A DNA stretch of 48,137 bases from Actinomycetes bacterium (GTDB lineage Bacteria; Actinomycetota; Actinomycetes; Propionibacteriales; Propionibacteriaceae), in NCBI GenBank assembly GCA_021781735.1, contig JAJXWF010000006.1, forward strand, positions 1-48,137. Reading direction: 5' to 3'. Below are positions 1-48,137 of the stretch, piece after piece (position 1 is the first letter of the stretch; the number at the start of each line of letters is the position of its first letter). The notes below the pieces were generated by a model. That model saw only the letters and a list, made by a program, of their open reading frames with translations, ran no database searches and had not been told where the DNA came from. The position numbers were made by a program, and so were the translations under genes.

Positions 1-41
1 CGCATCAACCACACAGGCATCAACTCGGCGCGACCAAACAA

Positions 42-70
42 ACGATATTCTGCTCAATCTTTCCTGTCAA
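42..70 (-). promoter_or_regulatory. Sigma70-type promoter reading leftwards out of the window (TTGACA-N17-TATCGT)
   Basis: Minus strand TTGACA (65-70), 17-nt spacer, TATCGT (42-47), in an AT-rich stretch (about 1-190) of an otherwise very GC-rich window. Confidence 0.45.
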
Positions 71-423
71 ATCCACGTCGCCGCGAATTCGAGGCCGTCA
101 ACAATCGAATTGAAACCCGAATAATCCACCATGAGCTGTACTGCTGAGCTGTCTTGCGACAACCAGACCAACTTTAGTGCCTGCGGCGTCCCGAGTCAAA
201 CCGGGAGCCGGCCCTCCCGAGGCCATCGAGTGCCGGTGACGGTTCCATGAGGAAGCACCAGATCCGACGGATCAGCGAGAGGTCCCTCCCGAGGCGTGCG
301 ATGCGACTGATCGCGCCAGCCGGGCCGGCGCGGGTCGCACCCGCGTCACTGGGAGGGCCTGAGAATTATGCACCAGGTGCGCGGCCCTCGGCAAGTCGTC
401 ACCGTCCCGAGCTGCCCCCAGCA

Positions 424-1683
424 TCAGACGGCCGTCACGGCACCGACGGTGCGGCGGCCGCGGCGCACCAGCACGTGACCTCCCGCGAGGAGATCGCCGG
501 CCCCGAGCACGCGCTCGGGATCGGTGATCTGCTCGTTGTTGAGGTAGGCGCCGCCCTCCTCGATCGCACGACGGGCCGCGGACTTCGAGGCGACGACTCC
601 CGAGGCGACCAGCGCGTCGACGAACGTCGGGAGCGCCGCCGCCGGGACTTCGTGACGGCCGAGTTCGCCGACCACGCCGTCCAGGGTGCTGCCCGCGAGC
701 TCGCGCAGCTCGCCGCGCCCGAAGATCGCCGACGCCGCCACGACTGCGGCCCGACGTTCCTCGACCGAATGGACGAGGTCGGTCACGTCGTCGGCCAGGG
801 CGTGTTGCGCCGCCCGGCGGTGCGGCTCGGTGCGGGTGAGCTCGGCAAGGTGCTCGATCTCGTCGCGGGGGCGCCCGCTGAACACCTTGAGGTAGTCGAT
901 GACTTTCGCGTCCTCGGCGTTGAGGAAGAACTGGTGGAAGGCATAGGGCGAGGTCATCCCGGCGTCCAGCCAGACGGTCCCCGATTCGGTCTTGCCGAAC
1001 TTGGTGCCGTCGGCCTTCGTCACCAGCGGCGTGGCCAGCGCATGCACCCGCTCCCCCTCGCTGCGCCGGATCAGTTCGACGCCGGCGGTGATGTTGCCCC
1101 ACTGGTCGGATCCGCCGGTCTGCAGCGTGCAGCCGTAGCTGCGGAACAATTCGCGGTAATCGAGCGACTGCAGGAGCACGTAGCTGAACTCCGTGTAGCT
1201 GATGCCCGACTCGAGGCGGTTGGCCACGACATCGCGGGCCAGCATGCGGTTGACCGGGAAGTGCTTGCCGACGTCGCGCAGGAAGTCGATCGTCGACATC
1301 GGGGCGGTCCAGTCGTAGTTGTTCACGATCCGGGCCGCGGTGTCACCCTCGAAGCTCACGAATCGGCTCACCTGGTCACGGATCCGCTCGACCCACTGAC
1401 CGACGAGGTCCTTCGTGTTGAGCGTGCGCTCGGACGACTCCTTGGGATCGCCGATCAGTCCGGTAGACCCGCCGACGAGCAACAGCGGCCGATGGCCCGC
1501 GCGCTGCAGTGCGCGCACGACCATCAGCTGCACGAGGTTGCCCATGTGAATGCTGGGAGCAGTGGGATCGAACCCGACATAGAACGTGACCGGGCCGGCG
1601 TCCAGGTGCGCCGCCAGCGCCTCCGGATCGGTGGAATTGGCGATCAAGCCACGCCAGGTGAGTTCATCGAGTACGGAGTTCAC
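424..1683 (-). CDS. tyrS: Tyrosyl-tRNA synthetase
   Basis: 419-aa ORF with YVGFDPTAPSIHMGN (HIGH-like) and KFGKTESG (KMSKS-like) motifs and C-terminal S4-like domain. Confidence 0.97.
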   Translation of the reverse strand: MNSVLDELTWRGLIANSTDPEALAAHLDAGPVTFYVGFDPTAPSIHMGNLVQLMVVRALQRAGHRPLLLVGGSTGLIGDPKESSERTLNTKDLVGQWVERIRDQVSRFVSFEGDTAARIVNNYDWTAPMSTIDFLRDVGKHFPVNRMLARDVVANRLESGISYTEFSYVLLQSLDYRELFRSYGCTLQTGGSDQWGNITAGVELIRRSEGERVHALATPLVTKADGTKFGKTESGTVWLDAGMTSPYAFHQFFLNAEDAKVIDYLKVFSGRPRDEIEHLAELTRTEPHRRAAQHALADDVTDLVHSVEERRAAVVAASAIFGRGELRELAGSTLDGVVGELGRHEVPAAALPTFVDALVASGVVASKSAARRAIEEGGAYLNNEQITDPERVLGAGDLLAGGHVLVRRGRRTVGAVTAV

Positions 1684-1701
1684 GCGCGGCAGCCTACCTG
1701 T

Positions 1702-3666
<1,965 letters not shown>

Positions 3667-3677
<11 letters not shown>

Positions 3678-4914
3678 CGGCGTCCCCACTCGGCAGCGCG
3701 TCGAGCACCGCTTGGACGAAACCGTCGATGTCGGCCTCGGTGACGATCAGCGGCGGTGCGACCCGGATCACCGCGGGGCGGGGTGCGTTGGCCACCCAGC
3801 CGGCCTCGAGCAGCCGCTCGACGGTCGCGCCTGCGACGTCCGCGGTGAGCACGATGCCGCGCAGCAACCCGCGTCCGCGGACGCCCGCCACCAGGGGATG
3901 CCCGGCCGCCATCATTCGGTCGGCAAGCCGGTCGCCGAGACGCCGGGACGCCTCGAGCAGCCTGTCACGCTCGATCACGCCGATGACCGCGAGCCCCGCC
4001 ACGGCCGCGACCGGGTTGCCGCCGAAGGTCGTGCCGTGGTTGCCGGGGTGCAGCAGGTCCGCGGCCGCCCCGGTCGCGACACAGGCTCCGATCGGGAAGC
4101 CGTTGCCGAGCCCCTTCGCGAAGGTCACGACGTCCGCGGTGACACCCGACCCGCTGCTGGCGAGCCACTCACCGCATCGACCCATGCCGGTCTGCACCTC
4201 GTCCAGCCACAGCAGCGCGCCGTGGGCGTGCGTGATCCGCCGGGCCGCGCGGATGAATTCGTCACCGGGATCGACGACGCCGTTCTCGCCCTGGATCGGC
4301 TCGATGACCACGGCCGCGACCGTGTCGTCGACGGCGCGGGCCAGGGCCTCGGCGTCGCCGTACGGGACGAAGCTGACATCGCCGGGCAGCGGCTCGAACG
4401 GCTCGCGGTAGGCCCGGTTGTGGGTGATCGCCAGCGCACCCATCGTGCGGCCGTGGAAGCTGCCCTCCATCGCGACGATCCGGGTGCGGCCGGTCAGTCG
4501 CGTGAGCTTGAACGCGGCCTCGTTCGCCTCGGTGCCCGAGTTCGCGAAGAACACCCTGGCAGGGGTGCCCGGCTCGTTGGCGGTGACGAACCCCGAGAGG
4601 CGCTCGGCCAGCTCGATCTGCGCGGGTGTCGCGAAGAAGTTGCTCACGTGCCCGAGCGTTGACAACTGGCCGGTGATCGCCGCGAGCACGGCCGGATGTG
4701 CGTGGCCGAGGGCGTTGACCGCGATCCCGGCGAGGAAGTCGGTGTAGCGGTTGCCGTCGGCGTCCCACAGGTGAACGCCCTCGCCACGCACGAACACCCG
4801 CTTCGGCGGCCCGAACGTGTTCATGAGGGCATTGCGGTAGCGGGCCGTCCAGGCCGCCTGGGACGCGGGCGCGGGCGCCGCGGGACTGGCTGACAACTCG
4901 TTCTGTTCAGACAT
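3667..4914 (-). CDS. argD: Acetylornithine aminotransferase
   Basis: Class III aminotransferase motifs ([44 protein letters not shown]); start MSEQNEL. Confidence 0.96.
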
Positions 4915-5904
4915 GGGGTGCCTCCTGGGTGCCGGTTCGGGGTGAGCCGATGACCATCGTGCCGATGCCGTCGTCGGTGAAGACCTCGAGGAGCAACGAG
5001 TGGCGAACGCGTCCGTCGATGACCGTGGCGCGCGGCACGCCCGACTCGACCGCGAACAGGCAGCCCTCCATCTTCGGCCGCATGCCCGACTCGAGGGTGG
5101 GCAGCATCTCGCGGAGATCGTCCGCGGTGATCTGGGTAACCACCTCGTCGGAATTGGGCCAGTCGGCGTACAGGCCGGCCACGTCGGTGAGCATGACCAA
5201 CCGCTCGGCACCGAGCGCCGCAGCGAGCGCCGCAGCGGCGGTGTCGGCGTTGACGTTGTGCACCTGACCGGACACGTCGGGCGCCACAGATGCGACGACC
5301 GGGATGCGTCCGCTGTCGATGAGGTCGAGGATCGCCTCGGGCCGAACCTCGACGACATCGCCAACCAGCCCGAGGTCGATGTCCTCGCCGTCGACCGTGA
5401 TGCCCTTGCGGGCGGCGGTGAACAGGCCGAAGTCCTCACCGGACATTCCCACGGCGAGCGGCCCGTGGTGGTTGACGAGGTTCACCAACTCCCGGCCGAC
5501 CTGGCCCACCAGGACCATCCGCACGACGTCCATCGCCTCGGGCGTGGTCACCCGCAACCCCCCGCGGAACTCCGAGGCGATGTCGAGACGTGTGAGCATC
5601 CGGGAGATCTGCGGACCACCTCCGTGCACGACGACCGGTCGGACCCCGCAGCGGCGCAGGAACACGATGTCCTCGGCGAAGGCCCGCTTGAGCTCGTCGT
5701 CGACCATCGCATTGCCGCCGTACTTGATCACGACGATCTTTCCCGCGTATGCGGTGAGCCACGGCAGGGCCTCGATCAGCGTGTTGGCCTTCGCCATCGC
5801 CATCGCCTGGTCGATGCTGCGGCGCTTCATCCCGCTGCGGCCGGGAACGGCACTGGCCGGGTGGACGGTCATCCCGTCATCGAACGAGGGCGTGCTGCGA
5901 GCCG

Positions 5905-5908
<4 letters not shown>
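4907..5908 (-). CDS. argB: Acetylglutamate kinase
   Basis: [10 protein letters not shown] and [10 protein letters not shown] motifs; overlaps argD start. Confidence 0.96.
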
Positions 5909-8114
<2,206 letters not shown>

Positions 8115-8136
8115 TCGGAAACGACGCTCCCGCCGC

Positions 8137-9345
8137 TCAGCCCTGCCCGAATCCGACCATCCGGGTGATGCCCTCATCCAGGTCGGCCGTGGTGCCGCAC
8201 AGGCTCACCCGGATGTGGCGGTCGCCGTCGAGCCGCGGGTCCCCGATGCCCTTCGTCGCGAAGTCGACACCCGGCGCCACCGCCACTCCCGTGGCATCGA
8301 GCAGCCGAGCGCACCAATCGGAGGAGTCGCCCGTGAGATGCGACACGTCCAGCCAGGCGTAGAACGCGCCGTCGGGGGGTGCGAACGAGGTGACGCCCAG
8401 GTCGGGCAGCCGCGACAACAGCAGGTCGCGGTTCGCGGCATACCGGTGCACGTGACCGCGCAGCTCGGCCAGGGCGTCTTCGTGGAACGCCGCCGACGCC
8501 GCCGCCTGGGAGATCGCCGGGGGGCAGAGGTTGAGGTTGCCCAGCAGCAGCTCGACCGGACGCACGAGAGGTTCGGGTAGCACCACCCACCCGAGCCGCC
8601 AGCCGGTCATCGAGAAGAACTTGCTGAACGAGCCGACCACCGCGGTGCCCGGCCCCGCCTCGAGGGCGCTGGTCGCACGCGCGTCCCCGAAGGTGATGCC
8701 GTGGTAGATCTCGTCGCTGATCAGCAGGCAGCCCGCGTCGGCACACCACGCGGCGATCCGGGCGAGCTCGGCGGGGTCGATGACCGTGCCGGTGGGGTTC
8801 GCGGGGCTGGCGAGCACCACACCGCGGGGCACTCGGCCGCGGCGGGACGCCAGTCGGTCCAGCTGGGCGGCCGTCGGCTGATAGCGCACCTCGGGGCCGC
8901 AGTCGAGCTCAACCACCTCGCAGCCGAGTGCTGCCAGCGTGTTGCGATACGCGGGATATCCGGGGCGGGTGACCACGACGGGGTCACCCGCGTCGAACGC
9001 GGCGAGGAACACGGCGGTGAACGCCGCGGACGAGCCGGTGGTCACCGCGATGAGACCCGGGTCGATGTCGAGCCCCGCCCGCGACCGGTAGTGGTCGGCG
9101 ATGGCCGCGCGGAGCGGCGCCAGCCCGAGCGCCTCGGTGTAGCCGAGCGGGCCACCCTCGAGGGCGAGGTGCGCGGCGTCCAGCACGGCCCGCGGCGCCG
9201 GCGTGGCCGGCTGGCCGACGTTGAGCGGGATGACGTCGCCGTGGGATTCGGCCCGGCGCGCCGCCGCCTTGACCAATTCCATGACGTAGAAGGGTGGGAC
9301 CGCTCCCCTCGTGGAGACGGGCGTGATCGCGGTGCCGTGGTCCAT
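8137..9345 (-). CDS. Pyridoxal-phosphate class I/II aminotransferase (start at MDHGTAIT)
   Basis: LNVGQPATPAP, LASPANPTGTV, SDEIYHGI, GSFSKFFSMTGWRLGW motifs. Confidence 0.9.
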   Translation of the reverse strand: MDHGTAITPVSTRGAVPPFYVMELVKAAARRAESHGDVIPLNVGQPATPAPRAVLDAAHLALEGGPLGYTEALGLAPLRAAIADHYRSRAGLDIDPGLIAVTTGSSAAFTAVFLAAFDAGDPVVVTRPGYPAYRNTLAALGCEVVELDCGPEVRYQPTAAQLDRLASRRGRVPRGVVLASPANPTGTVIDPAELARIAAWCADAGCLLISDEIYHGITFGDARATSALEAGPGTAVVGSFSKFFSMTGWRLGWVVLPEPLVRPVELLLGNLNLCPPAISQAAASAAFHEDALAELRGHVHRYAANRDLLLSRLPDLGVTSFAPPDGAFYAWLDVSHLTGDSSDWCARLLDATGVAVAPGVDFATKGIGDPRLDGDRHIRVSLCGTTADLDEGITRMVGFGQG

Positions 9346-9396
9346 GGGGGGAACTATCTCACGATGGGCGAGCGGAGCCCGGCCGCCGATGGCGCT

Positions 9397-9413
9397 ATTG
9401 AACAATGTTCAAT
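9397..9413. promoter_or_regulatory. BioQ-like operator: palindrome ATTGAACAATGTTCAAT
   Basis: Perfect 8-1-8 palindrome containing TGAAC-N3-GTTCA, immediately upstream of and abutting the bioY -10 (TATGAT, 9413-9418). Confidence 0.7.
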
Positions 9414-9425
9414 ATGATCCTCCGC

Positions 9426-10025
9426 GTGACTGAGAACCCCGTACGCCGCACCACCGCGCGAGACATCGCGATCATCGCCGTGTTCGCGGCCATCACCGCG
9501 GCCCTCGGCCTGCTGCCCGCCATCTACCTGCCCGTGTCCCCCGTGCCGATCACGGCGCAGACCTTCGGGGTGATCCTCGCCGGTGCTGTCGTGGGGGGCC
9601 GGCGCGCGGGCGCCAGCCAGTTGCTGTTCCTCGCCCTCGTGGCGCTGGGGCTGCCGCTGCTGGCGGGTGGTCGCGGGGGGATCGGCGTGTTCGTCTCGCC
9701 GACGGTGGGCTTCCTCATCGCGTTCCCCACCGTCGCCGGGCTGATCGGGTGGGCGACCGAGCGGGTCGGTGCGCCCTACCGGCTGCTCCCGGGCCTGGTG
9801 GTGAACACCGCGTTCGGCATCGGCGTCATGTACCTGTTCGGGTGGGTGGGCATGATGGCGACCACCCATCTCGCCCCGTGGGCGGCGATCGTCGCGCTGG
9901 CACCATTCCTCATCGGCGACGCGCTCAAGGTCGTCATCGCGACCCTCACCGCCAAGGGTGTGCACGCCAGCTACCCGGGGCTGCTGCGCTCCCGTACCGC
10001 GCGGGCGGTGGCGGGTGCGGCGTGA
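9426..10025 (+). CDS. bioY: Biotin ECF transporter S component BioY; GTG start proposed at 9426 (the ORF begins at 9405)
   Basis: BioY family: LPAIYLPVSPVPITAQTFGVILAGAVVGGRRAG, GGRGGIGVFVSPTVGFL; followed by ATPase and EcfT genes. Confidence 0.92.
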   Translation: MTENPVRRTTARDIAIIAVFAAITAALGLLPAIYLPVSPVPITAQTFGVILAGAVVGGRRAGASQLLFLALVALGLPLLAGGRGGIGVFVSPTVGFLIAFPTVAGLIGWATERVGAPYRLLPGLVVNTAFGIGVMYLFGWVGMMATTHLAPWAAIVALAPFLIGDALKVVIATLTAKGVHASYPGLLRSRTARAVAGAA

Positions 10026-10058
10026 CCATGGTGGGCGCGTGTGCGGGAGGATGGCGGG

Positions 10059-10757
10059 GTGAGGATCGAGCTGGAGCGGGTGAGCCACACCTTCGGTGAC
10101 GGCTCGACGGCGCGCACGGTGCTACGCGACGTCACCCTCACCCTCACCGAACGCCGGATCGGCGTGATCGGGCACAACGGCTCGGGCAAGTCGACGTTCC
10201 TGCGGCTGCTCAACGCGCTGATCGTCCCCACGTCGGGGCGGGTGCTCGTCGACGGCCTCGACACCGCCCGCGACGCCCGCGAACTGAGAAGGCGGATCGG
10301 CTTCCTGTTCACCGACCCCGACGCGCAGATCATCATGCCGACGGTTAGCGAGGACATCGCCTTCGGCCTGCGCCGCTCGGGCCTGTCCCCCGAGCGGGTC
10401 GACGCCCGGGTGCGGGACCTGCTCGTGCGCTTCGGTCTGGACGCGCACGCCGGCCATCCCGCCCACTTGCTGTCGGGAGGCCAGAAGCAACTGCTGGCGC
10501 TCGCGGCCGTGCTGATCACCAAGCCGCTCGCCCTGGTCATGGACGAGCCGACGACGCTCCTCGACCTGCGCAACGCGGCGATGATCGGGCGGGTCGTCGC
10601 CGACCTCGACCAGACCGTCATCCTGGCCACCCATCATCTGGACCTGCTGGCCGGTTTCGACCGCGTGCTGGTGTTCCACGAGGGACGCGTGGTCGCCGAC
10701 GCCCCTCCCGCCGCCGCGATCGCCGCCTACCGCCACCTCATGGACCCGGAGTCGTGA
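10059..10757 (+). CDS. bioM: ECF transporter ATPase (EcfA/BioM)
   Basis: Walker A GHNGSGKST, signature LLSGGQKQL, Walker B LALVMDEPTT. Confidence 0.92.
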   Translation: MRIELERVSHTFGDGSTARTVLRDVTLTLTERRIGVIGHNGSGKSTFLRLLNALIVPTSGRVLVDGLDTARDARELRRRIGFLFTDPDAQIIMPTVSEDIAFGLRRSGLSPERVDARVRDLLVRFGLDAHAGHPAHLLSGGQKQLLALAAVLITKPLALVMDEPTTLLDLRNAAMIGRVVADLDQTVILATHHLDLLAGFDRVLVFHEGRVVADAPPAAAIAAYRHLMDPES

Positions 10758-11368
10758 TGCGCACGTCGTCGCTCGGCCTCTTCCGCCCGGGGCAGTCGCC
10801 GATCCACCGCCTGCCGCCCGGGACCAAACTGCTGGTCCTGCTCGTCCTGGGTGCGGCGTCGGTGGTCACCCAGCGCTGGTGGTGGCTGGTCGCCGCACTG
10901 GTCGTCGCCTCGGTGCTGGCCTACCGGCTGGCCGGTTGGGGCGTCCGGCTGTGGTGGACGCAGCTGCGGCCGTTGTGGATGCTGCTCGCGTTCACCGCGG
11001 TCGTGCACGCGCTGACATCGGGCTGGCAGCGCGCGGTGGCCGACACCGGGACGATCGTGGTGCTGGTCGCCTGCGCCGCGCTGGTCACGTTGACCACGCC
11101 CACCACCGCCCTCGTGGACACCATCGTGAGAATGGCCGCTCCCCTGACCCGGTTCGGTGTCGACCCGGAGCGGGTGGGCCTGTTCCTCATGGTCGGGATC
11201 CGCTGCGTCCCGCTGGTGGCGGGACTGGCCGAGCAGGTGCGGGAGGCGCAGATCGCCCGACGGGCGACGACGAGCACTCGGGCGTTCGTGGTGCCGCTGG
11301 TGGTCCGCTCGCTGCGGGAGGCCGACGCACTGGGCGAGGCGCTGGTCGCCCGCGGGATCGACGACTGA
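10757..11368 (+). CDS. bioN: ECF transporter transmembrane component (EcfT/BioN)
   Basis: Multi-TM protein with the EcfT-type EQVREAQIARRA coupling region; directly follows the ATPase. Confidence 0.88.
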   Translation: MRTSSLGLFRPGQSPIHRLPPGTKLLVLLVLGAASVVTQRWWWLVAALVVASVLAYRLAGWGVRLWWTQLRPLWMLLAFTAVVHALTSGWQRAVADTGTIVVLVACAALVTLTTPTTALVDTIVRMAAPLTRFGVDPERVGLFLMVGIRCVPLVAGLAEQVREAQIARRATTSTRAFVVPLVVRSLREADALGEALVARGIDD

Positions 11369-11384
11369 GGCGGCCGCGGCCCGC

Positions 11385-11951
11385 TCAGCCACCGATCCGC
11401 AGCGATTGGGCGAGTCCGGCGATGATGATCCGCACCCCGAAGCCGAACTGACGCTCGGAGTGCTCCGGGTCGGGTGGCGCCGAGACGCCGAGTTCAGCCA
11501 ACTGGGCGCGGGTCTGTTCCTCGTAGACCTGGCCCAGCACGAAGTGGGCGAGCACCTGCACCGCGTCGGCAGCCTCACCCTCGGGGACGCCTGCTTCCTC
11601 GAGCCGACGCCGCGGCGCGGCGAGCCAGTCGAGGCCACCAAGGCCGGTCGCCCGGGTCGTGGACACGAGTTCGGCGGCGTCCCGGTGGCGCAGCAGCGTC
11701 GAGCGAAGTCGCCCCGCCCAGTCCGGGAGCCACGCCCGCCAGTCAGGGTCGTCGCGCGGGAGCTGCACCTGGCCGACGATGACGTCGGACACCGCCGCGA
11801 GCAGCGACTGCTTGTTCGGCATGTGCCAGTACAACGCGCCCGCCTGCACGCCGAGCCGCTCGGCGAGCCGTCGCATCGTGAGGTCGGCGATCCCGTACTG
11901 GTCGAGGATCGCCAGCGCCGCCTCCACGACGTCGGCCCGGTTGAGCGCCAT
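11385..11951 (-). CDS. TetR-family regulator, candidate biotin regulator BioQ
   Basis: N-terminal HTH (VVEAALAILDQYGIADLTMRRLAERLGVQAGALYWHMPNKQSLL), TetR C-terminal domain; convergent with bioN, 10 bp after the pheT stop. Confidence 0.85.
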   Translation of the reverse strand: MALNRADVVEAALAILDQYGIADLTMRRLAERLGVQAGALYWHMPNKQSLLAAVSDVIVGQVQLPRDDPDWRAWLPDWAGRLRSTLLRHRDAAELVSTTRATGLGGLDWLAAPRRRLEEAGVPEGEAADAVQVLAHFVLGQVYEEQTRAQLAELGVSAPPDPEHSERQFGFGVRIIIAGLAQSLRIGG

Positions 11952-11961
11952 GGCGGGCGGG

Positions 11962-14481
11962 TCAGCCCCGCAGCACCGCGCCGCAGCGCTCGGCCGCCAC
12001 GGCCACGGCCGCGTCGCGGGCAGCGGACGCCTCGGCGTCGGTGAGCGTGCGGTCGGGCGCCCGGAATCTCAACGCGTAGGCGAGCGACTTCCGGCCCTCG
12101 CCGACCTGAGGACCGGTGTAGATGTCGAACAGGGCGATCGACTCGAGCAGGGCGCCCGCGCCCTCGCGCAGCGCCGCCTCGACCTCTGCCGATGGCGTGC
12201 CCGCGTCGACGACGAGGGCGACGTCCTCCTTCGCCAGCGGCCACGGCGACAGCGGGCGGATCTCGCCCGACCTGGGTGCCGACCCGACGAGCGCATCGAG
12301 GTCGATCTCGACCGCGGCGGTGCGGGCGGGCAGGCCCTCCGCCGCGATGACGGTGGGGTGCAGTTCGCCGGCCCAGCCGATGACGCGGCCGCCGACGCTG
12401 AGTTCGGCGCAGCGTCCGGGATGCCACGGCGCCCGCACGCCGGCCCGCCGCTGCACGTGCAACCCGATCGCCGCGGCGGCGGTCTGGGCCAGGGCGATCG
12501 CGTGCGCCCATCCGGCGGGTTGGGCCGGGCCGTTCCAGGTCGCAGGCAGCCAATCGCCGGTGATCACGCCGGCGAGCATGCGGGGCTGGGCGGGGAGGGC
12601 GGCGTTGAGCGCGGCGACCTGCTGGTCATTCGGACGCCGTGTCACGTCGGGCATCGGCGCGGGGGGCAACGGTCCCCGGGCGAGGAAGACGCTGCCGATC
12701 TCGAACAGGGCCAGGTCGTCCTGGCTGCGGGAGGTGTTGCGGTTGACCGCGGCGAACAGCCCCGGCAGCAGGGTCGTGCGCAGGTAGGGTTGGGTGTCGG
12801 CCAGTGGGTTGGCGAGGCGTACCGCGCCGAGACGCTCGTCTCCGGCGGGCAGCGCCAGCCGGGTGAGGTCGTCATCGCCGACGAACGGCAGCGTGAGCAC
12901 CTCGACGAAGCCTGCCGCGGCGAGCGCCGCGATGACCGAGCGCCGTGCACGTTGGTCCGCGGTGAGCCCGCGCCCCCCGGGCGAGACGGGCACGCTCGAA
13001 CCGATCCGCTCGAAACCGATCTTGCGGCCGACCTCCTCGACGTAGTCGTAACCGTCGACCAGGTCGCGACGCCATGTCGGTGGGGTGACCGTGACGACCC
13101 CTTCAGCGAGCGACACCGCGCAGCCGGATGCGCGCAGCACCGAGACGACCTGGTCGGTGGCGACCTCAGCGCCGAGAATCTCCCCCGCGAGCGCCGCCCG
13201 GAACCGTTGGGAGGGCATCGACTGCGGCCCGCCGACCACGGTCTCCCCCGGCTGCAGCGTGCCTCCGCCGAGGTCGACCAGGAGCTGGGCGGCCCGGTGC
13301 GCCGCCGCATGGGCGAGCGCGGAGTCGACGCCGCGCTCGAACCGCTTGGACGCCTCGCTCGGCAGCTTGTGGGCGCGGAAGGCCCGGCCGATCGTGACCG
13401 GATCGAAGCAGGCCGCCTCGAGCACGATGTTGCGGGTTGCGGAGCCGAGTTCGGTGGTGGCGCCCCCCATGACGCCAGCGAGCCCGATCGGGCCGGAGTC
13501 GTCACAGATCAACAGGTCCTCGCCGGGCCGCAGCGCACGCTGCTGGTCGTCGAGGGTCATCAGCGTCTCGCCCGCCGCGGCCCTCCGCACGACGATCGGC
13601 CCCCGGAGTCGGTCGGCGTCGTAGGCATGCATCGGCTGGCCGGACTCGAGCATCACGTAGTTCGTGACATCGACCGACAGCGAGATCGAGCGCATGCCCG
13701 ACAGCGCGAGCCGCTGTGCCATCCAGCGCGGGGTGGGCGCGGCCGGGTCGACGCCGGTGACGGTGAGCGCGACGAACAGGGGACACGCGCCGGCGTCGTC
13801 GACCCGCACCGGGTACCCCTCCTGTCGGGGCGGGGGCACCGGGCGCGCGTACGGGTCGTCGAACGACACGCCGAACGCCTGCCCGGTCTCGCGGGCGAGC
13901 CCACGCAACGACAGGCAGTAGCCGGTGTCGGGGGTGATGTCGGCCTCGATGACCTCATCGCGCACCCGGAGCACGCCGAGGGCGTCCTCGCCGAGGAGCA
14001 GCCGGTGGCCGTCGACGACCTCGGGCAGCACGATGATCCCGGTGTGGTCGTCGCCGAGGCCCAGTTCGTCCTCGGCGCAGATCATGCCGTCGGACACGTG
14101 GCCGTAGGTCTTGCGCGCCGCGATCGCGAATCCCCCGGGCAGCACGGCACCCGGCAGCGCGACCACCACATGATCGCCGACGGCGAAGTTGTGCGCGCCG
14201 CAGACGATCCCCCGGCCCGCCGGCAGGACGCCCGATGCCGGATCGTTGTGCTCGGGCCCGACGTCGACGCGGCACCAGCGGATGGTCTTGCCGTTCTTCT
14301 GCGGCTCCTCGACGAGGCTGATCACCCGGCCGACGACGACCGGACCCGCGATGTCGGAGCCACTATGTTCGATCCGCTCGACATTGAGTCCGGCCGCCGT
14401 CCAGCGCTCGGCGATCGCCTCGGTGGTGGTGCCGGGTGGCACCCGCACGAGGTCGCGCAACCAGGAGATCGGTGCCCTCAT
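11962..14481 (-). CDS. pheT: Phenylalanyl-tRNA synthetase beta subunit
   Basis: MRAPISWLRDLV start, tRNA-binding, B3/B4, B5 and FDX-ACB regions recognisable. Confidence 0.97.
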   Translation of the reverse strand: MRAPISWLRDLVRVPPGTTTEAIAERWTAAGLNVERIEHSGSDIAGPVVVGRVISLVEEPQKNGKTIRWCRVDVGPEHNDPASGVLPAGRGIVCGAHNFAVGDHVVVALPGAVLPGGFAIAARKTYGHVSDGMICAEDELGLGDDHTGIIVLPEVVDGHRLLLGEDALGVLRVRDEVIEADITPDTGYCLSLRGLARETGQAFGVSFDDPYARPVPPPRQEGYPVRVDDAGACPLFVALTVTGVDPAAPTPRWMAQRLALSGMRSISLSVDVTNYVMLESGQPMHAYDADRLRGPIVVRRAAAGETLMTLDDQQRALRPGEDLLICDDSGPIGLAGVMGGATTELGSATRNIVLEAACFDPVTIGRAFRAHKLPSEASKRFERGVDSALAHAAAHRAAQLLVDLGGGTLQPGETVVGGPQSMPSQRFRAALAGEILGAEVATDQVVSVLRASGCAVSLAEGVVTVTPPTWRRDLVDGYDYVEEVGRKIGFERIGSSVPVSPGGRGLTADQRARRSVIAALAAAGFVEVLTLPFVGDDDLTRLALPAGDERLGAVRLANPLADTQPYLRTTLLPGLFAAVNRNTSRSQDDLALFEIGSVFLARGPLPPAPMPDVTRRPNDQQVAALNAALPAQPRMLAGVITGDWLPATWNGPAQPAGWAHAIALAQTAAAAIGLHVQRRAGVRAPWHPGRCAELSVGGRVIGWAGELHPTVIAAEGLPARTAAVEIDLDALVGSAPRSGEIRPLSPWPLAKEDVALVVDAGTPSAEVEAALREGAGALLESIALFDIYTGPQVGEGRKSLAYALRFRAPDRTLTDAEASAARDAAVAVAAERCGAVLRG

Positions 14482-15590
14482 CGTGCGTCTCCCATCAGTG
14501 AGCGGCTGAAGCGGACGTCGCCCTCGACGAAGTCGCGCAGGTCGGTGGCGGAGTTGCGGAACATCACGGTGCGGTCGATGCCCATGCCGAACGCGAAACC
14601 CGAGTAGATCTCGGTGTCGATGCCCGCGGACGCCAGCACCCGCGGATTGACGACACCACACCCTCCCCATTCGATCCAGCCCTCGCTGCGGCACGTGCGG
14701 CAGGGGTTGTCGGGATCGCCGACGCTCGCGCCATGACACACGAAGCACTTGAGGTCGATCTCGGCGCTCGGCTCGGTGAACGGGAAGAAGTGCGGACGCA
14801 GCCGGGTCTCGACCCCGTCGCCGAACAGCGACCGCGCGAGGTGGTCGAGGCTGCCCTTGAGGTGAGCCATCGAGATGCCCTTGTCGACGACCAGCCCCTC
14901 GAGCTGGTGGAACACCGGCAGGTGGGTGGCGTCGTACTCGTCGGCCCGGTAGACCTTGCCGGGGCAGACCACGTAGACCGGCAGGTCACGCGCCAGCAGC
15001 GCCCGTGCCTGCACCGGCGAGGTGTGCGTGCGCATCAGCGTGTGATTCTGGGTCGGTTCGACGAAAAGAGTGTCGGACAACCACCGGGCGGGGTGGTCGG
15101 GGGTGAAATTCAGCGCGTCGAAGTTGAGCCATTCGGCCTCGAGCTCTGGCCCCTCGGCGATCTCCCAGCCGAGGTCGAGGAACACGTCGCACATCATGTC
15201 CATCATCGCCGTGATCGGATGCACCGCCCCCTGGGGTGCCAGTGCGACCGGCAGGGTGACGTCGACCGTCTCGGCGATCAGCGCGGCGTCGAGTTCGGCG
15301 GCAGCGAGGGCCTCCTGGCGCTCGGCGATCGCCCCGCCCAGCAGTCCTCGGGCCCGACCGACACGCTGGCCGGCGTCCTTGCGCGCCTGCGGAGGCAGCG
15401 CGCCGATCTCCCGGTTGGCGAGCGCCAGCGGCGAACGATCACCGCTGTGGGCGATCCGCACCGCCTTGAGTTCGGCGGTGGTCCGTGCGGCCGCGATCGC
15501 CGCGAGTGCCTCATCGACCATCGCCTGCACATGGTCGTCGTCCAGCGGCGACACCTGCACGGGATCGTAGTTCGTGTTCGGCCCACTCAT
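14478..15590 (-). CDS. pheS: Phenylalanyl-tRNA synthetase alpha subunit
   Basis: HTSPVQAR, GKVYRADEYDATHLPVFHQLEG, FGMGIDRTVMFR motifs; start MSGPNTNYD. Confidence 0.97.
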   Translation of the reverse strand: MSGPNTNYDPVQVSPLDDDHVQAMVDEALAAIAAARTTAELKAVRIAHSGDRSPLALANREIGALPPQARKDAGQRVGRARGLLGGAIAERQEALAAAELDAALIAETVDVTLPVALAPQGAVHPITAMMDMMCDVFLDLGWEIAEGPELEAEWLNFDALNFTPDHPARWLSDTLFVEPTQNHTLMRTHTSPVQARALLARDLPVYVVCPGKVYRADEYDATHLPVFHQLEGLVVDKGISMAHLKGSLDHLARSLFGDGVETRLRPHFFPFTEPSAEIDLKCFVCHGASVGDPDNPCRTCRSEGWIEWGGCGVVNPRVLASAGIDTEIYSGFAFGMGIDRTVMFRNSATDLRDFVEGDVRFSRSLMGDAR

Positions 15591-15788
15591 GGGGTCCTCC
15601 TCAGAGTTCCGGGATCGGCCGGGGCGTGCGGGGGCGGGTTGCGGCCACCGCGCCGCAGGCCAGTTTAGGGACGGCACCGGGACGGCGGCGACCCCGGGCG
15701 GGGGCCCGGACAGGGCGCCGCGGAGGTCGACAGCCGGGATCCCCCGGTCGGGACCGCGGGCTCGGCGCGGGAATCGGATCGATCGCGC

Positions 15789-15845
15789 TCACACCCCACG
15801 GCCGGTGTCCGGCCGGGGGCGGGGAAATCGGCGACCCGTCAGCAT
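15789..15845 (-). other. Candidate leaderless upstream mini-ORF of pheST (MLTGRRFPRPRPDTGRGV*)
   Basis: TAGCCT (-10-like, 15853-15858) + 7 nt + ATG at 15845; UUU Phe codon just before a strong hairpin (15794-15819) encoded in the mini-ORF. Confidence 0.4.
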
Positions 15846-15900
15846 GGCGACGAGGCTATCAGGGCAGGCAGCGGTGCGACGGCCGACACTGGGCTGGCCG

Positions 15901-16698
15901 TCAGTCGTGCGAACGGCCGGCGTGCTGCTCGGCGGCGGTGGTGTAGAGGCAGATCGCGGCCGCGGTGGACAGGTTGAGCGACTCGGCCCGGCCCCACATC
16001 GGGATGCCGACGACGCGGTCGGCCAGGGCACGATCAGCCTCGGGAAGGCCCCAGGCCTCATTGCCCATCACCCAGGCGACCGCCCCCCGCAGGCCGCCCG
16101 AGGCGGCCAGGTCGTCCAATCGGTCGCCTCCCCCGGCGGCCGCGAGCACCGCGCATCCCCGGGACCGAGCCCAGGCGACGGCGTCGGCGAGATCGACACC
16201 CACGACCACGGGCAGGTGGAACAGGCTGCCGACGCTCGCGCGGACGGTCTTCCCGTTGTGGATGTCGACGGAGCCCTTGGTGAACACGACGGCGTCGGCG
16301 CCGAAAGCATCGGCGCAGCGGATGACCGTCCCCGCGTTACCGGGATCGCGGATCTGGGCGCAGATCACGACCAGCCTCGGGTCGGGCACGTCATCGAGGC
16401 CGGTCGTCTCGCGGAGGCACACCGCGACGATTCCTTGAGGGGTGACCGCGTCGCTGAGCCCGGCGAGGTCGGACGCGTGCACCTGCCAGCATCGCCCAGG
16501 GTCCGCCATCGCGAGCAGCTCGGCGTGACGGTCGGGATCCTCGACGAGCACGGCCCGCACGATGTCGGGACGCCGCAACGCCTCGCGCACCGCCTGGGCG
16601 CCCTCGACGAGGAACTCCCCCGTCTCGTCACGGCCCTTGCGCGTGGTGAGCTTGCGGGCGGCTCGATACTGGGCGCGGCTCAACTGGGACAACGCCAT
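15901..16698 (-). CDS. SpoU/TrmH-family RNA methyltransferase
   Basis: VVICAQIRDPGNAGTVIRCADAFGADAVVF, VMGNEAWGLPE, VGIPMWGRAESLNLSTAAAICLY motifs. Confidence 0.93.
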   Translation of the reverse strand: MALSQLSRAQYRAARKLTTRKGRDETGEFLVEGAQAVREALRRPDIVRAVLVEDPDRHAELLAMADPGRCWQVHASDLAGLSDAVTPQGIVAVCLRETTGLDDVPDPRLVVICAQIRDPGNAGTVIRCADAFGADAVVFTKGSVDIHNGKTVRASVGSLFHLPVVVGVDLADAVAWARSRGCAVLAAAGGGDRLDDLAASGGLRGAVAWVMGNEAWGLPEADRALADRVVGIPMWGRAESLNLSTAAAICLYTTAAEQHAGRSHD

Positions 16699-16923
16699 GC
16701 CGACAGAATAGAGGGCCCGCAGCGACGCGGCGCCGTCAACCCACCCGCAGGGCGGGCTCCGGTGCCCGTTCATCAGCCACGCCCTCGCGACCGCCGTGTC
16801 GGCATCGTCCCAGCGGGCACGGCAGGTCGCCGGCGACGGGCAAGGGCGCCGCGACCGGAGTCGTGACGCCCTTCTCGATGTGGTGAGGTGTCGGGCCGGT
16901 GATCGTCCGGCCGGACGGTTCGC

Positions 16924-17505
16924 TCAGGCGGCAGCCCCGGCGACGACGCCCTTGTTCCCCTTGAATCCGATGAATCCGAGGACGCCGAGGGCGACACCGA
17001 CGATCATCAGGATGATTCCCGCCCACAGGGCGATGGTGCCGACGGTCCACCAGGCGTAGGCCGTGAGCAGCATGCTGCGCAGCGCGTCACCCTGGAACAG
17101 GGTGTTCTTGATACCGGTCAGCTTGTTGTAGGCGGCCATGTCGGTCGCCGACGCGGTACCCGCGGTGATCTGCGGGTTGGCCTTGGCCATCGCGCTGGCC
17201 TCGGTGCCGATCTCGGAGTAGCTCTTGCCGCCGCTGGCGGCCATCATGTGCTCGTGGATGAAGTACTCGCTGTAGGCGTAGGCCTGCGGCCCGGTGGTCA
17301 TCTGCTCACCGGCGTACTGGGTCAGGTGATCCTTCATGACCTGTTCGGTCAGCGCGGCACCACTCGGCATGGTGATCTTCTGGCTGCTGAGCTGGTCACT
17401 CACGAATGTGTGAGCCCACGTGCCCGCGTAGGTGATCGCGATCCCGGCCACGAGCGCCACGACGCCGACGATCTTCAGCAGCGTGCGGTAGACGGACTTC
17501 TGCAT
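16924..17505 (-). CDS. Small membrane protein of unknown function, two predicted TM regions (MQKSVYRTLLKIVGVVALVAG...)
   Basis: ORF with N-terminal TM and C-terminal TM, GGGGGG RBS upstream of ATG at 17505. Confidence 0.75.
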   Translation of the reverse strand: MQKSVYRTLLKIVGVVALVAGIAITYAGTWAHTFVSDQLSSQKITMPSGAALTEQVMKDHLTQYAGEQMTTGPQAYAYSEYFIHEHMMAASGGKSYSEIGTEASAMAKANPQITAGTASATDMAAYNKLTGIKNTLFQGDALRSMLLTAYAWWTVGTIALWAGIILMIVGVALGVLGFIGFKGNKGVVAGAAA

Positions 17506-17687
17506 CTGGGTTCCCCCCTGGGAATCGGGGCCGGACCAGCTGTTTCGACCGTCCGGCCGTGTTGACTCCTTCACCATACGACGCCCGGGAATGCGCACTT
17601 AGGGGGGGTCCCTTTATTGCTTCCGTGCCCGTTGCGCAAGGGGGGTTCGAGTCCCGGTGAGACGGCGGCCGAACCGGGGCCCGCCGC

Positions 17688-18254
17688 TCAGTCGCCCTCG
17701 CGGGATCCGGAAGTGGGATCGCTCTCGGCGCTCCGCTGCCACGTCGGGCTCGGATCCGAGGAACCGGCTGACCACTCGGACGGGGCGGGGGTGTCCGAGG
17801 TCCACGGGTGATCCGGGGTTTCGGGCGATTCGGCCCGGTCGGGGGTCTCCGGCGACTCGGCCCTGGCCGGCATTTCCGAGGTCTCGACGGCCTCGGAGGT
17901 CTGCGTCGACTCGACCATGTCGGGCATGACCCGGATCGACGGGCGGGCACTCCCGACGTCGTGGCGACCCGGCGTCTCGGAGGTGGACGGCGTCTCGACC
18001 GACTCGGTCGGGGTGGCGCTCGTCGCCTCGCTGGTCTCGGGGGCGCTCCGGTCGCCGAGTTCCGGAGAGCTCGGGTCGCTGCTGGCACTGTCGAGGAACG
18101 ACGGGGAGCCGCTGGCCGCCGCGACGGGCTGGCTGCTCAGCCGGCCACCCAGGAAGCCGTGGGGAGACGCGCCCGCGTAGACGACTGCCACTCCCGCCAC
18201 GAGCGGGACGACGCCGGCGATCTTGAGAAGCGTGGTGTTGGTGGGCTTGCGCAT
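17688..18254 (-). CDS. Small membrane-anchored Ser/Thr/Pro/Glu-rich protein of unknown function
   Basis: N-terminal TM (MRKPTNTTLLKIAGVVPLVAGVAVVYAG) homologous to that of the preceding gene; low-complexity tail. Confidence 0.65.
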   Translation of the reverse strand: MRKPTNTTLLKIAGVVPLVAGVAVVYAGASPHGFLGGRLSSQPVAAASGSPSFLDSASSDPSSPELGDRSAPETSEATSATPTESVETPSTSETPGRHDVGSARPSIRVMPDMVESTQTSEAVETSEMPARAESPETPDRAESPETPDHPWTSDTPAPSEWSAGSSDPSPTWQRSAESDPTSGSREGD

Positions 18255-18317
18255 GTGGGGTCCCTTGGGGAGGAGGGGCTGGACCGCTGGGGTGGGCGCC
18301 CAGCGGAGACGACGGAC

Positions 18318-18333
18318 CTACCCTAGGGGGTAG
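18318..18333. promoter_or_regulatory. Palindrome CTACCCTAGGGGGTAG, resembling a CsoR-family operator
   Basis: Inverted CTACCC/GGGTAG, minus strand CTACCCCCTAGGGTAG, 64 bp upstream of the 18254 start. Confidence 0.35.
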
Positions 18334-18394
18334 CATTTCCGCACCGCAAGAGGGTGTTCTAATCGTTGACCCGGTGTTCGTATCCCGGGAATGT

Positions 18395-18434
18395 GGATCG
18401 CCCGCGGGTGGAGGGTTCCACTCGCGGGCGATCC
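18395..18434 (-). terminator. Hairpin downstream of rplT, 12-bp perfect outer stem, no U-tract
   Basis: GGATCGCCCGCG ... CGCGGGCGATCC with an inner GTGGA/TCCAC stem. Confidence 0.75.
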
Positions 18435-18448
18435 GGATGTCCGCCTGG

Positions 18449-18814
18449 TCAGGAGGCGGCCACCTGGTTGGTGCGGGCCACCTCGACCAGGGCGGTGAAA
18501 GCCGTCGGATCGGTGACGGCGAGATCGGCGAGGATCTTGCGGTCGACCTCGACACCGGCATTCTTCAGGCCGTTGATGAAGCGGTTGTAGGTCATGCCCT
18601 CGGCGCGGCAGGCAGCGTTGATGCGCTGGATCCACAGGCTGCGGAAATCGCCCTTGCGGTCACGGCGGTGATCGTAGGCGTAGGCCATCGAGTGGAGCAT
18701 CTGCTCCTTGGCCTTGCGGTACAGGCGCGAACGCTGACCGCGATAGCCGGACGCGAGTTCGAGAACCTCGCGGCGCTTCTTCTGCGCATTCACAGAACGC
18801 TTGACGCGTGCCAT
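18449..18814 (-). CDS. rplT: 50S ribosomal protein L20
   Basis: [33 protein letters not shown]. Confidence 0.99.
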
Positions 18815-18888
18815 GGTCTATCTCCTTGAACTTGACGGGACGGCGGCGGCCGTCGCCCCGGGACTGGCTGGCCGGGTTCGGCTACGGA

Positions 18889-19095
18889 TCACTTGCCCTT
18901 GTACTTGCCGAGCAGCTTGCGGACCTTGCGGGCGTCCCCACCGGTGAGGATCTCGACGCCTTGGAGTCGGCGCATGCGCTTGGAGGGCTTGTGCTCGTTC
19001 AGGTGCGTGGTGCCGGCCTGCTTGTGCGCGAGCTTCCCGCTGCCGGTGCGGGTGACACGCTTCTTCATCCCGGAGTGGGTCTTCATCTTCGGCAT
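18889..19095 (-). CDS. rpmI: 50S ribosomal protein L35
   Basis: MPKMKTHSGMKKRVTRTGSGKL. Confidence 0.98.
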   Translation of the reverse strand: MPKMKTHSGMKKRVTRTGSGKLAHKQAGTTHLNEHKPSKRMRRLQGVEILTGGDARKVRKLLGKYKGK

Positions 19096-19214
19096 GATGC
19101 CGCTCCTTCTATCGTTGGCTCCCCCGAGATGCCCGTGGGAGTTGCTGTGGCAGCCTGACGGCTGGGGTGTGACGGGAGGCCACTGGCCGGTTCGGTCCCG
19201 GGGATCGCCGACCC

Positions 19215-19898
19215 TCAGAGATCGACGTCGGGATCCAGATTGTCGGCCGGACCGCGCTTCTTCTTCGATGTGGTCTTGTGCGACGCCCGATACTGGGCTT
19301 CCAACTCGCGCTCGGACTCCTGGGCGGCAGCGCGCTCGGCCATCCGGCGGTCACGCTCGGCCTTCTCGTCAGCTCGCGCCTCGGTCTTCTTGCGGGTGGG
19401 CCCGAGAACCATGAGCATGTTCCGCCCGTCGAGCTTGGGAGCCGACTCGATGAAGCCGAACTCCTCGACGTCGCCGGCCAGACGCTTGAGCAGGTTCGCT
19501 CCCAGTTCGGGCTTCGACTGCTCCCGGCCCCGGAACATGATGGTGATCTTCACCTTGTCGCCACCCTTGAGGAAGCGCACGACGTGACCCTTCTTGGTCT
19601 CGTAGTCGTGCTCGTCGATCTTGGGCCGCAACTTCATTTCCTTGATGACCGTGTTCGTCTGGTTACGACGCGACTCACGAGCCTTCTGCGCGTTCTCGTA
19701 CTTGAACTTGCCGTAGTCCATGAGCTTGACGACCGGCGGGCGAGCGGCCGCGGCCACCTCGACGAGATCGAGATCGTGCTCACGAGCCAGTTGCAGGGCC
19801 TGTTCGATCCGGACGATGCCCACCTGCTCGCCGTTGGGGCCGACGAGCCGGACCTCGGGCACGCGGATCCGATCGTTGATGCGCGGTTCAGTGCTGAT
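19215..19898 (-). CDS. infC: Translation initiation factor IF-3; AUC start proposed at 19898 (the called ORF starts at 19862)
   Basis: Conserved IF3 N-terminus (I)[26 protein letters not shown] is only complete from ATC at 19896-19898, preceded by GGGAGGACAC. Confidence 0.95.
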
Positions 19899-19945
19899 GT
19901 GTCCTCCCGGGACTTGTATTGACAGAGGCGACGATCGGAAACGTC

Positions 19946-19973
19946 AAAAGGCCTCCGCCACACGGCGAAGGCC
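19946..19973 (-). terminator. Intrinsic terminator-like hairpin in the infC leader (possible attenuator)
   Basis: Minus strand GGCCTTCGCC-GTGT-GGCGGAGGCC-TTTT: 10-bp stem with one G-U pair, then a T run, 48 nt upstream of the infC start. Confidence 0.7.
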
Positions 19974-20007
19974 TGACCAGCGATTGCGCGCACGCCACCC
20001 GGAGGTG

Positions 20008-20025
20008 CCACGCCCTCAGGCGTGG
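20008..20025 (-). ncRNA. Second hairpin of the infC leader (CCACGCC-TGAG-GGCGTGG)
   Basis: 7-bp perfect stem and 4-nt loop upstream of the terminator-like hairpin. Confidence 0.45.
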
Positions 20026-20182
20026 AATCATCGACCCGGCAGGAACCCACCAAACTTCGTGGCCCCGCTCGGGTGGGAGGCCAGGACCTCCACTTCGGCG
20101 GATCGGCACGTGAGACGTCCGATCGATCCCCCTCAGTCTAGGCGACGACGACCGATCGGACCAATCGGGCCCCGCCCGGCGA

Positions 20183-20689
20183 TCACTTGATGCCGCGGCG
20201 GCGCAGGATCTCCTCGATCTCGGCGTCGTCGGAGTCGGACGGGGGCGTGGCCGTGGCGGTGGCACTCTTCGCGGCGGGCTCGACGGACGTGCCGACGCCC
20301 GGGTTCGCCGGGCCGGGAACGGGGGCCGGGCTGGACGCCGTCTGAGCGGCCCGAAGCTTCTCCCGGCGCTGCCTGGCCTCGGCCCGCGACACCGGACTCA
20401 TGGCGCTGCCGATGATCAAGACGAGCAGGCCCGCGCCACCGATGCAGGCCCCGACCAGCCGCACGGTGTCGAACGGGGTTTGACGCACCCACCGGACCGT
20501 GGCGCGGACCCAGGCGAGCACGAGATCGAGGAATCCGACGATCCACAGGGCCCCGATGATGAGGGCGAGCCCGATCCCGTGAAGCAGGGCGCGCACGCTG
20601 CGGCTGCGTCCCCACCGGATCGCGGTGACGGCGAGCACCACTACGATGAGGCCGATGGCCCCCAGGACGACGATCAACTGGTCGCTCAT
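20183..20689 (-). CDS. Membrane protein of unknown function, C-terminal Pro/Ala-rich tail
   Basis: ORF with predicted TM segments (MSDQLIVVLGAIGLIVVVLAVTAI...) and charged C-terminus DDAEIEEILRRRGIK. Confidence 0.7.
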   Translation of the reverse strand: MSDQLIVVLGAIGLIVVVLAVTAIRWGRSRSVRALLHGIGLALIIGALWIVGFLDLVLAWVRATVRWVRQTPFDTVRLVGACIGGAGLLVLIIGSAMSPVSRAEARQRREKLRAAQTASSPAPVPGPANPGVGTSVEPAAKSATATATPPSDSDDAEIEEILRRRGIK

Positions 20690-20734
20690 GCGCCCCACTG
20701 TGCCACACGCGCACCAGGCACCGACGGAGACGCC

Positions 20735-21238
20735 GTGAACGACACCCAGCGGCGCCTCGCCGACGTCGGACGCCGCTGGGCCGACGATCACGGAGACCCC
20801 GACAAGTCCGTGCGGGCCGCTCTGGCGGGCGTCCGCGACGCCGTGAGCTACCTGCGAGCGGTGGCGGCGCTGTGCGCCAGCCGGCTGCTGCTGCCGATCA
20901 TCGCCGACCGTGACGACGCCGGCGGCGGCCCCGACCCCGACCGACACGCCGAGATGGCAGCGGTCAGCCTGCGCGGCGCCGACGGCCGGTTGGCCCTGCT
21001 CGCGTTCACCGGGGTGGACGCCGTCACTGCGTGGAACCGCGACGCACGCCCCGTGCCCGGGACCCTCGACGACGTGGCGGCGACCGTCGCCGAGGCGGGC
21101 TCGGACGTGCTGCTGATCGACGTGGCCGGGCCGTCGCCGCTCGAAATCGGCCCCGATCTGCTCGAACACCTGGCCGCAGGTCGCCGTCTCGTCGAACTCT
21201 CCCCGGGCGAGTTCGGATGGCTCGCAGTACCCCGGTGA
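20735..21238 (+). CDS. SseB N-terminal domain-like protein
   Basis: SseB-like region (LLLPIIADRDD..EMAAVSLRGADGRLALLAFTGVDAVTAWNRDARPVPGTLDDVA); GTG start at 20735. Confidence 0.75.
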   Translation: MNDTQRRLADVGRRWADDHGDPDKSVRAALAGVRDAVSYLRAVAALCASRLLLPIIADRDDAGGGPDPDRHAEMAAVSLRGADGRLALLAFTGVDAVTAWNRDARPVPGTLDDVAATVAEAGSDVLLIDVAGPSPLEIGPDLLEHLAAGRRLVELSPGEFGWLAVPR

Positions 21239-21258
21239 GCCGCCGAGGCTCGGTCGGG

Positions 21259-21720
21259 TCAGGACTGCTTGTAGCGACGCACCATCGCCCGCAGCTGGGC
21301 GAGGTGCTCATCGGCCCGGTCGCCCTCGGCCCGCTGGACGGCCAGGACCATGTGCGCGGCGCCGTCCTGCTCGTCGTCGACCAACTGCAGGTGCACCCAC
21401 GAGTCGCCCGGGGCCATCACGAAGTCGTCGACCTGATCCCAGCCGTAGTGGTTCACCTGCACCGCATTGCGGATGGTGACCCCATCCGGGCCGACGCTCA
21501 CCTTGCTGAGCCCGATGCCCATGACCACCGCGACGATGACAACCAGGAAGAACACGATCGTCGCGATCTGCGGCCAGGTCCACTCGGACCGGGCGATCGG
21601 ATCCATCCCGATCCACAACGCGGCGCATCCGCCGACGAGGACCACCGACACGACCGAGCCGGTGATCAGGACCGGCAGCGAGCGCAGCGTCAGCGTCTCG
21701 GGAGCGGGGGCGGCGCTCAT
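21259..21720 (-). CDS. Membrane protein with PH-like C-terminal domain
   Basis: Two TM segments followed by GPDGVTIRNAVQVNHYGWDQVDDFVMAPG. Confidence 0.65.
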   Translation of the reverse strand: MSAAPAPETLTLRSLPVLITGSVVSVVLVGGCAALWIGMDPIARSEWTWPQIATIVFFLVVIVAVVMGIGLSKVSVGPDGVTIRNAVQVNHYGWDQVDDFVMAPGDSWVHLQLVDDEQDGAAHMVLAVQRAEGDRADEHLAQLRAMVRRYKQS

Positions 21721-21793
21721 CGGATACTCCACATCATGGGTGTTCCTCCAGTGGTCGGCGTCCGGCGGGCGCCGGACGACCGGATGCTCGGGG

Positions 21794-22657
21794 TCAGAGG
21801 CGGCAGGCGGCGATGTCGGTGACCAGGATCGCTCGCGCGCCGGCCTCCCAGAGATCGTCCATGAGCTGCTGGGCGCTGCGCCGGGGCACCATCGCCCGCA
21901 CCGCGTGCCAGCCCTGCTTGGCGAGCCCCGACACGGTGGGCCCCTCGAGCCCCGGGGTGAGCCGGGTGGTGGCCTCGAGGTTCGACTCGTGCACGTCGTA
22001 GTCGATCATCACGTAGTTGCGGGCGACGAGGACGCCGTCGAGGCGGTGCCGGAGCTGCCCGAGGCCGGGCATGGCGTCGCCGCCGCGGCGTTGGATGAGG
22101 ATGCCCTCGGATTCGAGGATCGGCTCGCCGAACAGTTCGAGCCCGGCACGGCGCAGCGTGGTGCCGGTCTCGACGACATCGGCGATCGCGTCGGCGACGC
22201 CGAGCCGGATCGACGACTCGACTGCGCCGTCGAGCCGGATGAGCCGGGCGGTGACACCGTGCGCGGCAAGGTAGCCCTGGAGCAGCCCCGGATAGGACGT
22301 GGCGATCCGGCGTCCGTCGAGGTCGGACAGCGTCATCGACGCGCCCCCGGGCGCGGCGAACCGGAACCGGGTGGCCCCGAAGCCGAGAGCCATGACCTCA
22401 TCGGCGTTGGCGCCGGAGTCGATGAGCATGTCGCGACCGGTCAGACCGAGATCGAGGGTGCCCTCCCCCACGTACACCGCGATGTCACGGGGACGCAGGT
22501 AATAGAACTCGACCCCGTTGGCCTCGTCGTAGAGGACAAGGTCCTTGAGGTCGCTGCGCTGGCGGTAGCCCGCCTCGCGGAGCATGGTGGTGGCGTGGTC
22601 GGCGAGCGAGCCCTTGTTGGGGACCGCGACCTTCAGCGGCGTGCGATCAGGTGCCAT
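21794..22657 (-). CDS. hisG: ATP phosphoribosyltransferase
   Basis: LKVAVPNKGSLADHA, GRDMLIDSG, ADVVETGTTLRRAGLELFG. Confidence 0.95.
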   Translation of the reverse strand: MAPDRTPLKVAVPNKGSLADHATTMLREAGYRQRSDLKDLVLYDEANGVEFYYLRPRDIAVYVGEGTLDLGLTGRDMLIDSGANADEVMALGFGATRFRFAAPGGASMTLSDLDGRRIATSYPGLLQGYLAAHGVTARLIRLDGAVESSIRLGVADAIADVVETGTTLRRAGLELFGEPILESEGILIQRRGGDAMPGLGQLRHRLDGVLVARNYVMIDYDVHESNLEATTRLTPGLEGPTVSGLAKQGWHAVRAMVPRRSAQQLMDDLWEAGARAILVTDIAACRL

Positions 22658-22704
22658 GACTGGATCCGTTTCGGGTGTCGGGTGAGGGCGGTCGGGAGCG
22701 CCGC

Positions 22705-22971
22705 TCACAGATGCCGGTACACGTCGTCGAGGCCGAGGTCGAGCGCGACCATCAGCACCTGCACGTGGTAGAGCAGCTGGCTGATCTCCAGGGCGGCGTC
22801 GTCACGGGTCTCGTGCTCGGCCGCCATCCACACCTCGGCGGCCTCCTCGACGATCTTCTTGCCGATCGCGTGGACGCCGGCGTCGAGCCGCGCGACCGTT
22901 CCGGAGCCGTCGGGCCGGTTGCGGGCGATCTCACCGAGTTCGGCGAACAGGTCTTCGAAGGTCTTGCTCAC
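22705..22971 (-). CDS. hisE: Phosphoribosyl-ATP pyrophosphatase
   Basis: [37 protein letters not shown]. Confidence 0.95.
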
Positions 22972-23078
22972 CGGGCAGAGCCTACCGTCACCTGTGCAGC
23001 GTCCGTCTCATCGCCCGTGCCCGCGAACACCTCCGCGAGCACGCCCCTGCGGTGGACCCGGAGGTCCCCGACCCGCAG

Positions 23079-24329
23079 CTAGAGCCGGATGCCGAGCAGC
23101 GCGTCGACCGCGGAGGTGATCAGCGACGCCGGCACGGGATCGTGCCGGCCGGACGATCGCGACGCGGCGGCCCACGCGTCGAGTTCAGCGATCGCCGAAA
23201 CCGTGTCGAGATCATTGCGCAGGGCCGCGCGGACGCGGTCGATCACCGGTTCGGCCGCGACGGCACCCGACGCCTCCGCCCCCGCGCGCCAGGCGGCGAG
23301 CCGCGAGGTGGCGGCGTCCAACTGTCCGGGGGTCCACTCCCAGTTCTCGCGGTAGTGATGGGCGATCAGCGCCAGCCTCACCGCCATCGGGTCGGCCCCC
23401 TCGGCGCGCAGCCGCGAGACGAACTCGAGGTTGCCGAGGGACTTGCTCATCTTCTGACCGTCGAGGCCGACCATGCCCGCGTGCACGAAGGACCCCGCGA
23501 ACGGCCGGTGGGTCGCGGCGTAGCCCTCGGCGGCGCACATCTCGTGGTGGGGGAAGACGAGGTCGGAGCCGCCGCCCTGAACGTCGATCGTGGGGCCGAG
23601 ATGGGTGAGGGCGATCGCGGTGCACTCGATGTGCCACCCGGGACGTCCCCGCCCGAGCCGGGACTCCCAGGAGGGCTCTCCCGGGCGTTCCAGCCGCCAC
23701 ACCAGACAGTCGAGCGGGTCACGCTTGCCCCGACGGTCGGGATCGCCGCCGTTCTCTGCGAACACCCGCCGCATGGTCGAGGCGTCGAGGTGCGACACGT
23801 CGCCGAAGCCGGGAGTGCGGGTCGAGCTGAAATACCAGTCCGGATGGTCGCGATCATCGATCTGGTAGACCGCGCCCTCGGCGCGCAGGGTCTCGACGAG
23901 ATCCGCGACCCCGTCGACGCTCTCGACCGCGCCGATGTAGTGCTCGGGCGGGATGATCCGCAGGGCACGCATGTCCTCGCGGAACAGCTCGATCTGCTCG
24001 GCGGCCAATTCCCTCCAGTCGCGACCGGTCTGCTGGGCCCGCTCGAGCAGCGGGTCGTCGACGTCGGTGACGTTCTGGGCAAAACGCACCTGCAGTCCGA
24101 GATCACGCCACTGACGGTTGACCAGGTCGAACGCGAGATAGGTGAAGGCGTGGCCCAGGTGGGTGGCGTCGTAGGGGGTGATACCGCACACGTACATGCG
24201 GCCGGTGCCCTCGCGGGGGCCGGCCGGTCTCAGGGTGCCGGTCGCCGTGTCGTGGAGCCGCAGCGAGTCGTCGACCCCGGACGAGCGGTATCCGAGCGCG
24301 GGGACCTCGGGGGCGTCCCATGACCTCAT
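23079..24329 (-). CDS. mshC: Cysteine:1D-myo-inosityl 2-amino-2-deoxy-alpha-D-glucopyranoside ligase (mycothiol biosynthesis)
   Basis: MshC-type [46 protein letters not shown]. Confidence 0.95.
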
Positions 24330-24979
24330 CGTGACTCCTCGTGTGTGGTGGACGCCGACCGGCCGAGTCGCGGGGGTCGAGTGGCATCCACCCGCGCCCG
24401 GAGCCGGTCTCGGACGTCCGGCCAGTCGTCGGCAATGACTGAGAACACCACGGCGTCCCGCCATGTTCCATCGGCCCGACGCTTGTCGCGGCGGGTGACG
24501 CCCTCGCGGCTGGCCCCGATCCGGGCGATGGCGGCGATCGATCGGGCGTTGAGCGCGTCAGCCTGGATCCGCACCCGGCCCCACCCGTGCTCGAAGACGT
24601 GCGCGAGCAGGAGCAGCTTGCACTCGGCGTTCACGCCGGTGCCCCACACCCGCGGGTCGTAGGCGGTCCAGCCGAGGTGGGTTCGCTCGTGAGCGGGCTC
24701 CCACTCGCCGAGCGATGTGGTGCCCACCACGGTCCCGGCGTCGGGACCGGCCACGATGCGGACCGCGAACGGCCGCTCGGCGCCGAGGTAGCCCCGCAGA
24801 AAGTCGGCGAACCCGTCCGGTCGTGGATCGTAGGCGGCGGCCCCGCCGCCCCACCCCCCGGCGAAGACCTCCGGATGGTGCAGTGCCGCGGTGAGCGGGC
24901 CGAGGTGACCCTCGTGCAGCGGCTCCAGTTCGACGAACCGGCCTCGCAGGGTCACGGGCAGGGGGATCCTCGGGCTCAC
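24326..24979 (-). CDS. GNAT-family N-acetyltransferase (RimJ/RimL type)
   Basis: [21 protein letters not shown]..; 4-bp overlap with mshC. Confidence 0.88.
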
Positions 24980-25072
24980 CCGGCGATCCTAGTGGCGCGG
25001 CATCACCGGGACCGAATGGCCACATGACGGCGGATTGGGGGGCAGGAGGCACGATCGCCCTAGGGTGCAGCC

Positions 25073-25645
25073 ATGACAGAGCTCTTTCTCGTCCGCCACG
25101 GCGCCACCGAGTGGAGCCGCTCGGGCCGGCACACGTCGGTGACCGACCTGCCCCTGCTGCCCGACGGCGAGGACCAGGCGCGCCGGGTCCGGGCCAAACT
25201 GGCCGACATCGGGCTCTCCCCCGACGACTTCGGTCTCGTCCTGTCCAGCCCCCGGTTGCGCGCCCGCAGCACCGCCGAACTGGCCGGGTTCAGCCCGGAG
25301 ATCGACGAGCGGCTCGCCGAGTGGGATTACGGCGACTACGAGGGGCGCACGAGCAAGGAGATCCGCGGCGACGTGCCCGGCTGGCGCATCTGGACCCATC
25401 CGCTGCCCGGGGGCGAGACCCGGACCCAGATCATCAACCGGCTCACCGATGTGGTGCGCCGGGTGCAGGCGTCGGGGGTCGAGCGGGCGATCTGTTTCGG
25501 CCACGGGCACAGTTCACGCGTGCTCGCCCTGTGCTGGCTCGGCATCGACATCGCCCGCGGTCAGAGCTTCCCCCTGGAGACCGGCGCCGTGTGCGTGCTC
25601 GGCCACGAGAAGGAATCGCCCGCGATCGTGCGCTGGAACGCCTGA
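25073..25645 (+). CDS. Histidine phosphatase superfamily protein
   Basis: ELFLVRHGATEWSRSGRHTSVTDLPL, EWDYGDYEGRTSKEI, CFGHGHSSRVL. Confidence 0.9.
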   Translation: MTELFLVRHGATEWSRSGRHTSVTDLPLLPDGEDQARRVRAKLADIGLSPDDFGLVLSSPRLRARSTAELAGFSPEIDERLAEWDYGDYEGRTSKEIRGDVPGWRIWTHPLPGGETRTQIINRLTDVVRRVQASGVERAICFGHGHSSRVLALCWLGIDIARGQSFPLETGAVCVLGHEKESPAIVRWNA

Positions 25646-25664
25646 GTCTCACCGGGACACCGGG

Positions 25665-26432
25665 TCAGATCGGGGGCCAGGGGATGACCGGCCAGCGCTC
25701 TCCTGGCTCGGGAAGGGTCCCCGCGGCCAGCAGCGCGGTGGCCCGCTCGCGGGTCGCCGAGACCTCCTCGGCCGTGAGCCACGGATCGAGCACCCCGGCA
25801 TCGACCGCCTCGACGGCGCCTCTGACGAGGGCGAGTTCCGCGGCGTCCAACTCGTCGCCGGCCCACCCCCACAGCACGGTCCGCAACTTCGGCTCGGTGT
25901 GGAACGACACCCCATGGTCGACGCCGAGAACCCGATCGTCGCGCGTCTGCAGGATGTGGCCGGCCTTGCGGTCGGCGTTGTTGATGATCACGTCGAACAG
26001 CGCGAGCCGCCGCAGTCGCGGATCGTCGGCGTGGATGAGCGCGACGTCCCGATCGTGGGAGTCGACACCGATGACCACCCCGAACCAGCCCGGGGGGACC
26101 TCGTCGGCGGCCACGAGAGCCACGAGGTCGCCACGCTCGGGTTGATCGACGAAGCACTGCAGCGCCCCGCGCCCGAGGGGCGCCTGCTCGACCATCACCG
26201 TGCGGGGCACGACCTCGAACCCGCTCGCCCGGGACAGCTCATAGGCCGCGACCTCACGGTGGGCGAGGCTCCCGTCGGGAAAGTCCCACAGCGGCGCCTC
26301 ACCGGCACGCGGCTTGTACACGAACCGCTGCCCCTCGGCGTCGGCGAGTAGAAAGGTGGCGTTCGACGCTTCGACGAGTCGCCCCAGTACCTGCCAGCCG
26401 CCGTCGGTGTCCCCGGCGAGGTGCCCGGTCAT
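25665..26432 (-). CDS. SCO1664-type protein, PI3/4-kinase-like fold
   Basis: Kinase-like motifs ALFDVIINNADRKAGHIL (catalytic loop-like) and VLGVDHGVSFH (DFG-like); 4-bp overlap with the DUF3090 gene. Confidence 0.88.
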   Translation of the reverse strand: MTGHLAGDTDGGWQVLGRLVEASNATFLLADAEGQRFVYKPRAGEAPLWDFPDGSLAHREVAAYELSRASGFEVVPRTVMVEQAPLGRGALQCFVDQPERGDLVALVAADEVPPGWFGVVIGVDSHDRDVALIHADDPRLRRLALFDVIINNADRKAGHILQTRDDRVLGVDHGVSFHTEPKLRTVLWGWAGDELDAAELALVRGAVEAVDAGVLDPWLTAEEVSATRERATALLAAGTLPEPGERWPVIPWPPI

Positions 26433-27001
26433 TCGAACAGCGGACGCCGGTAGCCGTTGGACCGCGGGCAGATGTGACCCTCGGGGTTGATCGGCTGGCC
26501 GCAGAACGGGCACGCGGGACGCCCGGCGGCCACCAGGCTGCGGGCGCGGGCGACGAAGTCACGGGCCTGGTCGGGGGTGATCTTCACCGACAGCGACTCG
26601 TTGTCGGGTCGCTCCCCGCTGAACGGGTAGTCGCGCTCCTCCTCCTCGTCGTCGTCGGCCACCGTGAACATCTCGACCTGAACCGCCGAGAGTTCGGCGT
26701 CCCAGGCGATCGTCATCGTGCCCGCCCGGAAGTCCTCATCGAGCGGAGCGTCGAGGGGGTCGAGGTCGTGCGCAGTGGTGCGGGTGGCGGGGATCTCGAG
26801 CAGTCCGTCACTCAGCCGCGCCAACTCGTCGAGCACTCGCTCGAGATGGTCGGCGAGGACCTGCACCTGCTGCTTCTCGCAGACGACGCTGGTCAGCCGG
26901 CTGCCCTGCCGGGCCTGCACGAAGAAGGTGCGCTCCCCGGGACGGCCGACCGTGCCGGCCACGAACCTGTCGGGAAATTCGTAGCGGTGGACCAGAGCCA
27001 T
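26429..27001 (-). CDS. DUF3090-family protein with C-terminal CxxC...HxC zinc-ribbon-like motif
   Basis: MALVHRYEFPDRFVAGTVGRPGERTFFVQARQGSRLTSV...RPACPFCGQPINPEGHICPR; strong GAAGGAG RBS. Confidence 0.9.
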   Translation of the reverse strand: MALVHRYEFPDRFVAGTVGRPGERTFFVQARQGSRLTSVVCEKQQVQVLADHLERVLDELARLSDGLLEIPATRTTAHDLDPLDAPLDEDFRAGTMTIAWDAELSAVQVEMFTVADDDEEEERDYPFSGERPDNESLSVKITPDQARDFVARARSLVAAGRPACPFCGQPINPEGHICPRSNGYRRPLFE

Positions 27002-27168
27002 GGAACATCTCCTTCAACTGGGCTGCTTCATCTGGGCTGGTTCAACTGGACCGGTGCGTCGGGACCGGCCGATGCGGACGGAGCCGGTGGGCCGGATTCC
27101 GGTGGGTGGCACCGGTCGCGGGCGCTGACCCCAGCCTAGTTGTCCGCCCGTTGCCCGACACCGGATCG

Positions 27169-27861
27169 TCAGGCGGTATGCCCGGCGCCCCCGCCCGGTT
27201 CGGGTCCGCCGGCGGGCCCGGTGAACCGGTCGACGAAGCCGCGCACCTGCCCGGACAGCGAGTTGACGGTCACGACGAACGGTGAGGAGTCGCCGCTCGG
27301 GTAGTGCACGACGCTCACCGACCCGGGGTCGACGCCGATCCGCTGAAACCGGTCGAACGGTTGTCCGAGGGCGTCGGACAGGATCGCCTTGATCGGATCC
27401 GCATGGGTGACCAGCAGCCAGGCGTCACGCTCCCCCAGGCCCGCGTTCCAGGCTCGGACGGCTCCCACGACGCGCTCGTGCATCGCGATCATCGACTCAC
27501 CGCCGGGGAAGGTCACCTCGGAAGGACGGCTCTGAATCCTCCCCCAGAGATCCTCCCGCCCGAGGTCGCTCAGCGCCCGGCCGGTCCAGGCGCCGTAGTC
27601 GCACTCGATGACCCGCTCGTCGGGATGCACCGGGGGCCGGGCGCCGGCCCACGAGTCGAGCGCCAGGTCGAGCGTCTGGTGGCAGCGCAGCAGTGGCGAA
27701 TGCACGGCGAGGGCGAGGTCGATCCCGCGGAGCCGCTCGCCGATCCCCATGGCCTGCGACGTGCCCGTGTCGTCGAGGGCGACTCCCGGACGGCGTCCGG
27801 CGAGGATGCCTTCGGTGTTGGCGGTGCTGCGCCCGTGCCGGGCGAGGATGACGATCGGCAT
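27169..27861 (-). CDS. MSMEG_4193-family putative phosphomutase (histidine phosphatase superfamily)
   Basis: VILARHGRSTANTEGILAGRRPGVALDDTG; LLVTHADPIKAILSDALG; next to DUF3090 and SCO1664 genes. Confidence 0.9.
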   Translation of the reverse strand: MPIVILARHGRSTANTEGILAGRRPGVALDDTGTSQAMGIGERLRGIDLALAVHSPLLRCHQTLDLALDSWAGARPPVHPDERVIECDYGAWTGRALSDLGREDLWGRIQSRPSEVTFPGGESMIAMHERVVGAVRAWNAGLGERDAWLLVTHADPIKAILSDALGQPFDRFQRIGVDPGSVSVVHYPSGDSSPFVVTVNSLSGQVRGFVDRFTGPAGGPEPGGGAGHTA

Positions 27862-27936
27862 GCAACCAGCCTAGGGGCGCCGTCGCGGACGCCGGGCCGC
27901 GGCGCCCGCCGGCGTCCACTGGCTAAGCTCACCCGG

Positions 27937-28902
27937 GTGAGTCAAGCGATCAGACGCGTCGGCCGGTCGGGACTGTCGGTATCCCGGCTGGGACTGGGCA
28001 CCATGACCTGGGGGGCCGACGTGACACCGTCGACGGCCCGCGACCTCGTGCGCCGGTTCGCCGACTCGGGGGGCAACCTCATCGACACCGCCCCCGCCTA
28101 TGGCAACGGGGCGGCCGAGAGCATCATCGGCAAGCTCATCCACACCGAGTTGCGCCGCGACGACGTGGTGATCGCGACCAAGGGAGGCTTCGGCCTGCGT
28201 GGGGGGCAGCGGGTGGTCGACACGTCACGCGGCGCACTGCTCGACGACCTTGCCGGCTCGCTGCGACGGCTGCACACCGATCACGTCGACCTCTGGCAGG
28301 TACACGCCTGGGGGCCGGCGCCGCTCGAGGAGACCCTCGCCGCCCTCGACCATGCGGTGAGCAGCGGGATGACGCGCTACGTCGGGGTGAGCAACTTCGT
28401 CGGCTGGCAGACGGCGCGGGCGGCCACCTGGCAGCAGGCGATCCCCGGACGCGCCCACCTGGTGAGCACCCAGGTCGAGTATTCGCTCGTCGCTCGGCGG
28501 GTGGAGCTCGAGGTGGTGCCGGCAGCGCTCGCCCACGGTATGGGCGTGTTCCCGTGGTCGCCGATCGGACGCGGCGTCCTCAGCGGGAAGTACCGCTCGG
28601 GCACGCCCCGCGACTCGCGGGGCGGATCGGACCACCTGTCGTGGTTCGTCGACCCCTATCTGGAGCAGAAGTACCGCGCCGTCGTCGATGCGGTCTGCAC
28701 CGCCGCTGACGGACTCGGCCTCACCCCGGCACAGGTGGCACTGCTCTGGGTGCGCGACGCGCCCGGCGTCACCGCTCCCGTGCTCGGCGCCCGCACCCTC
28801 GGGCAACTCGACGAGTGTCTGGCGGTCGACGACCGGGTACTCCCGGACAGCATCGTGTCGGCTCTCGACGACGTGACCGGCGGACCGAACCTGCTCCGCT
28901 GA
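27937..28902 (+). CDS. Aldo/keto reductase
   Basis: LSVSRLGLGTMTWG, GGNLIDTAPAYGNGAAES, VDLWQVHAWGP, YVGVSNFVGWQ. Confidence 0.93.
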   Translation: MSQAIRRVGRSGLSVSRLGLGTMTWGADVTPSTARDLVRRFADSGGNLIDTAPAYGNGAAESIIGKLIHTELRRDDVVIATKGGFGLRGGQRVVDTSRGALLDDLAGSLRRLHTDHVDLWQVHAWGPAPLEETLAALDHAVSSGMTRYVGVSNFVGWQTARAATWQQAIPGRAHLVSTQVEYSLVARRVELEVVPAALAHGMGVFPWSPIGRGVLSGKYRSGTPRDSRGGSDHLSWFVDPYLEQKYRAVVDAVCTAADGLGLTPAQVALLWVRDAPGVTAPVLGARTLGQLDECLAVDDRVLPDSIVSALDDVTGGPNLLR

Positions 28903-28921
28903 CCGGTCACCACTCCCGGAT

Positions 28922-29551
28922 TCACAAGATCGAGAAGCCCGGGTCAAGGGGCCGGCGCCCGGCCAGGGCCAGCACCAACTCGCCGCCTCGGCCATCGAGC
29001 ACGGCGACATCGCTCTCGATCTGCAGGGTGATCCGCAACGCGTCCGCGGGCAGGTCGACCGGGACACCGGTGGCCGCGACCAGGTCGAGGGAGTGCACGG
29101 TGAGTTCGAGGATGCGGGTCTTGAGGTAGGTGCACAGGCGCATGCCCCCGGCCAGGGTGATGATGATCCGGGACTGGTCGGGGTCGTCGGACTGCACGGA
29201 GTCGAGCACCTCGGTGACCCGGGCGAGCAGGTCGGCCATCGCCGGGGCCGCACCCTCGCGCAGCCCTTCGGCGGCGTCGATCGCCCGCTGAGCCGCCCCC
29301 TCGGCCGCCGCGAGGTGGCGGGTCGCGTGGTAGTAGTCGGACGCCGTGGCCAGGTCGATCCGCTCGGCAGGGCGCTGCACATAGTCGAGAACGGTCTGCA
29401 TCGACCTGCCTGTGTGGGCGATCAGGTGGCGCACATTCCACACGCCGAGGGCAGGCTCCTCGTACCGGGACACCGGAATGCGTGACACCTGGTCGACCAC
29501 GGCGGCCGCCGTGTCGAGATAGATCTGCGAATTCTGTTCCAACGTGTTCAT
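28922..29551 (-). CDS. Maleylpyruvate isomerase N-terminal/DinB-like family protein
   Basis: PALGVWNVRHLIAHTGRS motif, LTVHSLDLVAATG. Confidence 0.78.
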   Translation of the reverse strand: MNTLEQNSQIYLDTAAAVVDQVSRIPVSRYEEPALGVWNVRHLIAHTGRSMQTVLDYVQRPAERIDLATASDYYHATRHLAAAEGAAQRAIDAAEGLREGAAPAMADLLARVTEVLDSVQSDDPDQSRIIITLAGGMRLCTYLKTRILELTVHSLDLVAATGVPVDLPADALRITLQIESDVAVLDGRGGELVLALAGRRPLDPGFSIL

Positions 29552-30087
29552 GCAAGTCCTCCCCCGCGTTGGTCACCCAGCTTGTCACATCGCGACGTCT
29601 TGTCGGCCACCGGGTCCGGCGACGGCCCCGCTCCTGCCGATGCATCCGCGGGTCCGGCGAGCCCGCGCTCGAGGACCAGCGCGTGCGCCCCCGTCCCGTA
29701 GTAGTCGGGCCGGGTGGCGATCACTCGGAAGCCGAACCCGCGGTAGAGCGCGAGGGCGGCCGGGTTGTCGTGTCGCACCTCGAGCAGCATCCGTGCAGCC
29801 TCGACGCCCGCACGCCGCAGCATCTCGTCGAGCAGTCCGCACGCGATCCGGCGCCCACGGTGGCGGGGGTCGACCATGATCCGGTGCAGGTCGGCGGTGC
29901 CGGCAACGACCCGCACGCTCGCCGCCGCCACCAGCGTCCCGCCGTCGCGGCGGAACCCGAGCAGCCGGTCCTCGGCGAGGAGCTCATCGGACCAGGCCGC
30001 GATGCTCCAACGCTCCGACGCCGGAAAGCACGCCTCGTCGAGGCGGGCCAGTTCCTCCGCCGTCGCGGTCGACGCGGGATGCGTCAC
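29548..30087 (-). CDS. rimI: Ribosomal protein alanine N-acetyltransferase-like GNAT; GTG start at 30087
   Basis: LHRIMVDPRHRGRRIACGLLDEML, LEVRHDNPAALALYRGFGFR; overlaps tsaB. Confidence 0.9.
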   Translation of the reverse strand: MTHPASTATAEELARLDEACFPASERWSIAAWSDELLAEDRLLGFRRDGGTLVAAASVRVVAGTADLHRIMVDPRHRGRRIACGLLDEMLRRAGVEAARMLLEVRHDNPAALALYRGFGFRVIATRPDYYGTGAHALVLERGLAGPADASAGAGPSPDPVADKTSRCDKLGDQRGGGLA

Positions 30088-30770
30088 CGGCGGCTCAACC
30101 GGGGCGTGACCAGCGTCGACTTGCGGGTCGAGGGCACCGTGGCGTCCGGCTTGCGCAGGTAGAGCGGTTCGATGCCGGCGTCGGGGAGCACATCGATGGA
30201 CGCCGCGAGCACCCCGGCATCCAGGTGACGGGGGCCGGGCACGGCGCGGGCACCGATCACGTCGGGATACAGGTCTGCGCCCGGTCCGACGACCGGGAGG
30301 TCGGGCAGCGTCTCGGCCGCACCCACCTGCGGCTCGCCGATGCGGGAGCCGTCGACGGCGTAGCGGGCCCAGTAGAGTTCGCGGCGCCGCGCGTCGGAGG
30401 CCACGACGAACTCGCCGCCCGGCGGCTGGTCGCCCAGCACGGCTTGCCGGGCGACGACGTCGAGGCTGCAGACGCCCGCGGGAACCGCGATGGTCGCCGG
30501 GAAGTCGCCTCCCAGCGCGGCGATCGTGCGAGCCGTGACAATGCCGACACGCAGGCCGGTGAACGGACCCGGCCCGAGGCCGACGACGACGCGGCCGATG
30601 TCGGTGATCGCGATGTGCTGATCCGAGCAGGCGCGGTCGATGAGTTCCTGCAGGTGTTCGGCGTGTGCCCGCCGGTCGTCGACGCGGGCCGAGACGACCG
30701 CGACGCCGTCGCGGGCCAGGCCGACGCACACGTCGGTGGAGGTGTCGATTCCCAGCACCCACTCGCTCAT
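30084..30770 (-). CDS. tsaB: tRNA t6A biosynthesis protein TsaB
   Basis: VLGIDTSTDVCVGLARDG, VGLGPGPFTGLRVGIVTAR. Confidence 0.94.
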   Translation of the reverse strand: MSEWVLGIDTSTDVCVGLARDGVAVVSARVDDRRAHAEHLQELIDRACSDQHIAITDIGRVVVGLGPGPFTGLRVGIVTARTIAALGGDFPATIAVPAGVCSLDVVARQAVLGDQPPGGEFVVASDARRRELYWARYAVDGSRIGEPQVGAAETLPDLPVVGPGADLYPDVIGARAVPGPRHLDAGVLAASIDVLPDAGIEPLYLRKPDATVPSTRKSTLVTPRLSRR

Positions 30771-31801
30771 GAGGGCGTCCCTTCGTGGAGAGTCGTGGTG
30801 GTGTCGTCGGCCAGTGGCTGCAGGTCGGCGCCCTCCCACCGGGGCCCGGTGCCGACGATGTAGACGACCCTGGTCTCGTCATCGGGGTCACCGCTGCGAC
30901 GGATGTCAACGTCGAGCCAGGAATCCGACAGCCCCTCCGCCAGTCCGGCACCCCACTCGACGAGGGTGACCGAATCCGCGAGCGAGGTGTCGAGGTCGAT
31001 GTCCTCGAGTTCTGCCGATGAGGAGAGCCGGTAGGCGTCGACGTGCACGAGCGCCGGGCCCGGGCCGAGCGGGGAGTGGATGCGGGACAGGACGAACGTC
31101 GGCGAGATCACCGGCGAGGCGACCCGCAGCCCCGCACCCAGACCCTGGGCGAGGGTGGTCTTCCCGGCCCCGAGATCACCGCTCGCAATGAGCACGTCAC
31201 CGGCCCGCACGACGCGGGCCAGGCGGCGTCCGAGGCGGCGCATGGCCTCGGCGTCGGGCACCTCGACCCGAATCGGCAGCCCGCGCCGCATGACGTAGCC
31301 CGTGGGCTCCTCTCGCACGGCACGGAACCCGTGCCGTTCCCACCAGCGGCGGGTGGAGGGGAATTCGCGCCTGCTCAGCAGTTCCAGCCGGGTCGCCCCC
31401 AGATCGGTGGCCAGCTCGACGGCGCCACGGACCATCGCCTCCGCGATCCCCTCCAGCCGGTTGCCGGGCAGGACGCTGACCCGGTGCAGCCCGGCGAGGT
31501 CGTCGTCGAGGCTGATCAACAGGCAACCGACCATGCGGCGGTGCCCGTGACCATCGACGAGTTCGGCGACCACACCGGGCGCCGCGCCCAGCGCCCCCGC
31601 GACCGTCTCAACGGTGTCGTTGAGGTAGTCGGCGGGGGGCTCGACCGGTGGCCTCGCGGCGAACGCCGCTCGGATGACCGCGAGCATGTCGGCTGCATCG
31701 GACGGGTCGGCGACCCGCAGGCTGAGGTTGCCGCCCTCTGAGACTTCGGCGGCATCGTCAGACACCGGGTCTGGCGCGGGTGACAGGCGTTCGCTGGACA
31801 A
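30767..31801 (-). CDS. tsaE: GNAT acetyltransferase-TsaE (t6A ATPase) fusion protein
   Basis: N-terminal GNAT (LHRVSVLPGNRLEGIAEAMVRGAVELA...STRRWWERHGFRAV) followed by TsaE (GDLGAGKTTLAQGLGAGL, SPTFVLSRI, HVDAYRL). Confidence 0.9.
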   Translation of the reverse strand: MSSERLSPAPDPVSDDAAEVSEGGNLSLRVADPSDAADMLAVIRAAFAARPPVEPPADYLNDTVETVAGALGAAPGVVAELVDGHGHRRMVGCLLISLDDDLAGLHRVSVLPGNRLEGIAEAMVRGAVELATDLGATRLELLSRREFPSTRRWWERHGFRAVREEPTGYVMRRGLPIRVEVPDAEAMRRLGRRLARVVRAGDVLIASGDLGAGKTTLAQGLGAGLRVASPVISPTFVLSRIHSPLGPGPALVHVDAYRLSSSAELEDIDLDTSLADSVTLVEWGAGLAEGLSDSWLDVDIRRSGDPDDETRVVYIVGTGPRWEGADLQPLADDTTTTLHEGTPS

Positions 31802-31827
31802 AGCTCGGCTCCCCGGGAGTTGATCGG

Positions 31828-34125
31828 TCAGTCGTGGCGTTCGGCGCGACGATACCCACCGCGACGAGCGCCATCATCGCGGCCACCCCACTGGGAACCG
31901 CGACCGGAGCCATTCTCACCCGACCCGCCGCGGCCGCGGCCGCCGGCGTCCCACCGCGGACGCCGTGCCTTCGGCCCCCGCTGTCGAATCGGCTGCTTGG
32001 GCGCCACGAGGGCGTCGAAGCGCTCCTGCGGGATCGGCTCTCCCGACACCGGACGGGCACCCGTGTGCTCGGACAGTGCTGGATCACCCGGACTCGCCGG
32101 CGTGGGGCGCACCGTGACGCCCGCATGCTCGGTGAGCCGGGAGGTGAACCGGCGCTGGTGCGGCAGCACGAGCGTGACGACCACGCCCTGCTCCCCGGCC
32201 CGCGCGGTGCGGCCGGCCCGGTGGAGGTAGTCCTTGGAGTTCATCGGCGGATCGGCCTGGAGCACCAGCGACACGTCGTCGACGTGGATCCCGCGGGCGG
32301 CGACGTCGGTGGCCACCAACACCGGCACGACGCCGTCGCGGAAGGCCTGCAGCATGCGCGCCCGGGCCCCCTGGGTGAGGCCACCATGCAGTGGTCCGGC
32401 CATCACCCCCAGCCCTCTCAGGTCCTGCGCGATGCGGTCGGCCGCCAGCTGGGTGCGGACGAACACGACGGTGCGACCGGCCCGGTTGGCGATCTCGGCG
32501 GTCACCGCGAGCTTCTCGTCGGGCTTCACCAGCGCGAGCACGTGCTCCATCGTGCTGACCGACGCGCGATCGCTGTCGATCTCATGGATGACGGGATCGT
32601 GCAGGTAGCGCCGCACCAGACGGTCGACGGCGTGGTCGAGGGTCGCGGAGAACAGCATCCGTTGCCCATCTCCCGGCACGGCGTCGAGGATCGCGCTCAC
32701 CGCCGGCATGAACCCGAGGTCGGCCATGTGGTCGGCCTCGTCGAGCACGGTGACCATCACCTGCGACAGGTCGGCCGCCCCCTGGTCCATGAGGTCAATG
32801 AGCCTCCCCGGCGTGGCGACGACGACGTCGACCCCACGCTCGAACGCCTTGAGCTGCGGGCCGTAGGACATGCCTCCCGCCACCAGCGACAGGTCGAGTT
32901 GCATGCTGCGCGCCAGCGGGGCCAGCACGTCGGCGACCTGCAGCGCAAGCTCGCGAGTGGGCACGAGCACGACCGCCCGTGGGGCGCCACCGGCCGGGTC
33001 GCCGGCCGCGAGGCGTGCGATCAGTGGCAGTCCGAAGCCGAGGGTCTTGCCGGAGCCCGTCTGGGCCCTGCCCAGCACGTCGCGACCGGCGAGCGCGTCG
33101 GGAATCGTGGCCACCTGCACCGGGAACGGCTCGCGGATACCCTGGCCCGCCAGGGCCGCGACCAGTTGCGCGGGAACTCCCAACACGGCGAAGGGCGCAT
33201 CGGCCGCGACGCTGCTTGCGTCGAACTCCCCGGGCTGGATGTTCGACAGGTCGGCGGCGCGCCAGTCCATCGTGTCGGCATGGCTCTCGTCGGTCTCACC
33301 GGCGAACGCGCTGCTGCTGCGGACGTCGGCCCGTCGCAGGCCCCGGCGATCGTCGTCACGCCGGCGTGGCCGGGTTTCGCCGCCCCAGTGCGGGGTCGCC
33401 GGTCGGGCACCCACGCCGCGACGCCCCAGGGGAGCGGAACCGCCACGGTCGCGGCGCTCGTCGTCGCGGCGCTGCCACGGGCGCCCGGCGTCGCGGGACT
33501 CCGGCGAACGCGGGTCGGAGGATCCCCGCTCGAAGCTGCCGCGCTCGGGGCGCTCGGACCGGAATCGGGCGTCGTCGCGGCGCTCGGGCGGCCTGCGATC
33601 GGCCGAGCGGTTGTCGGATGCCCAGCCGGACTGACGAGCGGCGCCACGGTCCGGCGAATCCGATCGCTCATAGCGCTGCGACCCACCACGATCCGACGAA
33701 TCCGAACGGCCATACCGCTGCGACCCACCACGATCCGACGAATCCGAACGGCCATACCGCTGCGACCCACCACGATCCGACGAATCCGAACGGCCATACC
33801 GCTGCGACCCACCACGATCCGAGGGGCCGGAACGCTCAAACCGCTGCGACCCACCACGATCCGACGAATCCGAACGGCCATACCGCTGCGGAGCCTCACG
33901 CTCGGCCGAGCCCCAGCGGTCGGAACGGCCCTCGGGCCGCTGCTCGTCGCGGCGATCCTCACCGAGTCCTCGGCGGGCGGCGGGCGGGACCCGGCGCGAG
34001 TCGCCCGGGCGCTCGGTCCGATCGCGCGACTGGCGCTGAGCCTTCTTCTCAGTCGACCAACGTGGCTTCTTCTTTCGGGCGTCGCCGGACGACGGGGACG
34101 ATCCGGATCGGGGAATACGAACCAT
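31828..34125 (-). CDS. DEAD-box RNA helicase with long repetitive RGG/RS-rich N-terminal tail
   Basis: AQTGSGKT, PTREL, VLDEADHMAD, SAT, HRAGRTARAG motifs; start MVRIPRSGSS. Confidence 0.93.
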   Translation of the reverse strand: MVRIPRSGSSPSSGDARKKKPRWSTEKKAQRQSRDRTERPGDSRRVPPAARRGLGEDRRDEQRPEGRSDRWGSAEREAPQRYGRSDSSDRGGSQRFERSGPSDRGGSQRYGRSDSSDRGGSQRYGRSDSSDRGGSQRYGRSDSSDRGGSQRYERSDSPDRGAARQSGWASDNRSADRRPPERRDDARFRSERPERGSFERGSSDPRSPESRDAGRPWQRRDDERRDRGGSAPLGRRGVGARPATPHWGGETRPRRRDDDRRGLRRADVRSSSAFAGETDESHADTMDWRAADLSNIQPGEFDASSVAADAPFAVLGVPAQLVAALAGQGIREPFPVQVATIPDALAGRDVLGRAQTGSGKTLGFGLPLIARLAAGDPAGGAPRAVVLVPTRELALQVADVLAPLARSMQLDLSLVAGGMSYGPQLKAFERGVDVVVATPGRLIDLMDQGAADLSQVMVTVLDEADHMADLGFMPAVSAILDAVPGDGQRMLFSATLDHAVDRLVRRYLHDPVIHEIDSDRASVSTMEHVLALVKPDEKLAVTAEIANRAGRTVVFVRTQLAADRIAQDLRGLGVMAGPLHGGLTQGARARMLQAFRDGVVPVLVATDVAARGIHVDDVSLVLQADPPMNSKDYLHRAGRTARAGEQGVVVTLVLPHQRRFTSRLTEHAGVTVRPTPASPGDPALSEHTGARPVSGEPIPQERFDALVAPKQPIRQRGPKARRPRWDAGGRGRGGSGENGSGRGSQWGGRDDGARRGGYRRAERHD
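33674..33883 (-). repeat. 42-bp tandem minisatellite in the helicase gene; five contiguous units, four identical
   Basis: cgctgcgacccaccacgatccgacgaatccgaacggccatac at 33674, 33716, 33758 and 33842; variant at 33800; degenerate flanking units. Confidence 0.97.
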
Positions 34126-34440
34126 GTGTGACACTCTGCTTTCGACCTGGGCGCGGACGGCACACACGGGCGGGGCGCATCGGCGCCTCCGCGGGCAGAG
34201 CAACACCGCGATGGAATGTATCTGTGGGTGGAATCCGTGCGGATCGCACCCGGCGGACGCCCTCGGGCGGCCGCGACCCCCACCTCGGAGTGGCCGGGCG
34301 GGCGGATCGACCGGAGCCGACAGGCAAGACTACCAGCGCGCGGCCGGGGCGTCCGACCGTCGCAGGGCCGTCATCCTCTGGTCACCGGCGGGCAACCCGC
34401 AGTCCACAAGAGGGACAGGTGCCCCCGCTACACTCGGGAT

Positions 34441-35586
34441 GTGCGAGTGGCCATGGTCGCGGAATCCTTCCTCCCGCAGATCAACGGGGTGACGAACACC
34501 GTGCTGCGCATGCTCGAACACCTGCGCGACACCGGCAACGAGGCGATCGTGCTGGCACCGCAGGACGCCGGGCGCACGCCCCGGCAGTACGCGGGGTTTC
34601 CGGTGATCCCCGTCGCCAGCATCGGACTGCCGGGCTACCAGGATGTCCGGGTCAGCGCCGTGTCACGGGGCACCATCGAACGCGAGTTCACCGACTTCCG
34701 TCCCGACGTGGTTCACCTCGCGGCTCCGTTCGCCATCGGCTTCAAGGCGGCCCTGGCCGCGGCCAGCCTGCACATTCCGACCGTGGCGATCTACCAGACC
34801 GAGATCGCCACCTACGCCGGGCGGTACGGCGTCCCGCAGATCGAGTCGTTGCTGTGGCACCGCCTGCGCCAGGCGCACGAATTGGCCACCTTGAACTTCG
34901 CACCATCGACCTATGCCCGCGACCAGTTGCTCGCCCAGGGCATCCCGAGGGTCGGCATCTGGGCTCGCGGCGTCGATTCCCAACGGTTCCACCCCGACAG
35001 GCGCGACGAGGCACTGCGTCGTGAATGGGCTCCCGGCGGAGAACGGATCATCGGCTACATGGGTCGTCTCGCCAGCGAGAAGCGGGTCGAAGACCTCGCG
35101 GCGGTCGCCGACATCCCCGGCACGAAGCTGGTGGTCGTCGGCGACGGGCCCCAGCGGCGCAGCCTCGAACGGCTGCTGCCCGAGGCGATCTTCACCGGAC
35201 GCCGCACCGGCGACGACCTTCCCCGCCACCTCGCGAGTTTCGACCTGTTCGTGCACACGGGCGACATGGAGACGTTCTGCCAGGCGATCCAGGAGGCCCA
35301 GGCGAGCGGCCTGCCGGTCGTCGCCCCCCGGCGCGGCGGGCCTATCGACCTCGTCGACCCGTCGCACACCGGGTGGCTCTACCAGCCCGGGCGCCTCGAT
35401 CACCTGCGCGACTACACCGTCGACCTCGTGGGCGACGACGCCAAGCGTGCGGCGTTCGGCCGGGAGGCCCGCGCGAGAGTCGAGCACCGCACCTGGCCGG
35501 CACTGTGTGCCGAGTTGGTCGAGCACTACCACGAGGCGATCCGGATCGGCGTCCGGATCCCCCGCCTCACCTCAGCCACCCACTGA
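34441..35586 (+). CDS. mgtA: GDP-mannose-dependent alpha-mannosyltransferase-like glycosyltransferase (GT4)
   Basis: VRVAMVAESFLPQINGVTNTVLRMLEHL, YMGRLASEKRVEDL, VVVGDGPQRR. Confidence 0.88.
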   Translation: MRVAMVAESFLPQINGVTNTVLRMLEHLRDTGNEAIVLAPQDAGRTPRQYAGFPVIPVASIGLPGYQDVRVSAVSRGTIEREFTDFRPDVVHLAAPFAIGFKAALAAASLHIPTVAIYQTEIATYAGRYGVPQIESLLWHRLRQAHELATLNFAPSTYARDQLLAQGIPRVGIWARGVDSQRFHPDRRDEALRREWAPGGERIIGYMGRLASEKRVEDLAAVADIPGTKLVVVGDGPQRRSLERLLPEAIFTGRRTGDDLPRHLASFDLFVHTGDMETFCQAIQEAQASGLPVVAPRRGGPIDLVDPSHTGWLYQPGRLDHLRDYTVDLVGDDAKRAAFGREARARVEHRTWPALCAELVEHYHEAIRIGVRIPRLTSATH

Positions 35587-37002
35587 CCCGGCGGCGAGCT
35601 GCCCGAGACGGGCAATCGTGTCGGGCAGCAGCCGGGCGAGTTCGTCCGGAGGTCTCGGCCCCGGATGCTCGGCGGCAGTCATCGCCTGCACGGACGCCGC
35701 GAGCAGAGCGGCGGAGGCTGCGTCCAGACCTGCGGCCAGTAGCGTGCCGGCGATCCCGGCCAGCGTGTCACCCGACCCGGCCTGAGCCGTCCATGCCGGC
35801 CCCCCGACGGCGATCCCCACCGATCCGTCAGGAGCGACGACGTATTGGGTCGCGCCCTTGACCAGCACGGTGGCCCGGTAGCGACCGGCCGCCTCACGTG
35901 CCGCGGCGATCGGGTCGTCCTCGACAGTGGTGCGTTCGATGCCCAGCAGCCGGGCCAGTTCCCCGGCGTGGGGGGTGAGCAGGCTGTTGGCCGGCAGCAG
36001 CACTGCGTCGAGGACGGCGAGGGCGTCGGCGTCCACCACGAGCGGCACCCCGTCGGCAACCCGGTCGGCGAGCCTGCGCGCGTTCCCGTCGTCGCGGCCC
36101 CAGCCCGATCCGCAGACCCACGCCTGCACCCTGCCAACGCCGTGAACGACGCTCGGCAGCAGCGGACGCAACAGGTCGCCGATGCGGGCCGGCCCGGCGA
36201 AACGCACCATCCCGGCGCCGGCGTGCACCGCGCCGAGGGCACCGAGCAGGCCCGCGCCGGTGTAGTCGTCGGACCCGGTGTCGAGGCCGACGACCCCGCG
36301 GGAGTACTTGTCGCTGGTCGCGTCGGGCCAGGGCCACAGGCGGGCGACGTCGGCGGGTTCGGCCCGACGCGCCGCCGGGTCCGGCGCCTCGACACCGATG
36401 TCGACGACCTCGACCGTGCCGCACCGTGACGCGGCCGGTTCGGCGACGTGGCAGAGTTTCTCGGCGACGAACGTGACGGTGTGGCCGGCCCGGAACGACG
36501 GGCCGGACACGGTTCCCGAGTCGGCGTCGAGTCCGGAGGGCAGGTCGACCGCCAGCACCGGCACACCGAGCGCCTCGATCTCGGCTGCGACCGTGGCGAC
36601 GGGCTCCCGGAGCCCCGGGCGTCCCCCGATGCCGAGCACGGCGTCGATGACGAGGTCGCAGTCGGCCAACCGGGTCACGACCTCGGAGGTGTCGACGACG
36701 TGGCACCCGGCCTCCCGGGCCGCGGCGGCTCCCGCCGCATGGATGTGCGACGAGGTGGGCCACACCGCCACGTCGGCGCCGTCACGGGCCAATTCCGCGG
36801 CGGCGAACAGCCCGTCGCCACCGTTGTTGCCGGGGCCCACCACGACGAGGAGTTGCCACGGCTCGGCGGTGTCCGCCAGCAACCGACGGGTCGCAGCGGC
36901 GACCGCCGCCGCGGCCACGGCCATGAGATCGGCCCCGGGATGGGCGGCGAAGTAGCGCTGCTCGGCGTCCCGCACGGCATCCGTGCTGACGACGCGGCGC
37001 AT
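35572..37002 (-). CDS. nnr: Bifunctional NAD(P)H-hydrate epimerase/ADP-dependent dehydratase
   Basis: N-terminal VVVGPGNNGGDGLFAAAELA (NnrE); C-terminal LLTPHAGELARLLG, GSGDTLAGIAGTLLA (NnrD). Confidence 0.95.
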   Translation of the reverse strand: MRRVVSTDAVRDAEQRYFAAHPGADLMAVAAAAVAAATRRLLADTAEPWQLLVVVGPGNNGGDGLFAAAELARDGADVAVWPTSSHIHAAGAAAAREAGCHVVDTSEVVTRLADCDLVIDAVLGIGGRPGLREPVATVAAEIEALGVPVLAVDLPSGLDADSGTVSGPSFRAGHTVTFVAEKLCHVAEPAASRCGTVEVVDIGVEAPDPAARRAEPADVARLWPWPDATSDKYSRGVVGLDTGSDDYTGAGLLGALGAVHAGAGMVRFAGPARIGDLLRPLLPSVVHGVGRVQAWVCGSGWGRDDGNARRLADRVADGVPLVVDADALAVLDAVLLPANSLLTPHAGELARLLGIERTTVEDDPIAAAREAAGRYRATVLVKGATQYVVAPDGSVGIAVGGPAWTAQAGSGDTLAGIAGTLLAAGLDAASAALLAASVQAMTAAEHPGPRPPDELARLLPDTIARLGQLAAGSVGG

Positions 37003-37358
37003 CAGGCACGCTCCGCGACGACCACCGCGGTCGCGACACCGGAGTCGTGGGACAGCGACAGGTGCAGTGCCGAGACGCCCAGCGACTCGACGAGCGCGGC
37101 GACCGTGCCACGCACCTCGAACGACGGCTGCCCCGCCGGGCCGCGCACCACCTCGGCGTCATGCCAGGAGAGGCCACCGGGCGAGCCGAGCGCCTTGGCG
37201 AGTGCCTCCTTAGCCGCGAACCGTGCCGCCTGCGAATACGGTCCGAGTCCCGCCTCGGCCGGTGTCAACACCTTCTCGACCAGGCCCGGACGCCGCGCCG
37301 CGGCCTGCTGCCAGCGGTCGAGTCCGCACACGTCGATCCCGATCCCCACGATGCCCAT
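37002..37358 (-). CDS. acpS: Holo-[acyl-carrier-protein] synthase
   Basis: GIGIDVCGLDRW, FAAKEALAKALG, LSLSHDSGVATA. Confidence 0.94.
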   Translation of the reverse strand: MGIVGIGIDVCGLDRWQQAAARRPGLVEKVLTPAEAGLGPYSQAARFAAKEALAKALGSPGGLSWHDAEVVRGPAGQPSFEVRGTVAALVESLGVSALHLSLSHDSGVATAVVVAERA

Positions 37359-37426
37359 GAGGCCAGTCTGTCAGCCGGCGGCGGCGCCGTCGCCCGCATC
37401 CAGAGCACGACCACGGGCCGGTCCCG

Positions 37427-39274
37427 TCACTCGACGGTGACCGACTTGGCCAGGTTGCGCGGCTGGTCGACGTCGTGTCCGAGCCGGGCGGCGAGTTCGC
37501 AGGCGAACAACTGCAGCGGCACGGTGGCCACGAGCGGCTGCAGCAGCGTCGACACTCGCGGATGCCGGATCACGACGTCGCCGTAGGGCAGCACCTCGTC
37601 GTCGCCGTCCTCGACGATGACGATCGTGCGGGCACCCCGGGCGCGCACCTCCTGGATGTTCGAGATCACCTTGTCGTGGAGCTGGTCGCGGCCTCGCGGC
37701 GGGACCACGACGAAGACCGGAAGGCCCTGCTCGACGAGCGCGATCGGACCGTGCTTCAGTTCGCCTGCCGGGAATCCCTCGGCGTGCTTGTAGGCGATCT
37801 CCTTGAGTTTGAGCGCCCCCTCGAGGCTCACCGGGTAGCCCACATGGCGCCCGAGGAACAGGAACGAGTGCTCGTCCTTGAGCTCCCCGGCCAGGTCGAG
37901 CACCTGCTGGGAATCGTCGAGCACCCGCTGGATCTTCTCGGGCATGCTCGAGAGCTCGTCCATCACCGCGGCGATCTCGTCTCGGTACTTCATCCCGCGC
38001 ACCTGAGCCAGGTAGAGCCCGAGCAGATAGCAGGCGACCACCTGGGTGAGGAACCCCTTCGTGGACGCCACGCCTCGCTCGGGTCCGGCGTGGGTGTAGA
38101 TCACAGCGTCCGACTCGCGCGGGATCGTGGCCCCGTTGGTGTTGCAGATCGCGATCACCTTCGCGTGCTGCTCACGGGCATGGCGGATCGCCATCAGCGT
38201 GTCGGCCGTCTCCCCCGACTGCGAGATCGTGACGACCAGGGTCATCGGGTCGATGATCGGGTCGCGGTAGCGGAACTCGGAGGCGATCTCGACCTCGCAC
38301 GGGACACGGGTCCAGTGCTCGATCGCGTACTTGGCCACCATGCCCGCGTAGAACGCGGTGCCGCAGGCGACGATGACGATCTTGTCGATCCGGCGCAGTT
38401 CCTCGGGGCTGATCCGGACCTCGTCGAGAACCAGCTCGCCGGAGGCCGCATAACGTCCGAGCAGCGTGTCGGCCACGGCCCGCGGTTGCTCGTGGATCTC
38501 CTTGCGCATGAACCAGTCGAAGCCACCCTTCTCGGCGGCCGCGATGTCCCAGTCGACGTGGTAGGGCGTGACATCGCCGGCCGGGGTGCCGTCGAGGTTG
38601 GTGATCTCGACGCTCTCGCGGGTGATCTCGACCACCTGGTCCTGGCCCAGTTCGATGGCGTCGCGGGTGAACTCGAGGAACGCCGCGACGTCGGATCCGA
38701 GGAAGTTCTCACCCTGGCCGACCCCGACCACCAGCGGACTGTTGCGGCGGGCAGCCACCACCCGGTCGGGGTCGTGCGCGTCGATCGCCACCAGGGTGAA
38801 CGCGCCGTCGAGCCGTGCCGCGACCGAGCGCATGGCCTCCGCCAGCGGCGCGCCGGCGTCCACCAGATACCCCAGCAGTTGCGCCGCGGCCTCGGTGTCG
38901 GTCTCGGAGACGAACCGCACGCCCTCGGCCTCGAGTTCGGAGCGCAGGGTTGCGAAGTTCTCGATGATGCCGTTGTGCACGAGCGCGACCCGGCCCGATT
39001 GGCTGAGGTGCGGATGCGCGTTGGTGTCGCTGGGCCCCCCGTGGGTCGCCCAGCGGGTGTGCCCGATGCCCTGGTGCGAGGCCGGCAGCGGGTCGTCGGC
39101 CAGATGCGTGTCGAGGCAGGAGATCTTGCCCGACTTCTTGCGCGCCTCGAGGACACCGTCGTGACCGACGGCGATGCCGGCGGAGTCGTAACCCCGGTAC
39201 TCGAGCCGACGGAGGCCGGAGATCACGACGTCCTGGGCACTACGGGGGCCGATATAGCCGACGATTCCACACAT
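37427..39274 (-). CDS. glmS: Glutamine-fructose-6-phosphate aminotransferase
   Basis: MCGIVGYIG; ISQSGETADTL; C-terminal PRNLAKSVTVE. Confidence 0.98.
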   Translation of the reverse strand: MCGIVGYIGPRSAQDVVISGLRRLEYRGYDSAGIAVGHDGVLEARKKSGKISCLDTHLADDPLPASHQGIGHTRWATHGGPSDTNAHPHLSQSGRVALVHNGIIENFATLRSELEAEGVRFVSETDTEAAAQLLGYLVDAGAPLAEAMRSVAARLDGAFTLVAIDAHDPDRVVAARRNSPLVVGVGQGENFLGSDVAAFLEFTRDAIELGQDQVVEITRESVEITNLDGTPAGDVTPYHVDWDIAAAEKGGFDWFMRKEIHEQPRAVADTLLGRYAASGELVLDEVRISPEELRRIDKIVIVACGTAFYAGMVAKYAIEHWTRVPCEVEIASEFRYRDPIIDPMTLVVTISQSGETADTLMAIRHAREQHAKVIAICNTNGATIPRESDAVIYTHAGPERGVASTKGFLTQVVACYLLGLYLAQVRGMKYRDEIAAVMDELSSMPEKIQRVLDDSQQVLDLAGELKDEHSFLFLGRHVGYPVSLEGALKLKEIAYKHAEGFPAGELKHGPIALVEQGLPVFVVVPPRGRDQLHDKVISNIQEVRARGARTIVIVEDGDDEVLPYGDVVIRHPRVSTLLQPLVATVPLQLFACELAARLGHDVDQPRNLAKSVTVE

Positions 39275-39348
39275 GGCAAGAAGTGTACAAACGAAATGCG
39301 CGTTTCTCGAACTGGCTGCTTTCCCGCCTCGTCAGCGGCGTGTTCGGG

Positions 39349-39627
39349 TCACTCCATCCCGATCGAGAACATCGCCTCGAGGTCGTGGCGCGAGTAGGTG
39401 CGGAACGCGACATGGGTCTCGGTCGCGCGGACGCCGGCGACCTTGTTGATGCCCTCGGGCACGACCCGGGCCAGGTCGTCGTGATTGCGCACCCTGACCA
39501 GCGCGATCAGATCGATCTTGCCGGTCACCGAGAACACCTCGCTGACGGCCTCGATGTCGGCGATCTTCTCGGCCACCTCCGGAATCCGATCGACGTCGGC
39601 CTTGATGAAGACGATCGCGGTGATCAT
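39349..39627 (-). CDS. Stand-alone Lrp/AsnC ligand-binding (RAM) domain protein without HTH
   Basis: MITAIVFIKADVDRIPEVAEKIADIEAVSEVFSVTGKIDLIALVRV. Confidence 0.9.
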   Translation of the reverse strand: MITAIVFIKADVDRIPEVAEKIADIEAVSEVFSVTGKIDLIALVRVRNHDDLARVVPEGINKVAGVRATETHVAFRTYSRHDLEAMFSIGME

Positions 39628-39679
39628 GGTGCGCTCCTTTCGCCCGCTGCCGACCACACTAGTGCCGCCCGGCGGCGGC

Positions 39680-40354
39680 TCATTGACGGGGATGACACCC
39701 GGTCGACGGCCAGCCCCATAGCGTGCGCAGCGCGCTCGTCAGGCCGAACCTCGCGCAGTCGGCGGCGCTCGCCAGGCCGACGGACCACACGGTCCAGTCA
39801 CCGGACCCGTTGCGCCGCAGAAGCAGGTACGACCCGGCGTCCTGGACGGTGACTTGGGCCGGCACGGAGGAGGGGCTGGGCTCCAGGGCCGTCGCGGCCC
39901 ACGTGGTGCCGGTCGCGTCCCGCCCCACGAAGGTCGAGCGCGGGAGCAGCCCCACGTAGGCGGTCACCGGAAGCTTGTTGAAGGTGGCGGCCGCGATGAG
40001 GATCTCGCGCGCCAGCTCGGGTGTGAGGGCGAGGTTCTTCACCCCGGGGGCTATCGACGACAAGGGGACGACCGATCCCGACGGCGCGGACATGGACGCC
40101 GACCCGGGTGACGCACCGCCGGTCGCGTTCGGCGTCCCGGAGGGGGCGCCCGAGCCCGACGAGGGCGAACCGGTGGCGGACTGCGACGACGCGGAGCCGG
40201 CCGGCGTCCCCGAAGGCGCCGACACCCCGCTCGCGGGGGCGGACCCCGCGTGGTCGGCGGGCACCGCCTGGGCGCAGCCGCTGGCGGCGATCGCGACCAG
40301 GACCCCGACGAGGCCCACCCGACCGAGCCCGGCCCATCGCTGTCGAGCGATCAT
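39680..40354 (-). CDS. Putative lipoprotein with Ser/Gly/Pro-rich linker
   Basis: Signal peptide with lipobox VAIAASGCAQ, low-complexity linker, globular C-terminal domain. Confidence 0.75.
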   Translation of the reverse strand: MIARQRWAGLGRVGLVGVLVAIAASGCAQAVPADHAGSAPASGVSAPSGTPAGSASSQSATGSPSSGSGAPSGTPNATGGASPGSASMSAPSGSVVPLSSIAPGVKNLALTPELAREILIAAATFNKLPVTAYVGLLPRSTFVGRDATGTTWAATALEPSPSSVPAQVTVQDAGSYLLLRRNGSGDWTVWSVGLASAADCARFGLTSALRTLWGWPSTGCHPRQ

Positions 40355-40512
40355 GGCTCTCCCCTCACTCCTGCACCTGTCCGCGCACCGGGACGGCACC
40401 GGCCCGCCGGGACCCGGAGGCTCCCGTCGCTGGTGTGCCGGATGGACAGATCGTCGCACACATGTGACGCTGGCCAGCGGAGGCACCGGCTCCCACATGC
40501 CGGTGGACGACT

Positions 40513-41490
40513 GTGACGGATGCCGCGCCGACTCTGGCTCCCCGGGACGACGATGACCCCCCGGGACCCTACATCGAATTGTCCCGCGCCCAGTGGATCG
40601 ACCTCGCCGACCACACCGACATCGACCTGGATGAGGACACCCTGTCGAGGCTGCGTGGCCTGGGCGACCCGACGAGCCGCGAGGAGGTCGCCGACATCTA
40701 CACCCCGCTCACCCAGCTGATCCACCTGCACATGCGTCACACCGGTCACCTCTACCGGGCCAACAACGCATTCCTCGGACTGTCGGTGCGACGCACGCCG
40801 TTCGTCATCGGGGTGGCCGGATCGGTCGCCGTGGGCAAGTCGACCACGGCCCGACTGCTCCGTGAGCTGCTGTCCCGCTCCCCCGGACGTCCGAGCGTCG
40901 AACTGATCACCACCGATGGCTTCCTCTACCCCAACGCCGAACTCGAGCGCCGAGGGCTGCTCGGGCGCAAGGGCTTCCCGGAGTCGTACGACCGGCGCGC
41001 GTTGTTGTCGTTCGTCATCGACGTGAAATCCGGCCTGCCCGAGGTGAACGCCCCGGTGTACTCACACATGATCTATGACATCGTGCCCGACGAACGGGCG
41101 ACCCTCACCCACCCCGACATCCTGATCGTCGAGGGTCTCAACGTGTTGCAGCCCGCACGCGTGCGGGGCGACGGCACGACCGGTCTCGCCCTGTCGGATT
41201 TCTTCGACTTCAGCATCTACGTCGACGCCGACGAGACCATCATCAGGCAGTGGTTCCTCGACCGGTTCCTGCAACTGCGCGAGACCGCGTTCAGCGACCC
41301 CCGTTCGTACTTCACCCGGTACGCGCGCCTGTCGGACGCCGAGGCGATCGCGACCGCGAACAGCGTCTGGGACGAGATCAACGGCCCGAACCTGCGGATG
41401 AACATCGCCCCCACCCGGGCCCGGGCCGCCGCGATCCTGCACAAGGGGCCGAACCATGCCGTGCAGCGGGTCCGCATCCGCAAGATTTGA
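40513..41490 (+). CDS. coaA: Pantothenate kinase (type I)
   Basis: [46 protein letters not shown]. Confidence 0.95.
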
Positions 41491-41546
41491 CGACCGGCGC
41501 CGGACCCGGAGCGCGGCCGGGGCAGGTGAGTCTTACCCTTGAGGCC

Positions 41547-42548
41547 ATGACCCAGCAACCGGCCCGCGCGACGATCTATGACGTCGCCGACCGCGCCGGA
41601 GTCAGTCACCAGACCGTGGCACGGATGCTCCGCGGCGAGACCGTGCGCCCCGAGAACCGCACGCGCATCGAGGCGGCCCTCCGCGACCTGCGGTACCGGC
41701 CCAACGAGGAGGCCCGGGCACTGGCCCGCAACCGATCGAACCGGATCGGCGTCCTCGGCGGTCACATCGCCGACGGCGCACCGGCGAAGATCCTCGCAGG
41801 GGCGACGAGAACGGCCCGCGAGGCCGGGTTCGTCCTGGACGCCGTGTCGTTCGACCCCGATGAGGAGCAATCGACCCGGCAGGCCGTCAGCGCGCTCGAA
41901 CGCTCGAACCTCGCGGGATTGCTGGTCATCGCACCCACCGACCTCGTCGTCGGGGCCCTCGACCTCACCCGGCTCGGCGTCCCGGTGGTCGTCGAGTCCA
42001 GGATCGTCGACGACCGCCGGCCCGAGTTCAACACGTCGATCGCCCTCGCCGTCGAGCACCTCTGGAGCCTCGGCCACCGCAGTTTCCTGCACATCGCCGG
42101 ACCGCAGAACTGGCCCTCGGCGCGCAACCGCCGCCGAGCCGTCGACGAGGCGCTCACCCGGCACGCAGCCCGCGTCGCCACCGCGTTCGGCGACTGGAGC
42201 GCGGAGTCGGGCGCTCGGGCGGCCGCCGCCCTGCCCGCCGACGCGACCGCGGTGATCTCCGCCAACGACCTCATGGCCCTGGGCGCGATGAGCGCCCTGT
42301 TCGCTCGTGGACTCGACGTCCCCCGCGACGTGAGCGTCACCGGATTCGACGGCGACCCGGACGCCGCGTTCTGGCGTCCGCCCCTGACGACGGTGGCGAT
42401 CGACTACGCCACGATCGGCCGGTACGCCATCCAGTACCTGCTGCGAATCATCGACGGCGGCCCCGAGCCAGCTCCGCTCGAACCCGCCCGGTTCGTCGCC
42501 CGCGAGAGCACCGCGCCGGCGGATAGCGCGCTGAGCGCGGCCGTGTAA
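41547..42548 (+). CDS. LacI-family transcriptional regulator
   Basis: ATIYDVADRAGVSHQTVARMLRGE HTH; periplasmic-binding-like C-terminal domain. Confidence 0.94.
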   Translation: MTQQPARATIYDVADRAGVSHQTVARMLRGETVRPENRTRIEAALRDLRYRPNEEARALARNRSNRIGVLGGHIADGAPAKILAGATRTAREAGFVLDAVSFDPDEEQSTRQAVSALERSNLAGLLVIAPTDLVVGALDLTRLGVPVVVESRIVDDRRPEFNTSIALAVEHLWSLGHRSFLHIAGPQNWPSARNRRRAVDEALTRHAARVATAFGDWSAESGARAAAALPADATAVISANDLMALGAMSALFARGLDVPRDVSVTGFDGDPDAAFWRPPLTTVAIDYATIGRYAIQYLLRIIDGGPEPAPLEPARFVARESTAPADSALSAAV

Positions 42549-42609
42549 CGATCCGATCAAGCTCCGGCCGATCCGCGGATCGTCTCTTGACAGGTGTCCC
42601 GCCAGCGAC

Positions 42610-42641
42610 AACTGTTACCGGTAACAGTTAGCGGTAACAGT
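42610..42641 (+). promoter_or_regulatory. LacI-family operator: 20-bp palindrome AACTGTTACC/GGTAACAGTT plus a third half-site GGTAACAGT
   Basis: Perfect palindrome 42610-42629 and direct repeat 42633-42641 between a TTGACA (42587-42592) and the GH42 start. Confidence 0.85.
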
Positions 42642-42653
42642 GATGGAGACTCA

Positions 42654-44756
42654 ATGACGAGCGAGTGGGACGACGGCCGGATCCGGTTCGGGGCCGCCTA
42701 TTACTACGAGTACCAGCCGAGCCGGTCCCTGGACCGCGACCTCGACCTCATGCGGGACGCGGGGTTCAGCGTCATCCGCGTCGGCGAGTCGGTCTGGTCG
42801 ACCTGGGAACCCCGCGACGGGGAGTTCGCGCTCGACTGGATGCAGCCCATCCTCGACGGCGCGCTCGCGCGGGGAATCGACGTGATCCTCGGGACGCCCA
42901 CCTACGCCGTGCCACCGTGGTTGTTCACCCGCTACCCGGAGATCGCCGGACAGGGAGCCACCGGCGTCCGCCACCCCTGGGGAGCGCGACAGGAGGTCGA
43001 CATCACCCACCCGGCGTTCCTGTTCCACGCCGAACGGGTGATCCGCCGGATCGTCGAGCGCTACGCCTCCCACCCCGCGGTCATCGGCTACCAGGTCGAC
43101 AACGAACCCGGGGTGATCCTGCTCCACAACCCGGCCACGTTCCGCCGGTTCGTCGACGGGCTCCGTGAGCGTTACGGGGACGTCGACACGCTCAACCGCG
43201 AGTGGGGACTCACCTACTGGTCCCACCGGATCTCCGACTTCTCCGAACTGTGGACCCCCGACGGCAATGCGCAGCCCCAGTACGACCTCGCCTGGCGCCG
43301 GTTCCAGGACGAGCTGGTCACCGGGTTCATCGGCTGGCAGGCCGACATCGTGCGCGAGTACGCCCGGGCCGACCAGTTCGTGACGACATGCATCGCGTTC
43401 GACCGCCCGGCCCTCAACGAGGCCCGGATGGCCGCACGGCTCGACGTCACGGCCTCGAACCCCTACTACGCGATGCAGGACCACCTCGACCGGACGAAGG
43501 ACCTCGAGCGTCCCACCCCGTGGATCCGCACCGGCGTCCAGGGCCTGCTCGAGCTGGCCGACCGCAGCTACGGCGTCCGGGGGGAACGGTTCCTCGTCAC
43601 CGAGACCAACGCGCAGTCGATCGGGGGCAGCTCGCACCATCTGCCGCCGTATCCCGGACAACTCGTCCAGGCGGGGCTCGCCCTGGTCGCCCGGGGCGCG
43701 GCCATGGTCGAGTACTGGCACTGGCACACGCTGCACTACGGAACCGAGACCTACTGGATGGGGATCCTCCCCCACAGCCAGCAGCCCGGACGCATCTACC
43801 GCGAGGTGGCGCAGCTCGGGTCGATCCTCGGCACCCTCGGTCCGACGCTGCGAGGCTACGTCCCGGACGCCGACGTGGCCATCCTCTGGTCGACCGATTC
43901 CAAGCACGCCCTCGAGTTCCAGCCGCCGATCCCGGGCTCGGAGCCCGCACAGGGGTACGTGCACCGCAACCCGATGGCCTATTCGACGATCGTCAACGCG
44001 TTCCACCGCGGCGTCCTCGACGCCGGAGCCCAGGCACGGATCGTCAACGTCGAGCATCTGGCCGGCATGACGGCCGACGAACTCGTCGAGCGCCATCCGG
44101 TGCTGGTGGCCGCGGCGTTGTACGTCGCTTCCGATGAGCTGCTCGATCTGCTCGCCGACTACGCGGCTGCCGGAGGACACCTCGTGCTCGGCGTCCGCAC
44201 CGGCTACGGCGACGAGGAGGCCCGGGCCCGGGTCGCGGTGGCCCCCGACCGGCTCGCCGAGGCGGCCGGGATCAGCTACGAGGAGTTCTCGACGCTGCAG
44301 GCGCCGGTCCCGGTGAGCACCGAGGGTCCGCTGTCGCCCGCCGGGCACGCCGCCGCGCTGCACTGGGTCGACGGGATCCAGGTACGCGGGGCCGAGACGC
44401 TCGCACGATACGACCACCCGTGGTTCACCACCTTCCCCGCGATCACCCGCAACCACCACGGGCGGGGACTGGTCACCACGGTCGGCACGGTCCCAGATCC
44501 CGCCCTCGCCCGCGTGCTCTTCGAGAATGTCGCGACCCCGATCGGCGCGGCATGGACGCGCGACCGATCCGTCACGCTGCTGTCGGGAATCACTCCGGAG
44601 GGCCGGACCGTATTCCTCCACAACTGGTCGGCCATCGAGGCGGCGGCTCACGTGCCGACCGCCGCGACCGACCTTCTCAGCGGCGAGTCGATCGCCCCCC
44701 AATCGCACATCACCCTCCCGGCGTGGGGAGTGGTGGTGCTGCGCGTCAACGGCTGA
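42654..44756 (+). CDS. GH42 beta-galactosidase
   Basis: FGAAYYYEYQPSRSLDRDLDLMRDAGFSVIRVGESVWSTWEP, GYQVDNEPG (acid/base), VTETNAQS (nucleophile). Confidence 0.93.
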   Translation: MTSEWDDGRIRFGAAYYYEYQPSRSLDRDLDLMRDAGFSVIRVGESVWSTWEPRDGEFALDWMQPILDGALARGIDVILGTPTYAVPPWLFTRYPEIAGQGATGVRHPWGARQEVDITHPAFLFHAERVIRRIVERYASHPAVIGYQVDNEPGVILLHNPATFRRFVDGLRERYGDVDTLNREWGLTYWSHRISDFSELWTPDGNAQPQYDLAWRRFQDELVTGFIGWQADIVREYARADQFVTTCIAFDRPALNEARMAARLDVTASNPYYAMQDHLDRTKDLERPTPWIRTGVQGLLELADRSYGVRGERFLVTETNAQSIGGSSHHLPPYPGQLVQAGLALVARGAAMVEYWHWHTLHYGTETYWMGILPHSQQPGRIYREVAQLGSILGTLGPTLRGYVPDADVAILWSTDSKHALEFQPPIPGSEPAQGYVHRNPMAYSTIVNAFHRGVLDAGAQARIVNVEHLAGMTADELVERHPVLVAAALYVASDELLDLLADYAAAGGHLVLGVRTGYGDEEARARVAVAPDRLAEAAGISYEEFSTLQAPVPVSTEGPLSPAGHAAALHWVDGIQVRGAETLARYDHPWFTTFPAITRNHHGRGLVTTVGTVPDPALARVLFENVATPIGAAWTRDRSVTLLSGITPEGRTVFLHNWSAIEAAAHVPTAATDLLSGESIAPQSHITLPAWGVVVLRVNG

Positions 44757-44797
44757 CGCGCCAAGCCCAACCCACACGAACACAAGGAGTCACAACC

Positions 44798-46174
44798 ATG
44801 ACCAGCTTCTCCCGTCGCAACCTGCTGTTCGCCGGTGCCGGCGTCATGTCGGCCGCCGCGCTCAGCGCCTGCTCCCCCACCGCGGGGCAGGCCCCCAAGG
44901 GCGGATCAACCCCGAGTTCCAGCGCGTCCACGATCACCGACGCGGAACGCCAGAAGGCCCTCAACACCCCGACCAACCTCACGTTCTGGACCTGGGTGCC
45001 GAACATCAAGGACGAGGTCGCCCTGTTCATGAAGGCCTACCCGAACATCAAGGTCGACGTGCAGAACGTCGGTCAGGGTGCCGCGCACTACCAGAAGATG
45101 CGCACCGCACTGAAGGCCGGCAAGGGAGCTCCCGACGTGAGCCAGGTCGAGTTCCAGTACGTCAACTCGTTCACGCTCACCAAGGACCTCCTCGACCTGA
45201 CGCCGTACGGCGCGGCCTCCCTGCAGTCCCAGTTCGTGCCGTGGACCTGGGGACAGGTGGCATTCAACGGCGGCATCTGGTCGGTGCCGCAGGACTCGGG
45301 CCCCATGGGCAACCTCTTCCGCTCCGACATCATGTCCAAGGCCGGAATCACCGCGGGGGCGACCACGTGGGACGAGTACATGACCCAGGCCCAGACCGTG
45401 CGCAGCAAGACGTCGTCCTACATCTCCAACTTCGCGCCGACCCAGGCGGGCGTCATGATCGCCCTGCTGTGGCAGGCCGGCTCCAAGCCGTTCGGATACG
45501 ACGGCAAGCAGTCGGTGAAGATCAACCTCACCGACTCGGTCGCGAACAAGGTGGCGACCTACTGGCAGAACATGGTCAAGCAGGATCTCGTGTCGGTCGA
45601 CCCCGACTTCAACGACGCCTGGTACCAGGGTCTGGCGAAGGGAAAGTACGCCGGCTGGTTGACGGCCGCGTGGGGCCCGGTCTTCCTCCAGGGCACGGTC
45701 GCGAAGACCTCTGGCAAGTGGCATGCGGCCAAGCTGCCGCAATGGTCGGCCAGCGACGACGTCACCGGCAACTGGGGCGGATCCACCAATGCGGTCCTCA
45801 CGCCGACGCAGTACCCCATCGCCGCCTACGAACTCGCGACCTGGATCAACACGAACCTGCAGTCGACGCTGATGTTCGCCAACACGCAGTCACTGTTCCC
45901 GACGACCAAGGACACGCTGAGCGACCCCGGCTTCGTGGACGCGAAGTCGAGCTTCTTCGGGGGCCAGCAGGTGAACAAGCTGTTCAGCCAGATCAGCACG
46001 ACGGTTGACCCGAGCTTCCCGTGGCTGCCGTTCATGGACTACGCGTACTCGAGCTACAACGACACCGTGGGCAAGGCGATCTCGGCCAAGGGCGACCTGG
46101 TCTCGGGCATGGCGGCATGGGAGAAGGCGCTCACCACCTACGCCAAGTCCCAGGGCTTCACCGTGACCCAGTGA
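44798..46174 (+). CDS. Sugar ABC transporter substrate-binding lipoprotein, candidate Tat export
   Basis: SRRNLLFAGAGVMSAAALSAC twin-Arg plus lipobox; family 1 SBP-type sequence. Confidence 0.92.
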   Translation: MTSFSRRNLLFAGAGVMSAAALSACSPTAGQAPKGGSTPSSSASTITDAERQKALNTPTNLTFWTWVPNIKDEVALFMKAYPNIKVDVQNVGQGAAHYQKMRTALKAGKGAPDVSQVEFQYVNSFTLTKDLLDLTPYGAASLQSQFVPWTWGQVAFNGGIWSVPQDSGPMGNLFRSDIMSKAGITAGATTWDEYMTQAQTVRSKTSSYISNFAPTQAGVMIALLWQAGSKPFGYDGKQSVKINLTDSVANKVATYWQNMVKQDLVSVDPDFNDAWYQGLAKGKYAGWLTAAWGPVFLQGTVAKTSGKWHAAKLPQWSASDDVTGNWGGSTNAVLTPTQYPIAAYELATWINTNLQSTLMFANTQSLFPTTKDTLSDPGFVDAKSSFFGGQQVNKLFSQISTTVDPSFPWLPFMDYAYSSYNDTVGKAISAKGDLVSGMAAWEKALTTYAKSQGFTVTQ

Positions 46175-46186
46175 GTGGGTGACCCG

Positions 46187-47080
46187 ATGACTGCCTCCCA
46201 CCAAGCCAGCCGGCGACAGGCCAGAGCGGGATTGTTCTTCACCCTGCCGTTCATGGTCGTCTTCACCGTGATGCTGTTGATCCCGCTGATCTACGCGGCG
46301 TACGTCAGCCTCTACCAGAGCACCCTGGTGGGGGGCGTCCACTTCAGTGGACTCGCCAACTACGTCCAGGCGTTCACCGACCCGCTGTTCCTGTCCGGCC
46401 TCGCACGGATGGCGCTGTTCCTCGTGATCCAGGTTCCGATCATGCTCGGGCTCGCCCTGTTCATCGCTCTGGCGCTGGACAGCGGGCGGGTGAAGGGGGC
46501 CAAGGCCGTCCGGCTGCTCACCTTCATGCCCTACGCCGTGCCCGGGGTCGTCGCCACCCTCATGTGGGGCTATCTGTACGGTGACGACTTCGGGCCGATC
46601 GCCCAGGTGACCAGGGCGATCGGGCTGGGCAGCCCTCACCTGTTGAGCAACGGCAACATGCTCGGGTCGATCATGAACGTCGTCACCTGGGAATTCGTCG
46701 GCTACAACATGGTGATCATGTACGCGGCGCTGCGGGCCATTCCGACGGAGCTCTACGAAGCGGCCGCGATCGACGGAGCGGGCGCCATCCGCACCGCCCT
46801 GTCGATCAAGGTCCCGAACATCCGGAGCGCGATCATGCTGACGGTGATCTTCTCGATCATCGGCACGTTCCAGTTGTTCAACGAGCCGAGCCTGATGCGC
46901 AACCTCAACCCAACGGCGATCGACAACGCGTACACGCCCAACTTCTACGCCTACAACCTGGCGTTCGTGAACCAGGACGTGAACTACGCGGCCGCCATCG
47001 CCTTCGCCCTCGGGTTGTTCATCGCGATCATCAGCTACATCGTCCAACTCAGCACCTCACGAAGGGGGGCGACCCGATGA
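46187..47080 (+). CDS. Sugar ABC transporter permease (MalF-type)
   Basis: Multi-TM with the EAA-loop ELYEAAAIDGAGAIRTALSIKVPNIR. Confidence 0.93.
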   Translation: MTASHQASRRQARAGLFFTLPFMVVFTVMLLIPLIYAAYVSLYQSTLVGGVHFSGLANYVQAFTDPLFLSGLARMALFLVIQVPIMLGLALFIALALDSGRVKGAKAVRLLTFMPYAVPGVVATLMWGYLYGDDFGPIAQVTRAIGLGSPHLLSNGNMLGSIMNVVTWEFVGYNMVIMYAALRAIPTELYEAAAIDGAGAIRTALSIKVPNIRSAIMLTVIFSIIGTFQLFNEPSLMRNLNPTAIDNAYTPNFYAYNLAFVNQDVNYAAAIAFALGLFIAIISYIVQLSTSRRGATR

Positions 47081-47997
47081 GTGCCTCCGTGCTCCCGAAG
47101 GAGGAGACCTCCGTCGCATCGTCACGGGCCCGCAGGCGTCACACCGTCTGGACCGAACGCAAATCGCCGGTGCTGTCGGTCATCATGTGGATGCTGGCGC
47201 TGTACTTCGCCATCCCGATCATCTGGCTGGTGATCTCCTCCACCAAGAACAACGCCGACCTGTTCAGCAGCTTCGGCCTGTGGTTCGGCAGCAGCATCCA
47301 CCTGCTGCAGAACATCCGCGACGTCTTCACCAGCCAGAACGGGCTCTACGCGCGGTGGGCCTTCAACACCATTCTCTACTCGGTGGTCAGTGCCCTCGGC
47401 GCGACGATGCTGGCCACCATGGCCGGATACGGATTCGCGAAGTATCGCTTCCCGTTCAAGCGGGCCATGTTCTCGGTGGTCCTCGGATCCATCATGATTC
47501 CCCTGACCGCCCTGGCGATCCCCACCTATCTGCTGTTCTCCTCGGCGGGGCTCACCGACACCATCTGGGCCGTGATCATCCCCTCGTTGGTCAGCCCCTT
47601 CGGCGTCTACCTGATGCAGGTCTACGCCGCCGACGCGATCCCGGACCAGCTGTTGGAGGCCGGTCGTGTCGACGGGGCGGGAGAAATCACGATCTTCTTC
47701 CGGATCGGGTTGCGGATGCTCGGGCCCGGGTTGGTCACGGTGCTGCTGTTCACGCTGGTCGCGACCTGGAACAACTACTTCCTGCCGCTCATCATGCTGA
47801 GCACCAACACCCTCTATCCGCTGACGGTCGGCCTCGCCCAGGAGCAGTCCGCGGCCTCCGCCGGAGGTAGCGCCCAGGCGCTGTTCTCGACCGTGATCAC
47901 CGGGTCGCTCATCGCGATCGTCCCGCTGATCGTCGCCTTCCTGTTCCTCCAGCGGTACTGGCAGAGCGGGTTGGCCACGGGCGGCGTCAAGGAGTAG
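47077..47997 (+). CDS. Sugar ABC transporter permease (MalG-type)
   Basis: EAA-loop DQLLEAGRVDGAGEITIFFRIGLRML; overlaps the previous gene. Confidence 0.93.
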   Translation: MSASVLPKEETSVASSRARRRHTVWTERKSPVLSVIMWMLALYFAIPIIWLVISSTKNNADLFSSFGLWFGSSIHLLQNIRDVFTSQNGLYARWAFNTILYSVVSALGATMLATMAGYGFAKYRFPFKRAMFSVVLGSIMIPLTALAIPTYLLFSSAGLTDTIWAVIIPSLVSPFGVYLMQVYAADAIPDQLLEAGRVDGAGEITIFFRIGLRMLGPGLVTVLLFTLVATWNNYFLPLIMLSTNTLYPLTVGLAQEQSAASAGGSAQALFSTVITGSLIAIVPLIVAFLFLQRYWQSGLATGGVKE

Positions 47998-48015
47998 TGG
48001 GCTCCGCGACGCACC

Positions 48016-48050
48016 AGGGCCGGGGGGATCGTCACGATCCCCCCGGCCCT
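48016..48050 (+). terminator. Perfect 16-bp stem, 3-nt loop hairpin after the ABC permease, no U-tract
   Basis: AGGGCCGGGGGGATCG-TCA-CGATCCCCCCGGCCCT. Confidence 0.85.
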
Positions 48051-48099
48051 GCCATGTCGTACCCGGCCCCCGCCCGCGGACGCCGTCGTCGCCCGGTTG

Positions 48100-48137
48100 C
48101 TAGAACTGGAGCCGGCGCTTGACCGCAGAGACGAGAC
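48100..48137 (-). CDS. Possible 3' end of a minus-strand gene (...LVSAVKRRLQF*)
   Basis: Open frame to the window edge ending in TAG; too short to identify. Confidence 0.3.
   Translation of the reverse strand, partial: LVSAVKRRLQF

Follow-up and report, generated by a model that had tools for sequence, protein, structure and literature searches.

In the window, the 48,137-nucleotide stretch of actinomycete DNA analyzed here, three adjoining minus-strand genes (Table 1) form a unit whose arrangement is conserved in Actinomycetota far past chance. In the best supported view of this unit, a kinase-like protein and a histidine phosphatase are the core and the DUF3090 protein is accessory. We infer that the two enzymes would carry out a cycle of phosphorylation and dephosphorylation on one shared substrate, a small or lipid molecule more likely than a protein; this is the reading that we favor, and we hold it tentatively.

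The trio itself is already known. The family descriptions of TIGR03848, TIGR03847 and TIGR03843 mention it, and Rv2133c-Rv2135c is the probable counterpart locus in M. tuberculosis. The earlier note had proposed an undescribed system, a claim that does not survive since the families are catalogued and the linkage of S. coelicolor SCO1664 to mshC has been published (PMC4255298). Each of the three proteins exceeds its curated family cut-off, as the assignments of that note require, and its coordinates, strands, gene order and overlaps are exact. The window unit resembles the catalogued trio in these scores and in its order, strand and proximity to mshC, as in Streptomyces, Mycobacterium and Nocardioides, but differs in being separated from mshC by an acetyltransferase gene and by another, convergent gene for a histidine phosphatase.

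Table 1. Genes of the unit and of its surroundings on the mshC side, with positions in the window
Feature	Position	Strand	Place	Evidence
Phosphatase, MSMEG_4193/TIGR03848 (Rv2135c family), histidine-phosphatase superfamily	27169..27861	-	Trio gene 1	TIGR03848 226.3 bits (curated cut-off 203.85); PF00300 E 2e-42
DUF3090/TIGR03847 protein, C-terminal CxxC...HxC	26429..27001	-	Trio gene 2	TIGR03847 225.1 bits (cut-off 117.25); PF11290 210.4 bits (cut-off 27), E 2e-62
Kinase-like protein, SCO1664/TIGR03843 family	25665..26432	-	Trio gene 3	TIGR03843 308.2 bits (curated cut-off 172.4)
ATGA overlap, 4 bp, DUF3090 stop/kinase start	26429..26432	-		Read from sequence
Second histidine phosphatase, convergent to trio	25073..25645	+	Local insertion, outside conserved unit	PF00300
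GNAT acetyltransferase	24326..24979	-	4-bp overlap with mshC; local insertion	PF13302
mshC, mycothiol cysteine ligase	23079..24329	-		TIGR03447 612.4 bits (curated cut-off 485.1)

The trio lies upstream of mshC, and its three genes would make up one operon-like unit with the opposing enzyme pair at its heart. The overlap of the DUF3090 and kinase genes suggests translational coupling. A scan of positions 26900-28000 for promoters and terminators found none. Besides the window, only one of 80 named loci, all of them from Actinomycetota and collected by a scan of genome contigs, has the two intervening genes between trio and mshC. It belongs to the nearest named relative, a Propionibacteriaceae MAG (L112) with a kinase 93% identical to that of the window. 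The insertion is therefore local, as none of the other 79 loci shows these genes. On the phosphatase side, where uppP lies in several Actinomycetes, the neighbor in the window is an aldo-keto reductase.

In order to determine how widely the trio is conserved, a sample of 198 Actinomycetota genomes from 56 families was searched; the counts of co-occurrence given here ignore kinship. The kinase family was found in 81 genomes and DUF3090 in 82, with both present in 81, neither in 116 and a single mismatch, G164, in which the contig stops just past DUF3090. A partial kinase match of 18.9 bits in G166 was left out as spurious. Order and strand were identical in all 76 complete trio loci, so that the co-conservation claimed in the earlier note is upheld. 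Of the loci with an incomplete appearance, most are situated at contig ends (L049, L076, L110 and L111), and L094 is a genuine exception. Those genomes without a kinase that were tested have no phosphatase either, save G247. The trio is kept together across most of the deeper actinobacterial lineages, and all but three of the 56 families are uniform for its presence or absence. It is widespread in the phylum, occurring in Streptomyces, Corynebacterium and mycobacteria. We also looked to its neighbors for a function. Their names were taken from representative sequences and not from family searches, and they proved lineage-specific (acyl-CoA synthetase with Ppx; FrhB-like; ProRS with RecO; PhoR with MGMT; citrate synthase) and pointed to no common function.

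The kinase-like motifs were confirmed by alignment. Residues S23, N24, K40, P41, E60, D154, R155, K156, H159, D172, R184, T185, W188 and R230 and a C-terminal PWP are invariant across the family. By position, judged from motif order and fold, K40, E60, D154 and D172 would be the beta3 lysine, helix-C glutamate, catalytic-loop aspartate and DxG aspartate of PI4K/FAM20 kinases. At the fifth residue after the catalytic aspartate, where kinases have a metal-binding asparagine, every member has His159, and because of this exchange catalysis may be altered. An AF2 model of the protein (pLDDT 93.1, pTM 0.91) matched PI4K-II beta (E 8e-7), Fam20C (E 5e-6) and PI4K-II alpha (E 1e-5) in Foldseek, with weaker matches to CtkA, Rio2 and HipT. 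The family profile retrieved PI4K2B from the PDB at E 2.6e-5. The window protein scored 17.3 bits against PF00454 (E 0.0047), below the gathering cut-off of 27.1, and 47 of 50 relatives matched this family at E values up to 0.1, the best being 9.7e-14; HipA_2 was weakly matched by 9 of the 50. Apart from the change of asparagine to the invariant His159, both the predicted fold and the catalytic residues are those of a PF00454-type kinase. The SCO1664-family protein thus models confidently as a kinase of the PI4K-II/FAM20 type. The possibility of a pseudokinase is not supported, the catalytic set being invariant.

With PI4K-II the protein shares the predicted fold, the beta3 lysine, the helix-C glutamate, the DR catalytic loop and the DxG metal site in addition to the profile match, but it is a small, single-domain protein without membrane-binding parts, has DRKxxH in place of DRxxxN and falls under the PF00454 cut-off. 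With FAM20 (the protein kinase FAM20C and the xylosylkinase FAM20B) and HipA-like proteins it shares the fold superfamily, and the FAM20 matches in Foldseek are significant; however, FAM20 proteins belong to the secretory pathway, the window kinase has no such extension, and its sequence similarity to this group is weaker than that to PI4K-II. The substrate class is not fixed by the fold, since PI4K-II, FAM20 and HipA folds span lipid, sugar and protein kinases.

In 79 phosphatase homologues the catalytic residues R8, H9, R59 and H153 are invariant and E86 is conserved at 99%. The family member Rv2135c of M. tuberculosis forms a tetramer and has acid phosphatase but no phosphoglycerate mutase activity (PMC3866925), which speaks against the mutase proposed in the earlier note and suggested by the name of the family. 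It weakly hydrolyzes pNPP, PEP, fructose-6-P and glycerol-1-P, with a broad specificity and Km values in the mM range, was found in membrane fractions and has been suggested to work like Rv2136c (PMC3866925). The window protein is like Rv2135c in family, in its conserved catalytic residues and in the phosphatase chemistry expected of it, but has RHG where Rv2135c has RHA. No mention of MSMEG_4193 was found in the literature searched.

Less can be said of the DUF3090 protein, which a literature search found named in two survey papers without a function or a functional test. C164, C167 and C178 are conserved at 99% and H176 at 97% in its homologues, and the four residues form a probable zinc site that sits C-terminally in the AF2 model (pLDDT 86.6). 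Comparison of this model with PDB folds gave no significant match (best E 0.096), and a profile search of the PDB gave none. Two strand-rich repeats, both ending in a helix, make up part of the model, which also gave a weak match to PURA (E 0.15, probability 0.60). A PUR-like domain joined to a zinc site is possible and may serve as a lead.

Which of the three proteins form the core is indicated by natural variants. In four loci of class Actinomycetes (L094:8955-10263, L198:857-2391, L210:5909-7274 and L211:3643-5034) the phosphatase is followed directly by the kinase without DUF3090. These pairs occur as a second copy in G008 and with the sole kinase copy found in G352, G447 and G462, and their kinases have all motifs intact. 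DUF3090 is therefore probably accessory. In the trees of both kinase and phosphatase the pairs cluster with families f28 and f43 from outside the class and not with the host class, whose clade has support values of 100/99 and 100/98, respectively. The simplest reading is that a module of these two genes crossed from one class to another, and this apparent joint transfer without DUF3090 marks the kinase and phosphatase as the core. Their pairing is not absolute. In G247 (L209:5611-8140) mshC, DUF3090 and the phosphatase are kept while the kinase is cleanly gone, leaving about 80 bp between mshC and DUF3090, and four Pseudonocardiaceae loci, from Umezawaea, Saccharopolyspora, Lentzea and Actinokineospora (L136, L154, L164 and L189), have DUF3090 and the kinase with no family phosphatase within 6 kb on that side. 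The apparently transferred pairs without DUF3090 and the G247 locus without the kinase point to the parts worth studying first. Separately, family f86 has uppP between the phosphatase and DUF3090 (L192:7600-10200, L193:5100-6600 and L195:7440-9750, with an aldo-keto reductase also in L192 and L195), and the unit is therefore split in this family.

In the cycle that we favor, the SCO1664-family protein would be a working small kinase that adds a phosphate, and the phosphatase of the MSMEG_4193 family would remove it again. The substrate common to both would most likely be a small hydroxylated metabolite or a lipid head group and not DUF3090 itself. The DUF3090 protein would be an accessory zinc protein acting as scaffold, regulator or substrate presenter. 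A more specific version, which we regard as speculative and rather unlikely in its full form, is an ancient actinobacterial cycle in which the PI4K-II-type kinase and the histidine phosphatase would act on one undescribed phosphorylated metabolite or an inositol or glucosamine-inositol derivative, gated by a zinc protein without a fold match among solved structures, and whose two enzyme genes could pass between classes as one module.

The strongest alternative, unlikely in our view, is a signaling cassette in which the kinase phosphorylates DUF3090 or a client recruited by it and the phosphatase reverses the modification. The protein kinases FAM20C, HipT and CtkA are among the fold matches, HipA_2 is weakly matched by some relatives, and the genes of DUF3090 and the kinase overlap, all of which would fit such a protein switch. 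However, the pairs without DUF3090 keep intact kinases and were apparently transferred together with the phosphatase, and DUF3090 is thus not the sole kinase substrate. Small-molecule substrates are also usual for branch-1 histidine phosphatases.

A tie to mycothiol was examined at greater length. Chandra and Chater (PMC4255298) count SCO1664 among the signature proteins of actinobacteria and, with respect to mshC, call it ‘invariably closely linked’. Of the 198 genomes, 18 have an mshC above the TIGR03447 cut-off; these belong without exception to the class of the window and carry the trio, and 63 of the 81 trio genomes have none over this cut-off. A second MshC-like group, scoring about 380-446 bits and so exceeding the background of cysteinyl-tRNA synthetases, adds 23 genomes, of which 21 have the kinase. 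When MshA-like was defined as at least 360 bits, the thresholds for MshA and MshC paralogues being judgement calls, such a protein was found in 72 of the 81 trio genomes versus 4 of the 117 others (trio only in 9, neither in 113, kinship ignored). Because the presence of the trio varies within just three of 56 families, this association is mainly one of clade structure and shared ancestry.

Within class Actinomycetes, the presence of the kinase matches that of mshC in almost every one of 158 sampled genomes, and here mshC is a recurrent neighbor, missing from several loci even so. All seven f80 genomes of this sample, several on a single contig, lack the kinase, mshC and the unlinked mshA, a joint loss that is real. 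A co-absence of kinase and mshC in G215, G296 and G332 was rejected as a true loss and is probably due to assembly gaps, as these genomes have mshA and lack the linked locus alone. Among 169 Actinomycetales genomes, 59 have kinase and mshA, 33 the kinase only, 11 mshA only and 66 neither. To count all of the 33 as free of mycothiol does not hold, since f86, f90, f91 and G422 are ambiguous: the 14 f86 genomes have a divergent MshA-like protein, with mshC adjoining the trio in all four loci examined, and f90, f91 and G422 have a third type of glycosyltransferase in common with the window's own genome, which carries mshC. Of this kinase-only set, inspection leaves just G384 and G444 as genomes that carry the trio but no credible mshA.

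The link of the trio to mycothiol thus stands as statistical and not obligatory, being decoupled both ways, and ‘invariably linked’ does not hold. For the earlier note this means that the mshC linkage is right locally and recurs in the class but not outside it, that profiling against mshA and mshC yields a strong association with MshA-like proteins that is mainly clade structure, and that a functional necessity is not borne out. A tie to inositol, also suggested there, is conjectural. In class Actinomycetes the unit would have settled beside mshC and would tend to be retained or lost with mycothiol synthesis, neither requiring the other. So loose a tie turns further work away from the assumption of a mycothiol function.

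These counts also bear on the proposal that the phosphatase is MshA2, dephosphorylating GlcNAc-Ins-P while the kinase and DUF3090 regulate this step, which we consider quite improbable. The association with MshA-like proteins, the position beside mshC in class Actinomycetes and the joint absence in f80 agree with it, and no gene is known for MshA2, the literature naming the activity only. However, ten f88 genomes have MshA above the cut-off (522-575 bits) with no kinase and with phosphatase matches at background level (97 bits or less), so that a universal MshA2 is rejected. In addition, no MshA-like protein above paralogue level was found in the trio genomes G007, G017, G062, G068, G180, G189 and G384, the association tracks clades, and a biosynthetic phosphatase leaves the opposing kinase unexplained.

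Very improbable, finally, is an envelope function in which the substrates of the phosphatase are phosphates of polyprenyl or other lipids, with the kinase restoring the phosphate: uppP adjoins or sits inside the unit in several Actinomycetes, Rv2135c was found in membrane fractions with an Rv2136c-like action proposed (PMC3866925), and the closest fold match of the kinase is a lipid kinase, but uppP is not a recurrent neighbor outside the class, an aldo-keto reductase takes its side in the window, and Rv2135c was assayed on soluble phosphates, which it hydrolyzes poorly.

Some minor observations concern the mycothiol genes. The MshC-like proteins of 380-446 bits, under the TIGR03447 cut-off, occur outside class Actinomycetes in f28, f43, f46 and others (such as G130, G016, G125, G100 and G150). 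The best MshA-like protein detected in the genome that holds the window (L212:627-2234, contig C21) is of the third glycosyltransferase type, as in f90 and f91, and runs past the contig end. The f14 genomes (G049, G060, G071, G082 and G093) have MshA above the curated cut-off (471-488 bits) with no MshC-like protein that stands out, and perhaps make another glucosaminyl-inositol product.
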